The position numbers and the translations under genes were made by a program. Shown one piece after another: positions 1 to 64,000 of a stretch of 64,000 bases of DNA. The notes below the pieces were generated by a model. The model had not been told where the DNA came from and made no database searches. It worked only from the letters and a program-made list of their open reading frames with translations. The DNA is from Rhodoferax sp. BAB1 (GTDB taxonomy: Bacteria > Pseudomonadota > Gammaproteobacteria > Burkholderiales > Burkholderiaceae_C). The DNA lies in contig NZ_CP054424.1 in NCBI RefSeq assembly GCF_013334205.1, forward strand, positions 454,001-518,000, given 5' to 3'. Each line of letters opens with the position of its first letter. Position 1 is the first letter of the stretch.

Positions 1-199
1 CCCAGTTGCCGGCCGGCAGGTTGTGCAGGACCTGTTTGAGGCCGTGGGTCTTGAGCAGGCCGGCCAGTTCGTTCTTGTCATAAGGGTAGGGGAACAGGTA
101 TTCCACCGCCTCGAAGCCGGCCGCCTTGGCTGCGGCGAAGCGCTCCAGGAAGGGCACTTCGTTGAACAGCATGGTCAGGTTGGCTGCAAATTTGGGCAT
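1..199 (-). CDS. hyi: Hydroxypyruvate isomerase, N-terminal part (runs off the window)
   Basis: Only the first 66 residues are inside the window; the 3' end lies beyond base 1. The protein begins MPKFAANLTMLFNEVPFLER and continues with the GFEAVEYLFPY segment, which is how I recall hydroxypyruvate isomerases of the xylose-isomerase-like TIM-barrel fold beginning. These enzymes interconvert tartronate semialdehyde and hydroxypyruvate. The gene sits 68 bp downstream of gcl on the same strand, the usual order of the bacterial glyoxylate-to-glycerate pathway, so co-transcription is likely. A perfect 22-bp palindrome lies in the gap between them. The assignment rests on the N-terminus plus context; only the missing C-terminus limits it. 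Confidence 0.88.
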   Translation of the reverse strand, partial: MPKFAANLTMLFNEVPFLERFAAAKAAGFEAVEYLFPYPYDKNELAGLLKTHGLKQVLHNLPAGNW

Positions 200-224
200 G
201 TCTTTACTCCGTCAATATCAAAGA

Positions 225-246
225 GGGCCGGCACATGTGCCGGCCC
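225..246 (-). other. Perfect palindrome between gcl and hyi
   Basis: A 22-bp perfect inverted repeat (GGGCCGGCAC, then AT, then GTGCCGGCCC) lies in the 68-bp gap between the gcl stop and the hyi start. In the gcl-hyi transcript it would form a very stable hairpin, followed only by a weakly U-rich stretch. It could be a partial terminator, an RNA-processing site or a stabiliser of the upstream gcl message. Which of these applies cannot be read from sequence. Confidence 0.6.
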
Positions 247-267
247 CGGATGCTCGGTTGCTCAGGT

Positions 268-2034
<1,767 letters not shown>

Positions 2035-2120
2035 GGGGAGTTCTCCTTGAATATCAAAATCGATGCCGGACTGTAAAAATTCCCGGGCACTTGCGGAAGA
2101 GGGCTGGAGTCCATAACATC

Positions 2121-2137
2121 TATTCCATATCGGAATA
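2121..2137. promoter_or_regulatory. Candidate LysR operator between gcl and its divergent regulator
   Basis: TATTCC-ATATC-GGAATA is a perfect 6+6 inverted repeat with a 5-nt spacer in the 117-bp intergenic region shared by gcl and the LysR gene. LysR-type proteins bind interrupted dyads with T...A ends, often close to their own promoter. It ends 14 bp before the LysR start and lies 86 bp before the gcl start, so it could serve autorepression and gcl activation. It is unusually A+T-rich for the neighbourhood. Function is inferred. Confidence 0.55.
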
Positions 2138-2151
2138 AACAGGCGGAAACG

Positions 2152-3066
2152 ATGGATCGATTGCATGCGATGGAGGTGTACGTCAGGGTGGTGGAAACCG
2201 GCAGCTTTTCCAAGGCGGCCAAGGAGTTCTCCATCACCCAGCCCACGGTGACCAAGCTGGTGGCGGCGATCGAGGAGCGCCTCAAGGTGCGCCTGCTCAA
2301 CCGCAACACGCGCGGTGTCAGCGTCACCGAATCGGGCGCGCTGTATTACGAGAAGTGCAAGGTCATCGTGCGCGAGTCGGACGAAGCCGACAACATCGTG
2401 CGCCTGCGCCAGACCCAGGCCCAGGGCCTGCTGCGCATCGGCACCTCGGTGGCCTTCGGGCGGCGCGTGGTCACGCCGCTGGCGCTGGAATTCATGGCCA
2501 AGCACCCGCAGGTGCAGATCGACCTGAGTTTCGAGGACCGTTACATCGACCTGGTCGCCAATGGCATCGACCTGGCCATCCGCATGGGCAAGCTGGCCGA
2601 CTCCACGCTGGGCGCACGTTTCCTGGGGGTCAACCCCTGGCTGATGGTGGCCTCACCCAAGTACCTGCGCAAGCACGGCACGCCGAAACAGGCGGCGGAT
2701 CTGAGCCGGCACCCGGCCCTGATCTACAGCAGCGTGCTGGGCGACGATGTCTGGCGCATGACGACCCCCAAGGGCGACTCGGTGACGGTGCCGGTGGCCG
2801 GGCGCCTGCGTTCCAACAACCTGGCGGCCGTGCTGGCGGCAGCACGCAACGGTTTTGGCATCGCGGCCATGCCGCACTACGTGGCCAGCGAGTCGCTGAA
2901 GTCAGGCCATGTGGTGGAGGTGCTCAAGGGCCACGGCCTGCCCGAACAGGAGATCCACGCGGTGTTCCCAAGCCCGAAGCTGGTGCCGGGCAAGGTGCTG
3001 GCCTTCATCGCCTACCTGCAGTCGCGCCTGGGCGAGCGGTGGTGGGACGATCTACCGAAGACTTGA
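2152..3066 (+). CDS. LysR-family regulator, probably of glyoxylate metabolism
   Basis: A 304-residue LysR-type protein. The N-terminal winged helix-turn-helix covers about residues 1-60 ([20 protein letters not shown] is the helix-turn-helix core). A linker helix follows, then a type 2 periplasmic-binding-like effector domain to about residue 297. Length is typical. It is transcribed divergently from gcl with a 117-bp shared intergenic region containing a perfect dyad, so it probably controls gcl-hyi and itself; the effector is unknown. Its stop codon overlaps the first base of a fold-back repeat element. Confidence 0.9.
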
Positions 3067-3271
3067 AAACTTGCGAATAAATCTACTGCGCAACCCGATC
3101 GCGGCGTTGGGCGGTGTTGGCTCCGGCCGCTGCGCTTAACTTTCGTAAGCGAAAGTTAGCCTGCGCCGCAACTTCGTTGTCGGAATCCTCACGTACCCTG
3201 AGTACGTTCCGGTTCCTGCGCTCCGTCCGCCTTGCGCTCGGGCTGCTCGCTACGATTTCTTCGCAAGTTTT
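3066..3271. repeat. Fold-back (MITE-like) element of about 206 bp
   Basis: The ends are 18-bp terminal inverted repeats with 17 of 18 matching (left 3066-3083, right 3254-3271; outer end AAAACTTGCGAA). Inside are a perfect 9-bp hairpin, TAACTTTCG-TAAG-CGAAAGTTA at 3137-3158, and a smaller CGTAC...GTACG hairpin near 3193-3207. No open reading frame makes sense here. The element starts exactly at the stop codon of the LysR gene and ends 20 bp before the stop of the convergent lipoprotein gene, so it may act as a bidirectional terminator. I suspect a dispersed repeat, but copy number cannot be seen from one window. Confidence 0.65.
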
Positions 3272-3291
3272 GCGCGGGTGGCTGGCGGGAG

Positions 3292-3882
3292 CTATTGCGC
3301 ACTGGTGCCGGGCATGGAGACCAGGCGCACGGTCTGCGGGTTGGGCGGGATGGGGCGACGCGGGGTGCCCCGGGCGCCCTGGCCTTCGCTCAGGGTGTGC
3401 AACTGGAAGCTGCCGCTGGCATCCCACAGCCAGGTCTCGATGTAGCTGGCCTGCCCCAGGCGCACCGGCGCCGGGAAGGGGGCGGCCTGGCGCACCGTGC
3501 GTTCGATCTCGGCCATGACCTCGGGCGCGTGCTCGGGCGCGCGCATCCAGTTCAGTGCCAGCAGGTTGCCACGGCTGTCTACCTGCAGTTCCAGCACGCC
3601 GATGGCGTAGAGGAAATGCGGCATCACGCCCTGGAAGATGCGCCCGTTGTTCTTGTTGTAGAGGTGGTAGGCCGCGTCCAGGCGGTAGTCGATGGCGCTG
3701 TCGGCCGTGGAGACCGGGCCCATGGGCAACATCGGCTGCGCTGGCTCGGCCAGCACGGGGGCCGGCGGCGGGGGCAGGCTGGCCGTGGGTGTAGGGGCCG
3801 TGGCGCAGCCGGCCAGCAGGGCCAGCAGCAGGAGTGCGCCGACGGCGGGCAGGAAAGGGCGAGCGTGAGGGTTAAAGCGCAT
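3292..3882 (-). CDS. Lipoprotein with TonB C-terminal-like domain
   Basis: A 196-residue predicted lipoprotein: MRFNPHARPFLPAVGALLL leads into a lipobox LLAGC, so Cys near residue 24 should be lipidated. A Pro/Ala-rich linker follows, then a domain of about 100 residues containing YAIGVLELQVDSRGNLLALN and ERTVRQAAPFPAP. These resemble the conserved strand and the APFPxxP segment of TonB C-terminal domains. There is no TonB N-terminal anchor, so it is not a canonical TonB and the function is unknown. I placed the start at MRFNPH because the upstream extension lacks a signal sequence. It converges with the LysR gene across the fold-back element. Confidence 0.75.
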   Translation of the reverse strand: MRFNPHARPFLPAVGALLLLALLAGCATAPTPTASLPPPPAPVLAEPAQPMLPMGPVSTADSAIDYRLDAAYHLYNKNNGRIFQGVMPHFLYAIGVLELQVDSRGNLLALNWMRAPEHAPEVMAEIERTVRQAAPFPAPVRLGQASYIETWLWDASGSFQLHTLSEGQGARGTPRRPIPPNPQTVRLVSMPGTSAQ

Positions 3883-4122
3883 GGAAGGGTGTCCGGCCGG
3901 ATCCGTTGTCCCAACGGGGCCCGGCCTGCAGGCTGTGATGCGGCTACTGTGCCACAAATGTCAGCAACTGTTACAGGTCTTGACCCGCCGGGGCGTGTTT
4001 GGCGGCCGGCGGTGGCCGGATGTGTGCCTGCCGTGCAACAGCCCGGCGGGTGTGGCGCTGCCGCCGCCCGGTTACCGCCAGGTTACGAGGCGGCACAATG
4101 TGAGCAGGAGACCGAGAGAACA

Positions 4123-5439
4123 ATGAATGCCCCAGATCCCCGCCTGCAGCCCCGCGAATTCCTGATGCACCTGTACCAGGCCGCCGTGCGGCGCGCCCTG
4201 CCCCTGCACAACACGGCAGCCTTCCTGCCCCAGCCGCCCAAGGGCCGCACCGTCGTCATCGGTGCCGGCAAGGCCGGCGGTGCCATGGCGCAGGCGGTCG
4301 AGGCCCTGTGGCCGGCCGACGCGCCGCTGTCGGGCCTGGTGGTCACGCGTTACCACCACACCCCGCCGCGCCCGGCGGGCCTGGCGCAGCGCATCGAGGT
4401 GGTCGAGGCCTCGCACCCGGTGCCCGATGCGGCCGGCCTGGCCGCATCGCAGCGCATCCTGCAGCTGGTGCAGGGCCTGACGGCCGACGACCTGGTGCTG
4501 TGCCTGATCTCCGGTGGCGGCTCGGCCCTGCTGACGCTGCCGGCCGAAGGCCTGACGCTGCAGGACAAACAAGGCATCAACAAGGCCCTGCTGGCCAGCG
4601 GCGCCAACATCGGCGAGATGAACTGCGTGCGCAAGCACCTCTCGCGCATCAAGGGCGGGCGCCTGGCTGCGGCCTGCGCGCCGGCCCAGGTGGTGACACT
4701 GACCATCAGCGACGTGCCGGGCGACGACCCTTCCGTGATTGCCAGCGGCCCCACCGTGCCCGACGCCACCACCTGCGCCGATGCCCTGTCCATCCTGAAG
4801 CGCTACCGCATCGAGGTGCCGGCCCCGGTACAGGCTGCGCTCGAACAAGGCGCACTGGAAACGCCCAAGCCCGGCAGTCCGATCTTCCAGGGTCACCAGG
4901 TCAACATGATCGCCACGCCCCTGCAGTCGCTGGAAGCCGCGGCGGCGGCGGCGCGCGCCGCCGGCCTGAACGCCTACATCCTGAGCGACGAGATGGAAGG
5001 CGAGTCGCGCGAAGTCGGCAAGGTGCATGCGGCGCTGGCTCGGGGTGTGGCGCAGCGTGGCCAGCCCTTTGCCAGACCCTGCGTCATCCTCAGCGGTGGC
5101 GAGACCACGGTCACGGTGCGCCCGGTGCCCGCCAGCGAACAGCGCGGCAAGGGTGGCCGTGCCGGCGAGTTCTGCCTGGGGCTGGCGCTGGCCCTGCAGG
5201 GCCAGCCTGGCGTCTGGGCCCTGGCGGCCGACACCGATGGCATCGATGGCATGGAAGAGAACGCCGGCGCCTGGGTCGAGCCCGGCACCCTGGCCCGGGC
5301 CCAGGCGCAGGGCATGAAGGTGGAGCGTTACCTGGACCGCAACGACGCCTACGGCTTTTTCCAGCCCCTGGGGGACCTGGTGGTGACCGGCCCGACCCAC
5401 ACCAATGTGAACGATTTCCGGGCTCTGCTGATTTTGTAG
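4123..5439 (+). CDS. ttuD: Glycerate 2-kinase / hydroxypyruvate reductase-family protein (MOFRL)
   Basis: A 438-residue MOFRL-family glycerate kinase. The N-terminal domain has GAGKAGGAMAQAVE near residue 45 and the SGGGSALLTLPA loop near residue 128. The C-terminal MOFRL domain carries the DTDGIDGMEENAGAW motif near residue 370. TtuD-type enzymes phosphorylate glycerate to 2-phosphoglycerate; older annotations call them hydroxypyruvate reductase. It completes the route begun by Gcl and Hyi, although it is on the opposite strand and not in their operon. The tartronate-semialdehyde reductase expected in this pathway is not inside the window. Start chosen at MNAPDPRLQ, preceded by GGAGACCGAGAGAAC; a much longer in-frame extension overlaps the lipoprotein promoter and is rejected. 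Confidence 0.93.
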   Translation: MNAPDPRLQPREFLMHLYQAAVRRALPLHNTAAFLPQPPKGRTVVIGAGKAGGAMAQAVEALWPADAPLSGLVVTRYHHTPPRPAGLAQRIEVVEASHPVPDAAGLAASQRILQLVQGLTADDLVLCLISGGGSALLTLPAEGLTLQDKQGINKALLASGANIGEMNCVRKHLSRIKGGRLAAACAPAQVVTLTISDVPGDDPSVIASGPTVPDATTCADALSILKRYRIEVPAPVQAALEQGALETPKPGSPIFQGHQVNMIATPLQSLEAAAAAARAAGLNAYILSDEMEGESREVGKVHAALARGVAQRGQPFARPCVILSGGETTVTVRPVPASEQRGKGGRAGEFCLGLALALQGQPGVWALAADTDGIDGMEENAGAWVEPGTLARAQAQGMKVERYLDRNDAYGFFQPLGDLVVTGPTHTNVNDFRALLIL

Positions 5440-5518
5440 GCAGTCGCGGGCGTCTTTCGTGCCTGGTCTTTGACTTGGCTCAAGGTCGGCGGGGCGGCGG
5501 GGCGGCACAGTGGCTCCC

Positions 5519-6142
5519 ATGCTGCCACCCGAATTCATGGACCCCAGTGCCGAGCGCCGCAAGTCGGCGGCCGGTGCCGTGCTGCTCAAGCGCGGCAGCA
5601 CGCCTACCGCGGTGATGTATGTGGAGTCCGGTCGCGTGGCGCTGGGTGTGATGGAGGGTGAAGCCCTGGCGCATCAGCTCGGCGAGATCCAGGGGCCGTT
5701 CTGGCTGGAGGCCACGGCCGCCGTGCTGGGCCTGCCCAGTGTCGTGGATGCCGTGGCCGAGACCGAGGTCGTGTTGCGGCGCATTCCGCTGGCGCGGTTT
5801 CGCCAGTCGCTGGCGGCCATGCCCGTTGCGGCCCGCACCGTGCTGCAGGATGTGGCCACGGCGCATCGGCGCCAGACCGAACTGGCGGTCAGCCGCCTGG
5901 CCAAGGATGCCGAGGCACGCTGTGCCGAGTGGCTGCTGCGCCATGCCCAACCCGGCGAGAAGGGGGCGCTGGCCGTGCCGCTGGAGCAGCGCAAGCGCCT
6001 GATCGCCGCGCAGCTGGGCATTGCACCGGAGACGCTGTCGCGGGTGCTGCGCCATCTGCGTGAGCGCAGCCTGATCAGCGGCACGGGCCGTGTGCTCAAT
6101 CTGCTGGACCCGGGCGGTCTGCGTCTGCTGGCCGGGGTCTGA
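5519..6142 (+). CDS. Crp/Fnr-family transcription regulator
   Basis: A 207-residue regulator with an N-terminal cyclic-nucleotide-binding-like beta barrel (about residues 15-110) and a C-terminal winged helix containing EQRKRLIAAQLGIAPETLSRVLRHLRERSLI (given here as the segment around residues 160-190), the typical Crp helix-turn-helix. No N-terminal FNR cysteines are visible and the barrel lacks a convincing cAMP-binding RxS motif, so the ligand is unknown. Alternative starts exist at GTG 5510 and ATG 5537; I took ATG 5519 for its spacing to a purine-rich GGCGGGG stretch. It follows ttuD by 79 bp and may be read from the same transcript. Confidence 0.85.
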   Translation: MLPPEFMDPSAERRKSAAGAVLLKRGSTPTAVMYVESGRVALGVMEGEALAHQLGEIQGPFWLEATAAVLGLPSVVDAVAETEVVLRRIPLARFRQSLAAMPVAARTVLQDVATAHRRQTELAVSRLAKDAEARCAEWLLRHAQPGEKGALAVPLEQRKRLIAAQLGIAPETLSRVLRHLRERSLISGTGRVLNLLDPGGLRLLAGV

Positions 6143-6224
6143 TCACAGAGCCAGACAGCTCAGTGTCGGCTTCATAGGCCGGTGCCGTAGAAGTGCCCCT
6201 ATCGCGGAACGCCGTGGAACCGGC

Positions 6225-6299
6225 TTCGCCGGGCCACTGGCGTTGCCCCCCGCAAGGGGCTGAGGGCCGCGGCTCCAAGCCTGCCTGCGCAGGCTTGGA
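6225..6299. repeat. Cluster of hairpins, possible REP-like intergenic repeat
   Basis: The 236-bp gap between the Crp/Fnr gene and the thioesterase gene is packed with inverted repeats. They include CCGGC-TTC-GCCGG near 6226, GCCCC...GGGGC at 6245-6260, and a perfect 11-bp stem TCCAAGCCTGC / GCAGGCTTGGA with a 4-nt CTGC loop at 6274-6299. No open reading frame fits. It lies between convergent genes and could terminate both, although no U-tract follows the stems. Its modular look suggests a dispersed repeat. Confidence 0.5.
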
Positions 6300-6378
6300 C
6301 GGCACGAAGAGCCTGAGCCTCTGGCCTAGGCACAAGGCATTAAGCGACACGTAGTGCGCGCAGCCTGGGGGTGTTCAA

Positions 6379-6831
6379 CTAACTGCACAGGGCCTTGATA
6401 TCGGCCGGGATCGGGATGGCGCGTATACCCTTGCCGTCCTCGCGGTGCGCCGCGAAGATGCGCACCTCGTCGCATTCCATGATCAGGTCCACCGAAGCAT
6501 CCGGGTTCTCGCGCCTGATCTGGTAACGCTGCACAAAACTCTTCTCGCGCCACTCGGCCACGTGCACGTGGATCTGCAGGGTGTCGCCGTAGCTGGCGGT
6601 CTTGACGAAACGCGCGTGCGTGTCCACCAGGGGTGTGCCGATCAGGCCGCTGGTTTTTTCGGTCTCGTGCCAGGGCGGCACGCCGCATTGCAGGAAGAAG
6701 TGGCGCGAGGCCGCGTCGATCCAGCGGAAGAAGTTGGGAAACCAGACGATGCGTGCGGGGTCGCAGTCGCCGAACTCGACGCGCTGGGTGTAGACGACGG
6801 TGCGCGGCTGGGGGGAGGTGGTGGCTGTCAT
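6379..6831 (-). CDS. Acyl-CoA thioesterase of the 4-hydroxybenzoyl-CoA thioesterase type
   Basis: A 150-residue single hot-dog-fold protein. EFGDCDPARIVWFPNFFRW near residues 19-37 matches the 4HBT signature; by recollection of the Pseudomonas 4-hydroxybenzoyl-CoA thioesterase, the second aspartate of the DCD triplet (D24 here) is the catalytic residue. Similarity to that enzyme also seems to continue through DAASRHFF, the CGVPPW segment, EWREKSFVQR and a C-terminal LCS. It should hydrolyse an aromatic or other acyl-CoA in the cytoplasm. It lies downstream of the Bug and ior genes, but an intrinsic terminator separates it from them. Confidence 0.88.
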   Translation of the reverse strand: MTATTSPQPRTVVYTQRVEFGDCDPARIVWFPNFFRWIDAASRHFFLQCGVPPWHETEKTSGLIGTPLVDTHARFVKTASYGDTLQIHVHVAEWREKSFVQRYQIRRENPDASVDLIMECDEVRIFAAHREDGKGIRAIPIPADIKALCS

Positions 6832-6840
6832 GGCAGGGAA

Positions 6841-6870
6841 TAAAAAAGCCCCTGCGCAGGCGCAGGGGCT
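6841..6870 (-). terminator. Intrinsic terminator after the Bug receptor gene
   Basis: On the minus strand AGCCCCTGCG, a 4-nt loop and CGCAGGGGCT form a perfect 10-bp stem followed by a run of six U. It lies 16 bp after the stop codon of the Bug gene and just upstream of the thioesterase start, so it should end the ior-Bug transcript. Confidence 0.85.
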
Positions 6871-6885
6871 GGATGCGGGCTGGCT

Positions 6886-7878
6886 TCAGTCGCCCTTGAT
6901 GCCGCGTTCGCGGATCAGGGCGCCGAAACGCTTGGAGTCGTCCGTCGCCTTGGCGGCGAATTGCTGCGGCGTCATCGGCGCCGCTTCGCCACCGAGGGCG
7001 GCAATGCGGTCCTTGGCGGACTGGCTGCCCAGGATCTTGTTGATCTCGGTGTTCAGGCGCGCGACCACAGCGGGCGGCGTGCCGGCCGGGGCGTAGAAGC
7101 CGAAGTAGCTGTCGGCGTCGAAGCCCTTGAGGCCGGTGGCCTCGTCCACGGTGGGCACGTCGGGGAACAGCGGCGAACGCTTGGGGCTGCCGATGGCCAG
7201 CAGCTTGAGCCGGTTGGCGCGCACATGCGGCAGGGCGATGCCCGGATCGAAGGCAAAGTCGATCTGGCCGGCCAGCAGGTCGTTGAGCGCCGGGGCTGCG
7301 CCGCGGTAGGGGACGTGCACGGAGAAGGTGCCGGTCATGCTCTTGAGCATCTCGGTGGCTAGGTGCGGCGAGCTGCCGTTGCCCGGCGAGCCGTAGGACA
7401 GCTTGCCCGGGTTGGCCTTCATGTAGGAGACGAACTCGCGGGCGTTGGCCACCGGCAGCGCGGGCTTGACCACCAGGAACACGGCGACGCGGGCGACCGA
7501 GGCTACCGGGCTCAGGTCCTTGGCGGGGTCGAAGGGCATCTTGGGGTAGATGTGCGGGTTCACCGACACCAGACCGCCCGAGCTCATCAGCAGCGTATAG
7601 CCGTCGGCCGGCGACTTGACCACGACGTCACCGCCGATGTTGCCGCCCGAGCCGGCGCGGTTTTCCACCACCACCGGCTGGCCCAGCGCGTCCTGCAGCG
7701 GCGCGGCCACCAGACGCGCCAGCACGTCGGCCACACCGCCGGGCGGGAAGGTCACGATGACCTTGACCGGCTTGGTGGGGTAACCCTGCGCGTGCGCCAC
7801 GGGCAGCACGCCGGCGGCGGCCACCAGCGCGGCGAGCAGGCTGCGTCGCAGCAGTCGGGATTGGATTTTGCTTGTCAT
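6886..7878 (-). CDS. Bug-family tripartite tricarboxylate receptor (extracytoplasmic solute binding)
   Basis: A 330-residue secreted binding protein. The signal peptide is about residues 1-31 (twin Arg-rich start, hydrophobic LLAALVAAAGVLPVAHA, cleavage before QGYP). The mature protein starts YPTKPVKVIVTFPPGGVADVLAR, the hallmark of Bug receptors, which bind carboxylates in the periplasm. No TctA/TctB membrane partners are nearby; such orphan Bug genes are common in Burkholderiales. Start chosen at MTSKIQSR, directly preceded by AGGAGACCC. It follows iorB by 20 bp, so ligand and regulation are probably linked to the ior genes, perhaps an aromatic or 2-oxo acid; this is inference. Confidence 0.9.
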   Translation of the reverse strand: MTSKIQSRLLRRSLLAALVAAAGVLPVAHAQGYPTKPVKVIVTFPPGGVADVLARLVAAPLQDALGQPVVVENRAGSGGNIGGDVVVKSPADGYTLLMSSGGLVSVNPHIYPKMPFDPAKDLSPVASVARVAVFLVVKPALPVANAREFVSYMKANPGKLSYGSPGNGSSPHLATEMLKSMTGTFSVHVPYRGAAPALNDLLAGQIDFAFDPGIALPHVRANRLKLLAIGSPKRSPLFPDVPTVDEATGLKGFDADSYFGFYAPAGTPPAVVARLNTEINKILGSQSAKDRIAALGGEAAPMTPQQFAAKATDDSKRFGALIRERGIKGD

Positions 7879-7898
7879 GGTGGGTCTCCTTCGTTGTA

Positions 7899-9497
7899 TC
7901 AACTCGTCTTCTTCACTGGGGGCCTGCGCATCCAGCGGATGGGTTGCGCCTTGACGGGGCGCGCCGGTACGCCGTGTTTTACCAGAGCCTGATCGAGGGT
8001 TTTCCCGGCGTCATCGGCCAGGGCCGCTTGGCGTGCCGCGGCGATCGCGGCGGCACGTGCATCGTCATGTTCGAAATGGTCGGCCACGGCCAGGTGTTGC
8101 ACCACGTGCAGCAGGTTGTCCTTGCCGCGCTCGTTGGTGGAGCCGTAGCCCTTGATCAGGCGGCCGCACAAGGCCAGCTCGTGGCCCGTGGGCCAGTGGC
8201 GAGCGGTGCTGCCCACCACGGCGGCCAGCCATTGTTCGATCAGCGCCTGCTCGGTGGCATAACGGCTGCCCAGCGGGCGCAGCGCGCGCAGCATGGCCAG
8301 GCCACGCAGGGCCAGCATGCCGGCTACCGAATGGGTGCCGATCTTCAGCGGCAGGGCCCAGGGCGTCTTGCCGGCCAGCACGCGTTTGCGGTCCCAGGCC
8401 AGCACGCGCTGCGCCAGGTCCGTGGGCAGCAGGGCGGCGAACTCGGGCGCGCCGGGTTTGAAGTGGTCGTAGAGCTTGAGCAGGTCGGCTTCGCCGGCCT
8501 TGACCTCGCCCAACACACGCGACCAGCGGCTGGCGCGGCTCTTGAGGTCGGCCACGCGGATGATGTCGTCGAAGGCCATCCACAGCGCCAGCCAGCGCGC
8601 CATCTCGCGCGTGACGGCCCAGCCGCGTGTGCCCTGCGGATCGCTCGCGCGCTCGGCCGCCAGCACCTGTTGCAGGCGCTCGATGTAGCGCTGTGCGTAG
8701 GCGGCGTTCTGGTACTCGACCAGGCGCGCATGGCCCAGGGCGATGATCTCGTGCAGCACGCCGGGGAAGAGCGCGGCCACGGGGGCGGGCAGGGCCGGCA
8801 CTTCGGCGGCCGGGGCCACAGCTTTCGGTGTGAGCACCTGCTCGATGAATTGAGCCTGCGTGCGCTGTGCATGCACGGCGTCGAAGCCCAGGGCAAAACC
8901 ACGCAGGCTGGCCTGGGCACTGCCGCCGCTGTCTTTGAGGATGGCTTCGTACTCGGCGCGGCCCATGGGCAGCAGGCCGCTGGCGGCGATGCAGCCCAGC
9001 ATCACGGCGCTGACGATGGTGCCGGCCTGGCGCGTGAGTTCGGCCATGTCCAGCACGTGGTGGGCGCGGCTGTGCGCGGTGATGAGGTTCAGCAGGCCCT
9101 GCGCGTCGCGCCGGCCGTCGCCCATCTGCATCTTTTCCATGGTGGTCAGCGCGCGCGCCGTGGAGCTCAACACCAGGGTGCGGTCGCTGCTGGCGTGGCC
9201 CAGGCTGATCTGGCGCACGGTCTCGAGCAGCTCGCTGGAGACCAGGGCGTCGAGCCGGCCCGGCATGGGGTAGAGGCCCAGCACGGGGCGTTTGCCATCC
9301 AGTTCCTTGACCGGGACGGGGAAGACTTCGAGGTAGTAGGTGGTGGCGCCGGTGCGCTGGGCCACGCCGGGGATGGAGGTGGCTTGCACGGGGTAGCCGG
9401 CGTGACGGGCGGTCTCGACCAGCCACTCGGTCAGCACGCCGCCGCCTTCGCCGCCTAGGGCGCAGAGGAGGAGGGATATTGGTTGTTGTTGGCTCAT
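7899..9497 (-). CDS. iorB: Indolepyruvate oxidoreductase beta subunit with C-terminal extension
   Basis: A 532-residue protein. Residues about 1-200 form a 2-oxoacid:ferredoxin oxidoreductase gamma-type domain (LLLCALGGEGGGVLTEWLVE at the start, then GVAQRTGATTYYLEV). The rest is a large helical region of unknown function found in the long betaproteobacterial forms of this subunit. With IorA it should oxidatively decarboxylate arylpyruvates to aryl-acetyl-CoA, passing electrons to ferredoxin. It is unusual that 544 bp containing a fold-back element separate it from iorA, since these two genes are normally adjacent. The Bug receptor gene follows 20 bp downstream. Confidence 0.88.
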   Translation of the reverse strand: MSQQQPISLLLCALGGEGGGVLTEWLVETARHAGYPVQATSIPGVAQRTGATTYYLEVFPVPVKELDGKRPVLGLYPMPGRLDALVSSELLETVRQISLGHASSDRTLVLSSTARALTTMEKMQMGDGRRDAQGLLNLITAHSRAHHVLDMAELTRQAGTIVSAVMLGCIAASGLLPMGRAEYEAILKDSGGSAQASLRGFALGFDAVHAQRTQAQFIEQVLTPKAVAPAAEVPALPAPVAALFPGVLHEIIALGHARLVEYQNAAYAQRYIERLQQVLAAERASDPQGTRGWAVTREMARWLALWMAFDDIIRVADLKSRASRWSRVLGEVKAGEADLLKLYDHFKPGAPEFAALLPTDLAQRVLAWDRKRVLAGKTPWALPLKIGTHSVAGMLALRGLAMLRALRPLGSRYATEQALIEQWLAAVVGSTARHWPTGHELALCGRLIKGYGSTNERGKDNLLHVVQHLAVADHFEHDDARAAAIAAARQAALADDAGKTLDQALVKHGVPARPVKAQPIRWMRRPPVKKTS

Positions 9498-10041
9498 GTT
9501 CTTTGGCCTTGCTCGGTGCGCTTTGGGTTGAGGCTTGCGTTTTTGTCTGCGACAGCTGGTCTGCCCCCCACTCTCCCCCCCGCCCCTCTCTGCCCCCGCC
9601 GGGGCAGAGAGGGGAGCCTGGATTCGGTTGTTGGCGTTTTGGGGAGGCTTCTACGGCACGAACCGTCGCTACCGTGGTCTGGGCGCCAGCATTTCACGCC
9701 GGCGGTCGTAGTAAATGGCTGGGCTTTGGCGTGCCAACGACAGCGGCCGCTGCGCGGCCTGCTGTGAGCGAGACAGGAAAGGTGCGGGGCGTCTTTGTTT
9801 TTTGTCTCGTCACTGGCCGGCACAGCCGCCAGCCGTGGCGCACAGATGGCGGCGCGTTCTCTACGACCGTGGGCGTGCCAATCGGGGAGAGAAGAAGCGG
9901 TGGCGACGTGCCGCGCCATAGAAGCGTAACCGGCGCGAAGCAACCAAATCAAGGCCCCCCTCTCTACCCCGGCGGGGGTAGAGAGGGGCGGGGGGGAGAG
10001 TGGGGGGTTACAAAAGTGACTAAACACAAACCACCTCAAGT
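9498..10041. other. Long non-coding gap between iorA and iorB
   Basis: This 544-bp gap between two genes that normally abut contains the 444-bp fold-back element plus short flanks (66 bp on the iorB side, 34 bp on the iorA side). I see no coding sequence: the frames open across it are arbitrary and lack start signals. No target-site duplication is obvious at the element borders. Confidence 0.7.
9564..10007. mobile_element. 444-bp fold-back (MITE-like) element with 67-bp terminal inverted repeats
   Basis: The two ends, 9564-9630 and 9941-10007, are 67-bp inverted repeats with 62 of 67 positions identical and no gaps. Each arm contains its own perfect 14-bp hairpin (9583-9614 and 9957-9988). 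Outside the arms, the interior also pairs imperfectly with itself to the apex: GCTTCTA...CGTCGC at 9648-9670 mirrors 9903-9927, CGGTCGTAG near 9712 mirrors ACGACCG near 9862, and CGAGACA at 9769 mirrors TGTCTCG at 9803. The whole unit would fold into one long rod. It carries no transposase and sits inside the iorA-iorB transcription unit. Confidence 0.8.
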
Positions 10042-12207
10042 TCAAGCAGGTTGCAGCACGCGAACAACGCCACGGCGAACCGATGCAAGCAAGCGCTCAT
10101 ACCAGGAAGGGTTCTGCACCACCTCAGCCCGGTAGAAGGAAGGACACAAAGTCGCCGCATGCGCATTGGCCCCACACAGACCACACCCCACACACCCATC
10201 AATCACGGTAGCAACAGGATCCACCTTCAAAGGATCCGGGTTGTCCTTCAACGTCAAGGTCGGGCAACCCGAGAGCCGGATACAGGCATGGTCACCGTTG
10301 CAGACGTCCTCGTCCACACCGTATTTCACCCGCTCCACCCGCTTGCCCTTCTTCAGCAGACTGGCCAGCCAGGGCTTGATACGGCGCTGGCGTTCCAGCT
10401 GGCATTCACCCTCGGCGATGATGACCTTGAGGCCGTTGAAGTCGGAGGTGAAGGCGTCGATCAGGGTGCGGCGTACATGCTCCACCTCGTAGGTGGTGAC
10501 GGTGCGCAGCCACTGCACGCCCAGGCCCTTGAGGGTGGTCTCGATGGTCTGGTTGGTGTGGACCACGCTGGCGCGCTTGTCGATAGCCTCGTCCTTGGCT
10601 TCGTTGCCGGGGGTGGAGATGATGTCCTGCGTGCCGGTGGCCGAGGTGTAACCGTTCTTGAAGATCAGCAGCACGGCGTCGTCGCCGTTGAAGAGCGCGC
10701 TCTGCACGCCGGTCAGCAGGCCGTTGTGCCAGAAGCCGCCGTCGCCCATGACCGAGAGCACGCGCCGGTTCATCATGGGTGAGACACCCGCGCGGCTGGC
10801 CAGGCTCATGCCGTAACCCAGGATGGAGTGGCCGAAGGAGAAGGGCTCGAAGGTGGCCAGGGCGTGGCAGCCGATGTCGCCCGCGATGTGCACCTGGCCC
10901 ACCTGCTCCTGTGCGAGTTTGAGTGCCGAGAACACCGGGCGCTCCGGGCAGCCTATGCACATGCCCGGCGGACGGGCCGGCAGGGGCTGGCCGCTGTGTT
11001 TCGTGATCTCGGTGGCGATGGCGGCGCGGCGATCGCGGTTGCCCTGTAGCCAAGCGGGCACGATGGTCGGCAGCAGCTCGGAACGGTACTGGCGCAGGAA
11101 TTTCTCCAGGCCGCCGGCCATGACCTCGGCCGAGTACTCGCCAGCCAGGGCCAGCATGTCCTTGCCGTGCAGCGGGGTCTGGATGTCGGCACGGCGCAGC
11201 ATCGTGGCGAGTTCCTGCTCGATGTACTCGGGCTGGCCTTCTTCGACCATCAGCACGGCGCGTTTGCCGATGCAGAACTCGCTCAGTTCTTCGGGCACCA
11301 GGGGGTAGGTGACGTTGAGCACCAGCAGCGGGATGTCGGTCTGGCCAAAGGCATCGGCCAGGCCGAACTGCTGCAGGGTGCGGATCAGGGTGTTGTACAG
11401 GCCGCCCTGCACCACGATGCCCAGGTCGCTGTGTTTGCCGGCGAACAATTCGTTCAGCTTGTGCTCGCGGATGTACTGGCGCGCGGCCGGAACGCGTTGT
11501 TCGCTCTTGAGTTTCTCGTGGCGGAAGGTCACGGGAGGATGCGCCAGTCGCTCGTAGTTGAAGCTGGCGGGTTCTTCCATCAGGTCGCGCGTGGACACCC
11601 TGGAGATGCGGTTGTCCTTGGCCTGGAAGCTGCCGCGCACGTGGCAGGCGCGGATGCGCAGCTCCAGGATTGCCGGCATATTGGAGGCCTCGGACAGGGC
11701 GAACCCATGCTCCACCATGTCGACCATACGGCCCAGGTCGGGCCGCGGGTCGAGCAGCACCATGCCGGACTTGAGCGCGTAGGCGTGGGTGCGCTCCTGG
11801 ATCACGCTGGCGCCCTCGCCATAGTCCTCGCCCACGACGATGAGCACACCACCCGTGACGCCGGGGGACGAGAGATTGGACAGGGCATCGGCCGCCACGT
11901 TGGTGCCGACGATGGACTTCCAGGTCACGGCGCCGCGCAGCGGGTAGTGGATGGAGGCGCCCAGCATGGCGGCGGCCGAGGCTTCGTTGGAGCAGGCCTC
12001 GACGTGCACGCCGAGCTGGTCCATATAGGGCTTGGCCTGCACCATGACGTCGAGCAGATGCGAAACCGGCGCGCCCTGGTAACCACCCACATAGGCCACG
12101 CCGGACTGCAGCAGGCCCTTGGTGATGGCCAGGATGCCCTCGCCATGAAAGGTCTGGCCCTGGCCCAGCGCCAGGGACTTGATCTCCTGGCTGAATGAAA
12201 CTTCCAC
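10042..12207 (-). CDS. iorA: Indolepyruvate oxidoreductase alpha subunit (ThDP, Fe-S)
   Basis: A 721-residue fused 2-oxoacid oxidoreductase subunit. Residues about 1-330 are the pyrimidine-binding and transketolase-C-like part. CIGCPERP near residue 415 and the ThDP motif GDGGFWHNGLLTG near 475 mark the PP-binding part. The C-terminal ferredoxin region (about 630-705) has CVGCGLC...LCP for one 4Fe-4S cluster, while the preceding motif has only three cysteines spaced C-x5-C-x5-CP. That differs from the canonical CxxCxxC and may hold an altered cluster. Role: CoA- and ferredoxin-dependent oxidation of arylpyruvates. A LysR gene is divergent upstream; iorB follows beyond the fold-back element. 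Confidence 0.92.
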   Translation of the reverse strand: MEVSFSQEIKSLALGQGQTFHGEGILAITKGLLQSGVAYVGGYQGAPVSHLLDVMVQAKPYMDQLGVHVEACSNEASAAAMLGASIHYPLRGAVTWKSIVGTNVAADALSNLSSPGVTGGVLIVVGEDYGEGASVIQERTHAYALKSGMVLLDPRPDLGRMVDMVEHGFALSEASNMPAILELRIRACHVRGSFQAKDNRISRVSTRDLMEEPASFNYERLAHPPVTFRHEKLKSEQRVPAARQYIREHKLNELFAGKHSDLGIVVQGGLYNTLIRTLQQFGLADAFGQTDIPLLVLNVTYPLVPEELSEFCIGKRAVLMVEEGQPEYIEQELATMLRRADIQTPLHGKDMLALAGEYSAEVMAGGLEKFLRQYRSELLPTIVPAWLQGNRDRRAAIATEITKHSGQPLPARPPGMCIGCPERPVFSALKLAQEQVGQVHIAGDIGCHALATFEPFSFGHSILGYGMSLASRAGVSPMMNRRVLSVMGDGGFWHNGLLTGVQSALFNGDDAVLLIFKNGYTSATGTQDIISTPGNEAKDEAIDKRASVVHTNQTIETTLKGLGVQWLRTVTTYEVEHVRRTLIDAFTSDFNGLKVIIAEGECQLERQRRIKPWLASLLKKGKRVERVKYGVDEDVCNGDHACIRLSGCPTLTLKDNPDPLKVDPVATVIDGCVGCGLCGANAHAATLCPSFYRAEVVQNPSWYERLLASVRRGVVRVLQPA

Positions 12208-12301
12208 GTGTCTTCCTCGGTGTTTTTAGGTGCAGCCGGCTAGTGTCCTTGCTCGGGGCCCATTCATCAATAAAATAACGTCACTATCGATTATTAGATA
12301 T

Positions 12302-13210
12302 ATGCATATCAAGGACCTGGACCTCAACCTGCTGCGCGTGTTCGATGCGGTCTACCGCGCGCGCAAGGTCGGCCGGGCCGCCGAGATGCTGGACCTGACG
12401 CAGCCGGCGGTGAGCCAGAGCCTGACCCGCCTGCGCCTGCTGCTGAACGACCCGCTGTTCATGCGTGTGGGCGGCGGCGTGCAGCCCACGCCGCGCGCCG
12501 CGCGCCTGGCGCCGGCCGTACGCAGTGCCCTGGGCCTGCTGGAGCAGGCCCTGGGTGAGGCGGCGCAGTTCGACCCGCAACGCTCGCACAAGACCTTCCG
12601 TATCCACATGAGCGACATCGGCGAGGGCCGTTTCCTGCCCGACCTCATGGTGGCGCTGCGCGAGCGCGCGCCCGGCGTGCGCATCGAGACCCTGCCCGTG
12701 CCCGCCGCCAGCATGGCCGACGCGCTGGACAGCGGGCAGGTGGACTTCGCCTTCGGTTTCCTGCCCACCGTCAAGGACACGCAGCGTGTGCAGCTGCTGC
12801 AGGATCGCTACATCGTCATGCTGCGCGCCGGCCACCCCTTTGCCGCGGCCGCACGCCGGCGCAAGGGCAAGACGCTGCTGGATTCCCTGCATGAGCTGGA
12901 GTTCGTGGCCGGGCGCACCCATTCGGACACGCTGCGTATCCTGCAGCTGCTCAAGCTGGAAGACCGCATCCGCCTGACGGCCGAGCACTTCATGGTGCTG
13001 CCGGCCATCGTGGGCGCCACCGACCTGGCCGTGGTGATGCCGCGCAACATTGCCCAGGGTTTTGCGGCCAGTGGCGGCTACACCCTGATCGAGCCGCCTT
13101 TTCCCCTGCGCGACTTCACGGTGTCCCTGCACTGGAGCCGCCGTTTCGAGACCGACCCGGCCAACCGCTGGCTGCGCGAGACCCTGGTTGAGCTGTTTTC
13201 TGTCCCTTGA
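12302..13210 (+). CDS. LysR-family regulator, divergent from iorA
   Basis: A 302-residue LysR protein beginning MHIKDLDLNLLRVFDAVYRARKV (segment around residues 1-20), typical of NahR/NodD-type members. The helix-turn-helix GRAAEMLDLTQPAVSQSLTR spans about residues 25-44, and the effector domain runs about 90-295. I chose the MHIKDLDL start because the family usually begins there; an upstream in-frame start adds 24 residues without homology. The 94-bp intergenic stretch to iorA is A+T-rich and should hold both promoters. NodD/NahR-type regulators often sense aromatic compounds, which fits an arylpyruvate enzyme, but the ligand is inferred. Confidence 0.9.
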   Translation: MHIKDLDLNLLRVFDAVYRARKVGRAAEMLDLTQPAVSQSLTRLRLLLNDPLFMRVGGGVQPTPRAARLAPAVRSALGLLEQALGEAAQFDPQRSHKTFRIHMSDIGEGRFLPDLMVALRERAPGVRIETLPVPAASMADALDSGQVDFAFGFLPTVKDTQRVQLLQDRYIVMLRAGHPFAAAARRRKGKTLLDSLHELEFVAGRTHSDTLRILQLLKLEDRIRLTAEHFMVLPAIVGATDLAVVMPRNIAQGFAASGGYTLIEPPFPLRDFTVSLHWSRRFETDPANRWLRETLVELFSVP

Positions 13211-13261
13211 GCCCCCTTGTCCCGCCTGCCTACAATCCCCGCATTCCCAGGAAAAACCACC

Positions 13262-13837
13262 ATGAGCATCAAGAGCGACAAATGGATCCGCCGCATGGCC
13301 GAGCAGCACGGCATGATCGAACCCTTCGAGCCGGGCCAGATCCGGCAGGACGCCGCCGGCAACAAGATCGTGAGCTACGGCACCAGCAGCTATGGCTACG
13401 ACATCCGCTGCGCGCCCGAGTTCAAGGTCTTCACCAACATCTACAGCACGGTGGTGGACCCGAAGAACTTCGACGAAAAGAGCTTCGTGGACATCGAGAG
13501 CGACGTCTGCGTCATTCCGCCCAACAGCTTCGCGCTGGCACGCACCATGGAGTACTTCCGCATCCCGCGCAACGTGCTGACCATCTGCCTGGGCAAGAGC
13601 ACCTACGCGCGCTGCGGCATCATCGTCAACGTCACCCCCTTCGAGCCCGAGTGGGAAGGTTATGTGACCCTGGAGTTCTCCAACACCACCCCGCTGCCGG
13701 CCAAGATCTACGCCGGCGAGGGCTGCGCCCAGGTGCTGTTCTTCGAGAGCGACAAGGACGATGTCTGCGAGACCAGCTACAAGGACCGCGGCGGCAAGTA
13801 CCAGGGCCAGCGTGGCGTGACGCTGCCGAAAACGTGA
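13262..13837 (+). CDS. dcd: dCTP deaminase
   Basis: A 191-residue trimeric deaminase that converts dCTP to dUTP for thymidylate synthesis. It has the [15 protein letters not shown] segment near residues 40-54, the [16 protein letters not shown] region and the [20 protein letters not shown] core around residue 135, where the catalytic glutamate is expected, then [11 protein letters not shown]. Length equals the family norm. The start [19 protein letters not shown] is canonical; an upstream in-frame start is rejected. It lies 51 bp after the LysR gene on the same strand. Downstream the base composition changes abruptly at about 13850. Confidence 0.97.
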
Positions 13838-13899
13838 TTCGTTCTAGCTGAACGGGTTGCCCAAGATGGGTCGGATCAGAGCAACTTAAGGGAGGACGA

Positions 13900-14859
13900 A
13901 TGATTATCGGAATCCATTTGCTGCTTGCGCTCGGTCTATTTTTCTTAATTAATTGGATAGGACGGCATTCCCATTCGCTTGGCTACATCAGCCTTGGGAT
14001 ATTTGTTCAGAGAGACGAAGCGCCAGCATTCAATCTTGCGTTGAGGTTGCTGGGGCCTCTCGTATTCTTAACAATTGTGGCTGCGCTACTCTACAGCGCC
14101 AGACTTGACGACTATGTGCAAGATATTTGGCACGTCTCGGTCTATTACTTCATTGGACGAGCCACTTTCAACGTTCTGATGGGGCGTTTTCTCCTGATTA
14201 ACTGGTTTCGGGAGGCCGTAATAGGTGGCGTGTGTATATCTGGCTCCTGGGTCTTATACGACGCCGTTATCAGGCACAAGGAGACGTTACTGCCGGATTT
14301 AACAACCGCAACGAATGAGCTATGGGTCATTGTTGGGGTATTCGTTTACGCCGTACTGAATAAGGTTGATACCGGGACAACTGGAGCAGCGGCCAGAAAG
14401 CAACGATTCCTTAAGAAACGATTTTTCGACCTCAAGGAGAAATACGCAACGACTATCAAAGAGTCATTCCCTGATGATCTTTCCCAATTGCTAGGGATGA
14501 CGATACTTCTTTATGAGTCATTTAACCGGCCGTGGCTGGCTCAGAAATTGGAGCATATGGTGTTCCCGTATTGGGGAAGAAGCTTGGGCCCAATGCAAGT
14601 GACGACTAAAAAACGTATCAATGATATGGAAAGCGTGCGCTTGGGCTTTGAGCGCGTCGTTTCAAGCTATCGCAATTGGCTTGAGGAGACAAAGCAAAGT
14701 AAGCCTGACCTTTACGAAGACAATTACTGGCTCCGAGGGCATCTGGCTCGAAAGGTCGCGGCCGACTACAACAAAGATGATCGGTATGCCGCCGATATTG
14801 ATGAGCTAAGCAGAATTATCACGAAGCTTTTTTATCCGGAGCTTCTGAAGAACGACTAG
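13900..14859 (+). CDS. Membrane protein with lysozyme-like (SLT) motifs, probably acquired
   Basis: A 319-residue protein in clearly A+T-richer DNA with different codon use (many TTA, ATA, AAA). Four hydrophobic segments occur at about residues 3-20, 48-66, 103-122 and 139-156. The soluble C-terminal half has three motifs in the order seen in lytic transglycosylases: YESFNRP with Glu206, LGPMQV at 229-234, and DYNKDDRY at 289-296 (compare E, G-L-M-Q and Y-N of the SLT fold). I infer a membrane-anchored lysozyme-like domain. It has a strong site, GGGAGGACGA, before ATG. Its stop codon interlocks with that of the convergent cyclodeaminase gene (shared CTAG). I do not recognise a named family; a role in phage or competitor defence is possible but unproven. 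Confidence 0.72.
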   Translation: MIIGIHLLLALGLFFLINWIGRHSHSLGYISLGIFVQRDEAPAFNLALRLLGPLVFLTIVAALLYSARLDDYVQDIWHVSVYYFIGRATFNVLMGRFLLINWFREAVIGGVCISGSWVLYDAVIRHKETLLPDLTTATNELWVIVGVFVYAVLNKVDTGTTGAAARKQRFLKKRFFDLKEKYATTIKESFPDDLSQLLGMTILLYESFNRPWLAQKLEHMVFPYWGRSLGPMQVTTKKRINDMESVRLGFERVVSSYRNWLEETKQSKPDLYEDNYWLRGHLARKVAADYNKDDRYAADIDELSRIITKLFYPELLKND

Positions 14860-15761
14860 AGAATGGAGACTCTGGCCGCCGCCAGATCCCAGCCGGCCCA
14901 GCCGCAGCTCTTGAACAACACCGGCCCGGGCGGCCGGTTTTTCTTTTCCCGCAGCACCTCCTGCAGCGTGCCAAAGCGTGTCACGTCCAGCCGGGCCTGC
15001 AGCAGGTCGCCGGCCTCGTGGTCGGCATCGCGGGTGTCCACCACCACCGTTCCGAGCTCCGCCAGGTGGCGGCACAGTTCGGGTGCCAGTTCCACCATGT
15101 GCGGCGTGAAGGCGCCAACGGCGGCGATGAAGGCGTCGGGTCGCGGCTCGGCCCTCAGCACCACACCGCTGGCCGGGGTGCAGGTCACGACCAGGGGGCA
15201 ATCAGCCAGGGCGGCGTTGGGGTTGGTGACCACTTCGGCCTGCAGCCCCAGCGTGCGGGCATGGGTGGCCAGGGCTTCGGCGCTGGCGGTGCTGCGCGAG
15301 GCGATCCGCACCTCTTGCACACCCAGTCCGGCGGCAAAAGCTTCCAGATGGGCCTTCCCTTGCACGCCGGCGCCGATGATGAGCAGCGGCCCGTCCGGAT
15401 TCGGTGCCAGGGTCTGCGCTGCCAGCAGGGAGACCGCGGCCGTGCGCCGGGCCGTGACCGTGGGGCCGTCCAGCACCAGGCGGCGTTCGCCGGTGGCGAT
15501 GTCGAACACCACCACGTCGCCCTGGATGGCGGGGCGGCCGGTGCCGGCGTTGGCCGGGGTGTAGCTGATCAGCTTGGTGATGGCAATGCGCCCGTCCAGC
15601 GCCGGCATCACGAAGAGACTGCCGCCTCCGGGCAGGGGTTGGACCAGCCGCGCGGGGACCTGGACGGCCGGGTCGCGCAGCAGCGCCGCGATTTCGGCCG
15701 CCAGGGCCGGGTAGGGCAGGCGTTCGGCGGTCCGGGTCGGGCAAAGCAGGGTCTCGGGCAT
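14856..15761 (-). CDS. Ornithine cyclodeaminase/mu-crystallin-family reductase
   Basis: A 301-residue protein of the ornithine cyclodeaminase/mu-crystallin family. ITKLISYTPANAGTGRPAIQ near residues 60-80 contains the substrate-side lysine, TARRTAAVSLLAA follows, and LLIIGAGVQGKAHLEAFAAG near residue 125 is the NAD(P) Rossmann loop. Several members from this lineage are delta-1-pyrroline-2-carboxylate (or piperideine-2-carboxylate) reductases rather than true cyclodeaminases, and the absence of a clear ornithine-binding Asp favours that reading, though I cannot be certain. Start taken at MPETLLCPTRTAER. The extreme C-terminus overlaps the acquired upstream-strand gene by 4 bp. Confidence 0.82.
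   Translation of the reverse strand: MPETLLCPTRTAERLPYPALAAEIAALLRDPAVQVPARLVQPLPGGGSLFVMPALDGRIAITKLISYTPANAGTGRPAIQGDVVVFDIATGERRLVLDGPTVTARRTAAVSLLAAQTLAPNPDGPLLIIGAGVQGKAHLEAFAAGLGVQEVRIASRSTASAEALATHARTLGLQAEVVTNPNAALADCPLVVTCTPASGVVLRAEPRPDAFIAAVGAFTPHMVELAPELCRHLAELGTVVVDTRDADHEAGDLLQARLDVTRFGTLQEVLREKKNRPPGPVLFKSCGWAGWDLAAARVSIL
14920..14948 (+). terminator. Terminator-like hairpin on the plus strand inside the cyclodeaminase gene
   Basis: ACCGGCC, a 5-nt loop and GGCCGGT form a 7-bp stem followed by TTTTCTTTT on the plus strand, 61 bp after the stop codon of the acquired gene at 13900. It is inside the coding part of the convergent gene (residues NRPPGPVLFK), so it may be coincidental. 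It would nevertheless work as the terminator of the plus-strand transcript. Confidence 0.45.
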
Positions 15762-15906
15762 AGGCAGGCACTGTAGCCGCGGACCCGGGCCCCAGGACGG
15801 GATATCAGGGATAATACGGGTCTGCCCAAATTTCGGGCACGAGGGCCGGTTCAGAGCGGGCCCCAGCGCAGGCCGTCGCGTCGACGGCAATCTTTCCCGA
15901 GACCCG

Positions 15907-17373
15907 ATGACTCCTGATTCCCCCGAAGCCGTACCCCAACGTTATGCCGATCTGACCCTGGCCGAGCCCCTGCGGCGTGCCGTGGCCGACATGGGCTATG
16001 AGTTCATGACCCCGATCCAGGCCCAGGCCATCCCCGTGGTGCTGGAAGGTCGTGACGTGATGGGCGCCGCCCAGACCGGCACTGGCAAGACCGCCGCCTT
16101 CTCCCTGCCCCTGCTGCAGCGCCTGCTGAAACACGAAAACAGCTCCACCTCACCGGCCCGCCATCCCGTGCGTGCCCTGGTGCTGCTGCCCACACGCGAA
16201 CTGGCCGACCAGGTGGCCCAGCAGGTCAAGATGTACGCCAAGTACACCAATCTGCGCAGCACCGTGGTCTTCGGCGGCATGGACATGAAACCCCAGACCC
16301 TGGAGCTCAAAAAGGGTGTGGAAGTGCTGGTGGCCACGCCCGGCCGCCTGCTGGACCACATCGAGGCCAAGAACGCCGTGCTCAACCAAGTCGAGTACGT
16401 GGTGCTGGACGAGGCCGACCGCATGCTGGACATCGGTTTCCTGCCGGACCTGCAGCGCATCCTGTCCTACCTGCCCAAACAGCGCACCACCTTGCTGTTC
16501 TCGGCCACCTTCTCGCCCGAGATCAAGCGCCTGGCCGGCAGCTACCTGCAGGACCCGGTGACCATCGAGGTGGCGCGTTCCAACGCCACGGCCTCCACCG
16601 TGGAGCAGCATTTCTACAGCGTGGGTGACGACGACAAGCGCCACGCCCTGCACCAGATCCTGCGCCAGCGCGGCATGAAGCAGGCCTTCGTCTTCGTGAA
16701 CAGCAAGCTGGGCTGTGCCCGCCTGGCGCGTTCGCTGGAGCGCGAGGGCCTCAAGACCACGGCGCTGCACGGTGACAAGAGCCAGGACGAGCGCCTGAAG
16801 GCGCTGGAGTCCTTCAAGAAGGGCGAGGTTGATCTGCTGGTGTGTACCGATGTGGCCGCGCGCGGCCTGGACATCAAGGACGTGCCGGCGGTGTTCAACT
16901 TCGACGTGCCCTTCAACGCCGAGGACTACGTGCACCGCATCGGCCGCACCGGCCGTGCCGGCGCCTCGGGCCTGGCGGTGAGTTTTGTCTCGCCCAAGGA
17001 CACCCGCCTGGTGGCCGACATCGAGAAGCTGATCAAGACCAAGATCGAGCTGGAGCCCGTCGAGTACGACGAGGACAAACCCGATATCCGTCGCCAGGGC
17101 CGTTTCAACGAAGGCCGGCGCCTGTACGAGCAGACCGAAGAGCGTATCGAGCCGCGCGGTGAGCGCCGCTCCGCCCCGCGCGAGAGCCGTCGCCCGTCGG
17201 CCCCTCCGCAGGACCCCTTCTTCAACCAGCCCTACCAAAGCACGGAGGCTGCGGCCGAACCGGCGCCGTGGGAAGCGGTGGCCAAGCCGGCCGGCCGTGT
17301 GGTGTCGGCCAATATCCGGCCCAAGCGCAAGGTGGCGGCGCTGTTCAACAAGACCGAAGAAACCTCCAGCTGA
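15907..17373 (+). CDS. DEAD-box RNA helicase, RhlE-like clade
   Basis: A 488-residue ATP-dependent RNA helicase. The Q motif (FMTPIQAQAIP) is near residue 35 and Walker A (AQTGTGKT) near residue 56. It then has [15 protein letters not shown], the DEAD box ([10 protein letters not shown] near 168), SAT, and the C-terminal helicase motifs TDVAARGLD and [10 protein letters not shown] (near 345). The last 110 residues are Arg/Pro-rich and probably bind RNA. It should remodel structured RNA in ribosome assembly or mRNA decay. A second family member lies at 59427-61085, so paralogues coexist. It converges with apaH with only 6 bp between stop codons. Confidence 0.93.
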   Translation: MTPDSPEAVPQRYADLTLAEPLRRAVADMGYEFMTPIQAQAIPVVLEGRDVMGAAQTGTGKTAAFSLPLLQRLLKHENSSTSPARHPVRALVLLPTRELADQVAQQVKMYAKYTNLRSTVVFGGMDMKPQTLELKKGVEVLVATPGRLLDHIEAKNAVLNQVEYVVLDEADRMLDIGFLPDLQRILSYLPKQRTTLLFSATFSPEIKRLAGSYLQDPVTIEVARSNATASTVEQHFYSVGDDDKRHALHQILRQRGMKQAFVFVNSKLGCARLARSLEREGLKTTALHGDKSQDERLKALESFKKGEVDLLVCTDVAARGLDIKDVPAVFNFDVPFNAEDYVHRIGRTGRAGASGLAVSFVSPKDTRLVADIEKLIKTKIELEPVEYDEDKPDIRRQGRFNEGRRLYEQTEERIEPRGERRSAPRESRRPSAPPQDPFFNQPYQSTEAAAEPAPWEAVAKPAGRVVSANIRPKRKVAALFNKTEETSS

Positions 17374-17379
17374 GGCAAC

Positions 17380-18231
17380 TCAGTTCCCGCGGCCGCCCGG
17401 TGTCTGGGCGGCTTCGCATTTCACCTGGATCAGTTCGTGCGCGCGGGCTGGTCCCAGGCGCAGCGCACTGAGACAACCGCCCCAGACACAGCCCGTGTCC
17501 AGCGCCAGCACATCGGGCCGATCCAGCCAGCCCAGTGTGGACCAGTGGCCGAAGGCCACGGTGATATCGGCGGTACGGCGCCCGGGCACCTCGAACCAGG
17601 GTTGGTAACCCGCCGGCGCCGCGCCGGCGCCCTCCTTGCTGGCGAACTCCATCTCCCCCTCGGCGCTGCAGAAGCGCAGCCGTGTCAGCGCATTGACGAT
17701 CACGCGCAGCCGCGCGTCGCCCTGCAGGCTGTCGTCCCAGCGGACCGGCTCGTTGCCGTACATGCGACGCAGGAAATCCGGCAGGTCGGGGCCGCGCAAG
17801 ACGTTTTCCAGTTCATGTGCTAAAGCTATTGTTTTTGTAGCACTCCAGTCGGGCAGCACACCTGCGTGCACCATCAGGATCTCCTCGCCCTCGAAGGTCT
17901 CCCGCAGCGCCAGGTGCTGGCGACGCAGCCAGTCCAGCAGGGCGGGGCGGTCGGGGGCCTGCAGCACGTCGGCGATGGTGTCGCTGCGGTGCGGCGGCCG
18001 CACACCGTGGGCGATGGCCAGCAGGTGCAGGTCGTGGTTGCCCAGCAGGCAGCGCGCGGCCTGGCCGTAGCCCATGAGGCGGCGCAGCACGCCGGCCGAA
18101 TCCGGCCCGCGGTTGACCAGGTCACCCAGCAGCCAGAGCGTGTCGCGGCTGGGCGAGAAGGCGATCTCCTCCAGCAGGCGCTGCAGGGCGGCGTCGCAGC
18201 CTTGCACGTCGCCGATCAGGTAATGGGCCAT
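17380..18231 (-). CDS. apaH: Symmetrical Ap4A hydrolase
   Basis: A 283-residue metallophosphatase that splits diadenosine tetraphosphate into two ADP. The calcineurin-like motifs are all present: GDVQGC near residue 7, GDLVNRGPDS near 36, GNHD near 65 and the downstream VHAGVLPDW and FGHW histidine motifs. Length agrees with the family. Start chosen at MAHYLIGDVQGC; the longer frame upstream lacks similarity. An A+T-rich inverted repeat at 17817-17843 encodes part of a SATKTIALAH stretch and looks like a small in-frame insertion. The CHASE2-kinase gene is divergent upstream. Confidence 0.95.
   Translation of the reverse strand: MAHYLIGDVQGCDAALQRLLEEIAFSPSRDTLWLLGDLVNRGPDSAGVLRRLMGYGQAARCLLGNHDLHLLAIAHGVRPPHRSDTIADVLQAPDRPALLDWLRRQHLALRETFEGEEILMVHAGVLPDWSATKTIALAHELENVLRGPDLPDFLRRMYGNEPVRWDDSLQGDARLRVIVNALTRLRFCSAEGEMEFASKEGAGAAPAGYQPWFEVPGRRTADITVAFGHWSTLGWLDRPDVLALDTGCVWGGCLSALRLGPARAHELIQVKCEAAQTPGGRGN
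17817..17843. repeat. A+T-rich inverted repeat inside apaH
   Basis: GTGCTA and TAGCAC form perfect 6-bp arms around an A+T-rich centre (AAGCTATTGTTTTTG), inside an otherwise very G+C-rich gene. The reading frame is kept and yields the peptide SATKTIALAH between conserved motifs. It looks like a short palindromic insertion tolerated in a loop of the protein. Confidence 0.45.
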
Positions 18232-18371
18232 GGGGTATTTCCAGGAGTTGGAGGAATTTTCGCATTCCGTGTGCTGCCCCTGTTCCGGGCCCGGCGGCTG
18301 CATTAGACTGGGTCGTGTCTAGGGTGTGCGAGGACGTGCGCCTGCATTTGGATGACAACACAGAGGACGAC

Positions 18372-20996
18372 ATGAAACACGCGTCGTTTTGGCGTAAGGA
18401 CTGGCTGGTCGGCCTGCTGGTCTCCCTGCTGTTCTTGCTGGCTGCCGGCAGTGACCTGATGCAGAGCCTGGAGCGCAAGGCCTATGACCTCGGTGTCATG
18501 GCCAGCACGCGGGTGCCCAGCGACAAGATAACCATCATCGCCATCGACGACCAGAGCATTGCCAACCTGGGGCGCTGGCCCTGGCCGCGCGAGATCCACG
18601 CGCGTCTGATCGACCTGCTGGCCGAAGGGCAGGCCAAGGTGGTGGGCCATACGGTGCTGTTCACCGAGCCCCAGGTCGAGGCCGGCCTGGCTTATGTCGG
18701 CCAGGTCAGCAGCTGGCTCGATGCTTCGTCGATCCGCAGCTCCGGCAACCCGGCGCACCGCGCCGACCTGGCGCGCCTGGAGGCGCTGCTGGAAGACGCT
18801 GCGCGCAAGCTCGACAACGACCGCAAGCTCGGCGAGAGCCTGGGCCGCAGCGGCCGTGTGCAGCTGGCCATGTACTTCGAGCCCGGCGAGCCCCAGGGCA
18901 AACCGGACAAACCCCTGCCTGACTATGTGCTGCGCCACCGGCTGACCCAGGTGCAGGCCAGTCCCGCCGGTGCGCAGCCCGATCCCTCGCAGGGCGTGCT
19001 GCTGCCCATCCCCGTGCTGGGCAGCCAGGCTTCGGGCCTGGGTCACCTGAACGTTTCGCGTGACGTCGACGGCGCCGTGCGCAGCGAGCCGCTGCTCATG
19101 GGCCACTACGGCGACTACTACCCCTCCTTGTCGCTGATGCTGGCGGCGCGCAGCCTGAACCTCAAGGCCGAAGATATCCGGGTGCAGCTGGGTAGCGGTG
19201 TGCAGCTGGGCCAGCGTTTCATCAGCACCGATCCGACCCTGCGCATGCAGACCTTCTTCTACAAGGACGCCGGCGGCCGGCCTGCCTTTCCCGTGGATTC
19301 CTTCTACGACGTGCTCAGCGGCAAGATCCCGGCCACCAAGTACCGCGACAAGATCGTGCTCATCGGCGCCTCGGCCGCCGGCGTGGGCACACTGCAGGTC
19401 ACGCCCATCGCAGCCAGCATGCCTTCGGTGGTGACGCTGGCGCACACGGTCTCCAGCATCCTCAACGGCGACTATTTCCTCACGCCGACCTGGGGCACGC
19501 TGGCGCAGCTGGGCATCTTCCTGGCCGTGGCGCTCTACCTCATCCTGCTGCTGCCGCGTCTGCGCGCTGCCACTGGCGCCCTAGTGACGGGGGCCATCTT
19601 TGTCGCCCTGCTGCTTGCGCACTTCGGCCTGATGACGATGTACGCCACCTGGCTGCCGCTGATGCTGCCGGTCGTGCTGCTGCTGGTGGGCCACCTGCTG
19701 CTGACCTCCAAGCACTTCCTGCTGGCCGAAGCGGGCAAGCAGAAGTCCGACGCCGAATCGGCCGAGAGCAACCGCATGCTGGGCCTGGCCTTCCAGGGGC
19801 AGGGCCAGCTGGACATGGCCTTCGAGAAGTTCAGCAAGGTGCCGATGGACGACGGCCTGATGGAGCTGCTCTACAACCTGGCGCTGGACTTCGAGCGCAA
19901 GCGCCAGTTCAACAAGGCCGAGGCCGTGTTCCGGCGCATGGCCGGCTACAACCGCAAGTTCCGCGACCTGGAAACGCGGCTGGCCCAGTCCAAGGCCATG
20001 GCCGAGACCGTGATCCTGGGCGGCGCCACGCGTGGCAACGACAGCACCCTGGTGCTGGACCGCCCGGGCGTGGCCAAGCCCATGCTGGGTCGCTACGAGG
20101 TGGAGAAGGAGCTGGGCAAGGGCGCCATGGGCGTGGTCTACCTGGGCCGGGATCCGAAGATCGGGCGCCTGGTGGCCATCAAGACCCTGGCCCTGGCGCA
20201 GGAGTTCGACGCGGACGTGCTGCAGGAGGTCAAGCAGCGTTTCTTCAGCGAGGCGGAATCGGCCGGGCGACTCAGCCACCCCAACATCGTCACCATGTTC
20301 GATGCGGGCGAGGAACACGACTTGGCCTACATCGCCATGGAGTACCTCAAGGGCCGTGATCTGGTGGCCTACATCAAGCCCGGGGCCCTGCTGCCGCTGC
20401 CGGTGGTGATGGGCATCGTCGCGCGTGTGGCCGATGCGCTGGATTACGCGCACCGGCAGAACGTGGTGCACCGCGACATCAAACCCGGCAACATCATGTA
20501 CGACCCCGGGACCGACACGGTCAAGGTGGCCGACTTCGGCATCGCGCGTATCACCGATTCCAGCAAGACCCGCACCGGCATGGTCATGGGCACACCCTCC
20601 TATATGTCACCCGAGCAGCTGGCCGGGCACAAGGTGAGTGGTGCCTCCGATCTTTTCTCGCTGGGGGTCATGCTCTACCAGCTGGCTTGCGGACGCCTGC
20701 CTTTCGACGGCGACTCCATGGCCCAGCTGATGTACCGCATCGCCAACGAGGCACCAACCGACATCCTGAGCGTGCGGGCTGACCTGCCGCCCTGCCTGGT
20801 GGCCATCCTGGCCAAGGCCCTGGCCAAGCCGCCGGGGGACCGTTACGCCAGTGGCGCCGAGCTGGCCGAGGCCCTGCGCCAGTGCGCGGCGACGCTGCCC
20901 AAGCCGGCCTGGGAGGCGACGGTGCCGGCGACCCCGGGCGCAGGACCGGCCTGGTCGGACACGGTGCCGGGCGGGCCCGATCTGGAGGACAGGTAA
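18372..20996 (+). CDS. CHASE2 sensor domain fused to a Ser/Thr protein kinase
   Basis: An 874-residue transmembrane kinase. After an N-terminal anchor (about 12-30) comes a CHASE2 extracytoplasmic sensor (about 35-365; IAIDDQSIANLGRWPWPR is its hallmark). Three membrane helices follow at about 375-395, 398-420 and 424-443. A helical region with TPR-like residues (AFQGQGQLDMAFEKF) comes next, then a eukaryotic-type kinase domain (about 574-835). The kinase has GKGAMGVVY, the VAIK lysine, HRDIKPGN, DFG and MSPEQL, so it should be active. It perceives an unknown signal outside the membrane and phosphorylates unknown targets. Start taken at ATG 18372; an in-frame GTG at 18315 would add 19 residues. 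Confidence 0.92.
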   Translation: MKHASFWRKDWLVGLLVSLLFLLAAGSDLMQSLERKAYDLGVMASTRVPSDKITIIAIDDQSIANLGRWPWPREIHARLIDLLAEGQAKVVGHTVLFTEPQVEAGLAYVGQVSSWLDASSIRSSGNPAHRADLARLEALLEDAARKLDNDRKLGESLGRSGRVQLAMYFEPGEPQGKPDKPLPDYVLRHRLTQVQASPAGAQPDPSQGVLLPIPVLGSQASGLGHLNVSRDVDGAVRSEPLLMGHYGDYYPSLSLMLAARSLNLKAEDIRVQLGSGVQLGQRFISTDPTLRMQTFFYKDAGGRPAFPVDSFYDVLSGKIPATKYRDKIVLIGASAAGVGTLQVTPIAASMPSVVTLAHTVSSILNGDYFLTPTWGTLAQLGIFLAVALYLILLLPRLRAATGALVTGAIFVALLLAHFGLMTMYATWLPLMLPVVLLLVGHLLLTSKHFLLAEAGKQKSDAESAESNRMLGLAFQGQGQLDMAFEKFSKVPMDDGLMELLYNLALDFERKRQFNKAEAVFRRMAGYNRKFRDLETRLAQSKAMAETVILGGATRGNDSTLVLDRPGVAKPMLGRYEVEKELGKGAMGVVYLGRDPKIGRLVAIKTLALAQEFDADVLQEVKQRFFSEAESAGRLSHPNIVTMFDAGEEHDLAYIAMEYLKGRDLVAYIKPGALLPLPVVMGIVARVADALDYAHRQNVVHRDIKPGNIMYDPGTDTVKVADFGIARITDSSKTRTGMVMGTPSYMSPEQLAGHKVSGASDLFSLGVMLYQLACGRLPFDGDSMAQLMYRIANEAPTDILSVRADLPPCLVAILAKALAKPPGDRYASGAELAEALRQCAATLPKPAWEATVPATPGAGPAWSDTVPGGPDLEDR

Positions 20997-21028
20997 AGTC
21001 CGGTGATCTCCACTTTGTTACGGGATCC

Positions 21029-22333
21029 ATGGATTTCCTGCTGATTGCCCTGCTGATCGTCCTCAACGGCCTGTTCGCCATGTCGGAGCTGGCGCTGGCC
21101 GCCAGCCGCAAGGCGCGCCTGCTGGCCATGGCCGAGGCCGGAGATGGCGGCGCGCAAGTGGCGCTGGAGCTGCTGGACAAGCCCAACCAGTTCCTCTCCA
21201 CCGTGCAGGTGGGCATCACCTCCATCGGTGTGCTCAACGGTATCGTTGGTGAGGCGGCCTTCAGCGACGACCTGGCGCAACTGCTTCAGGGCCTGGGTGT
21301 GTCCGCGAAAGCGTCGGCGATCTGGGCTACGGCGCTGGTCGTGACCCTCATCACCTTCCTGACCATCATCTTCGGCGAACTGGTGCCCAAGCGCATCGGC
21401 CAGCTCTACCCCGAGACGGTGGCGCGCTGGATGTCGCGCCCCATGCACTGGCTGGCCATCGGTGCCAAGCCTTTCGTCAAGCTGCTGGCGGCCTGCACCC
21501 AGGGTGTGCTCAGGCTGCTGCGCATCCCCACCGACGTGACACGCAGCATGACCGAGGAGGAAATCCGCCACAACCTGGAGGAGGGGGTGGACGCCGGCGT
21601 GATCGAGCAGCAGGAGCACCAGATGGTGCAGAACGTGTTCCGCCTGGACGACCGGCCGCTGACCTCGCTGATGGTGCCGCGCGCTGACATCGACTGGCTG
21701 GACGCCGGACAAAGCGTGGCGCAATGCCTCTTGCATGTGGGCCAGGCCGGCCAGGCCGGTGCGCATTCCTGGTACCCGGTGTGCCGCGGTTCGCTGGAGG
21801 ACGTGGTGGGCGTGATCAGCGTGGGCAAGCTGCTGTCCCTGGGCTCGGCGAGCGAGGGCACGATCGAGGCGCATGCGCAGTCGGCACTTTTTGTGCCCGA
21901 GACGCTGTCGGGCATGGAGCTGCTGGAGCAGTTCCGCGCGCGCTCGGGCCGCATGGTCTTCGTGGTCGACGAGTACGGCGTGGTGCAGGGCCTGCTGACG
22001 CCGGGTGACCTGCTGGAGGCCATCACCGGGGAGTTGCAGCCGGTGGCGCAGGTCGACGCCTGGGCCACCCGGCGTGACGACGGCTCCTGGCTGCTCGACG
22101 GCATGATCCCGGTGGACGAGCTCAAGAGCCGCCTGGACATCCGCGACTTGCCTGACGAGGAGCGCGGGCGCTACAACACCGTGGCCGGTCTGCTGCTGTC
22201 GGTTAGCGGTCACCTGCCCAAGGTCGGGGAGCGCATCCAGTGCGCCGGCTGGGAGTTCGAGGTGGTGGACCTGGACGGCCGGCGCATCGACAAGGTGCTG
22301 GCCCGCACCCTGCCACCGGCGCTGGGCCTGTGA
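21029..22333 (+). CDS. CNNM/CorC-HlyC family membrane protein (hemolysin-like)
   Basis: A 434-residue protein. The DUF21 transmembrane domain covers about residues 1-200 (starts MDFLLIALLIVLNGLFAMSE; a later helix reads VVTLITFLTIIFGELVPKR). A CBS pair lies at about 215-335 (PRADIDWLDAG, MVFVVDEYGVVQGLLTPGDLLEAI in two pieces), and a C-terminal CorC_HlyC domain at about 350-425. Members are implicated in cation efflux, including magnesium, cobalt and polyamines; the substrate here is unknown and the name hemolysin is historical. It starts 32 bp after the kinase gene, so the two probably share a transcript and could be functionally linked. Confidence 0.9.
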   Translation: MDFLLIALLIVLNGLFAMSELALAASRKARLLAMAEAGDGGAQVALELLDKPNQFLSTVQVGITSIGVLNGIVGEAAFSDDLAQLLQGLGVSAKASAIWATALVVTLITFLTIIFGELVPKRIGQLYPETVARWMSRPMHWLAIGAKPFVKLLAACTQGVLRLLRIPTDVTRSMTEEEIRHNLEEGVDAGVIEQQEHQMVQNVFRLDDRPLTSLMVPRADIDWLDAGQSVAQCLLHVGQAGQAGAHSWYPVCRGSLEDVVGVISVGKLLSLGSASEGTIEAHAQSALFVPETLSGMELLEQFRARSGRMVFVVDEYGVVQGLLTPGDLLEAITGELQPVAQVDAWATRRDDGSWLLDGMIPVDELKSRLDIRDLPDEERGRYNTVAGLLLSVSGHLPKVGERIQCAGWEFEVVDLDGRRIDKVLARTLPPALGL

Positions 22334-22340
22334 GGATGGC

Positions 22341-23942
22341 TCAGTAGCTGACGATGCGGTTGCGCCCCGCGTGTTTGGCGGCGTAGAGCGCTTCGTCGGC
22401 CTGCTTGATCAGCGTCTGCGCGCTGTCGGTCTCGTTCAGCTGGGTCACGCCCACGGAGAGGGTGGCCGAGCACCAGGTCTCATTGAAGGGATGCTTGATC
22501 TGGCCGAAGTCGTGGCGGATGCGGTCCAGCACGTCCACCGCGCTGGCGGCGTCCGCCGCCGGCAGCACCACCAGGAATTCCTCACCGCCGTAGCGGCCGA
22601 TGATGTCGGTCTTGCGCAGGCGCTGGCTGAGGAACCAGGCCAGGCTGCGGATGACCTGGTCGCCCATGGGGTGGCCGTAGCTGTCGTTGATCTTCTTGAA
22701 GTGGTCGATGTCCACCATGGCCACGGCCAGGGGCTGCTGCTCGGCCTGGGCCTGGCGGATGGCAGCGGCCAGCCGCTCCTTGGAGGTGTTGTGGTTGAGC
22801 AGCCCGGTCAGGCTGTCGTGCAGCATGGCGCGGCGCAGCTGGCGATAACGCTCGATCTTGCTCTGCACGATGGCGTTGAGCAGCACCGGGTTGTAGGGCT
22901 TGGTGAGGAAGTGGTCGCCGCCCAGGCGCAGCGCCTCGACCTGCAGCGGCACGTTGCTGTCGCCCGAGAGGTAGACGATGGGGATGGAGAGGAACTCCGG
23001 GTGCTGGCGGATCACCCGGGCCGCCTCGACCCCGGTGCAGCCGGGCATGAACATGTCCATCAGGATCAGGTCGGGCTGGAACTGCGCCAGGCAGTCCAGC
23101 ACCTCATGGGGCTTGCTGATGGCGTGGCTCTCGATGTCGCACATGGCCAGGGTGCGCTGGATGGACTTGCTGGCCGTGATGGAGTCTTCCACGACCAGCG
23201 CCCGATAGGGCGCTTCCTGCCGGCCGCTGCACAGTTCGATCAGCTTGGCAAGTATGAGGGGCTGGGCGGTGCCGGCCGGAAAGCAGAAATCGCTGCCGGC
23301 CGACAAGGCCAGGCGCAGGCTGTCGAAGTCACCCGCGAGTTCGTGCACCAGCAGGGTACTGGCGGCAAAACGCCCGCGCAGCTGCTGCAGCTGCTCGACG
23401 GTCTGCCGGCTGCTCAGGCCGTGGGCGTTGAGCAGGACGATGGCCGGTTCGTCGCCCAGGCCGGGCAGGTTGCGGACCTGGTGGAATTCCGCGTCGATGT
23501 TGAAGTAACCCAGCTGCAGTGCCAGTTCCTGCCACGCGGCGCCACTGCTGCCGAACAGCCAGATGCGATGGCGGGGGGCGACATCCAGCAGCGGTGTCGC
23601 GACGGTCTGCGTGCGGCGCTCCAGCACCGGGTGGCGCTGGCCGTCGATGAAGTCCGCCACCCGTGTGCCGAGCTCCTGCACGCGCTGGTCCAGGTCGGTC
23701 AGGGTGGCCGGCGCGATGGTGGTGTCGGGGCCGCTGTCGAGCAGGGCGAGCGTCTGCTGTTCCAGGCTGCGCGAGATCTGGTTCAGCCCCGAGAGTCCCT
23801 TGCCATGCAGGAACTCGGTGAAGCTGGAGAGGGAAACGGCAAACTCCAGCAGCGGGTCGGTGCCGGGTGCGGCCAGGAAGGCCTGCCAGCTGGAGGCCAG
23901 GGCCGTGCTGCGTTTCAGGAGTTCTTCGGGGGAGCAGGACAT
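22341..23942 (-). CDS. Response-regulator diguanylate cyclase with a degenerate first receiver
   Basis: A 533-residue cytoplasmic protein. Residues about 1-115 are a helical region, 125-235 a receiver-like domain lacking the phosphoacceptor Asp, and 245-365 an intact receiver (ALVVEDSITASKSIQ, then LILMDMFMPG with the phosphoacceptor Asp, and TKPYNP with the conserved Lys). The C-terminal GGDEF domain (about 370-533) reads GGEEF. An RxxD inhibitory-site motif (RKTD) stands five residues before it, so it should make cyclic di-GMP with product feedback. No partner histidine kinase is adjacent. It converges with the CorC-like gene (7 bp between stops). Confidence 0.92.
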   Translation of the reverse strand: MSCSPEELLKRSTALASSWQAFLAAPGTDPLLEFAVSLSSFTEFLHGKGLSGLNQISRSLEQQTLALLDSGPDTTIAPATLTDLDQRVQELGTRVADFIDGQRHPVLERRTQTVATPLLDVAPRHRIWLFGSSGAAWQELALQLGYFNIDAEFHQVRNLPGLGDEPAIVLLNAHGLSSRQTVEQLQQLRGRFAASTLLVHELAGDFDSLRLALSAGSDFCFPAGTAQPLILAKLIELCSGRQEAPYRALVVEDSITASKSIQRTLAMCDIESHAISKPHEVLDCLAQFQPDLILMDMFMPGCTGVEAARVIRQHPEFLSIPIVYLSGDSNVPLQVEALRLGGDHFLTKPYNPVLLNAIVQSKIERYRQLRRAMLHDSLTGLLNHNTSKERLAAAIRQAQAEQQPLAVAMVDIDHFKKINDSYGHPMGDQVIRSLAWFLSQRLRKTDIIGRYGGEEFLVVLPAADAASAVDVLDRIRHDFGQIKHPFNETWCSATLSVGVTQLNETDSAQTLIKQADEALYAAKHAGRNRIVSY

Positions 23943-24123
23943 GGGCGGGCTCAGGCCGGCGGCAGCAAGCGCGCCGTTGGCCCAGCCTGCGGGGACACTT
24001 CAGCGCTTGCCAGGCCAGGGTGCCTGGAACTTGAGGCTGGGGACGGCTGCATGGGGCAAAGTATATGCCGCTGTCCGGGGCCGGGCCGTGCAGTCGGCGC
24101 AAGCCCGGCACCCATGCCCCGGC

Positions 24124-24585
24124 TCAACCGGACGACTTGGGGTTGCGCAGGCTTTCGAGCAGCGGCTCCAGGTGCTGGTACAGGGACAGCACAAGCCAGA
24201 TCGCCGCTGCCAGCGTGCCCAGGATGAAGAGCCAGTCGTAGATCTTGCGCAGCTCGGTGCCGAGCAGGCCGCCCAGTACCAGCAGCAGCACCGGATGTGC
24301 TGCCGGCACGATCACGACGGTGGCCAGCGGCAGCACGAAGTGGCTGGCCTGCACCTGCCAGCTGCCGCGGTTTTTCAGTTCCTGCGCGGCACGCTGGCCG
24401 AGCAGCCACAGCAGGCCCAGGGCGCTGCCGTAACCGAGAAAACGTACCAGGTTGGCGGCCGTGAGCTTGAGCAAGTCGATGCTCGTCTTCTGGAAGAAGG
24501 TCAGTTCCCCAAGGGCAGCACCCAGGACCAGGGTGACCACGATGACCAGCAGGTAGCGGATCCACCAGGCGGCGTTATTGTTCAT
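24124..24585 (-). CDS. Small integral membrane protein of unknown function
   Basis: A 153-residue protein with four predicted membrane helices (about residues 9-27, 45-65, 82-104 and 118-140) and no motif that I recognise. It begins MNNNAAWWIRYLLVIVVTLV, and a GGAG sits 8 bp before the ATG. Hydrophobic segments are separated by short basic loops (QRAAQELKNRGSW). It lies between the diguanylate cyclase and the YdcF-like gene, all on the minus strand, with a 181-bp gap to the former that contains nothing I can identify. Function cannot be assigned from sequence. Confidence 0.72.
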   Translation of the reverse strand: MNNNAAWWIRYLLVIVVTLVLGAALGELTFFQKTSIDLLKLTAANLVRFLGYGSALGLLWLLGQRAAQELKNRGSWQVQASHFVLPLATVVIVPAAHPVLLLVLGGLLGTELRKIYDWLFILGTLAAAIWLVLSLYQHLEPLLESLRNPKSSG

Positions 24586-24649
24586 CTCATCGCTCCAAGG
24601 ATGTGTTTGCACCGGCGCGATTGTAGGGACCAGATGTAGCAGATTTGTA

Positions 24650-25417
24650 TCAGGCACGCCCGGTGAGCCGGTAGACCAGCAGGCCCAGGTACTCGTGCAG
24701 CGCGGTGTGCCATTTGGCCGCCCCCTGGGCCAGAGAGTATTGATGCCAGGGCGTTTCCAGGCCGGTGCGGTAATCGGCGGGCCAGGGGGTGACGTTCCAG
24801 CCGGCCTTCTCGAAGGTGGCCATGGAACGCGGCATGTGCCAGGCCGAGGTCAGCAGCAGCCAGGGCCGGGTCTTGTCCACCCCGGGCAGGGCGGCGCTGA
24901 GCACGGCGTTCTCATGGGTGGTGCGCGAGGCCGACTCCAGGATCAGGCGCTGCGGGTCCACGCCCACGCTGGCGTAGAAACGGCGCGCGCGTTCTGCCTC
25001 GGTCAGGGCGCGCGTCAGCAGTTCGCCCTCGCCTCCGGTGTAGAGCAGCTTGAGCTGCGGTGCGCGTTGCAGCAGCGGCAGGGCGGCTGTGAGCCGCTCG
25101 GCGGCGCCATTGAGTGCGGGTTGTGTGTGGCCTTGCCAGACGTAGGATGATTCCGTTGCGCCTCCGAGCACGATGACGCCCGCATAGCGCTGCAGCTCGA
25201 TCTGCGCCGGCGCCGGGTGTTGCGCTTCCAGCCGGCGCAGCAGCGCATCCGGCAGCGGCTCCCAGCCTTGCAGCAGCAGCACGGCCAGGGCGCTCCAGAG
25301 CAGGGCGATGCCCGTGCGGCGCCAGCGTTGCAGCAGAAGCAGACCCAGGGCGAGCAGGGCGACGACCCAGGCCAGGGGCTGGGTGAGGAAGGCGAGCAGT
25401 TTGGCGAGAACGAACAT
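24650..25417 (-). CDS. YdcF/ElyC-like DUF218 membrane protein
   Basis: A 255-residue protein with two N-terminal membrane helices (about 4-24 and 33-50) followed by a DUF218 domain. GVIVLGGATE near residue 85, LLYTGGEGE near 125, LESASRTTHENA near 163 and LLTSAWHMPRSMATF near 186 are the conserved family blocks. ElyC and YdcF relatives act in envelope or peptidoglycan-precursor metabolism; the exact reaction is unsettled. Start chosen at MFVLAKLLAFL, the first methionine that keeps the membrane anchor. It is divergent from the chromate transporter gene, with 33 bp between start codons. Confidence 0.87.
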   Translation of the reverse strand: MFVLAKLLAFLTQPLAWVVALLALGLLLLQRWRRTGIALLWSALAVLLLQGWEPLPDALLRRLEAQHPAPAQIELQRYAGVIVLGGATESSYVWQGHTQPALNGAAERLTAALPLLQRAPQLKLLYTGGEGELLTRALTEAERARRFYASVGVDPQRLILESASRTTHENAVLSAALPGVDKTRPWLLLTSAWHMPRSMATFEKAGWNVTPWPADYRTGLETPWHQYSLAQGAAKWHTALHEYLGLLVYRLTGRA

Positions 25418-25450
25418 GGGGCAGGCAAGGCGGTGGCTATGATCGGCGCG

Positions 25451-26800
25451 ATGAGCAAGACAAGCACCGAGGATAGCGCCCCGTCGCCCGTGAGTTTCTG
25501 GCAGGCCTTCCGTTTCTGGCTCAGGCTGGGGTTCATCAGCTTCGGCGGGCCCGCAGGGCAGATCGCCATCATGCACGAGGAGCTGGTGGAGCGGCGGCGC
25601 TGGATTTCCGAGCGGCGTTTCCTGCACGCGCTGAACTACTGCATGGTGCTGCCCGGCCCCGAGGCGCAGCAACTGGCCACCTACCTGGGCTGGCTGATGC
25701 ACCGCACCTGGGGCGGTATCGTGGCCGGTGTGCTCTTCGTTCTGCCCTCGCTGTTCATCCTGATCGCGCTGTCCTGGATCTACCTCGCCTGGGGTGAAAC
25801 GCCCCTGGTGGCCGGCCTGTTCTACGGCATCAAGCCAGCCGTGACTGCCATCGTGCTGCAGGCGGCCTGGCGCATCGGCTCGCGCGCGCTGAAGAACGGA
25901 GTCCTGTGGGCGATTGCGGCGGCCGCCTTCGTGGCGATCTTCGCACTGCATGTGCCTTTCCCGGCCATCGTGGCAGCGGCAGCCCTGATCGGCTACGTGG
26001 GTGGGCGTTTCATGCCGGAACGCTTTCGCACCGGCGGCGGACACGGCAGCCAGCAGAAGTCCTATGGACCGGCCCTGATCGATGACGACACGCCCACGCC
26101 GGCGCACGCGCGCTTGCACTGGCCGCACACGCTGCGCGTGCTGGCGGTGGCCGGCCTGCTGTGGGCCGTGCCCATGGGGGTGCTGATGGCACTCTGGGGC
26201 TGGCATCACAGCTACACGCAGATGGGCTGGTTCTTCACCAAGGCGGCGCTGCTGACCTTCGGTGGCGCCTACGCCGTGCTGCCCTATGTCTACCAGGGCG
26301 GGGTGGAGCATTACGGCTGGCTCACACCCGAGCAGATGATCGACGGCCTGGCCCTGGGCGAGACCACGCCCGGGCCGCTGATCATGGTGGTGGCCTTTGT
26401 CGGTTTCGTCGGCGGCTACGGCCAGGCCCTGCTGGGGCCGGATGCGCTCTTCCTGGCCGGTGCGCTGGCGGCGGCGCTGGTGACCTGGTTCACCTTCCTG
26501 CCGTCCTTCCTCTTCATCCTGGCCGGTGGGCCGCTGGTGGAGTCCACCCACGGTGACCTCAAGTTCACCGCGCCGCTGACCGCCATCACGGCTGCCGTGG
26601 TGGGGGTGGTGCTGAACCTGGCGCTGTTCTTCGGCTACCACGTGCTCTGGCCGGACGGCCTGGGCGGGCGCTTCGACGCGGCGTCGGCCGCGATCGCCCT
26701 GGCGGCGGCCATTGCCCTGCTGCGCTACCAGCGCAATGTCATGCACGTCATCGGCGTGTGTGCCTTGCTGGGACTGGCGCTCAAGAGTCTGGGCGCCTGA
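25451..26800 (+). CDS. chrA: Chromate transporter, long two-domain form
   Basis: A 449-residue CHR-family transporter with two homologous halves. The first half has GFISFGGPAGQIAIMHEELV near residues 28-47 and the second has LLTFGGAYAVLPYVYQGG near 270. In each the FGG motif is followed by aromatic and Pro/Gly-rich helices. Such proteins export chromate from the cytoplasm, although many genomic copies have no measured role. I used ATG 25451; ATG 25439 is also in frame and has an AAGG upstream, so the start could be four residues earlier. The divergent YdcF-like gene shares its short promoter region. Confidence 0.92.
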   Translation: MSKTSTEDSAPSPVSFWQAFRFWLRLGFISFGGPAGQIAIMHEELVERRRWISERRFLHALNYCMVLPGPEAQQLATYLGWLMHRTWGGIVAGVLFVLPSLFILIALSWIYLAWGETPLVAGLFYGIKPAVTAIVLQAAWRIGSRALKNGVLWAIAAAAFVAIFALHVPFPAIVAAAALIGYVGGRFMPERFRTGGGHGSQQKSYGPALIDDDTPTPAHARLHWPHTLRVLAVAGLLWAVPMGVLMALWGWHHSYTQMGWFFTKAALLTFGGAYAVLPYVYQGGVEHYGWLTPEQMIDGLALGETTPGPLIMVVAFVGFVGGYGQALLGPDALFLAGALAAALVTWFTFLPSFLFILAGGPLVESTHGDLKFTAPLTAITAAVVGVVLNLALFFGYHVLWPDGLGGRFDAASAAIALAAAIALLRYQRNVMHVIGVCALLGLALKSLGA

Positions 26801-26873
26801 CGCAGGGAGCCGGCCCATGGGGCCGGTGCCTCGGGCCGGTTTGCCCCGTTTTGTGCGGTGCAATAAAACTTTC

Positions 26874-26913
26874 CTATCGTTAGTATTGATAAATCAACAA
26901 TTGATGTTGATAG
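26874..26913. promoter_or_regulatory. Candidate OxyR site upstream of ahpC
   Basis: A 40-bp A+T-rich stretch bounded by CTATC and GATAG, with repeated ATTGAT half-elements inside, lies 82 bp before the ahpC start. OxyR binds extended dyads built from ATAG/CTAT elements, and ahpC is a classical OxyR target, so this is a reasonable operator. The internal symmetry is only partial (about half the positions match). The OxyR gene is not in the window. Confidence 0.4.
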
Positions 26914-26995
26914 ACGATGACTACAATCTGACCATCGGTTCTCAAAAACCGGTCGATTTCATCAATCCCCTTTATCAATCAACAGGAGTTAATTC

Positions 26996-27559
26996 ATGTC
27001 CCTGATCAACACCCAAGTCCAGCCCTTCAAGGCCGAAGCCTTCCACAACGGCCGCTTCGTGCAGGTCAGCAATGAGACGCTCAAGGGCGAGTGGTCCGTG
27101 CTGATCTTCATGCCGGCTGCCTTCACCTTCAACTGCCCGACCGAAGTGGAAGACGCCGCTGACAACTACGCCGAGTTCCAGAAGGCCGGCGCCGAGGTCT
27201 ACATCGTCACCACCGACACCCACTTCGCCCACAAGGTGTGGCACGAGACCTCCCCCGCTGTGGGCAAGGCCAAGTTCCCCCTGGTCGGCGACCCGACGCA
27301 CCAGCTGACCCGCGCTTTCGGCGTGCACATCGAAGAAGAAGGCCTGGCCCTGCGCGGCACCTTCATCATCAACCCCGAAGGCCAGATCAAGACCGCCGAA
27401 GTGCATGACAACGCCATCGCCCGCGACGTCAAGGAAACCCTGCGCAAGCTCAAGGCCGCCCAGTACGTGGCCAAGAACCCCGGCCAGGTCTGCCCCGCCA
27501 AGTGGAACGAAGGCGCCAAGACCCTGACCCCGTCCCTGGACCTGGTCGGCAAGATCTGA
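26996..27559 (+). CDS. ahpC: Alkyl hydroperoxide reductase subunit C (2-Cys peroxiredoxin)
   Basis: A 187-residue typical 2-Cys peroxiredoxin that reduces peroxides, using AhpF as reductant. PAAFTFNCPTEVEDAADNY near residues 40-58 contains the peroxidatic Cys47, and the C-terminal VCPAKW near residue 166 holds the resolving Cys. The start MSLINTQVQPFKAEAF with AGGAGTTAATTC upstream is canonical. ahpF follows 103 bp downstream, beyond a strong hairpin that may set the ratio of the two products. An A+T-rich OxyR-like dyad lies upstream. Confidence 0.97.
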   Translation: MSLINTQVQPFKAEAFHNGRFVQVSNETLKGEWSVLIFMPAAFTFNCPTEVEDAADNYAEFQKAGAEVYIVTTDTHFAHKVWHETSPAVGKAKFPLVGDPTHQLTRAFGVHIEEEGLALRGTFIINPEGQIKTAEVHDNAIARDVKETLRKLKAAQYVAKNPGQVCPAKWNEGAKTLTPSLDLVGKI

Positions 27560-27585
27560 TCGTTCAGCTGACAGTACCGCAGCCT

Positions 27586-27620
27586 GATGGGCCGCGGTCC
27601 CACGAGGACCCCGGCCCATC
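27586..27620 (+). other. Intercistronic hairpin between ahpC and ahpF
   Basis: GATGGGCCG (27586-27594) pairs with CGGCCCATC (27612-27620) and, after one C-C mismatch, GGTCC pairs with GGACC around a 5-nt loop. The result is a 14-bp stem with no U-tract after it. Placed 26 bp after the ahpC stop, it could protect the ahpC message from 3' exonucleases or attenuate transcription into ahpF, matching the usual excess of AhpC over AhpF. Confidence 0.6.
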
Positions 27621-27662
27621 CCACAGCGGCATTGCCTGCCCAACCCCAACCTGGAGAACCCC

Positions 27663-29240
27663 ATGCTCGACGACACCATGAAGCAACAGCTGCAGGCCTA
27701 CCTGGGCAAGCTGCAGCGTCCGATCCGCCTGATTGCCTCGCTGGACGATGGCGCCAGCTCGGCCGAACTGCGCGCGCTGCTGCAGGACATCGCCAGCCTG
27801 TCGGACCAGGTGAGCTTCGACGAGAGCGGCAGCGATGCGCGCAAGCCTTCTTTCCTGATCGCCCGCGAAGGCGAGAGCCGTGGTGTGCGTTTTGCCGGCA
27901 TTCCCCTGGGCCACGAGTTCACCTCGCTGGTGCTGGCCCTGCTGTGGACCGGCGGCCATCCCCCGAAGGTCGAGGCCGACGTCATCGAACAGATCAAGGG
28001 CCTGGAAGGCGACTTCAAGTTCGAGGTCTACATGTCCCTGAGCTGCCACAACTGCCCGGACGTGGTGCAGGCGGCCAGCCTGATGGCCATCCTGAACCCG
28101 CGCGTGCAGACCACCATCATCGACGGCGCCCTGTTCCAGGCCGAAGTGGATGAGCGCCAGATCATGGCCGTACCCATGACCTTCCTCAACGGCCAGGTCT
28201 TCGCCTCGGGACGCATGACGGTGGAAGAGATCGTCGCCAAGCTCGACGTCAAGTCCGAAGAGCGCGAGGCGGCCAAGCTGTCCGCCAAGGACCCTTATGA
28301 CGTGCTGATCGTCGGCGGCGGCCCGGCCGGCGCCGCGGCGGCCGTGTACGCGGCGCGCAAGGGCATCCGCGTGGGTGTGGCGGCCGAGCGTTTCGGCGGC
28401 CAGGTCAACGACACCATGGCCATCGAGAACTACATCTCGGTGCTGGAGACCGATGGCCCGAAGTTCGCAGCAGCGCTGGAAGCCCAGGTGCGCCACTACG
28501 AAGTGGACATCATGAACCTGCAGCGCGCCGACAAGCTGATCCCGGCCAGCGAGCCCGGCGGCCTGGTCGAGCTGCAGATGGCCAATGGCGGCAGCCTCAA
28601 GGCGCGCAGTGTCATCCTCTCGACCGGCGCGCGCTGGCGCAATGTCAACGTGCCCGGCGAGCAGGAGTACAAGAACCGCGGCGTGGCCTATTGCCCGCAC
28701 TGCGACGGCCCGCTCTTCAAGGGCAAGCGCGTGGCGGTGATCGGCGGCGGCAATTCGGGTGTGGAAGCCGCGATTGATCTCGCCGGCATCGTGCAGCACG
28801 TGACCCTGATCGAGTTCGCCGACGCGCTCAAGGCCGACGCCGTGCTGGTCAGCAAGCTCAAGAGCCTGCCCAATGTGAGCATCCACCTCAATGCGCAGAC
28901 CACCGAGATCACCGGTGACGGCGCACGGGTCAACGGCCTGGGTTACAAGGACCGCGTCAGCGGCGAAGCGAAACACGTGGAACTCGAGGGCGTGTTCGTG
29001 CAGATCGGCCTGGTGCCCAACACCGAATGGCTCAAGGGCACGCTGGAGCTCAGCCGCTACGGCGAGATCGTGGTCGATGCCAAGGGCCACACCAATGTGG
29101 CGGGCGTGTTTGCCGCCGGTGACTGCACGACCGTGCCCTACAAGCAGATCGTGATCGCCGCCGGCGAGGGCGCCAAGGCTGCGCTCAGCGCCTTCGACCA
29201 CCTGATCCGCACGCCGGTGGCCGAGGCCGTGGCCGCTTAA
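27663..29240 (+). CDS. ahpF: Alkyl hydroperoxide reductase subunit F (FAD disulfide reductase)
   Basis: A 525-residue NADH-dependent flavoprotein that re-reduces AhpC. Residues about 1-200 are the tandem thioredoxin-fold N-terminal domain with the redox pair CHNC near residue 128. From about 212 comes the thioredoxin-reductase-like part: [20 protein letters not shown] for FAD, the catalytic CPHC near 346, [19 protein letters not shown] for NADH near 360, and the C-terminal [18 protein letters not shown] motif. Length and order match AhpF. Start [14 protein letters not shown] is preceded by CTGGAGAACCCC. An intrinsic terminator follows. Confidence 0.97.
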
Positions 29241-29256
29241 GCGCAAGCGCGTCGCC

Positions 29257-29292
29257 AAAAAGGGACAGCGCCGTCGGGCCTGTCCCTTTTTT
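29257..29292 (+). terminator. Intrinsic terminator of the ahpCF operon
   Basis: AGGGACAG and CTGTCCCT form a stem extended by A/T pairs (AAAA with TTTT) and close on a 11-nt loop, followed by a T-run. It lies 17 bp after the ahpF stop codon, so it should end the ahpC-ahpF transcript. Confidence 0.88.
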
Positions 29293-29361
29293 CATGGGTG
29301 CAGCCCGGGCGTGGCGTGGCTGCTCTTATTATGACCTGCCAACATAAGTGGAGGGCAGTTC

Positions 29362-29937
29362 ATGTCTATCGGTTCCGCGATCTTCTGGGGTGTGGTGGTG
29401 GTGGTCGGCGTGTACGTCGTCATGCTCTACAACGGCCTGGTGCAGCTCAAGCACAACGTGGCCAAGGCCTGGGCCAATATCGACGTGTCGCTCAAGCAGC
29501 GCCATGACGAGCTGCCCAAGCTGGTCGAGGTCTGCAAGCAGTACAAGCAGTTCGAGCAGGCCACCCTGCAGTCGGTGATCGAGGCGCGCAGCCGCGTGCA
29601 GAGCGCACGCGAGGCGCACGACGTGCCAGCGCTGAGCCGGGCCGAAGGTGCCCTGCGCACCGGCCTGGGCCAGATCTTCGCCGTGGCCGAGGCCTACCCC
29701 GAGCTCAAGGCCAACGAGCACTTCATGCAGCTGCAGCAGCGCATCAGCTCGCTGGAAAATCTGATCTCCGACCGGCGCGAGCTCTACAACGAGTCGGTCA
29801 ACCTGAACAATGTGCGGGTCGACTCCTTCCCGGATGCCCTGGTCGCGCGTCTGTTCCGCTTCCCGCACCACCCGCTGCTCGAGTTCGCCGACCACGAGAA
29901 GGCCGACGTGGACGTGCGCCAGCTCTTCAAGAGCTGA
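29362..29937 (+). CDS. lemA: LemA-family membrane-anchored coiled-coil protein
   Basis: A 191-residue LemA-family protein. A single N-terminal membrane helix (about 5-23, VVVVVGVYVVMLYNGLV) is followed by a long helical bundle with the family hallmarks NVAKAWANIDVSLKQRHDELPKL near residues 32-54 and ELKANEHFMQLQQRISSLEN near 112-131. It ends in the AxLFRFPHHPLLEF motif. Its biochemical role is unknown. It is followed 22 bp downstream by a GIDE-domain membrane protein; LemA genes commonly accompany such partners, which suggests a shared envelope function. Confidence 0.93.
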   Translation: MSIGSAIFWGVVVVVGVYVVMLYNGLVQLKHNVAKAWANIDVSLKQRHDELPKLVEVCKQYKQFEQATLQSVIEARSRVQSAREAHDVPALSRAEGALRTGLGQIFAVAEAYPELKANEHFMQLQQRISSLENLISDRRELYNESVNLNNVRVDSFPDALVARLFRFPHHPLLEFADHEKADVDVRQLFKS

Positions 29938-29959
29938 GCGCTGCGGTTCGCGGTCTGCC

Positions 29960-30871
29960 ATGACCTGGCATCTTTCTTTCGGCCGCGGACTGGGTTCGCT
30001 GCACGCCGGCATCGCCTTTGTGCAGTTCATGTTGCTGGTTGTGGGCTTCAAGATCGCACGGCGCGAGGTCTGGCTGGGCGCGCTGGCCGGCATGGTGCTG
30101 CTGGCCCTGCTGGGCTGGGTAGTGGCGCTGCGCCGGCGCCATGCGATCACAGGGATGCCGACATCGCGCATCGCCAGTGCGGCCCAGGGTTATGTGGAAC
30201 TGCAAGGTATTGGTCGGCCCCTGGATGTGAACCCCCTGCATTCACCGCTGAGCGGCGCGGCCTGTCTCTGGTACCGCTACCAGGTCGAGCACAAGACCAG
30301 CGACGATAAATGGGAACTGGTCGAGCAGGCGCAGAGCCAGGCGAGTTTTGTTCTTGATGATGGCAGTGGCCTGTGCCTGGTCGACCCGGATGGGGCTGAA
30401 ATCATGACACGGCATTGCAAGCGCTGGAACAACGGCGACTACCGTTACGTGGAATGGACCTTGCGGCAGCAAGACTCCATCTACGTGCTTGGCAATTTCC
30501 TGACCCGCCATCCGCACCAGGGGCTGGACGCCGGGGCCGATGTGCGTGAACTGCTGGCCGGCTGGAAGCAGGACCGGCCCGGCCTGCTCAAGCGCTTTGA
30601 CCTCAACCACGACGGCGAGGTCGATGAACGCGAGTGGGAACTGGCCCGCCGCCTGGCGCGCGGCGAGGTGGAGATGAAACATCGCGAGTTGCGGCGCCAG
30701 CCCGAGCTGCATCTGGTCGAGGGCGCGCCCTCCAGCCTTTACCTCATCAGCAACCACGAGCCCGAGAAGCTGGCCCGGCGTTTTCTCTGGATGGCGGCGG
30801 GCCAGCTGGTCATCTTTTTCGCCGCCCTGGGCTGGCTGGCCTGGTGGTGGCAGCGGCCGCCAACGCTGTGA
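29960..30871 (+). CDS. GIDE-domain membrane protein with an EF-hand
   Basis: A 303-residue protein. Two N-terminal membrane helices (about 17-33 and 40-58) precede a GIDE-like domain (about 70-260; PLDVNPLHSPLSGAACLWYR is the recognisable block, as in MULAN-type proteins without their RING finger). Within it, at about residues 214-226, DLNHDGEVDERE is a canonical EF-hand calcium loop. A last helix lies at about 275-297. It probably works with LemA upstream (22-bp gap). Calcium binding is inferred from the loop. Start chosen at MTWHLSFGRGLG; earlier frames overlap lemA. Confidence 0.8.
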   Translation: MTWHLSFGRGLGSLHAGIAFVQFMLLVVGFKIARREVWLGALAGMVLLALLGWVVALRRRHAITGMPTSRIASAAQGYVELQGIGRPLDVNPLHSPLSGAACLWYRYQVEHKTSDDKWELVEQAQSQASFVLDDGSGLCLVDPDGAEIMTRHCKRWNNGDYRYVEWTLRQQDSIYVLGNFLTRHPHQGLDAGADVRELLAGWKQDRPGLLKRFDLNHDGEVDEREWELARRLARGEVEMKHRELRRQPELHLVEGAPSSLYLISNHEPEKLARRFLWMAAGQLVIFFAALGWLAWWWQRPPTL

Positions 30872-30878
30872 ATATGTC

Positions 30879-31040
30879 TCAACCGTTCAGTTCGCGTTTC
30901 AGCGCCCTTTGCTGAGCCTGGCGCTCGCTCTTGTGCGACTTGCGGTGCGAGCCCGCCTTGCGCTGCAGGGCCGGCGCCACCAGGGGGTTGCGCGGCTTGT
31001 GCTGCTTGAGCTTGAGTTTGGTCTTGCGGGCGGAATTCAT
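30879..31040 (-). CDS. Very basic 53-residue protein
   Basis: A short frame that starts MNSARKTKLKLKQHKPRNPL and ends RALKRELNG. Nearly a third of its residues are Lys or Arg, with four His and no hydrophobic stretch. It fits exactly between the convergent GIDE-domain gene (7 bp between the stop codons) and the divergent phosphomannomutase gene, and the frame is G+C-biased at third positions. The composition suggests binding to nucleic acid or the ribosome, but I do not recognise a named family. A weak CCTGCCC precedes the start, so expression is uncertain. Confidence 0.6.
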   Translation of the reverse strand: MNSARKTKLKLKQHKPRNPLVAPALQRKAGSHRKSHKSERQAQQRALKRELNG

Positions 31041-31163
31041 GGGCAGGCCCCTGGGGGCAAGGAGCCGCCATTATCGCGTCCGTCCCCCTGGACGCCTACA
31101 ATGGCCCACCTGTGCCCTGCCCCCTTCCGAGTGGGGCGCCCGTCCCGTAGCTCCTGATCCACC

Positions 31164-32546
31164 ATGCAAGTTTCTGCCTCGATCTTCAAGGCCTATGACA
31201 TCCGCGGCATCGTGCCGTCCACCCTCGATGAAAACCTGGGCCTGGCCCTGGGGCGCGCTTTCGGCAGCGCTGCGAGCCAGGCTGGCGAAACGCGGGTGGC
31301 CGTGGGGCGCGACGGCCGGCTCAGCGGACCGGCCCTGAGTGCCGCGCTGATCCGCGGCCTGATGGAGGCGGGCATCGAGGTCATCGACGTGGGCATGGTC
31401 ACCACGCCCATGCTTTATTTCGCGGCCAGTACCGTGTGCAGCAGCGGCATCCAGGTCACGGGCAGCCACAACCCGGCCGACTACAACGGCTTCAAGATGG
31501 TGCTGGCCGGCCGCGCCATCTACGGCGAGGAAATCCAGGGCCTGCGCCGGACCATGGAAGCCGAGTCCTGGACCCTGCAGGCCGGCGGCTCCGTGCGCAA
31601 CCTCAACGTCTACGCGCCCTACCGCGATCGCATCGTGGGCGACATCAAGCTGACGCGCCCCATGAAGATCGTGGTCGACTCCGGCAATGGCGTGGCGGGT
31701 GCTACGGCGCCGGCCATCCTGCGTGCCCTGGGCTGCGAGGTGACCGAGCTGCACAGCGAAGTCGACGGCACCTTCCCGAACCACCATCCGGACCCGAGCA
31801 AGCCCGAGAACCTGCGTGACGTGATCGCCGCGCTCCAGAGCGGCGATGCCGAACTGGGCCTGGCCTTCGACGGCGACGGCGACCGCCTGGGCATTGTCAC
31901 CAAGGACGGCAGCAACATCTACCCGGACCGTCAGATGATGCTGTTTGCCCAGGACGTGCTGTCGCGTGTGCCCGGCGGCACCATCGTCTATGACGTCAAG
32001 TGCTCGCAACGCCTGGCGCCGGCGATTGAAGCCGCGGGTGGCCAGCCCCTGATGTTCAAGACCGGCCATTCGCTGATCAAGGCCAGGATGAAGGAGATCG
32101 ATTCTCCGCTGGGCGGCGAGATGAGCGGCCACATCTTCTTCAAGGAGCGCTGGTTCGGTTTCGACGACGGCACCTATGCCGCCTGCCGCCTGCTGGAGAT
32201 CCTGAGCCGCTCGGCCGACGCCGGCGCCGTGCTCAACGCACTGCCCACCAGCCACTCCACCCCCGAGCTCAATGTGAAATGTGCCGAGGGCGAGCCGCAC
32301 CAACTGGTGGCTCAGCTGGTGGCCAAGGCATCGTTTGCCGCACCCGCGAAGATCAACACCATCGACGGCGTGCGCGTGGACTGGCCGGACGGCTTCGGCC
32401 TGATCCGCGCATCCAACACCACCCCCGTGCTGGTGCTGCGTTTCGAAGGCCACACGCCTGAGGCGCTGCAGCGCATCGAAGGCGAGATGCTGGCCCTGCT
32501 GCGCAGCGTCAAGCCCGACGCGTCTTTTGCCGAAGCCGCGCATTAA
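31164..32546 (+). CDS. Phosphomannomutase/phosphoglucomutase
   Basis: A 460-residue alpha-D-phosphohexomutase of the AlgC/ManB type. The four domains show their signatures: FKAYDIRG near residue 8, the phosphoserine loop TGSHNPADYN near 99 (Ser101 region), the metal loop DGDGDR near 235, the sugar loop GEMSGH near 318 and the phosphate-binding RASNTTP near 413. It interconverts hexose 1- and 6-phosphates to feed LPS and exopolysaccharide precursors. It is followed by waaC, whose start lies 20 bp after its stop, so the three genes to waaA form an LPS-oriented operon. Confidence 0.94.
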   Translation: MQVSASIFKAYDIRGIVPSTLDENLGLALGRAFGSAASQAGETRVAVGRDGRLSGPALSAALIRGLMEAGIEVIDVGMVTTPMLYFAASTVCSSGIQVTGSHNPADYNGFKMVLAGRAIYGEEIQGLRRTMEAESWTLQAGGSVRNLNVYAPYRDRIVGDIKLTRPMKIVVDSGNGVAGATAPAILRALGCEVTELHSEVDGTFPNHHPDPSKPENLRDVIAALQSGDAELGLAFDGDGDRLGIVTKDGSNIYPDRQMMLFAQDVLSRVPGGTIVYDVKCSQRLAPAIEAAGGQPLMFKTGHSLIKARMKEIDSPLGGEMSGHIFFKERWFGFDDGTYAACRLLEILSRSADAGAVLNALPTSHSTPELNVKCAEGEPHQLVAQLVAKASFAAPAKINTIDGVRVDWPDGFGLIRASNTTPVLVLRFEGHTPEALQRIEGEMLALLRSVKPDASFAEAAH

Positions 32547-32565
32547 AGCGGGACGGATCCAGCTC

Positions 32566-33579
32566 TTGAACATCCTGATCGTCAAGCTCTCCTCGCTGGG
32601 GGACGTGGTGCACACCATGCCGGCCGTGCAGGACATCCGGCGCGCGCTGCCGCAGGCCCAGATCGACTGGGTGGTGGAGCGTGGTTTCGCACCCCTGGTG
32701 CAGCGCTGTGCCGGTGTGCGTCGTGTCATCCCCTGCGAGCTGCGGCGCTGGCGCAAGGCGCCCTTCGCGGCGACCACACGCGCCGAATGGGCCGCGTTCA
32801 GGAGCGAGCTGCAGCGCGAGGCCTACGACGCCGTGATCGACCTGCAGGGCTTGACCAAGTCGGCCCTGGTGGCCTGGCTGGCGCGCCTGGCGCCGGGCGG
32901 CCAGCGTTATGCCCTGGCCAACCGCACCGAGGGTTCGGGCTACGAGGCGCCAACGCGCTGGGTGGCGCACCGAGCCATCCGCATCGAGCCCCACGTGCAC
33001 GCCGTGCAACGCTCGCGTGAACTGTGCGCGCGGGCGCTCGGTTACAGCGTGCCGCAGCAGGAAATCTTCGGCCTGCAGCCGCATCTGGGGGAGGGTGAGA
33101 TTGCTCCTGAAAAGATAGCGATCGGCATGCTCTCGGCGCGTCCCTGCGTGGCCCTGGTGCACGGCACCTCGCGCGTCGACAAGCAGTGGCCGGCCACGCA
33201 CTGGCTGGCACTGGCGCAGCGGCTGGACGCCGCCGGTTACGACGTGGCCCTGCCGCATGGCACGAATGAGGAGCAGCAGCGCAGCGAGGCCTTGGCGCGC
33301 CAGATGCCCCATGCCGTGGTCTGGCCGCGCCTGGCGCTCGACGCCCTGACCGATGCCCTGGCCAGCTGTGCCGGTGTGATCGGCGTGGACAGCGGGCTGA
33401 GCCACATCGCCGTGGCGCTGGACCTGCCGCACGTGCAGCTGTACAACTTCGACACCGCCTGGCGCACCGGTCCCGTCGACCGCGCGCGCCAGCGTTGCGT
33501 TTATGCGCCGCCCGCGCCCACGGTGGAGGCCGTCTGGTCCGCCTGGCGTCAGGTGCAGCCAGCGGGCGGGGCCGCCTGA
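32566..33579 (+). CDS. waaC: Lipopolysaccharide heptosyltransferase I
   Basis: A 337-residue GT9 glycosyltransferase that adds the first heptose to Kdo2-lipid A. It begins NILIVKLSSLGDVVHTMPAV, the family N-terminus, includes VIDLQGLTKSALVAW near residue 87, and has the donor-binding LVHGTSRVDKQWP near 198 and GVDSGLSHIAVALD near 272. I used TTG 32566 as start because homology begins immediately after it; a TTG at 32527 would overlap the mutase gene. The stop overlaps the waaA start (TGATG). An A+T-rich imperfect inverted repeat at 33100-33122 encodes IAPEKIAIG. Confidence 0.93.
   Translation: MNILIVKLSSLGDVVHTMPAVQDIRRALPQAQIDWVVERGFAPLVQRCAGVRRVIPCELRRWRKAPFAATTRAEWAAFRSELQREAYDAVIDLQGLTKSALVAWLARLAPGGQRYALANRTEGSGYEAPTRWVAHRAIRIEPHVHAVQRSRELCARALGYSVPQQEIFGLQPHLGEGEIAPEKIAIGMLSARPCVALVHGTSRVDKQWPATHWLALAQRLDAAGYDVALPHGTNEEQQRSEALARQMPHAVVWPRLALDALTDALASCAGVIGVDSGLSHIAVALDLPHVQLYNFDTAWRTGPVDRARQRCVYAPPAPTVEAVWSAWRQVQPAGGAA
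33100..33122. repeat. A+T-rich imperfect inverted repeat inside waaC
   Basis: ATTGCT and AGCGAT form near-complementary ends (5 of 6 pairs) around CCTGAAAAGAT in a G+C-rich gene. The frame continues and gives IAPEKIAIG in a variable region between the two GT-B lobes. It resembles the A+T-rich GCTA...TAGC insert in apaH in size and context. Confidence 0.35.
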
Positions 33580-34853
33580 TGGCGCGTTATCTCTATTCCC
33601 TGCTGGTCTGGCTGGTGCAGCCCCTGCTGCGGCGCAAGCTGCTGCGCCGCGGCCGCCAGGAGCCGGGTTATCTGGTGGCGGTGGAGGAGCGTTTCGGGCG
33701 GTACACCCAACCGGCCTGGCCGGACGATGGCCGCACGCTCTGGGTGCATGCGGTCTCGCTGGGCGAGACCCGTGCCGCCGCCGTGCTGCTGGGCGCGCTG
33801 CGCGAACAGTGGCCGGCTTACCGACTCCTGCTCACGCACGGCACGGCCACCGGTCGTGCCGAGGGCGCCGGCCTGCTGCGCGAGGGGGACCTGCAGGTCT
33901 GGTTGCCCTGGGACACGTCCGAGGCCGTGTCGCGTTTCCTGGACCATTTCAAGCCGCGGCTGGGCATCCTGCTGGAGACCGAGGTCTGGCCCAATCTGGC
34001 GGCGGCCTGTGCTGCGGCCCGTGTACCCCTGGTGCTGGCCAATGCACGCCTGAGCGAAAAATCGCTGCGCCAGGCATTGCGCGTGGCCTGGCTGTCCCGG
34101 CCGGCCTATCGCAGCCTGGCCGCGGTGTGGGCGCAGACGCAGGACGACGCGACGCGCCTGGCCGCCGTCGGCGCGCCGGTGCGGGGCGTGTTCGGCAATC
34201 TGAAGTTCGATGCCACGCCCGATGCCGCTCAGGTGGCGCGTGGCCAGGCCTGGCGCACGGCGCTGGGTCGCCCGGTCATCATGTTCGCCAGTTCGCGTGA
34301 GGGCGAGGAGCTGGAACTGCTGCAGTGCCTGCGGCAGGCCGGCCCCGCCGCGCGAGAGATCCAGTGGCTGATCGTGCCGCGCCACCCGCAGCGTTTCGAC
34401 GAGGTGGCCGATCTGATCGCGCGCCAGGGCTACAGCGTGGCGCGGCGCAGCCTGTGGGGCAGTGCGCCGACCCTGGTCGAGATGTCGGCCGACATCTGGC
34501 TGGGCGACAGCCTGGGCGAGATGGCGCTGTATTACGGCCTGAGCGACGCGGCCCTGCTGGGCGGCAGCTTCGCACCCCTGGGCGGGCAGAACCTGATCGA
34601 GGCGGCGGCCTGTGCCTGCCCGGTCTTCATGGGCCCGCACACCTTCAATTTCGACGAGGCGGCCAGCCTGGCGCAGGAAGCCGGTGCGGCCACGCGCTGT
34701 GCCGACATGGCATCGGCCGTGGCCGGCGCACTGGCACTGGTGCGCGAGCCCGGGCGCCAGCAGGCCATGGCGCGCGAGGCCAGCCGTTTTGCCAAGGCGC
34801 ACCGCGGTGCCGCCGCGCGCACGCGCGAGGCGCTGGCCGCCTACCTGGGCTGA
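33579..34853 (+). CDS. waaA: Kdo transferase (3-deoxy-manno-octulosonate transferase)
   Basis: A 424-residue GT30 enzyme that transfers Kdo from CMP-Kdo to lipid IVA at the inner membrane. It has an N-terminal membrane-associated segment (MARYLYSLLVWLVQPLL), WVHAVSLGETRAAAVLL near residue 52 with the conserved Glu, LLTHGTATGR near 87, ETEVWPNL near 133, and GGSFAPLGGQNLIEAAA near 329. Length is typical. The start overlaps the waaC stop by one base, so translation is coupled. Its last codons (LAAYLG and stop) recur in diverged form at 36384-36418, beyond a type II secretion remnant. Confidence 0.96.
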   Translation: MARYLYSLLVWLVQPLLRRKLLRRGRQEPGYLVAVEERFGRYTQPAWPDDGRTLWVHAVSLGETRAAAVLLGALREQWPAYRLLLTHGTATGRAEGAGLLREGDLQVWLPWDTSEAVSRFLDHFKPRLGILLETEVWPNLAAACAAARVPLVLANARLSEKSLRQALRVAWLSRPAYRSLAAVWAQTQDDATRLAAVGAPVRGVFGNLKFDATPDAAQVARGQAWRTALGRPVIMFASSREGEELELLQCLRQAGPAAREIQWLIVPRHPQRFDEVADLIARQGYSVARRSLWGSAPTLVEMSADIWLGDSLGEMALYYGLSDAALLGGSFAPLGGQNLIEAAACACPVFMGPHTFNFDEAASLAQEAGAATRCADMASAVAGALALVREPGRQQAMAREASRFAKAHRGAAARTREALAAYLG

Positions 34854-34928
34854 GCTGCGGCAGCGGGGCCGCCGCTGTTCCAGGCCGGGATAGACGACAG
34901 GGTGATTCCCATCACGCGACGCGACGCA

Positions 34929-35312
34929 TCACGCGACCAGCTGATTCAGCTGGATGATGGGCAGCAGGACGGCCAGCACGATCAGCATCACCACCAGCCC
35001 CATGGCCACGATCAGCAAGGGCTCCAGTATGGTCGCCATCTGCATCGAGCGGCGTTGGACCTCGGTGCTCAACTGCCTTGCGGCACGCTGCAGCATGGCC
35101 GGCAGCTCACCGGTCTGCTCGCCCTGGCGGGCAAACATGCTCAACAGACCCGGGAAACGCTTTTTCTGTGACAAGGCGGTTGCCAGGGGTGCACCTTCCC
35201 TGACCAGGACCAGCGCATCCAGCGCGTCGGTCCGCATGGCGCGGTTGGACAGCGTTTCGGCAGCGGCCTGCAGCGCCCGCAGGATGGGCACCCCCGCGGC
35301 CACCAGCGACAC
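34929..35312 (-). pseudogene. gspF: Type II secretion GspF, C-terminal remnant
   Basis: About 127 codons that match only the last third of GspF, the inner-membrane platform protein of the type II secretion system. Recognisable blocks are SLVAAGVPILRALQAA, VREGAPLATAL, FPGLLSMFARQGEQTGELP and the final helix GLVVMLIVLAVLLPIIQLNQLV (as separate blocks). A full GspF has about 405 residues. Homology ends abruptly at about 35312 and stop codons follow upstream, exactly where a different gene begins on the other strand. The open frame uses a GTG with no clear ribosome site, so it is probably not a functional product. Confidence 0.85.
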
Positions 35313-35323
35313 AGGAGGAAAGC

Positions 35324-35707
35324 ATGATGAAACGCAAATCTAGCTTGCCGGGATGGGCAATGGTTGCTGCGCTCGCACTGTCGGTCGCCGGGATGGCCAC
35401 GACTGTGGTGGCGCAGGACAAAACCCAGGACCGGACGCAGGATCGCACGCGCGACCAGATCTATGGCAGCCAGTTGATGACGCAGGCCGAGCGCAATGAG
35501 TACCAGCAGCGGATGCGCAACATGAAGACGGAACAGGAACGCGAGGCCTTCCGTCAGCAGCATCACCAGCAGATGCAGGAACGTGCCCGGGAACGCGGGG
35601 TGACGTTGCCGGCTGAACCGGCTGCCCGCCGTGGTGGGGGGGGCATGGGCCAGGGCCCGGGTCAGGGTGGTGGTCCCGCCGGTGGTGGAGGTCGTGGCGG
35701 ACGGTGA
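35324..35707 (+). CDS. Small secreted Gln/Arg-rich protein
   Basis: A 127-residue protein with a signal peptide (MMKRKSSLPGWAMVAALAL, cleavage after VVAQ near residue 31). A short repeat, DKTQDRTQDRTRDQ, follows, then a charged helical part (YGSQLMTQAERNEYQQRMRN, then EQEREAFRQQHHQQMQERAR) and a Gly-rich tail. A strong AGGAGG lies 5 bp before the start codon. I recall similar short exported proteins in Burkholderiales without known function. It lies at the breakpoint of the gspF remnant and may have arrived with the rearrangement. Confidence 0.75.
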   Translation: MMKRKSSLPGWAMVAALALSVAGMATTVVAQDKTQDRTQDRTRDQIYGSQLMTQAERNEYQQRMRNMKTEQEREAFRQQHHQQMQERARERGVTLPAEPAARRGGGGMGQGPGQGGGPAGGGGRGGR

Positions 35708-35839
35708 GTCACCGCGCTGGTGGGATCAGTCCCCGACCACCGATCGATCAGGGTTCGGTGGTTTTTCGTCTTGGGCGAAAAGCATGCGTGAGGCATCGCT
35801 GATCGTTCATCCCGCGCAATTCGGCGTATAAGCGCTTAT

Positions 35840-36304
35840 ATGCAGACCCATTCCATCAGCCTCTGGCGGCTACGACTGGCGACATTCCTGTTGGCTGCGG
35901 TGGCCACCGCCAGTGCGACGCACTGGGCGCTGAAGTGGCTCGGTACCCCACCCACGAGTCCGATGGCACTGGGCGGGGCTTCCGCTTCAAGCCAGACCGA
36001 CCCGCAGGCCGTGGCTCGTTTCCTGGCCGGCGATCAGGTGGTCGCCAAAGCCGTGCAGGGCATGCCGGTGGTCAGCGCAAGCAGCCGGTTCAAGCTGATG
36101 GGTGTGGTGGCAGCACCTTCGAGCAGGGGCCACGCGCTGATTTCCGTCGATGGCAAACCAGCCAGACCGTATGCGGTGGGCACCCAGGTCACCGACGATC
36201 TGGTGCTGCATTCCGTCGCACCCAGGAGCGCGTCGCTGGCGCCCAGCCTGGAAGGCCCCATTTCCATGACGCTGGAGTTGCCCAAGCTGCTGCCGGCCCG
36301 ATAG
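35840..36304 (+). CDS. GspC-like type II secretion protein, short form
   Basis: A 154-residue protein with an N-terminal membrane helix (about 10-30) and a periplasmic homology-region-like domain. ASSRFKLMGVVAAPSSRGHA near residues 80-99, then ALISVDGKPARPYAVGTQV, is the pattern of GspC/type II protein N. The PDZ or coiled-coil C-terminal part of full-length GspC is absent, so it is either a naturally short form or truncated. No gspD, gspE or pseudopilin genes are nearby, so it cannot build a secretion system from this locus. Together with the gspF remnant it marks a decayed cluster. Confidence 0.75.
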   Translation: MQTHSISLWRLRLATFLLAAVATASATHWALKWLGTPPTSPMALGGASASSQTDPQAVARFLAGDQVVAKAVQGMPVVSASSRFKLMGVVAAPSSRGHALISVDGKPARPYAVGTQVTDDLVLHSVAPRSASLAPSLEGPISMTLELPKLLPAR

Positions 36305-36383
36305 ATATTTCGTCACGAATCCGAAACCGGTGCGCCGTGCCAGGCACGGGAGTGGGCCCTCTGCACGCGCACACTGCGGCCCG

Positions 36384-36418
36384 GCGCACGCGCAGCGTTG
36401 GCGGCTTACCTGGGCTGA
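36384..36418 (+). pseudogene. waaA: Diverged second copy of the waaA 3' end
   Basis: In one frame this stretch encodes ARAALAAYLG and a stop, matching the waaA C-terminus ARTREALAAYLG and its stop at 34817-34853. GCGCACGCGC and the final TACCTGGGCTGAGC (14 bp, with two bases after the stop) are identical, while the codons between differ by silent changes and a 2-bp difference. The tolC stop codon lies inside it on the other strand. I read it as a fossil of an older waaA end next to tolC, left when the intervening 1.5 kb arrived or was rearranged. Confidence 0.55.
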
Positions 36419-37779
36419 GCGGCAGGAGCGGCGGTGGCCGGCGCCGTGGCAGCCGGTGCCAGCAAGGCGTTCACCCCCTGCAGGTCATCGCTCTTGAGCG
36501 TGCCATTGGCCTGACGCAGCTTGAGGCCGCCCACCAGCACGTCGTAACGCGCCTTGGCCAGGTCGCGTTTGGTCTGGTAGAGCTGGCTTTGCGAGTTCAG
36601 CACATCGATGTTGATACGCACGCCCACCTGGTAACCCAGCTTGTTGGCGTCCAGCGCACTCTGGCTGGAGGTTTCGGCCGCTTCCAGCGCCTTCACCTGG
36701 CCCAGGCCCGAGACCACGCCGAAGTAGGCGCTGCGCGTGCCCTGCGCCACGTTGCGCTGGGCGGCATCCAGATCGGAGCGGGCCTTGTCTTCCAGGGCCA
36801 GGGTTTCCTTGAGGCGGTTCTGCGTGGCGAAACCTGCAAACAGCGGCAGCACGAATTGCACGCCCACGGTGGTGTTCTGGGTGCGTGAATCCGAGATTGA
36901 CGTGGCGGAGCCGCCGACGTTGCGGTTGGCGACATGGCTGGCGGTCAGGTCCAGCGTGGGCTTGTGGCCGGCCTTGGCCTTGTCGGTTTCCAGCGTGGCC
37001 ACTTCCATGGCGATGCGCGCCTGGCGGATGGCCGGGTGCTGGTCCTGGCCCTGCTGCACCCAGGTGTTGATGTCCTCGGGCAGCAGCGCCGGCAGGCCGG
37101 AGGCCGGCACCAGCGGATGGGGTGCCGTGTCGGCCTTGCCGACCAGCTGGTTCAGTGCCAGCTTCTTGACGCGCAGGTCATTGTCGGCGGCGATCTCCTG
37201 GGCCGTCACCAGGTCGAAGCGCGCCTGGGCTTCGCGCGTGTCGGTGATGGTGGCGGTGCCGACTTCGAAGTTGCGGCGGGCAGAAGCCAGCTGCTCGGCC
37301 ACGGCTGTTTTCTGGGCCTGCACGAAGGTCAGGCTGTCCTGCGAGGCCAGCACGTCGAAATAGGCCTGGCTCACGCGCACGATCAGGTCCTGCTCGGCGG
37401 CCAGCAGCTGGGCTTCGGCCAGCTCGGTCTGGCGCGTGCCCTGCTGGTAGCTGGCGTAGTTGGCCGCGCGGTACAGCGGCTGGGTGGCGCTGATGCCGAC
37501 GTTCTGGTTGTCGAAGTTGCGGTCGGTCGTGGTGCCGCCGGTTTCGGTGCGCAGCTGCGTGGTGGAGGCGCCGGCCGTGAGGTTCACCGTGGGCAGCAGG
37601 GCCGCCTTGGCCTGGTCGGCCTTGGCCAGGTTGGCCTCGTACTGCGACTTGGCGGACTGGTAGGCCGCATCATGGCCGCGTGCCGCGTCATAGAGCTCCA
37701 GCAGGCTCTGGGCGCGCACGGGCAGGGCCAGCGCGGCACCGATGGCCAGCGTCAGGGGCAGGAGGCGGTAGGTTTTCAT
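36406..37779 (-). CDS. tolC: TolC-family outer membrane efflux channel
   Basis: A 457-residue type I secretion/efflux outer-membrane protein. It has a signal peptide (about 1-23, cleavage after VRAQ) and two homologous halves of alternating helices and strands: SLLELYDAARGHDAAYQSAK at about 25-44 and NVGISATQPLYRAANYAS in the first half, VGVQFVLPLFAGFATQNRL near 328 and NIDVLNSQSQLYQTKRDL near 400 in the second. It would serve as outer channel for tripartite pumps, possibly the RND system at 38898-43181. Start at MKTYRLLPLTLAIG. Its final codons overlap the fossil waaA end. Confidence 0.94.
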   Translation of the reverse strand: MKTYRLLPLTLAIGAALALPVRAQSLLELYDAARGHDAAYQSAKSQYEANLAKADQAKAALLPTVNLTAGASTTQLRTETGGTTTDRNFDNQNVGISATQPLYRAANYASYQQGTRQTELAEAQLLAAEQDLIVRVSQAYFDVLASQDSLTFVQAQKTAVAEQLASARRNFEVGTATITDTREAQARFDLVTAQEIAADNDLRVKKLALNQLVGKADTAPHPLVPASGLPALLPEDINTWVQQGQDQHPAIRQARIAMEVATLETDKAKAGHKPTLDLTASHVANRNVGGSATSISDSRTQNTTVGVQFVLPLFAGFATQNRLKETLALEDKARSDLDAAQRNVAQGTRSAYFGVVSGLGQVKALEAAETSSQSALDANKLGYQVGVRINIDVLNSQSQLYQTKRDLAKARYDVLVGGLKLRQANGTLKSDDLQGVNALLAPAATAPATAAPAAQPR

Positions 37780-37811
37780 GGTGACGGGTACTCCGGGGTG
37801 TAGGCAGAAGA

Positions 37812-38156
37812 TCAGTAACGCGGCACGCTCGTGTCGACCTGCAGGGACCAGGCGTTGATGCCGCCGCTGATGTTGGCCACATGCTTGAAGCCCTGGTATT
37901 CCAGGAACTGGGCCACGCGCATGCTGCGGCCACCGTGGTGGCACAGGCAGGCGACCGGGCGCGCGGGGTCGAGCTCATTCAGGCGCGGCGGTATCACCCC
38001 CATGGGGATGTGCACCAGATCGTAGGCCGCATCCGGCTTGAGGCTGGCCTGCTGCAGTTCGGACGGTTCACGCACATCCAGCACGAGCGGACGGCCATGG
38101 GCCTGGGCCTTCGCGACCCAGTCTTTGAGATCTCCGGGGTGGATGTGTTCGATCAT
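37812..38156 (-). CDS. Single-domain rhodanese-like sulfurtransferase
   Basis: A 114-residue rhodanese domain. VLDVREPSELQQA near residue 25 and the active-site loop LCHHGGRSM near residues 71-79 (Cys72 the sulfur acceptor) are conserved, as is GFKHVANISGGINAWS near the end. It would carry persulfide sulfur in the cytoplasm; its partner is unknown. It lies between tolC (32 bp) and the Pcm-like gene (22 bp), all on one strand, an arrangement I recall from other Burkholderiales. Confidence 0.92.
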   Translation of the reverse strand: MIEHIHPGDLKDWVAKAQAHGRPLVLDVREPSELQQASLKPDAAYDLVHIPMGVIPPRLNELDPARPVACLCHHGGRSMRVAQFLEYQGFKHVANISGGINAWSLQVDTSVPRY

Positions 38157-38178
38157 GGTGGGTTCGCCCGCGGGCGCC

Positions 38179-38844
38179 TCAGAAGTTGAAGCGGGAATGC
38201 TCAGGGAAGTGCAGCAGGCGCGGCGCCAGCGTGTCCCAGCCCTGGGTGGTCAGGTATTCCACGGCGCTGGTGCGCTGGATCAGGGTGGCGCGCATCACCG
38301 GCGCGTCGCCGACGATGGCCATCAGGCGGCCACCGGTCTTGAGCTGCTCCAGCAGCTTGTGCGGCACATCGGCGACCGAGCCGCTGAGCACGATGACGTC
38401 GAAAGGGCCGTCGACCGGCACGCCTTTGGCGCCGTCGGCCTGGCGCACTTCCACGTTGGAGACGCCGGCCTTCTGCAGATTGGCGCGCGCCAGGCTGACG
38501 AGCGCGGGCTCGATTTCCAGCGAGACCACGCGCTGGGCGCGCTGGGCCAGCAGGGCGGCCATGTAGCCGGAACCGGTGCCGATCTCCAGCACCTTCTCGT
38601 GTTTCTGCACGGCCAGGTCCTGCAGCATGCGGGCTTCGACCTTGGGGGCCAGCATGCACTGGCCGGCTTCGCCGCCGGAGCCCAGGGGCAGTTCCATGTC
38701 GGCGAAAGCCAGGGACTTGTGGGCCGGAGGCACGAAGTCTTCACGGCGCACGACGGAGAGCAGGTCCAGCACGGCGGCGTCGAGCACGTTCCAGGGGCGG
38801 ATCTGCTGCTCGATCATGTTGAAGCGGGCTTGTTCGAAGTTCAT
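38179..38844 (-). CDS. Protein-L-isoaspartate O-methyltransferase-like protein
   Basis: A 221-residue SAM-dependent methyltransferase of the Pcm family. It begins MNFEQARFNMIEQQIRPWNV, has MLAPKVEARMLQDL near residue 64, the SAM-binding VLEIGTGSGYMAALLAQ near 85, and ADVPHKLLEQLKTGGRLMAIVG near 157. This subgroup keeps the fold but varies the residues around the isoaspartyl site, so repair of isoaspartate is likely but not certain. It heads the methyltransferase-rhodanese-tolC unit. Confidence 0.88.
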   Translation of the reverse strand: MNFEQARFNMIEQQIRPWNVLDAAVLDLLSVVRREDFVPPAHKSLAFADMELPLGSGGEAGQCMLAPKVEARMLQDLAVQKHEKVLEIGTGSGYMAALLAQRAQRVVSLEIEPALVSLARANLQKAGVSNVEVRQADGAKGVPVDGPFDVIVLSGSVADVPHKLLEQLKTGGRLMAIVGDAPVMRATLIQRTSAVEYLTTQGWDTLAPRLLHFPEHSRFNF

Positions 38845-38897
38845 GTCACATACTCCACGGGGTATTATAGGGATTCCTGGAAAATTTTAGCGGTCTC

Positions 38898-41800
38898 TCA
38901 CTTTTCGCCGCGCCAGCGCCGCCCCAGCCACTGGCTGAAATCGTCCATATAACAGTAGACCACAGGCACCACCACCAGCGTGAGCAGGGAGGAGGTGATG
39001 ACCCCGCCGATCACGGCCTGGCCCATGGGGGCGCGCTGCTCCGAGCCCTCGGTCAGGGCGAAGGCCAGCGGCACCATGCCGAAGATCATGGCCAGGGTGG
39101 TCATGAGGATGGGGCGCAGCCGCACCTTGGCGGCCATCAGCAGGGCCTCGGCCCGCTCCATGCCTTCCTCGCGGGCGCGGATGGCGAAGTCCACCAGCAG
39201 GATGGCGTTCTTGGTCACCAGGCCCATGAGCATGACCACACCGATGATGGAGAACATCGAGAGGGTGGAGCCGAACATCAGCAAGGCCAGCACCACGCCG
39301 ATCAGCGTGAGTGGCAGCGAGGTCATCAGCGCCAGGGGCTGGAAGAAGCTCTTGAACTGGCTGGCCAGGATCATGTAGATGAAGATGATGGCCATGGCCA
39401 GGGCGGAGATGGCGTAGCCGAAGGACTCCTGCATGTTCTTGGTCGAGCCGCCGAACTGGTAGCGATAACCCGGCGGGAAGGTGATGCTGTCCAGTGCCTT
39501 GCGGATGTCGGTCGAGATCTCGCCGGCCGAGCGGTTGTAGACGTTGGCGTTGATGGCCACCTCGCGCATCAGGTCGCGCCGGTTGATCTGGTTGGAGCCG
39601 GTGTCCTCGACCAGCGCGGCCACCTGGTTCAGGCGGATCACACGCGAGCTGCCGTCGGCATTGCTGCCCAGCGCAAAGGGCAGGCGTTCCAGGTCGCCCA
39701 TGCTGTTGCGGGCCTCGGGCGCCAGGCGCACGTTGACGTCGTAGGTCTGGTCGTCGCTGGCGCGCCAGTTGCCCACGGTCTGGCCGGCCACCAGGGTGCG
39801 CAGCGAGGACGCGATCTGGTTCACGTTCAGGCCCAGGTCGGACGCGGCCTCGCGCCGGACCTGCACGGCGATAGTCGGCTTGCCCGGCTTGACGCTGGAA
39901 TCGAGGTCGACCAGGCCGGGAATGTTGCGCACCTTGTCCATGACCTGCACGCTGAGCCGCTCGAGCTCCTGCAGGTCGTTGCCCTGCAGCGAGAACTCGA
40001 TCTGCTTCTGGCCGCCCACGGCATCGAGCAGGCCGGCGTGCGTGACGGTGATGCCCGGCACCCGTTGCAGGCGCTCGCGCAGCAGCGCCGAGATCTGGTC
40101 CACGTTGCGGCTGCGCTCCTTGCGGTCGATCAGGCGCACGTAGATGTTGGCGTAGTTCTTGCCCAGTGCATTGCCGGTGTTGATCGTGGCCAGCGAATAG
40201 CGCACCTCGGGAAACTCACGCAGGATGTCCTGCACCTGGCGCGCCTTGGTCTCGGTGGCTTCGATGGACGAGCCCACCGGGGTGTAGAAGGTGACACTGG
40301 TCTCGGAGAAATCGGCCTTGGGCACGAATTCGGTCCCGAGCAGCGGCACCATGAAGATGCTCAGCACGAAGATCGCGAAGGCGATGGCCAGCGTGGTGAG
40401 CTTGTGCACCAGCGACCAGCGCAGGATGCCCTGGTAGGCCTCGGCCAGGCTGTCGGTGGCGTGGTCGAACCAGCCGGTGACGCGGCCGATGGTCTTGTCG
40501 TAGAAGGTGACCGGTTCGGTCTTCTGGCCGTGCGCGTGGATGCTGGGGTCGTGCCAGATGCTGGAGAGCATGGGGTCGAGCGTGAAGCTCACGAACATGG
40601 AGATCAGCACCGCCGCCACGATGGTGATGCCGAACTCGTGGAAGAACTTGCCGATGATGCCGCCCATGAAACCGATGGGCATGAACACCGCCACGATGGA
40701 GAAGGTGGTGGCCAGCACGGCCAGGCCGATCTCCTGGGTGCCGTCCAGCGAGGCGTCGTAGGACTTTTTCCCCATCTGCACGTGGCGCACGATGTTCTCG
40801 CGCACCACGATGGCATCGTCGATCAGCAGGCCCACGCAGAGCGAGAGCGCCATCAGCGTGATCATGTTGATCGTGAAGCCGAACCAGTACATGAAAAGAA
40901 AGGTGCCGATCAGCGAGATCGGCAGCGTCAGGCCGGTGATGACGGTGGAGCGCCAGGAATTGAGGAACAGGAAGACAATCAGCACGGTCAGCAGGGCACC
41001 CTCGATCAGGGTGCGGCGCACGTTGTCCACCGCCACGCGGATCGGCCGTGAGCCGTCCTGGATGGGCTCCAGCCGCACGCCCGGCGGCAGCTGGTTCTTG
41101 AGCTCGGTCACGGTGCGCATCAGCCCGTCGATGACGGCGATGGTGTTTTCGTCCTGCGCCTTCTGCACCGACATCAGCAGCGTGCGCTGGCCGTTGTGCA
41201 GCGCCAGGGTCTCGATCTCCTGCGGGCCGTCCTGCACCGTGGCCAGCTGGGCCAGGCGGATGGGCGTGCTGCCCTTGCGCGCCACGATGATGCGGCCGAA
41301 GTCCTCGGGGCGCTGCATGCGCGCATCGATCTGCACGGCCAGTTCCTGGCTGCTGGAGCGCACGGCGCCCACGGGCAGGTCCTGGTTCTCGCTTTTCACC
41401 GCGGCCACCACCTGCTCGGGTGTGATGCCGTAGGCTTCAAGCGCCTCGGGGCGCAGGTAGATGTTGATCTCGCGTTTGGTGGCGCCCACCAGGTTCACGG
41501 CGCCGACGCCGCGCACGTTCTCCAGCCGCTTCTTGAGCACCTGGTCGGCCCAGCTGGTCAGCTCCACCGCGCTGGGCGCCTTGGCCGCACCGGCGTCGGG
41601 CAAGACGGCCAGCGACCAGATGGCGCGGCTGGCCGGGTCGAAGCGCAGCACCCGCGGTTCCTCGACTTCGTCACGCAGGTTGGGGCGGATGGCGGCGACC
41701 TTCTCGCGCACGTCCTCGGCTGCCTTGCGGCCGTCGATGTGCAGCTGGAATTCGATGATGACCACCGACTGGTTTTCGTAGCTGCGCGAGGTCAGGGCAT

Positions 41801-42032
41801 TGATGCCGGCAATCGAATTGACGCCTTCCTCGATCTTCTTGGTGACCTCGCTCTCGACGATCTCGGGCGAGGCGCCCGGGTAAGTCGTGCTGACCACCAC
41901 CACGGGGAAGTCCACATTGGGGAACTGGTCGACCTGCAGGCGCTGGTAGGAAAACAGGCCCAGCACCACGAAGGCCAGCATGACCATGGTGGCGAAAACC
42001 GGGTTCTGGAGACTGACGCGGGTGAACCACAT
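38898..42032 (-). CDS. RND-family multidrug efflux pump (AcrB/MdtC type)
   Basis: A 1044-residue inner-membrane RND transporter with twelve expected helices in two halves and two large periplasmic loops. It starts [20 protein letters not shown]. The proton-relay helix reads [20 protein letters not shown] near residues 400-420 with the paired aspartates, and the second half has [21 protein letters not shown] near 870. It exports hydrophobic drugs together with the adaptor encoded 3 bp upstream and an outer channel, perhaps the TolC at 36406. The substrate is unknown. It should be under the TetR regulator that heads the operon. Confidence 0.95.
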
Positions 42033-42035
42033 GGC

Positions 42036-43181
42036 TCAGCGTCCTTGCACTGCCGGGGCGGCAGGAGTGGTGCGCACGGCCGTGCCCTCCTGCAGCGGGC
42101 CCACGGTGCTGGCCAGCACCAGGCTGCCTGCGGGCAATCCGCTGATGGCCACCATGTCCTGCCCGCCGGCCTGGCCGCGCGCGCCCAGCGTGACGCTGAC
42201 ATGGCGCACCTGCTGGTTCTCGACCACCTGGATGTAGGGCTGGGGCTTGTCGCTGCGCACGGCCTGCAGCGGCACGGCCAGGGTCTTGAGCTTCTCGGTG
42301 CCCAGCGTGCCCTGCACGAACAGGCCCTGGCGCAGGCCGGGCACGGACTTGAGTTGCAGGTAGACCAGCACGCTGCGGCTGCCGGCCTGGGTGCTGGGGT
42401 TGATGCGCGCCACCCGCGCCGGCACCGGCTGGGCATGGCCCTCGACCTGCAGCAGGGCCTGCTGGCCCACACGCACACCCGCGGTGTCGGCCGCGCTGAG
42501 CGCGGCCTCGATTTCCATGCGCGAGAGGTCGACGATCTCGACGATGCGCGCGTCCAGCGCCACGCGCTCGCCCGGCTGCGCCAGGCGCTGCGAGACGAAA
42601 CCGCTCATGGGCGCCTTGAGCGTGGTGTCTGCCATGCTCTTGCGCGCCACGTCGGCGGCGGCCAGGGCCGCCGCGTGGTTGGCACGGGCGGCGTTGAGGT
42701 TGGACAGCGAGGTGTCCAGCGCGGTGGTCGAGATGAAACCCCGGTCGACCAGGGCCTTGTTGTTGTCGTACTGGCGTTGCGCGATATCGATCTGCGCCTT
42801 GGCCGCATCGGCCTGCAGCTGGGCCTGGCGCAAGCGGGCCTCGTACTCGGCCGGGTCAATGCGGGCGATGACCTGGCCGGCCTGCACGGCATCGCCTTCG
42901 CGCACGCTCAGGCCCTGCAGCTCACCGGGAACGCGGGCCTTGACGTAGGCCGTGTTGGCTGCCTTGAGCGTGCCCGAGACCGGCAGGCCACGCGTCAGTT
43001 CCTGCATCTGCAGCGGCAGCAGGTCGCTGGCGGCCAGCTCGATCACGGTCTGTGTGGCCCGCGCGGTCTGTTCGGTCAGCGCAGCCTGCTGGGCCTTGCG
43101 TGCACCCAGGGCCCGCAGCACGGCGATGGCCAGCAGGGTGACGACCAGGCCCACCAGGACCCATTTGATCTGGCGTTTCAT
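42036..43181 (-). CDS. RND efflux periplasmic adaptor (membrane fusion protein)
   Basis: A 381-residue adaptor with one N-terminal membrane anchor (about 7-24), barrel-sandwich halves (SGTLKAANTAYVKARVPGEL near residue 70; APMSGFVSQRLAQPGERV near 194), a coiled-coil hairpin between them (YDNNKALVDRGFISTTALD) and a beta-barrel domain. It bridges the RND pump to the outer-membrane channel. No lipobox is seen. The gene lies 3 bp upstream of the pump gene and 6 bp downstream of the TetR gene, all on the minus strand. Confidence 0.94.
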   Translation of the reverse strand: MKRQIKWVLVGLVVTLLAIAVLRALGARKAQQAALTEQTARATQTVIELAASDLLPLQMQELTRGLPVSGTLKAANTAYVKARVPGELQGLSVREGDAVQAGQVIARIDPAEYEARLRQAQLQADAAKAQIDIAQRQYDNNKALVDRGFISTTALDTSLSNLNAARANHAAALAAADVARKSMADTTLKAPMSGFVSQRLAQPGERVALDARIVEIVDLSRMEIEAALSAADTAGVRVGQQALLQVEGHAQPVPARVARINPSTQAGSRSVLVYLQLKSVPGLRQGLFVQGTLGTEKLKTLAVPLQAVRSDKPQPYIQVVENQQVRHVSVTLGARGQAGGQDMVAISGLPAGSLVLASTVGPLQEGTAVRTTPAAPAVQGR

Positions 43182-43187
43182 CTTTTT

Positions 43188-43880
43188 CTACTTTCCTTGG
43201 GGCTTGGGGGTGCTGCCGGCTGCCGGCGCACACAGGCCGTACAGCAGGGTCTGCACCTGCAGTTCGAGGTATTTTTCGGGGTCCAGGACCGTGGAAGGAC
43301 AGGCGCAGGCGCCGAAGGAGTGTTTCCAGGACATCAGGAAGATCATGGGCGCGAGCACCATGTAGATCGCGTGCTCCATGTCGACGGGGCGGAACTCGCC
43401 GCGGTCCACGCCGCGCTTGAGGATGCGCCGCACCAGCTCGTGGCCGGGCTCGATGACTTCCTGCTGGTAGAAGGCGGCCAGCTCGGGGAAGTTGCTGGCC
43501 TCGCTCATCATGAGCTTGGTGATGCCAGCCGCCGGCGTATTGCCCACGCGCTGCCACCACATCAGCATGGCGTAACGCAGCATCTCCGCGGTGCTGCCGG
43601 CGAAGGCTTCGAACTCGGCGTTCCACTCGGCGAAGCGCCCGGCGATGTTCTCGCGCACCACGGCCTTGAACAGTTCTTCCTTGCTGCTGAAGTAGAGGAA
43701 CAGCGTGCCCTTGGAAACACCGGCGCGCCGCGCCACTTCCTCGGAGCGCGTCGCGGCATAGCCCTTCTCGACGAAGAGTTCCAGCGCGGCCGCCAGCAAC
43801 TCGCCCGGGCGGGCTTCCTTGCGGCGTTCGCGTTTGGCCTGCACCTTGGCGCAGGTGTCGGTGAGGAGTTTGCTGATCAT
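43188..43880 (-). CDS. TetR-family repressor of the RND operon
   Basis: A 230-residue TetR regulator. The helix-turn-helix domain (about 25-75) includes AALELFVEKGYAATRSEEVARRAGVSKGTLFLYF in the 35-70 region, followed by SSKEELFKAVV. The C-terminal ligand domain contains a CACPSTVLDPEKYLELQ stretch with paired Cys whose role is unknown. It is the first gene of the RND operon, so it likely represses its own promoter, and a partial dyad lies 7 bp upstream of the start. I took MISKLLTDTC as start; the longer upstream frame runs into the msrA promoter. Confidence 0.92.
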   Translation of the reverse strand: MISKLLTDTCAKVQAKRERRKEARPGELLAAALELFVEKGYAATRSEEVARRAGVSKGTLFLYFSSKEELFKAVVRENIAGRFAEWNAEFEAFAGSTAEMLRYAMLMWWQRVGNTPAAGITKLMMSEASNFPELAAFYQQEVIEPGHELVRRILKRGVDRGEFRPVDMEHAIYMVLAPMIFLMSWKHSFGACACPSTVLDPEKYLELQVQTLLYGLCAPAAGSTPKPQGK

Positions 43881-43886
43881 ATTGCT

Positions 43887-43904
43887 AATGACTGATGGGT
43901 TATT
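43887..43904. promoter_or_regulatory. Candidate TetR operator
   Basis: AATGACTGATGGGTTATT is an imperfect dyad (12 of 18 positions symmetric) located 7 bp upstream of the TetR start codon in an A+T-richer patch. TetR repressors often bind such dyads over their own promoters. Weak evidence; position is the main argument. Confidence 0.3.
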
Positions 43905-44048
43905 AATGTAATCCCGCAGCCCCGGGTCCGTCAAGCTGCATCCTGCCCTTGCCATGTGAGGCAAGCCCCGGAAACGGGTAAAGCCGGAGTAAAGCCGTGG
44001 CGGTCCGGCTCTGATTAAGATGCAGTTCCCCCGTTCCCAGGAAGCCCC

Positions 44049-44591
44049 ATGTCGCACGATCATCCCATTCTCGTCCTAGGCGGCGGCTGTTTCTGGTGCA
44101 CCGAAGCGGTGTTCGACCGGGTGCGCGGCGTGATCGACGTCGAAAGCGGTTACAGCAACGGCCAGGTGGTGCAACCCAGCTACGAGCAGGTCTGCAGCGG
44201 CAACACCGGCCACAACGAGGTGGTGCGCCTGGTGTATGACCCCTCGCAGGTGAGCGTGCGCCAGCTGCTCGGCATCTTCTTTGCCACCCATGACCCGACC
44301 TCGCTGAATCGCCAGGGGAACGATGTGGGGACCCAGTACCGCAGTGCCGTGTACTACACGACACCCGAACAGGAGCAGGAGGCCCGCCTGATGATCGCCG
44401 AGCTTGAGCAGGGGGCGATCTTCAACGGGCCCATCGTCACCGAGGTGCTGCCCCTGGCCAACTACTGGCCGGCCGAGGCCTACCACCAGGACTACTACGC
44501 GCAGCACCCGAACCAGGGTTATTGCGCCCATGTGGTGGGCCCCAAGGTGGCCAAGTTCCGCAAGCAGTTCAGCGAACTGCTCAAGCCATGA
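44049..44591 (+). CDS. msrA: Peptide-methionine (S)-S-oxide reductase
   Basis: A 180-residue enzyme that repairs methionine-S-sulfoxide in proteins. The catalytic motif [12 protein letters not shown] lies at residues 11-22 with Cys14 as nucleophile. [25 protein letters not shown] (around residues 34-58) and [12 protein letters not shown] near 93 are conserved, and a C-terminal Cys in QGYCAHVV near 158 can act as resolving residue. Its last codons overlap the start of an ABC transporter ATPase gene (ATGA), so the two are translationally coupled. That pairing is unusual for msrA and suggests that oxidative damage and the transporter are co-regulated. Confidence 0.96.
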
Positions 44592-45244
44592 TTCTTGGCC
44601 GGGACCTCGCCTGCCAGTACCCGGGCGGCGCACGCCTGGCGTTCCCCGATATCGCCGTGCCGCAGGGCGGTGTGCTGCTGCTGCGCGGTCGCTCGGGCAG
44701 CGGCAAGTCCAGTTGGCTGGCGCTGGCGGCCGGCCTGATGGCGCCCAGTGCCGGCACGATCGAGGTGGCCGGCCAGTCCCTGGGCGCGCTCCCGCCGGTG
44801 CAGCGCGACGCCTGGCGCGCGCGCCACGTCGGTTTTCTGCCTCAAAAGCTGCACCTCAGTGCGGCCCTCACGGTGGCCGGCAACCTGGAACTGGTGTATT
44901 TCGCAGCCGGCCTGCCTTCGGATGCGGCCGCCATCAGCGCCGCCTTGCAGGCCTTGGGCGTGGGTGAACTTGCGACGCGGCGGCCGCAGCAGCTCTCCGG
45001 TGGGCAGGCGCAGCGCGTGGCGCTGGCGCGTGCCGTGCTGCTGCAACCCCGGGTGATCCTGGCCGACGAACCGACGGCCAGCCTGGACGATGTGGCCGCG
45101 CAGGAAGCGCTGGCCCTGCTGCAGGGCACGGCGCAGCGTTGCGGTGCCACGCTGGTGATCGCCACGCATGACGCGCGCGTGGTGGCGGCCTTGTCCCAGG
45201 CTCAGGTGCTGGACCTCGATGCGTTCCGCGAGGTGCCGGCATGA
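44588..45244 (+). CDS. ABC transporter ATPase (LolD/MacB-like)
   Basis: A 218-residue ATPase with Walker [11 protein letters not shown] near residue 34, the signature [16 protein letters not shown] near 137, Walker [14 protein letters not shown] near 157 and the switch histidine in ATHD near 193. It belongs to the MacB/LolD group that partners FtsX-like permeases. It overlaps msrA by 4 bp (ATGA) at its start and the permease by 4 bp at its end. An in-frame start further upstream lies inside msrA and is rejected. Role inferred: energy for envelope lipoprotein or metal-related transport. Confidence 0.93.
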
Positions 45245-46446
45245 AGACCCTGGCCCTGGCCTGGCGCTACCTGTGGGCACGGCCGCTGGCCACCGTGCTC
45301 AACCTGCTGCTGCTCAGCCTGGGGCTGGCGGCCATCACCCTGGTGCTGCTCACGCGCGCGCAGCTCGACCGTGCTTTCGAGCGCGACCTGGCCGGCATCG
45401 ACGTCGTGGTCGGCGCCAAGGGCAGCCCGCTGCAGCTCATCCTCTCCGGTGTCTTCCATCTGGACGTGCCGCCGGGCAACATCCCGCTGCGCGAGGTGCA
45501 GGCCCTGGCGCGCGACGCGCGTGTGGCCCAACTGATTCCGCTGAGCCTGGGCGACAGCTACCGCGGTTTTCGCATCGTCGGTACCACGCACGATTACCCC
45601 GCGCACTACGGTGCGCAAGTCGCGCAGGGCCGGCTCTGGCAACAGGCCATGGAGGTGGTGCTGGGCCACCAGGCGGCACATGTGACGGGCCTGCAAGCGG
45701 GGCAGGCGTTCGCTGGTGCGCACGGCCTGGCCGACAGCAGCGAGGCCGGCGGTCACGCAGCCCATCCTTACCAGGTGGTGGGCGTGCTGGCCCCCTGCGG
45801 CTGCGTGCTGGACCGCCTGCTGCTCACCGCGACCGAATCGGTGTGGGAGGTGCACGAGGTGGCCCATGGCAAGGACCATGACGCGGCGCATGAGGAGGAA
45901 ACGCGCGAGATCACCCTGGCCCTGCTGCGTTACCGCAGCCCGCTGGCGGCGGCCACCTTCCCGCGCCATGTCAACACCACGACCAATATGCAGGCGGCCG
46001 CACCGGCGCTGGAGATCACCCGCCTGCTGCGTTTGGTGGGCGTGGGGGCCGATGTGCTGCGGGGCTTTGCCGCCGTGCTGCTGCTGACCGCGGCCTTGAG
46101 CGTTTTCATCGCGCTGTGGAGCGCCGTGCGCGAACGCCGCGAGGACTTGGCCCTGCTGCGCATGCTGGGTGCACCACCGCGGCGCCTGGCTGCCCTGCTG
46201 CTGTGCGAGGCGCTCTGGCTGGCCGGCCTGGCCACCGGGCTGGGCCTGCTGGGGGGGCACCTCTTGACAGGCCTGCTAGGCTATCTCCTGGCGGCTGAGC
46301 AATCCCTGCCCATGACGAGCTGGCTCTGGCTGGGGGCGGAACTCTGGGTACCGGCCCTGGCTCTGACCGTGGCGGCGCTGGCGGCCTTGTTGCCCGCGCT
46401 GGGCGCCTACCGCGTGGACGCGGCACAACTCCTGAATTCGAGATAA
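45241..46446 (+). CDS. ABC transporter permease, FtsX-like
   Basis: A 401-residue permease with one N-terminal helix (about 15-37), a large periplasmic domain (about 40-265) and three C-terminal helices (about 278-300, 325-350 and 370-393), the MacB/LolE topology. IDVVVGAKGSPLQLILSGVF near residues 53-72 is a conserved block. In the periplasmic domain a stretch at about 203-221, containing H-E-V-A-H-G-K-D-H-D-A-A-H, is rich in His and acidic residues, and CGC lies near 185; both could bind metal. The operon goes on to a DUF3299 protein, a small His-rich protein and a TonB receptor, so a metal-linked role is likely. Confidence 0.9.
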   Translation: MKTLALAWRYLWARPLATVLNLLLLSLGLAAITLVLLTRAQLDRAFERDLAGIDVVVGAKGSPLQLILSGVFHLDVPPGNIPLREVQALARDARVAQLIPLSLGDSYRGFRIVGTTHDYPAHYGAQVAQGRLWQQAMEVVLGHQAAHVTGLQAGQAFAGAHGLADSSEAGGHAAHPYQVVGVLAPCGCVLDRLLLTATESVWEVHEVAHGKDHDAAHEEETREITLALLRYRSPLAAATFPRHVNTTTNMQAAAPALEITRLLRLVGVGADVLRGFAAVLLLTAALSVFIALWSAVRERREDLALLRMLGAPPRRLAALLLCEALWLAGLATGLGLLGGHLLTGLLGYLLAAEQSLPMTSWLWLGAELWVPALALTVAALAALLPALGAYRVDAAQLLNSR

Positions 46447-46449
46447 ATC

Positions 46450-46953
46450 ATGCGTTATCTACTGTTGGCACTGAGCTTGTTGGTCACAACGCTGGCCCAG
46501 GCCCAGCTGGATCCGCCGATCGCCGGCGGCATACCGAGCGGCAGCGGCGCCGGCGTGCACAGCGCGCAAAGCCCCATTCCGCCACTGAAGGAGCGCGCCG
46601 ACGTGCTGCCCTGGTCCTTCCTGACCAATGTGAAGACCCGCATCGAGAAAAACCGCGTGCTGCCGGTGTTCCCGCCGGCGATCCTGGCGCTGGATGGCAA
46701 GCCGCAACGGGTGCAGGGTTTCATGATGCCGCTGGAGCCGGGCGAAAAGCAGACCCATTTCCTGCTCAGTTCGGTGCCCCTGTCCTGCTCCTTCTGCCTG
46801 CCCGGCGGGCCCGAGAGCATGATCGAGGTGAAAACGAAAACGCCCATCAAGTACGGCATGGAGCCCCTGGTGGTGCAGGGCCGCCTGGCCGTGCTGCATG
46901 ACGACCAGTACGGCCTGTACTACCGCATCACCGACGCCGTGCCCGTGAAATAA
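46450..46953 (+). CDS. DUF3299-family periplasmic protein
   Basis: A 167-residue exported protein (signal peptide about 1-19, cleavage after LAQAQ). It contains SFLTNVKTRIEKNRVLPVFP near residue 57, VQGFMMPLEPGEKQTHFLLSS near 94 and a conserved SCSFCLPGGPESMIEV near 115. These blocks typify DUF3299, whose members are often found with MacB-like ABC genes. The CxxC could bind metal or take part in redox chemistry. The gene starts 3 bp after the permease stop. No biochemical function is known to me. Confidence 0.85.
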   Translation: MRYLLLALSLLVTTLAQAQLDPPIAGGIPSGSGAGVHSAQSPIPPLKERADVLPWSFLTNVKTRIEKNRVLPVFPPAILALDGKPQRVQGFMMPLEPGEKQTHFLLSSVPLSCSFCLPGGPESMIEVKTKTPIKYGMEPLVVQGRLAVLHDDQYGLYYRITDAVPVK

Positions 46954-46963
46954 TCCTGCATCC

Positions 46964-47341
46964 ATGGCCTTGCACCCCCACGCCCACCTGAAGACACCGT
47001 CGCGGCATCTGCCGGGCACGGTGTTGCTCGTGCTGGCGCTGTTGTGGGCGCAGTTGCTGGGCCTGGCGCACGGTGTGCTGCATGCCCATGCCGGGCACGC
47101 CCCGGTCGCGGCCACGCAGGCCCAGCCCGCACAGGATCTCCTGGCCCACCTGCTGGCGCCCGCCAGTGATGAGAGCGAGTGCCGCCTGTACGACCAGCTC
47201 GGTCAGGGCGGTCCGCTGCTGCAGTCGCTGGCAGCACCGGCCCTGGCCCTGCCGCTGGTGCCGGCCTGGGTCGTGCTGCAGGCCCTGCAGCCGCGCCCCT
47301 GCGTCGCCTTTGCCGCGCGCGCACCCCCGACGTCCCGCTGA
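46964..47341 (+). CDS. Small His-rich, single-helix protein next to a TonB receptor gene
   Basis: A 125-residue protein with an N-terminal helix (about 19-38) followed by AHGVLHAHAGHAPVAA, a His cluster. It then has DESECRLYDQL near residue 69, a second hydrophobic stretch (about 82-107) and a Pro/Arg tail. The pattern (His cluster, E-C-R-L-Y-D-Q-L, helix) resembles small DUF2946-like proteins that I recall beside metal-related TonB receptors. Metal binding is inferred from the histidines. It starts 10 bp after the DUF3299 gene and precedes the receptor gene by 72 bp. Confidence 0.68.
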   Translation: MALHPHAHLKTPSRHLPGTVLLVLALLWAQLLGLAHGVLHAHAGHAPVAATQAQPAQDLLAHLLAPASDESECRLYDQLGQGGPLLQSLAAPALALPLVPAWVVLQALQPRPCVAFAARAPPTSR

Positions 47342-47413
47342 ACCTCCTCATCCGATCCGCCGCATTGGCCGCCAGGCCCTGCGGTGTTTTCTGCTGGATT
47401 CAACGAGACGAGC

Positions 47414-49429
47414 ATGCAACACGAACACAAGACCCCTGAATTTTTCCGCCACGGCACGCTGGCGACGCTGACCCTGCTGGCCTGCAGTGCCTGGGCCCAG
47501 GACAACGCCACGCTGGCGCCGGTGGTGGTCACCGGCAACCCGCTGGGCACCACCGAGCTGATCGCGCCCACCGACCAGCTCTCAGGCACCGAACTGCTCT
47601 TGCGCAGCCAGCCCACCCTGGGCGAGACCCTGCAGGGCCTGCCCGGTGTGAGCAGCACCTACTTCGGCCCCAATGCCAGCCGGCCCGTGATCCGCGGCAT
47701 GGACGGCGACCGCATCCGCATCCTCAACAACGGCGGGGCCAGCCAGGACCTGTCCAGTCTCAGTTATGACCACGCCGTGGCCCTGGACCCGCTGCTGATC
47801 GAGCGTGTGGAAGTGCTGCGCGGCCCCGGCGTGCTGCAGTACGGCGGCAGCGCCGTGGGCGGTGTGGTCAATGTGATCGACGGCCGCATCCACCGCGAGC
47901 CGATGTTTGATGAGAAAGGCGGCGTCGCCGGCAAGCTTGACATGGGCTACGCCACCGGCAACAAGGAGCAGGGCGGGGCTGTGGTGCTGGATGCCGGCAC
48001 CCACCGTTACAGCCTGCACGTGGACGCCATGTCGCGCAAGACCGAAGACGTGGCTGTGCCCAAGGACATCGATTGCACGCAGGGTGGCGTCACCACCACC
48101 GCGCGGCGCATCTGCAACTCGGCCAGCCGCAGCTATGGCGGGGCCCTGGGCGGCACGCTGTTCTTCGACCGCGGTTACCTCGGCGCCTCCCTCTCCACCT
48201 ACGACAGCGACTACGGCTCCGTCGCCGAGGACGAGGTCACCATCCGCATGCGCTCGAATCGCCTGGCGCTGGAGGGCGAGCTGCGTGATCTGGGCGGCCC
48301 CCTGCAAAGCCTCAAGGCCCAGTTCAGCCGCAACGATTACCGGCACACCGAATACGAGGCCGGCACGCCGGGCACCCTGTTCAGGACCGGGGGCAAGGAC
48401 CTGCGCCTGCAGGCCCGCCACGCCCGCCTGGGCGCGCTCGACGGCGTGATCGGCCTGCAGTTCGAGGACAGCAGGTTCTCCGCCGACGGCGCCGAGGCCT
48501 ACGCCCCCTACAGCCGCACGCGCAGCAGCGCGGCCTTTGTGCACGAGGAACTGGCCACGGGCTGGGGCAAGCTCAGTGCCGGCGCGCGGCTGGAGTCGGT
48601 GAACGTCGAGTCCTTCGGCATAACCGGCAACGCGGCCTTCACGCCGGGCTCGCGCAGCTTCAACCCCGCCAGCTACGCCCTGGGCGCCTTGTGGAACGTG
48701 GCGCCCGAGTGGCAACTCACGTCCAACCTCTCGCTCAACGAACGCGCGCCCAGACACTACGAGCTCTACGCCAACGGCGAGCACGTGGCGACGAATGCCG
48801 AGGAGATCGGCAACCCGAACCTGGGCAAGGAGCGTTCGGCCAACGTGGACATCGGCGCCGCCTGGAAACGCGGTGCGCACCGTGCCAAGGCGCAGCTCTT
48901 CCAGCACCACTTCAGCAACTACATCTCGCTGGAGGGCACGGACCTGGGCGCCTCCCCGCCCGAGTACACCTACACCCAGGTGCAGGCGCGTTTCACCGGC
49001 GCGGAAGCCAGCGGCAATCTGCGCCTGCTGGACGAACAGCACAAGCTGGACCTGGGCCTGCGCGCCGACACTGTGCGCGCCGAGAACAGCAGCACCGGCC
49101 AGCCCCTGCCGCGCATCGCCCCGCATCGCCTGGGCGCATCACTGTCATGGAGCCGCGCGGCCTGGGGGGCCCGCCTGGGGGTGGACAGCCATGCGGGGCA
49201 GGACCGGGTGCCTGCCGGCCAGCTCGCCACCGGGGGTTACACGCTGTGGAACGCGGCGCTGCACTGGCGTGACCGGATTGGCGGTGCACCGGTGCTTTGG
49301 TATGCGCGCCTGGACAACATCGGCAACACCCTGGCCTACTCCTCCTCGTCCATCCTGACGCAGACGGTGCCGGGGAGGGTGCCCTTGCCGGGGCGCAGCC
49401 TCAAGGCCGGGGTGCAGCTGAGCTTCTGA
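47414..49429 (+). CDS. TonB-dependent outer-membrane receptor, ZnuD-like
   Basis: A 671-residue receptor. It has a signal peptide (about 1-28) and a TonB box-like TLAPVVVTGNPLG. The plug domain (about 40-150) includes ETLQGLPGVSSTYFGPNASR, RPVIRGMDGDRIRILNNGG and the VEVLRGPGVLQYGGSAVGGVVNVID block, read in pieces. The beta barrel ends with a C-terminal Phe (AGVQLSF). It resembles the neisserial zinc receptor ZnuD in the plug, but I see no long His-rich loop, so zinc is inferred mainly from the operon. I used ATG 47414; a GTG at 47384 is an alternative without a signal. The N-terminus carries H-E-H near residue 3. Confidence 0.88.
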   Translation: MQHEHKTPEFFRHGTLATLTLLACSAWAQDNATLAPVVVTGNPLGTTELIAPTDQLSGTELLLRSQPTLGETLQGLPGVSSTYFGPNASRPVIRGMDGDRIRILNNGGASQDLSSLSYDHAVALDPLLIERVEVLRGPGVLQYGGSAVGGVVNVIDGRIHREPMFDEKGGVAGKLDMGYATGNKEQGGAVVLDAGTHRYSLHVDAMSRKTEDVAVPKDIDCTQGGVTTTARRICNSASRSYGGALGGTLFFDRGYLGASLSTYDSDYGSVAEDEVTIRMRSNRLALEGELRDLGGPLQSLKAQFSRNDYRHTEYEAGTPGTLFRTGGKDLRLQARHARLGALDGVIGLQFEDSRFSADGAEAYAPYSRTRSSAAFVHEELATGWGKLSAGARLESVNVESFGITGNAAFTPGSRSFNPASYALGALWNVAPEWQLTSNLSLNERAPRHYELYANGEHVATNAEEIGNPNLGKERSANVDIGAAWKRGAHRAKAQLFQHHFSNYISLEGTDLGASPPEYTYTQVQARFTGAEASGNLRLLDEQHKLDLGLRADTVRAENSSTGQPLPRIAPHRLGASLSWSRAAWGARLGVDSHAGQDRVPAGQLATGGYTLWNAALHWRDRIGGAPVLWYARLDNIGNTLAYSSSSILTQTVPGRVPLPGRSLKAGVQLSF

Positions 49430-49469
49430 TCCAGCCGGACCGGCAGTTCGGAGGGGTTACGATTGTGGA

Positions 49470-50408
49470 GTGAATCATCCTGTTTTCTCCGCCCTGGTTC
49501 CCGTCGTGCTGCTGGTGGCCCTGGGTTATGTGGCCGGTCGCCTGCGCTGGATGCGCGCTGACTCGGTCAAGGACCTGTCCAACCTCGTCTTTCTGGTCCT
49601 CACGCCGGCCCTGATGTTCCGTACCATGGGCAAGGTGGACGTGAAACAGCTCGAGCTGCTGCCGCTGGCCACCTACTTTGTGGCCGTGTTCATCCTCTTC
49701 GGTGTCAACCTGCTGTGGCAGGGGCTCAACCGGCGTGCCGCCGTGCTGGCCCTGGCCTCGACCTTCAGCAACACCGTGATGATCGGCATTGCCTTCATCG
49801 GCCTGGCCTACGGCGACGATGGGCTGGTCATCCTGCTGGCGCTCCTGTCCCTGCATGCCGTGGTGCTGCTGACAGCGGGCACCGTAATCCTGGAACTGGC
49901 GGTGGCGCGCGAGGCTGCTGTGGCTCAGCCGCGTGCCATGTGGCGCACCGTGCTCAGTGCGGTGCGCAATGCCGTCATCCATCCCGTGCCCCTGCCCATC
50001 ATTGCCGGCCTGCTGTTTGCGCAGACCGGCTGGGCCATCCCCGAGGTGGTGGACCGTCCCCTGCAGTGGCTGGGCAATGCCTTCGGTCCGCTGGCCCTGC
50101 TGCTGGTGGGCGTGACGCTGGCCGGTACCACGGTGGGCCCGCATCTGCGCGGCGCGCTGGGCCTGGCGCTTGTGAAGAACCTGCTGATGCCAGCCCTGGT
50201 GGCGGGGCTGGGTCTGCTCATGGGCCTCTCGGGCCTGCCACTGGTGGTGATGGTGGTGACGGCGGCCCTACCCATGGGGGCCAACGTCTTCCTGTTCTCG
50301 CAGCGTTACGAGGTGGCCGAGGAACTGGTGACGGCCAGTGTCATCGTCTCCAACGCGGCGGCCCTGCTGACCTTGCCGCTGGTGATGTTCCTCGCCGGCA
50401 AGCTTTAA
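49470..50408 (+). CDS. AEC-family transporter
   Basis: A 312-residue integral membrane protein of the auxin-efflux-carrier family with about ten helices. FSALVPVVLLVALGYVAGRL opens helix 1, the SNLVFLVLTPALMFRTMGKV region is the first conserved block, and FSNTVMIGIAFIGLAYGDDG near residue 95 holds the conserved Asn. The C-terminal half has TAALPMGANVFLFSQRYEV near 267. Such proteins export organic acids or amino acids; the substrate is unknown. It starts with GTG (NHPVFSALVP), preceded by a GGAGGGG patch, 41 bp after the receptor gene. Confidence 0.87.
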   Translation: MNHPVFSALVPVVLLVALGYVAGRLRWMRADSVKDLSNLVFLVLTPALMFRTMGKVDVKQLELLPLATYFVAVFILFGVNLLWQGLNRRAAVLALASTFSNTVMIGIAFIGLAYGDDGLVILLALLSLHAVVLLTAGTVILELAVAREAAVAQPRAMWRTVLSAVRNAVIHPVPLPIIAGLLFAQTGWAIPEVVDRPLQWLGNAFGPLALLLVGVTLAGTTVGPHLRGALGLALVKNLLMPALVAGLGLLMGLSGLPLVVMVVTAALPMGANVFLFSQRYEVAEELVTASVIVSNAAALLTLPLVMFLAGKL

Positions 50409-50420
50409 GAGGCCTGGGCT

Positions 50421-51056
50421 TCAGGGTGCCAGGCGCTCGCGTGTCCAGCCCGTGCCGCTCTGCGTGTAACGCAGCCGGTCGTGCAGGCGGCTGGGCCGGC
50501 CCTGCCAGAACTCCCAGCGCTCGGGCACCAGGCGGTAGCCACCCCAGTGCGGCGGGCGCGGCGGCTTGAGCAGGAACTGCGCTGCGTACTTCGCGGCATT
50601 GGCCACCAGCACGCCGCGGCCGCTGATGACCTGGCTTTGCGGGCTGGCCCAGGCGCCGATGCGTGAATCGAGCGGGCGGCTCTGGAAATATTCGTCACTC
50701 TCCTCGGCACTCACCTGTTCCACCCGGCCTTCGATGCGCACCACGCGCTCCAGCTCCACCCAGTGGAACTGCAGCGCGGCAAAGGGGTTGCCGGCCAGCT
50801 CGCGGCCCTTGCGGCTGTCATAGTTGCTGTACCAGACGATGCCGCGCGCGTCGTAGCCCTTGATCAGCACCACGCGCGTGGAGGGCCGCAGGTCGCTGGC
50901 CACGGTGGCCACCGTCATGGCGTTGGGCTCGGGAATTTCGGTCTTGATCGCTTCGTGCAGCCACTGGTCGAACTGTTGCAGCGGGTCGGCGTGCGAGGCG
51001 TCTTCGCTGAGTTCGGCGCGCTCGTAGCTTTTGCGGAGATTGGCAATCGAGGACAT
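50421..51056 (-). CDS. pdxH: Pyridoxamine/pyridoxine 5'-phosphate oxidase
   Basis: A 211-residue FMN flavoenzyme that makes pyridoxal 5'-phosphate. The family blocks are present: [20 protein letters not shown] near residue 45, [20 protein letters not shown] near 72, [17 protein letters not shown] near 93, and the C-terminal [17 protein letters not shown] near 180. Length is standard and the start [18 protein letters not shown] is canonical. It converges with the AEC transporter gene (12 bp between stop codons) and is divergent from the molybdoenzyme genes across a 190-bp gap. Confidence 0.97.
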
Positions 51057-51246
51057 AGGTACAAGAGTATAGGCAGGCCCGGCATCGAGGCTCGCCAGCG
51101 GCCAGCGCTGTCGCAAATTGCAACTATCCCGCGCCGGCCTAGGGCTAACCCGCATGGTGGCGCAGATGCATGTGACTACGCTGAAACGCTGTCATTCCAA
51201 CACGGCCGGCACGCTTCATGTCCGGCTTATATAGAGGAGCCTGAAG

Positions 51247-51714
51247 ATGAGTACCACGATGAACGTCAACGGCAAGGCGGTCACCGCCCGGTCCGAGCCC
51301 GATACCCCCCTGCTGTGGGTGATCCGCGATGAACTGGGCCTGAGCGGCACCAAGTTCGGCTGCGGCGCGGCCCTGTGCGGTGCCTGCACCGTGCACGTCA
51401 ACGGCCAGCCGGTGCGCTCCTGCCAGACCCCCGTCGCGTCCGTCGCCGGCAAGAAGGTGGCCACGGTGGAAAGCCTCTCGAAGAACAACAGCCATCCGCT
51501 GCAGAAGGCCTGGATCAAGCACGATGTGCCGCAGTGCGGCTATTGCCAGTCGGGCCAGCTCATGAGTGCGGCTGCCCTGCTGTCCAAGAACAAGAACCCG
51601 AGCGACGCGGACATCGACGCCGCCATGAGCGGCAACATCTGCCGCTGCGGCACCTACCCCCGCATCAAGGCTGCCATCAAGGATGCGGCTGCCACCATGC
51701 GCAAGACTGTCTGA
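51247..51714 (+). CDS. Molybdenum hydroxylase small subunit (2x[2Fe-2S]), isoquinoline oxidoreductase type
   Basis: A 155-residue electron-transfer subunit. [20 protein letters not shown] near residues 38-57 with a following C is the plant-type 2Fe-2S motif; [11 protein letters not shown] near 98 and [11 protein letters not shown] near 130 form the helical-domain cluster. It passes electrons from the molybdopterin subunit encoded 11 bp downstream. No export signal is present; in this class it travels with the Tat-exported large subunit. A GAGGAGCC ribosome site precedes the start. Together they should hydroxylate an N-heterocycle or oxidise an aldehyde. Confidence 0.93.
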
Positions 51715-51725
51715 GGAGACACACC

Positions 51726-53864
51726 ATGACAACGAACCAGACTTCCCGTCGTGATTTCCTGAAGACCTCCTCGCTGGCCGCTGGCGGCCTGCTGATGGGT
51801 TTTGCCCTGCCGGGCGCCAAGGTCGAGGCCCAGGCGGCCGGCACCGTCTACACGCCCAATGCCTGGGTGCACATCGCCGACGACAACACCATCACGCTGA
51901 TCTCGGCGCGTTCCGAAATGGGCCAGGGGGTCTACACCTCCATGCCCATGCTGATCGCCGAGGAGCTCAATGTCGACATCAATCAGATCAAGGTCAGCAT
52001 CGCGCCGCCGGCGGCCGTCTACGTCAACGCCCTGCTGGGCGCGCAGATCACCGGCGGCTCGACCTCGGTGCGTGATGGCTGGGAGAAGCTGCGCGTGGGC
52101 GGGGCCCAGGTGCGCGAGATGCTGATCTCCGCTGCGGCCGACGAATGGAAGGTGGACCGCAGCAAGCTCAGGGCCGAGCGCGGCATGGTGCTGGGCCCTA
52201 AGGGCAAGAAGGCGAGTTATGGCTCGCTGGCCGCGACGGCCGCCAAGCTGCCGGTGCCCGAGAAGGTGGCGCTCAAGGACCCGAAGGACTTCAAGATCGT
52301 GGGCAAGCGCATCAAGCGCCTGGACACGCCGTCCAAGGTCAACGGCACGGCCGAGTTCGGCATCGACGTCAAGCTGCCGGGTTTGGTCTACGCCAGCCTG
52401 GAGCAGTGCCCGGTGATCGGCGGCAAGGTCAGGAGCTTCGATGCCTCCAAAGCCAAGGGCATGCCGGGTGTGATCGACGTGGTGCAGATCAGCGACGGCG
52501 TGGCCGTGGTGGCCGACAGCTACTGGCATGCGGTCAAGGCGCGCCAGGCCCTGAGCGTGTTGTGGGACGAGGGGACCGGGGCCGCGCTGGATCACCATGG
52601 CGTGTTGGCCAGCACACGCGCCGCAGCCGACAGCGGCAAGGTGCTGCCCATCGGCAAACCCATGGGCAATGTGGCCGAGGCCATGAAGGGTGCGGCCAGG
52701 GTGCTCAAGGCCGAGTACATCACGCCCATGCAGGCCCATGCGCCGCTGGAACCCATGAACTTCACGGCCAGCTTCGAGAACGGCAAGATCCTGCTGATCG
52801 GCCCGACCCAGTTCCAGCAGGGGGCGCACGGCGCCGTGGCCGGCGCACTGGGGCTGAAACCGGAAGACGTCACGCTCAAGACGACTTTTCTCGGCGGCGG
52901 TTTCGGCCGCCGCCTGGAGCTGGACTTCGTGATCCAGGCCGCGCAGATCTCCAAGGCCGTGGGCAAGCCCGTCAAGCTGCTGTGGACACGCGAGGACGAC
53001 ATGACACACGACTACTACCGTCCCCTGGGCCTGAACCAGGTGCAGGCCGGCCTGGACGCCAAGGGCATGCCGGTGGCCTTCCAGCACAAGGTCACCTCGC
53101 AGTCCATCACGCAGCGCGCCTTCGGCCTGCCCAAGGACACGCTGGACCCCTTCATGGCCGAGGCGGCGGTGGCGCCCTACACCATCGCCAATACCCAGCA
53201 CGACCTGGTCATCCACGACAGCGGCATGCGTGTGGGTTACTGGCGCGCCGTGAGCCACAACATGAACGCCTTCGCCAACGAGAGCTTCATGGACGAGCTG
53301 GCCGCCTCCGCTGGCAAGGACCCCTACCAGTACCGCATGGCGCTGCTGAAAGACAAGCCGCGTTTTGCCCGCGTGCTCAAGCTGGCGGCCGAGAAGTCCG
53401 GCTGGGGCAAGCCGCTGCCCAAGGGGCGTGCGCGGGGCATCGCGCTGATGGAGGGCTACGACACCTATATGGCCCAGGTGGCCGAGGTCTCGGTCAAGAA
53501 CGGGGAAGTCAAGGTGCATCGCGTCACCGTGGCCGCCGACCTGGGCCGCATGGTCAACCCGGACACGGTGGAGGCGCAGATCCAGTCCAGTATCGTGTTC
53601 GGCATGTCGGCCGCGCTGATGCAGGAGATCACCCTGGACAAGGGCCGGGTGCAGCAGACGAACTACAACAACTACCCGGTGGTGCGCATGCACGAGTCGC
53701 CGAAAATTGATATCGTGCTGGTCCCGAGCAAGGAAAAACCCGGCGGCATCGGCGAGCCGGCCACCGCCCTGGTGGTGCCGGCCATCGCGAATGCCGTGGC
53801 GGCCGCCACCGGCAAGCGCGTGCGCAAGCTGCCGCTGACATCGGAAGCAATCCGCGCGGCCTGA
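51726..53864 (+). CDS. Molybdenum hydroxylase large subunit, Tat-exported (isoquinoline oxidoreductase type)
   Basis: A 712-residue molybdopterin-cytosine-dinucleotide-type enzyme. The N-terminal SRRDFLKTSSLAAGGLLMGF (residues 7-26) is a twin-arginine signal. GQGVYTSMPMLIAEEL near 70, the FLGGGFGRRLELDF loop near 388 and the C-terminal KPGGIGEPATALVVPAIANA, with the expected active-site Glu in GGIGEP, follow the family order. It should act in the periplasm on an N-heterocycle or aldehyde; the substrate is unknown and no cytochrome partner is adjacent. xdhC follows 29 bp downstream, consistent with a sulfurated cofactor. Confidence 0.93.
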   Translation: MTTNQTSRRDFLKTSSLAAGGLLMGFALPGAKVEAQAAGTVYTPNAWVHIADDNTITLISARSEMGQGVYTSMPMLIAEELNVDINQIKVSIAPPAAVYVNALLGAQITGGSTSVRDGWEKLRVGGAQVREMLISAAADEWKVDRSKLRAERGMVLGPKGKKASYGSLAATAAKLPVPEKVALKDPKDFKIVGKRIKRLDTPSKVNGTAEFGIDVKLPGLVYASLEQCPVIGGKVRSFDASKAKGMPGVIDVVQISDGVAVVADSYWHAVKARQALSVLWDEGTGAALDHHGVLASTRAAADSGKVLPIGKPMGNVAEAMKGAARVLKAEYITPMQAHAPLEPMNFTASFENGKILLIGPTQFQQGAHGAVAGALGLKPEDVTLKTTFLGGGFGRRLELDFVIQAAQISKAVGKPVKLLWTREDDMTHDYYRPLGLNQVQAGLDAKGMPVAFQHKVTSQSITQRAFGLPKDTLDPFMAEAAVAPYTIANTQHDLVIHDSGMRVGYWRAVSHNMNAFANESFMDELAASAGKDPYQYRMALLKDKPRFARVLKLAAEKSGWGKPLPKGRARGIALMEGYDTYMAQVAEVSVKNGEVKVHRVTVAADLGRMVNPDTVEAQIQSSIVFGMSAALMQEITLDKGRVQQTNYNNYPVVRMHESPKIDIVLVPSKEKPGGIGEPATALVVPAIANAVAAATGKRVRKLPLTSEAIRAA

Positions 53865-53893
53865 GGGCGGAGAAACCGAGGAGGAGCGACACG

Positions 53894-54895
53894 ATGGAAA
53901 GTCTCGATCTGCGTGTGCTGGCCGATGCGCTGGCCTGGAAGCGCGCCGGCCGCGCCGTCTCCCTCGTCACGGTGGTGCAGACCTGGGGCAGCGCGCCGCG
54001 CCCGCCCGGGGCGCTGCTCGCTGTGCGCGAGGACGGCGTGGTCAGCGGCTCGGTCTCGGGCGGTTGTGTCGAGGACGACCTGATCGCGCGCGCCAAGGCG
54101 GCCCTGGCGGCCGGTGTGCGGGAGCCGGCGGCGGCCAAACCCGCGCTCATCGTCTACGGCGTCAACAAGGAAGAGGCGGCGCGTTTCGGCCTGCCCTGTG
54201 GTGGCACGCTGCGCCTGGTGCAGGAGCCCTTGCAGGATGCGGGCTGGGTGGAGCAGCTGCTGGCGCGCACGGCCGAACACCGGCTGGTGGCGCGCACGCT
54301 GGACCTGGCCACGGGCCAGGTGACGCTGGCCGATGCGGTGCGCGGCCAGTCCATGAGCTTCGACGACCAGCGTCTGACCACGGTTTTCGGCCCGAAGTGG
54401 CGCCTGCTGCTGATCGGTGCCGGCCAGCTCTCGCAGGCCGTAGCGCAGATGGCCGGCCTGCTCGACTTCGAGGTGCTGGTCTGCGACCCGCGCGAAGAGT
54501 ACGCAGCCACGCTGGGTATCGCCGGCGTGTTGCGCGTGCCGGGCATGCCCGATGATGTGGTGCGCGAGATGCTGCCCGATGCGCACACCGCCATCGTGGC
54601 GCTCACGCACGATCCCAAGCTCGACGACATGGCGCTGCTCGAAGCGCTGAAGTCCGCCGCCTTTTATGTCGGCGCACTTGGCTCGCGCCGCAACCAGGAC
54701 GCGCGCAAGCAGCGCCTGGCAGAGCACTTCGATCTCAGCGCCGAGGAGCTGGCCCGCCTGCACGGGCCAGTGGGACTGGACATCGGTGCACGCACGCCGG
54801 CCGAGATCGCGGTCTCCGTCATGGCCGAGATCGTGCAGGTCAAGAACGCGGCCAGCCGGCGCGTGGACCACGCACCGGGCTGCATCGCGGCCTGA
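53894..54895 (+). CDS. XdhC-family molybdenum cofactor maturation factor
   Basis: A 333-residue XdhC-like protein. The N-terminal domain has VVQTWGSAPRPPGALLAVRE near residue 27 and SGSVSGGCVEDDL near 50, the XdhC/CoxI hallmark. The C-terminal Rossmann domain has LLLIGAGQLSQAVAQMAGLL near 171 and YVGALGSRRNQDARKQRL near 256. Members bind, protect and sulfurate molybdenum cofactor for the neighbouring hydroxylase. AGGAGCGACACG precedes the start. It is the last gene of the three-gene unit and converges with chaC. Confidence 0.94.
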   Translation: MESLDLRVLADALAWKRAGRAVSLVTVVQTWGSAPRPPGALLAVREDGVVSGSVSGGCVEDDLIARAKAALAAGVREPAAAKPALIVYGVNKEEAARFGLPCGGTLRLVQEPLQDAGWVEQLLARTAEHRLVARTLDLATGQVTLADAVRGQSMSFDDQRLTTVFGPKWRLLLIGAGQLSQAVAQMAGLLDFEVLVCDPREEYAATLGIAGVLRVPGMPDDVVREMLPDAHTAIVALTHDPKLDDMALLEALKSAAFYVGALGSRRNQDARKQRLAEHFDLSAEELARLHGPVGLDIGARTPAEIAVSVMAEIVQVKNAASRRVDHAPGCIAA

Positions 54896-54912
54896 GTCCG
54901 CTCGGTGCGCGG

Positions 54913-55521
54913 CTAGCTGCCCGGGCGGGCAGGGGCGTGCCCCAGCAGCTGTTCGAGGGCCCGGTCATGGATGCCGTGGGCCTTGAGGCTCACATAGGTC
55001 TGGTGGGCGTAGTCGTGCGTACTGCCATAGCGACCGATGGCTTGCGCGAAAATCTGGCGATACTGTTCCGGGCTCAGCGCCCCGGTGAAGTTGGGGCTGC
55101 GGCGTGACAGCGTGAAAGCCAGGGCCGAAACGGGGCCGTGCGGTGTTTCGCAGCGCAGCCAGCGCGGGTCGTAGACGCCGGTGGGCATCTCGCGCTCCCA
55201 CAGCGTGCCCAGCACGGCCGGGGCCTGCTGCCGGTGCACCCGGAACACCACACCATGACAACTCCCGCCCGTGAGCAGGCCGAAGACCAGGCCGGGCCGC
55301 TCCGGCGTGCCGCGGTTCACCCGGCTCCACATCTTGAGCGCACGGTGCCAGCCGCGCACATGGGCCGGCCGCCGTTCCTCGAAATCGAAGTCGGGCCGCC
55401 AGATCAGGGAGGCGTAGCCGAAGATCCAGAGATCTCCGTGGCCACCCCATTGCCTCAGCGTCGCGGCCAGCATGGGGGCCGGATCACGCAGAGGCGGGGG
55501 GAGCTGGAAGGTCGGGTTCAC
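54913..55521 (-). CDS. chaC: ChaC-type gamma-glutamylcyclotransferase
   Basis: A 202-residue enzyme that releases 5-oxoproline from glutathione. LWIFGYASLIWRPDFDFEER near residue 32 is the ChaC signature, followed by VNRGTPERPGLVFGLL near 70 and SCHGVVFRV near 88. GVYDPRWL and SPNFTGALSPEQYRQIFAQA are also conserved. I chose GTG 55521 because it overlaps the stop codon of the GGDEF/EAL gene (GTGA) and gives a coherent MNPTFQLPPPLRDP start; ATG 55473 is the alternative. This couples glutathione turnover to a cyclic-di-GMP protein, with no obvious functional reason. Confidence 0.9.
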   Translation of the reverse strand: MNPTFQLPPPLRDPAPMLAATLRQWGGHGDLWIFGYASLIWRPDFDFEERRPAHVRGWHRALKMWSRVNRGTPERPGLVFGLLTGGSCHGVVFRVHRQQAPAVLGTLWEREMPTGVYDPRWLRCETPHGPVSALAFTLSRRSPNFTGALSPEQYRQIFAQAIGRYGSTHDYAHQTYVSLKAHGIHDRALEQLLGHAPARPGS

Positions 55522-57503
55522 AGGGGGGCGAAGAGGCTGGAACTGTGGTGGGTGACCCGCAGCCAGTCGTCCAGCGGCTGCGGGCGCGCGTAGAGAAAAC
55601 CCTGCAAGGCGTCGCAGCCGTGGGCCGACAGGAAGTCGGCTTGCGCGCGCGTCTCCACGCCCTCGGCCACCACCTTGAGGCCCAGATGCCGGGCCATGGA
55701 GAGGACCATCTCGACGATGGCGGTATCGCCCGGATCGTGCGGCGTGTCCTCGATGAAGCTGCGGTCGATCTTGAGTTCGTGCAGCGGCAGGCGCTTGAGG
55801 TAGGCCAGGCTGGAATAACCCGTGCCGAAGTCGTCGATCGAGAAGCGGATGCCGAGCAGGGCCAGCGCGTCCATGCGCGGGATGGTGCGTTCCAGATTTT
55901 CCAGCAGCAGGCCCTCGGTGACCTCGAAGACCAGCAGGTCTGCGCGGGCGCCGCTGTGCTCGAGCACGGCCAGCACCTGTTCGACAAAATCGGCCTGATG
56001 GAACTGGCGCGGGCTGACATTGAGCGAGACCGGGATGGCATGGCCTGCGGCCAGCAACTGCCGCTGGATGTGGCAGGCCTGCTCCAGCACCCACCGGCCC
56101 AGGCGCAGGATCAGGCTGCTCTCTTCGGCGATGGGGATGAAACGCGCTGGCGGCACCGCGCCGTGCAGCGGGTGCGTCCAGCGCAGCAGAACCTCCACCC
56201 CGACCACCGTGCCGGCCGCGTCCACCTGGGACTGCAGGTGCAGGGCCAGCTGGTCCTGGGCAATGGCCTGCGCCAACTCGCTTTCCAATGCCAGCTGCTC
56301 TTCGACCTCCCTCTGCATGGCTGCCTCGAAAAAGGCGATGCGGCTGCGCCCCGCTGCCTTGGCGCGGTACATGGCGGTGTCGGCGTTGCGTAGCAGTTCC
56401 TCGGCGCTCTGTGCGGCAGGCCCCAGCACGACCACGCCGATGCTGGCGCTGGCGCTGTAGGGTTGGCCGTCCAGGATGAAGGGCTGCTCGAAGGCTTCGC
56501 GCACCTTGCCCGCCACGACCCGGGCAGCCCGCGCATCGCCATCGTGTTCCTGCGCCGAGCGGGGCGAGAGGATCACGAATTCGTCGCCACCCAGGCGCGC
56601 CACGGTATCTTCTTCGCGCATCAGGCCGCCCAGGCGCTGCGCCACGGCCAGCAGCAGGGCATCGCCGGCGGCGTGGCCACGCGCATCGTTGATGTTCTTG
56701 AAGCGGTCCAGGTCCAGGTAGAGCAGGGTGCCGCTCATCGGGCTGCGGCGGGCGGCAGCCAGGGCCTGGCCCAGGCGGTCCATCAGCATGCGCCGGTTGG
56801 GCAGGCCGGTGAGTTCGTCGAAATAGGCCAGACGGTTGAGTGCGGAGGCGGTGTGCTGCAATTCCTCGTTGACGCGCTTGAGGTCCTCCTGGCCTTGCGC
56901 CAGAGAGCGCGAGATCACCAGCTGGCGTTCGAGCGAACGTTCCAGCTGGCTGAGCAGCACGGCGCAGGAGATCGTGATGACGGTATTGATGAAGATGAAG
57001 TTGATCGTGATGACGACCCATTCGATGAAGGGGCGTGACTCGAAGCCGGGCACGTGCAGGTCGGCATTCGCCAGGTAACCCAGGCTCATCAGGGTCAGGG
57101 CATTCACCACCAGCGCCAGCAGGGCCGGGCGCAGACCCAGCAGCAGCGCAGCCATGACGGGAAAGGCCATCAGGTAGATCTGGCTGACCGGCCCGATGTG
57201 CATCAGGAACCAGACACCGAGCAGATAGATCAGGGCCAGCAGGTTCCAGGCGCGCAAGCGGTAGGACAGGCGCTTGTGCCGCCACAGGACCAGCACCCAG
57301 GCCAGGGCGGCGAGGTCGATCCAGGCGATGGCCCACAACTCGTGGCGCAGGGCCAGCCAGACGCTGGGGACGGCCGTCAGGGCCCCGAGCAGGGCCACGA
57401 ACATCAGGACGGTCGAGAGGATGCGGGCACGCCAGTCGAGCAGCACCTCGGGTTCTGCCGATGGGGGATGCAGCCTGCCTAGCAGCTTCACGAACGCTCT
57501 CAA
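55518..57503 (-). CDS. Membrane GGDEF-EAL protein (cyclic di-GMP turnover)
   Basis: A 661-residue protein with five to six N-terminal membrane helices (about residues 30-195, a MASE-like sensor of unknown ligand), a short coiled coil, GGDEF (about 228-390; LGGDEFVIL intact) and EAL (about 405-650). The EAL motif reads EVLLRW, keeping the catalytic Glu; NVSPRQF, the DDFGTGYSSLAYLKRLP loop, KIDRSFI and the VAEGVE segment are conserved, so phosphodiesterase activity is likely. Both activities may be possible. The gene overlaps chaC by 4 bp at its end. The regulated behaviour (motility or biofilm) is inferred. Confidence 0.93.
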   Translation of the reverse strand: MRAFVKLLGRLHPPSAEPEVLLDWRARILSTVLMFVALLGALTAVPSVWLALRHELWAIAWIDLAALAWVLVLWRHKRLSYRLRAWNLLALIYLLGVWFLMHIGPVSQIYLMAFPVMAALLLGLRPALLALVVNALTLMSLGYLANADLHVPGFESRPFIEWVVITINFIFINTVITISCAVLLSQLERSLERQLVISRSLAQGQEDLKRVNEELQHTASALNRLAYFDELTGLPNRRMLMDRLGQALAAARRSPMSGTLLYLDLDRFKNINDARGHAAGDALLLAVAQRLGGLMREEDTVARLGGDEFVILSPRSAQEHDGDARAARVVAGKVREAFEQPFILDGQPYSASASIGVVVLGPAAQSAEELLRNADTAMYRAKAAGRSRIAFFEAAMQREVEEQLALESELAQAIAQDQLALHLQSQVDAAGTVVGVEVLLRWTHPLHGAVPPARFIPIAEESSLILRLGRWVLEQACHIQRQLLAAGHAIPVSLNVSPRQFHQADFVEQVLAVLEHSGARADLLVFEVTEGLLLENLERTIPRMDALALLGIRFSIDDFGTGYSSLAYLKRLPLHELKIDRSFIEDTPHDPGDTAIVEMVLSMARHLGLKVVAEGVETRAQADFLSAHGCDALQGFLYARPQPLDDWLRVTHHSSSLFAPL

Positions 57504-57672
57504 GGTGCGGGACCTCGCGGTTGGAATGACCCTCGTCCTGGCGGACAGGGTGGGTCCGCACGCCCCATCCTAGCGCGACTTGCTGCCGGCGGGCGAGCCC
57601 CGCACGGCATGTTCTGCGACTTATGACGGAAAAGTCACATCCCGCGCCCGGGGCACGGCTGCGTCGCCGGTC

Positions 57673-58059
57673 TCAGGCGTCGCGCTGGATCAGCTCGATC
57701 TTGTAGCCGTCGGGGTCGGTGATGAAGGCGATCAGCGTGCCCCCGCCCTTGACCGGGCCGGGTTCGCGCGTGATGTTGCCGCCCTTGGCGCGGATCTGTT
57801 CGCAGCTGGCGTAGATGTCCTCCACGCCCAGGGCGACGTGGCCGTAGGCCCCACCCATCTCGTATTGGTCGACGCCGTAGTTGTAGGTCAGTTCGAGTTC
57901 GGCCTGCTCCGGGTTGCTGGCGTAGCCCACGAAGGCAAGTGAATACTTCTGTTCGGGCCGGTCGGTGGTGCGCAGCAGCTGCATGCCCATGACGCGGGTG
58001 TAGAAGTCGATGGAGCGCTGCATGTCGCCGACGCGCAGCATGGTGTGCAGGAATCTCAT
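57673..58059 (-). CDS. gloA: Lactoylglutathione lyase (glyoxalase I)
   Basis: A 128-residue metalloenzyme that converts the methylglyoxal-glutathione hemithioacetal to S-lactoylglutathione. [20 protein letters not shown] at the N-terminus supplies the first metal His, [20 protein letters not shown] in the middle a Glu, GHVALGVED the second His and [11 protein letters not shown] the last Glu, giving the H-E-H-E ligand set. Length fits the short nickel-type bacterial enzymes. It is divergent from the cupin gene. ChaC and GloA both use glutathione, but they are separate transcription units. Confidence 0.96.
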
Positions 58060-58164
58060 GGTGGTCAGGGGGTCTGTCGAAAAGGACTTCAAGCATACCG
58101 TTTTCACGCTTGTACCGTGCGGCTGGGGAATAATTGACGACTGTCACCGCCAATGGAAACCCTT

Positions 58165-58548
58165 ATGTCCAGCTTCACCCAGATCGTTCTCTACACCGAC
58201 ACCGATGGCCGTGCACGCTTTCGCGAGGAGCAGATTCCGCTGAACGAAGGCACGCCGCAGTCCATGCTGTCCGAGGTCTTTGCCAGCGGCGGCTACCAGC
58301 TGCGCATGAGCCCGGTGGGTTTTCGCAGCAGCTTCCACTGCACCGGGGCACCCCAGTGGTGTTTCATCCTGCAGGGGCAGATGGAGATCGGCCTGCAAGG
58401 GGGGGTGTCGCGCGTGTTCGGTCCCGGCCAGCACTTCCATTCGGCCGATCTGCTGCCCGAGGGCGCCACCTTCGATCCGGCCGTGCACGGCCACTGGAGC
58501 CGCCAGGTCGGCCCCGACCCGCTGATCACGCTGTTCGTGCGAGGCTGA
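58165..58548 (+). CDS. Cupin-like protein of unknown substrate
   Basis: A 127-residue small beta-barrel protein. SSFTQIVLYTDTDGRARFRE opens it, and the core GFRSSFHCTGAPQWCFILQGQMEIG, followed by FGPGQHFHSADLLPEG, has cupin-like spacing with several His that could bind metal. I used ATG 58165; ATG 58153 would add METL. It is divergent from gloA and converges with the short-chain dehydrogenase gene. I recall similar proteins beside carbohydrate or alcohol dehydrogenases but cannot assign a reaction. Confidence 0.8.
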   Translation: MSSFTQIVLYTDTDGRARFREEQIPLNEGTPQSMLSEVFASGGYQLRMSPVGFRSSFHCTGAPQWCFILQGQMEIGLQGGVSRVFGPGQHFHSADLLPEGATFDPAVHGHWSRQVGPDPLITLFVRG

Positions 58549-58563
58549 ACGTTTTTCCGCCGC

Positions 58564-59346
58564 TCAGACCGGTACGGTGTAGTTCAGCGCCATGCGACCA
58601 CCGTCGGCGGTGACGATTTCACCCGTGACGTAGCTGGCCGCATCGCTGGCCAGCCAGGCCACCACATCGGCAATTTCGCCGGGTTCGCCCAGGCGTTTCA
58701 TGGGTGTGCGGCTGAGGATCCGGGTCTTGGCCTCGGCGCTGGTCAGCACGGCCTGCGCCGCCAGTTCGGTGGCAATGGTGCCCGGTGCCACGGCGTTGAC
58801 CCGGATGCCCTTGTCGGCCAGTGCCAGCGCCATCACACGCGTGAGCTGGTTGATGCCGCCCTTGCTGACGTTGTAGCTGGCAATGTTGGGGATGGCCAGC
58901 ACACCGTTGACCGAGCTCATGTTGACGATGGCACCGCGCCCGGCCTGGGCCATGGCACGCGCCACGGCCTGGCCGACCAGGAAGGCGCCCTTGAGGTTGA
59001 TGCGCAGCACGGCGTCGAAGTCGGCTTCGCTGATGTCCAGGAAATCGGCGGCCTTGAAGATGCCGGCGTTGTTGACCAGCACGTCGATGCGCCCGTGCGC
59101 TGACAGACAGCGTGTCACCAGGGCCTCGACCTGGCCCTTGTCGCCGACGTCGCAGTGCACGTAAAGCGCACCGAGTTCCTCGGCCAGGGCCTGGCCGCGG
59201 TCATCGGCGATGTCGGCGATGACCACCGGTGCACCCTCGCGCGCGAAGCGGCGCACGCAGGCCTCGCCTATGCCCTGGGCGCCGCCGGTGACGATGCAGA
59301 CGCGGCCTTGCAGGCCGTATCGGATGGCTGTGGTGTCATGGTTCAT
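58564..59346 (-). CDS. Short-chain dehydrogenase/reductase (classical SDR)
   Basis: A 260-residue NAD(P)-dependent oxidoreductase. VCIVTGGAQGIGEACVRRFA near residue 16 is the TGxxxGxG cofactor motif, DVLVNNAGIF near 88 the NNAG motif, SSVNGVLAIPNIASYNVSKG near 142-161 contains the Ser-Tyr-x-x-x-Lys triad, and the C-terminal SYVTGEIVTADGGR block is typical. An aspartate after strand 2 (VIADIADD) suggests a preference for NAD. The substrate is unknown. It lies between the cupin gene (convergent) and rhlE. Confidence 0.92.
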   Translation of the reverse strand: MNHDTTAIRYGLQGRVCIVTGGAQGIGEACVRRFAREGAPVVIADIADDRGQALAEELGALYVHCDVGDKGQVEALVTRCLSAHGRIDVLVNNAGIFKAADFLDISEADFDAVLRINLKGAFLVGQAVARAMAQAGRGAIVNMSSVNGVLAIPNIASYNVSKGGINQLTRVMALALADKGIRVNAVAPGTIATELAAQAVLTSAEAKTRILSRTPMKRLGEPGEIADVVAWLASDAASYVTGEIVTADGGRMALNYTVPV

Positions 59347-59380
59347 GTGCCTATGCTAGCGCCGGCTTGCGGTCGGCCAG

Positions 59381-59405
59381 AAAAAACGGCCCCGCAGGGC
59401 CGTTT
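59381..59405 (-). terminator. Intrinsic terminator of rhlE
   Basis: On the minus strand AAACGGCCC, a 4-nt loop and GGGCCGTTT form a 9-bp stem continued by a U-run. It lies 21 bp after the rhlE stop codon and upstream of the short-chain dehydrogenase start, so it separates the two transcripts. Confidence 0.87.
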
Positions 59406-59426
59406 GGGTACCGGGTCGAGCCGCGT

Positions 59427-61085
59427 TCAGTGGCTGATGCGGCCGTAGTTGGTACGCAGCGGATCGACTCCGCCGCCACCGCCACCGCTACCCTGGCCAC
59501 CGCCGGAACGGCCGCGTCCACCGCCTGCGCCCCCGCGACGGCGACCGCCCTGGCTCAGGGCATCGGTACCGGTGCGTAGCGGATCGGGCTGACCGCCGTT
59601 GCCACCGCCCTGACCCTGAGCACGCGGGCCGTTGTTGCTGCGGCGCTGCTCGTTGTTGCGACCCTGGCCCTGACCTTGTCCCTGGCCCTGGGCACGCTGA
59701 CCCTGGGGTTTGGACTGGCCGCCACGCGGCTGGTTCTGTCCGCCGCCGCTGCGCTGGCCCTGACCCTGGCCGCCGCCCTTGCTGCGTTCGCCCTGGCCGG
59801 CCTTGTTGTCGCGCATGCGCTGCATCATCTCGGAGCGCGCAGCCTTGGCGGCTGCGGCCATGACTTCGCGGCTCGGCGGCTTGCCGGCGCCGCCCCAGAT
59901 GGTCTGGCGACCCATGGCGATGGGCTCGGCACGCTCGCCCGGCTCGGGACCGAAGCCTTCGACCACCTGCACCTCGATCTTCTGCTTGGTGAAGCGCTCG
60001 ATGTCGGCCATGAAGCCTTCCTCGTCCAGGCACACCAGGTTGACAGCGGCGCCGTCGGCGCCGGCGCGGCCGGTGCGGCCGATGCGGTGCACATAGTCTT
60101 CGCTGACGTTGGGGATCTCGTAGTTCACCACGTGCGGCAGATCGTCGATGTCGATGCCGCGCGCGGCGATGTCGGTGGCCACCAGGGCGCGGACGTCGCC
60201 GCTCTTGAAGCCGGCCAACGCCTGGGTGCGGGCACCCTGGCTCTTGTTGCCGTGCAGGGCCATGGCGGTGATGCCGTTCTTCTCCAGGTACTCGGCCACG
60301 TTGTTGGCGCCGAACTTGGTGCGCACGAAGACCAGCACCTGGCTCCAGTCGTGTTCCTTGATGATGTGCGCCAGCAGGGCCTTCTTCTTGCCACGGCCCA
60401 CCGGGTGGATGACCTGGGTGATGCGCTGCACCGTGGTGTTGCGCGGCGTGACCTGCACGCTCTGAGGGTTCTTGAGCAGGCCGTTGGCCAGCTCACGGAT
60501 CTCGTCGCTGAAGGTGGCGGAGAACAGCAGGCTCTGCTTTTCCTTGGGCACCAGGGCCAGCACCTTCTTGACGTCGTGGATGAAGCCCATGTCCAGCATG
60601 CGGTCGGCTTCGTCCAGCACCAGGGTCTGCACCGTGGACAGGTCCAGGAAACCCTGCTGCTGCAGGTCTAGCAGGCGGCCCGGGGTGGCGACCAGGATGT
60701 CCACGCCCTTTTTCAGGCGGCTGATCTGCGGGTTCATGCCGACACCGCCGAAGACCACGGTGGAGCTCAGCTGCAGGTACTTGCCGTAGGTCTGCACCGA
60801 TTCCTCGACCTGGGCGGCCAGCTCGCGCGTGGGGGTGAGCACCAGGGCACGGATGCCGGTGCCGCCCCATTTGTTCTGGGCGCTGCGGCTCATGGTGAGG
60901 CGGTGCAGCAGGGGCAGGGTGAAGGCGGCGGTCTTGCCGGTACCGGTCTGGGCGCCGCCCAGCAGGTCGTGGCCCTCGAGCACCAGCGGAATCGCCTGGG
61001 CCTGGATGGCCGTGGGGGTCTCGTAGCCCTGCTCGCGCACGGCCTTCAGGATGGCCGGAGCCAGTTTCAGATCTTCAAAGTTCAT
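59427..61085 (-). CDS. rhlE: DEAD-box RNA helicase RhlE with long Gly/Gln-rich tail
   Basis: A 552-residue helicase starting [20 protein letters not shown]. All core motifs are present: AQTGTGKT near residue 45, [23 protein letters not shown] near 157, [17 protein letters not shown] and [10 protein letters not shown] near 335. The last 150 residues are low complexity, with [12 protein letters not shown] runs and an [12 protein letters not shown] box, then [13 protein letters not shown]; such tails bind RNA and can promote phase separation. The motif [14 protein letters not shown] occurs twice in the tail, a small internal duplication. A shorter paralogue lies at 15907. Start at MNFED is canonical. 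Confidence 0.94.
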
Positions 61086-61420
61086 GTAGATGGCGCCCAT
61101 CCGGGCGCTGGGATATCGGCCAGTACAGGTACCTGGGGCACCTGGCCAGTCAAAGGCAGATAGGGTTCAAGGGTGGGACCATCGATCCGCGGAACGCGGT
61201 GACTAAGCCCCCAGCAGTGTGCTGATGTTGCGCGCAACTGAACGGCAACGGACATCATTGTCGCATGCTTCGGCTGATGGCGCTTGCCAAGCGGCCTTAT
61301 TTGACGGAAATTGTTCCTTCTCGCCATTTTTGTCATACCCGTAACAAAATGTTGTCAGGGCGTGGGCGCTGTCATGTACTCGGTGGAAAATGTAACAAGT
61401 ACCGGGCCCGAGCCCGGGCA
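61086..61420. other. Divergent promoter region between rhlE and the DUF1631 gene
   Basis: This 335-bp stretch holds the 5' regions of both genes and no convincing coding sequence; a frame continuous with the DUF1631 gene from 61265 lacks family similarity. It contains an A+T-rich patch at about 61297-61355 that is suited to promoters, three TGTCA words (61331, 61353, 61370) and a perfect CCGGGC-CCGA-GCCCGG hairpin at 61402-61417 just before the chosen start codon. rhlE messages often have long regulated leaders, which would fit here. Confidence 0.5.
61402..61417 (+). promoter_or_regulatory. Hairpin overlapping the DUF1631 gene's ribosome-binding region
   Basis: CCGGGC and GCCCGG pair perfectly around a 4-nt CCGA loop, ending three bases before the ATG at 61421. 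If that ATG is used, the stem would cover the ribosome site and restrict translation. If translation starts at ATG 61436, the hairpin lies in the leader. Confidence 0.4.
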
Positions 61421-63712
61421 ATGAACAAAGAATCCATGAAAAAGTTTCGCATGCGGCGCCTGGGTGTGTCGGATGATCCGACCGCCGAGAAGCCTTCCCT
61501 GCACGACTGCATCGAGGCGGTGCTGGAGCAGTCCGGCTCGCTGATCGATGATGTGATCAAGGGCCTGGACATCGCCATGCAGCAGGTGAGCGGCAAGGTC
61601 TCCAAGGTCAACCAGCGCGGTCTGAGCCAGCCCATCGTCGAGGACTTGCGCCGCCAGGCTGAGGCCGTGCGCGCCACTTTCGGCGTGCAGTTGCGCCTGG
61701 CGATCTACCGCAGCGGCAGCCATGCCAGCGACCCGGAGGCGCTGGTGCGCTTCGAGGACATCCAGTTGCTCGACGAGGGCCAGCTCGACGCCAACATCGA
61801 GTTCGCCATGGCGCAGCAGGAGATCCAGATGGCGGTGGACGAGGTGATGCCGCCGCTCAATGCGCTGATCAGCAGCCTGATGGGCTGGATGTCGGTGCAG
61901 GCCCACCTCAACCCCCTGCGCCCCGAGACCTTTGCCCGTGCCCTGCGCGAAACCCTGCTGCAACACGTGCCCAGCGAGCAGGCGCGCACCGCACTGATCA
62001 CCCCGGCCGCCGGCATCATGGGCCACAGCCTGCGTACGCTCTACAAGGAGCTGGGCGACTGGCTGCGTTCGCAGGGGATCGAGCCGGTGGTGCCGCTGCT
62101 GACCTCCGCCGCGCCGGCGCCGGGCGGCACGCCGGTCGAGCACCCGGTCACCCGCACCATGCTCACGCTGGACAAGCTGCGCCGCCTGTTGACGGCAGAG
62201 ATCGATCTCAGCGGTGGGGCCAACCGGAGAACGGATTTCCTGCACACGGTGCCGGCCTCCATGGTGGCGCTGGAAGACCTGCGCATGGTTGAACCCATGA
62301 TCAAGCGCCTGAGCGAACGCGCCCTCACGGAGGCCAAGGCCACGGCCAAGGGGGCCGGCAAGAACATGAATCGTGAGCTGGGCCAGCAATTGGGCGAGGA
62401 GGTGGTGCGTCTCATGCTGGAGAACCTGGGCAAGGACCAGCGCCTGTTGCCACCGGTGCGGGCCCAGGTCAAGGAGCTGGAGCCTCTGCTGTTGCGCCTG
62501 GCCCAGGCCGATCCGCGTTTCTTCAGTGAGCGCAAGCACCCGGCGCGCCAGTTCCTGGACCGCATCACGCACCAGAGCCTGGGTTACAAGACCGAGAACG
62601 ACGAGCGTTTCCAGCGCTTTCTCAAGATGGTGTCATCGTCGGTGCTCGAGCTGCTGGGCAGCGACGGTCAGCCCGAGTCCTTTGCCCGGGCGCTGACCAT
62701 GCTGGACGCCCAGTGGTCGCGTGTGGACCTGGAACTGCGCGCGAAGCAGGAAGACGCCGCACGCGCGCTGATGCATGCCGAGCAGCGCAACATGCTGGCG
62801 CAGCGGCTGGTGGCGGATTTCCAGGAGCGCCTGCGCGAGAAGAAGGTCCCGGATTTCGTGGTGGCCTTCCTGTGCGGCCCCTGGGCCCAGGTGGTGGCCG
62901 AATCGCAGCTGCGCAACGCCGACGGCACGACCGACGCCCAGGGTTACCTGGACCTGGTGGATGACCTGATCTGGAGCGTGCAGGTCAAGCTGGCGCGGCG
63001 CAACCGGGACCGCCTGGTGCAGCTGGTGCCCAATCTGCTGGTCAAGCTGCGCCATGGCTTGCTGCTCATCGAATACCCGCCGGAGCGCATCCCGCGTTTC
63101 CTGGACCAGCTGATCGCCCTGCACGAGAAGGCCTTCGAGGCGCCCAAGATCAAGGCGCCCGCGCCGACCAAGGCGACCAGGCCGACCCAGGCGCCAGCCG
63201 ACCTGGGAGACCCCATGGACGGCCTGGAGGTGACCGAGCTCGAGGGCATGCCCGACGAACTGCCCGAGGAGTTTTCGCAGGATTCGGGCGAGGAGAGCAC
63301 CGGCTTCGGCGTCATCGAGGCGGCCGACGCCGACCAGATCTGGATGGCCGGCCACGAGGCCGACGAGGCCGGTTACCTGCCCGAGGGGGATGTCATGCCG
63401 GCCACGGCGCCCGGTGGCGCGTCCGTGTCCAGCGCCTGGAACGCGGCCGATCTGGCCATCGGCTGCTGGGTCGAGCTGCAGCTCAAGGGCGAGTGGGTTC
63501 GCGCCCAGCTGACCTGGGCCAGCCCGCACCGCACGCTCTTCATGTTCATCTCGGGCAAGGGGCTGGCGCACTCCATGTCGCGCCGCACCATGGAGCAGCT
63601 GCGCACGCGCGGCATCATGCGCATCGTGTCCGAGCGCCACATGGTGGACAACGCGCTGGACGCCGTGGCCCAGGCGGCCCTGCTGAACGCCCGCAACCCG
63701 CCCAAATCCTGA
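61421..63712 (+). CDS. DUF1631-family protein
   Basis: A 763-residue cytoplasmic protein, mostly helical, without membrane segments. The N-terminus is basic (MNKESMKKFRMRRLGVS). It has RRLLTAEIDLSG near residue 262, HPARQFLDRITHQSLGYKTE near 370, an acidic linker (about 590-660) and a C-terminal 110-residue module (IGCWVELQLKGEWVRAQLTW, then FMFISGKGLAHSMSRRTMEQ) that looks PilZ-like. That suggests cyclic-di-GMP binding, although the RxxxR switch is not obvious. Family function is unknown to me. Start taken at ATG 61421; ATG 61436 is an alternative. Confidence 0.85.
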   Translation: MNKESMKKFRMRRLGVSDDPTAEKPSLHDCIEAVLEQSGSLIDDVIKGLDIAMQQVSGKVSKVNQRGLSQPIVEDLRRQAEAVRATFGVQLRLAIYRSGSHASDPEALVRFEDIQLLDEGQLDANIEFAMAQQEIQMAVDEVMPPLNALISSLMGWMSVQAHLNPLRPETFARALRETLLQHVPSEQARTALITPAAGIMGHSLRTLYKELGDWLRSQGIEPVVPLLTSAAPAPGGTPVEHPVTRTMLTLDKLRRLLTAEIDLSGGANRRTDFLHTVPASMVALEDLRMVEPMIKRLSERALTEAKATAKGAGKNMNRELGQQLGEEVVRLMLENLGKDQRLLPPVRAQVKELEPLLLRLAQADPRFFSERKHPARQFLDRITHQSLGYKTENDERFQRFLKMVSSSVLELLGSDGQPESFARALTMLDAQWSRVDLELRAKQEDAARALMHAEQRNMLAQRLVADFQERLREKKVPDFVVAFLCGPWAQVVAESQLRNADGTTDAQGYLDLVDDLIWSVQVKLARRNRDRLVQLVPNLLVKLRHGLLLIEYPPERIPRFLDQLIALHEKAFEAPKIKAPAPTKATRPTQAPADLGDPMDGLEVTELEGMPDELPEEFSQDSGEESTGFGVIEAADADQIWMAGHEADEAGYLPEGDVMPATAPGGASVSSAWNAADLAIGCWVELQLKGEWVRAQLTWASPHRTLFMFISGKGLAHSMSRRTMEQLRTRGIMRIVSERHMVDNALDAVAQAALLNARNPPKS

Positions 63713-63778
63713 ACGGAGCGGCCCGGGGCCTGTCGGGCGGGGATAATGCGGGTTTTACCCCCGCAGAATTCACCGCTC

Positions 63779-64000
63779 ATGGCCCAATACGTCTTTTCCA
63801 TGAACCGCCTCGGCAAGATCATTCCGCCGAAGCGTTACATCCTCAAGGACATCTCCCTGTCCTTCTTCCCCGGCGCCAAGATCGGCGTGCTGGGCCTCAA
63901 CGGCTCGGGCAAGTCCACCCTGCTCAAGATCATGGCCGGCGTGGACAAGGAGTTCGAGGGCGAGGCCATCCCCATGGCCGGCCTGAAGATCGGCTACCTG
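63779..64000 (+). CDS. ettA: Energy-dependent translational throttle protein, N-terminal part
   Basis: Only the first 74 residues are in the window. They read [20 protein letters not shown], then [19 protein letters not shown] and the Walker A loop [13 protein letters not shown] near residue 40, matching the start of EttA, an ABC-F ATPase that binds the ribosomal E site and gates the first elongation step when ATP is low. The M-N-R-L-G-K-x-x-P-P segment is characteristic of EttA rather than other ABC-F proteins. It lies 66 bp after the DUF1631 gene. Confidence 0.93.

Follow-up and report, generated by a model that had tools for sequence, protein, structure and literature searches.

The gap between iorA and iorB in Rhodoferax sp. 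BAB1 is filled by a giant fold-back element which belongs to a repeat family. Copies of this family occupy common addresses between genes in related species, are found with inverted cores at most of these addresses, and in about half of cases are crossed from end to end by an open reading frame. The family is probably an old fold-back DNA lacking a transposase, which would have been inherited in place and flipped by template switching, and which at addresses inside operons would have gained a maintained, putatively translated bridge. The window is the whole analysed stretch of 64,000 nucleotides, 454001-518000 of the genome. The features of the element and its neighbours, in window positions, are:

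7899..9497, minus strand: iorB-type gene, downstream neighbour of the element
9494..10045, minus strand: bridge reading frame, 183 codons; a possible TTG start overlaps the iorA stop, and its TGA overlaps the iorB ATG
9498..10041, no strand: complete iorA-iorB gap, 544 bp, nearly all missing in empty relatives
9564..10007, no strand: long quasi-palindrome, 444 bp, with limits set by self-complementarity
9564..9630, plus strand: left outer arm, consisting of C-rich tract and terminal hairpin; the portion common to other genera
9583..9614, no strand: local hairpin within the left outer arm
9647..9656, plus strand: conserved block GCTTCTACGG of the left arm (sequence and consensus), counterpart at 9916-9925 on the minus strand
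9703..9711, plus strand: conserved block CGGTCGTAG of the left arm, counterpart at 9861-9869 on the minus strand
9740..9765, no strand: left apical local hairpin, for which the copies show compensatory changes
9813..9832, no strand: right apical local hairpin
9941..10007, minus strand: right outer arm, complementary to the left arm at 93%
9957..9988, no strand: local hairpin within the right outer arm
10042..12207, minus strand: iorA-type gene, upstream neighbour of the element

The earlier note had described a 444-bp quasi-palindrome with 67-bp arms and no transposase gene, occupying a 544-bp gap between two normally adjacent genes, and all of this was borne out. The outer arms (67 nt each, 310 nt apart) align at 93% complementarity, and self-alignment shows 70% self-complementarity across all 444 bp. 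The centre was computed at 9785.5, matching the apex given before. NCBIfam profiles place the iorA and iorB products in the indolepyruvate oxidoreductase families, with iorA under the model cut-off. Folding of the 444 nt, which the note had suggested, gave -302.6 kcal/mol for the gene-strand RNA compared to -191.4 +/- 5.7 in 100 shuffles (z -19.5); the plus strand folded as DNA has a z of -13.0 against shuffles. There is no sign of an intrinsic terminator: between 9400 and 10150 a G+C-rich hairpin with a T run behind it was detected once, and 1.0 such sites are expected. Rfam searches returned 12 weak matches across 6 loci, none of them at the gathering score.

The iorA-iorB junction is readable in 25 of the 26 genus genomes. 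In eight the gap is filled (499-573 bp). Another 14 have -7 to 18 bp between the two genes; these are the empty sites that the note had proposed to look for. About 525-550 bp were therefore added at this place: the palindrome keeps its 444 bp, but the insertion is larger than originally given. It is bordered by T-rich and A-rich flanks. The three other readable genomes carry another repeat of 103-124 bp (L075, L076, L080), and none of the 17 unfilled gaps contains an HMM match to the family. The copy in G020 sits at a contig end. In the tree of iorA plus iorB the filled species belong to one group of 11, inside which G005 with G017 and, separately, G006 are empty. One gain followed by two losses is thus the simplest history, and several gains are possible.

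Two further addresses show a similar mixture. At ispH-serS (25 genomes) ten have the element, ten are empty (30-47 bp) and two are incomplete, and G003, G007 and G008 carry an unrelated double hairpin of ~400 bp. The latter represents a second palindromic family (L299:2450-2850, ispH-serS in G003) with hairpins of ~245 and ~93 bp; it has 11 matches each in these three genomes and none in the 23 others (among at most the 26 best candidates). At FmdA-AmiE (12 genomes) six have the full element, four are without it, and G003 and G008 retain a single-arm relic of ~105 bp. Other repeats were seen at FmdA-AmiE in G002 and G007.

The fold-back family is repeated within the genome of Rhodoferax sp. 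BAB1: 28 BLAST matches were found at nine or more places (among the best 40 of 48 candidates), with copies of 353-486 bp. The notion of a fixed, unique spacer with neither copies elsewhere nor a long-range fold, named in the earlier note as the refuting case, is contradicted by these copies and by the empty sites. At least 16 of 60 genomes have matches (E<=1e-6, at most the best 10 candidates per relative), namely 15 of 26 in the genus (own genome included) and G027, a member of another genus. The half-unit has a fixed order: C-rich tract, terminal hairpin, GATTT, GCTTCTACGG, GTCGC, CGGTCGTAG, apical hairpin. In 105 of 113 pairs the spacing between GCTTCTA and GTCGTAG is 50-51 nt. An extra hairpin similar to GAGCACGCGCG... 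lies inside an arm in L029 (in both arms), L070, L074, L133, L111, L139 and L141. Address-specific stems, for example GCCTGACGGCGC / GCGCCGTCAGGC, adjoin the C/G runs on their outer side and lie between T and A runs; these were matched by eye and show no excess in a within-address permutation (743 of 2000).

Among the matches listed, 72 loci were taken, 69 from the genus and 3 from G027; 68 copies possess both halves and 67 were oriented. By flank sequence, all 69 fetched genus copies fall into ten orthologous intergenic groups of 2 to 11, and the three G027 copies lie outside of these. A GTDB pattern scan uncovered 39 stretches, of which 38 were HMM-confirmed, all 38 at the same ten addresses (with the caveat that the scan pattern was derived from known copies, so that diverged private copies could escape it, and that the assemblies are largely those of the fetched set). 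The 39th, on a Leptospiraceae contig, was taken as a chance match. Copies of the same genome are only slightly more alike than others, so homogenisation within genomes is not apparent.

The family is seated between unrelated gene pairs. Neighbours in the own genome that score over cut-off include serS, ispH, rsmG, a lolC/E gene, dapF and the deoxyinosine glycosylase gene; an AddB-like neighbour is far under its cut-off. Copies lie between codirectional genes at 28 of 33 loci compared to 62 of 98 own-genome background pairs (P 0.006), and between divergent genes at 1 of 33 (P 0.007 against background). For this comparison genes were called with an own codon model. Other genera supplied 23 of the 33 loci; the class of one locus was decided by majority, and one tie was counted as not codirectional. 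The other-genus palindrome L323 was left out, and for 2 of 25 a gene was missing on one side.

The element appears to be constrained. At iorA-iorB its identity in HMM match columns is 0.805, compared to 0.705 at 4-fold sites of iorA and iorB, with the element ahead in every one of the 28 pairs. By BLAST, identity to the own copy is 77-83% (with partial coverage in some), above the 4-fold value in six of seven species and level in one. RNAalifold predicted 110 pairs in one subfamily and 113 in another, of which 16 and 20 have changes on both sides (A1 and A2 comprise 20 and 19 copies; copies were excluded if they had an extra hairpin, long gaps or a truncated end). In subfamily I, 17 pairs have both-side changes against 10.1 in shuffles and 53 cells against 23.8, with 0 of 500 shuffles as high in either case, although the shuffles do not allow for the relatedness of the copies; slid controls gave 1 to 7 pairs. 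Within addresses, a copy's own arms pair no better than arms exchanged between orthologues.

Constraint, common addresses, constant block spacing and pairing above shuffles would also fit a DNA structural site under selection, comparable to REP/BIME, with a role in supercoiling, replication or nucleoid organisation. This explanation is quite unlikely. G006 groups among carriers (support 0.979 in the iorAB tree), yet two of its addresses read as empty and no copy is present in the best 10 of its 36 candidates. Nested or related genomes without a copy also exist at all three addresses examined genus-wide.

Inversion of the core in place is widespread. With loci oriented by their flanks and 6 ambiguous copies left out, both orientations of the core are found at 7 of 10 addresses. 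At ispH-serS, for example, the flanks of G000 and G016 align plus to plus at 87-90% and the element aligns in minus orientation at 83.5%. A single orientation is seen at iorA-iorB (9 of 9) and Rieske-EamA (10 of 10), and lolC is ambiguous. For the species placed on the tree at least nine inversions are required. An excerpt of one study describes that template switching between inverted repeats inverts the spacers between them (PMC8604942). The flips may have arisen in this way, or through recombination between the arms.

Assembly error in the inversions or the palindromes themselves is extremely improbable as an explanation. Several relatives are indeed MAGs, G016 copies contain N runs and odd C/G runs, and the dapF inversion rests on two genomes alone, G000 and G016. 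However, the own genome is a single contig of 3.82 Mb, and the element recurs at the same addresses across many assemblies. The flips are confined to certain addresses, and G014 and G016, which are neighbours on the tree, have common flips at two of them, which argues against random assembly error. These common flips also speak against a phase-variation switch inverting within one strain, a very improbable reading. The presence of both orientations at 7 of 10 addresses would agree with such a switch, but iorA-iorB and Rieske-EamA are invariant, and no promoter-like site was detected in 9400-10150.

The own element is crossed by two open frames, one of 218 codons on the plus strand and one of 183 codons on the gene strand, neither of which has a Pfam match. 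Among 66 copies a frame is open through the whole element in 35, where 9.5 would be expected from dinucleotide shuffles. At the eight addresses with known gene direction, 28 of 56 copies have such a frame on the gene strand and 12 of 56 have one on the opposite strand. The gene-strand frame is open in 7 of 9 copies at iorA-iorB, 6 of 6 at the addB/addA-like address, 4 of 6 at FmdA-AmiE (not one common frame) and 10 of 10 at Rieske-EamA; at the four other codirectional addresses the counts are 0/4, 0/10, 0/2 and 1/9. Since the copies are related, the species are not independent in these counts. In other genera the gene strand is open in 5 of 10 copies and the other strand in none (10 of 20 codirectional copies were taken).

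The gene-strand frame spans from the upstream stop region to the next start in 6 of 8 copies at iorA-iorB, 5 of 6 at the addB/addA-like address and 10 of 10 at Rieske-EamA. At these three operon-like addresses its stop overlaps the next start (ATGA) or abuts it (TAA or TGA before ATG) in 21 of 24 readable copies; the remaining three are the G009 copy and two from G016 that contain N or odd G runs. At iorA-iorB the remaining two frames contain 2 to 6 stops in most copies. The two addresses without any flip, iorA-iorB and Rieske-EamA, both have a bridge.

Open frames could in principle be a by-product of composition and common ancestry which are not translated. The codon-position signal is slight (mismatch 0.236, 0.214 and 0.246), the frames have no Pfam match and the species are related, all of which agrees with this view. 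It nevertheless seems unlikely. The excess of open frames over dinucleotide shuffles and the gene-strand bias speak against it, and under random substitution at the observed divergence the chance of a frame staying open is 0.10-0.16 per pair. The frames are also anchored on the downstream start even though gap lengths differ by non-multiples of three. The slight codon-position bias suggests that any selection on the bridge acts mainly against stops; if so, its amino-acid sequence would hardly matter.

Translational coupling by stop-start overlap is known in the ATGA and TAATG types. The putative bridge resembles these, as its stop overlaps or abuts the start codon that follows, and differs from them in that the coupling frame consists of an inserted giant palindrome. 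In empty relatives iorA and iorB nearly touch or overlap, and so the natural reading is that stop-start coupling was probably restored after insertion. A copy that splits a translationally coupled operon would come under selection against stop codons, which would keep the bridge frame open and could carry ribosomes to the next gene. Ribosomes leaving iorA would melt the hairpin and restart at iorB. A bolder reading, less likely than not, is that giant hairpin elements have become parts of operons, kept at set addresses, flipping in place and crossed by ribosomes along a maintained frame of ~140-290 open codons. Translation would then open a hairpin of ~300 kcal/mol, and how far the next gene is expressed would depend on the ribosome traffic through it. 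Such elements would offer a natural system for the survival, flipping and ribosome crossing of giant hairpins.

The earlier note had also proposed that as RNA the element would be a rod-like structure within the operon and may set the ratio of the two subunits. A consequence at the RNA level gained support from the bridge frame, which in 6 of 8 copies ends by overlapping the iorB start as ATGA and so fits coupled translation. The subunit ratio fared less well: most relatives lack the element, unrelated gene pairs host the family, and the gene strand does not fold better than its complement. An influence on the IorA/IorB ratio is possible. A stronger version, in which the element is a domesticated operon regulator whose mRNA hairpin and bridge frame set the amount of the downstream protein, is rather doubtful. 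It would account for the very stable RNA fold, for bridges that end at the start of iorB and, at two other addresses, at that of the following gene, for the codirectional placement and for the bridges at both never-flipping addresses. However, the better fold belongs to the gene strand in 0 of 8 copies at iorA-iorB, in 15 of 43 across the genus and in 9 of 20 from other genera, the element is lost or absent in the nested relatives G005, G017 and G006, and the bridge may merely repair the damage of insertion.

An old fold-back family inherited in place, the reading preferred here, implies that copies once moved. In an ancestor the family may have been spread by a trans-acting enzyme recognising the C-rich hairpin ends, with copies later inherited in place and sometimes lost. 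Past mobility is inferred, as no mobilising enzyme was identified and no target duplication was found in the genus: the longest common flank repeat is 5.54 compared to 5.42 with swapped flanks (46 of 300 as high). Across mixed genera 1 of 200 was as high, in a comparison that mixes genomes of different composition.

Several candidate partners and sources were rejected. Of the 26 genus genomes 25 possess a Y1 transposase (PF01797), 22 of these as a single gene, and they include genomes both with and without elements. The own Y1 transposase scores 78.6 against the NCBIfam REP-transposase cut-off of 80, and no element HMM match lies within 6.5-8.5 kb of the Y1-transposase gene in G000, G016 and G002. 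The Y1-transposase gene of REP type was located at L155:3753-4490 (G000, 2822 kb). Reverse transcriptase occurs in 9 of 26 genomes and is absent from G000, G016, G010, G013 and G018. For a plasmid or phage origin blastn gave no match, and of 69 viral pattern matches none was HMM-confirmed. Of the 20 neighbours scanned in other genera, one is a transposase.

In E. coli, long palindromes are cleaved by SbcCD. None of the 26 genus genomes has SbcD over cut-off (there is a single weak match), where 13 of 14 control profiles matched, and this may let giant hairpins persist. As SbcD is over cut-off in just 17 of 200 genomes of the bacterial family and missing in 183 (some match in 62), the loss of SbcCD as a specific cause is weakened.

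The family shares traits with several known systems. REP, BIME and REPIN sequences are described, in the available part of one paper, as intergenic inverted hairpin units with no transposase inside, thought to be mobilised in trans (PMC6006769). The element is likewise intergenic, hairpin-forming and free of a transposase, as in these RAYT-associated repeats so far as that part describes them. Unlike REP, it is ~275-525 bp long and present at nine or more places in the own genome, rather than a high-copy short palindrome, and it was not found beside a RAYT-type gene in the three genomes checked. REP units carry GTAG or GTGG directly 5' of the hairpin according to the same excerpt (PMC6006769), whereas the ends here are mostly GTAA, TTCTT, GGTCT or similar, with GTAG at some (by eye). 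Orthologous addresses, core inversion and bridge frames further distinguish the family from REP.

MITEs and ERIC/RU repeat units are also short, lack a transposase and have terminal inverted repeats (here the 67-bp arms). The element differs from them in being palindromic over its whole length, and neither a target duplication nor a parent transposon nor a private insertion was detected. In enterobacteria, small mobile sequences carrying open reading frames have been described, as an excerpt reports (PMC2759123). Template-switching quasipalindromes resemble the family by their inverted arms and inverted intervening sequence (PMC8604942, in excerpt), but the yeast spacers in that excerpt changed by a few bases, whereas here cores of hundreds of bases are inverted in a repeat family. 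TIRYT elements (Y1 transposases with terminal inverted repeats) have a consensus starting with GGGG in the portion of text seen (PMC6006769), which is a lead only; unlike TIRYT, the element has no transposase gene between its inverted ends. In open-licence literature, judged by title or the start of the abstract, no description of this fold-back family was found.

The family extends beyond the genus. A sequence-only half-unit model has matches in at least 23 of 299 genomes and at least 16 of 141 genera of the bacterial family, at least 15 of these 16 being other than the own genus (strict filters, best 7 candidates per genome). Of 36 stretches, some of which overlap, 27 were confirmed as long palindromes; they come from eight other genera, and the G027 palindrome was verified as well, giving nine other genera in all. 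Across genera the ends are closely similar and the cores are different. In G199 the same IS-like end abuts palindromes L343 and L344 at their left boundary (by eye), and the left neighbour of L343 is an IS3-type transposase (rve, HTH_Tnp_1).
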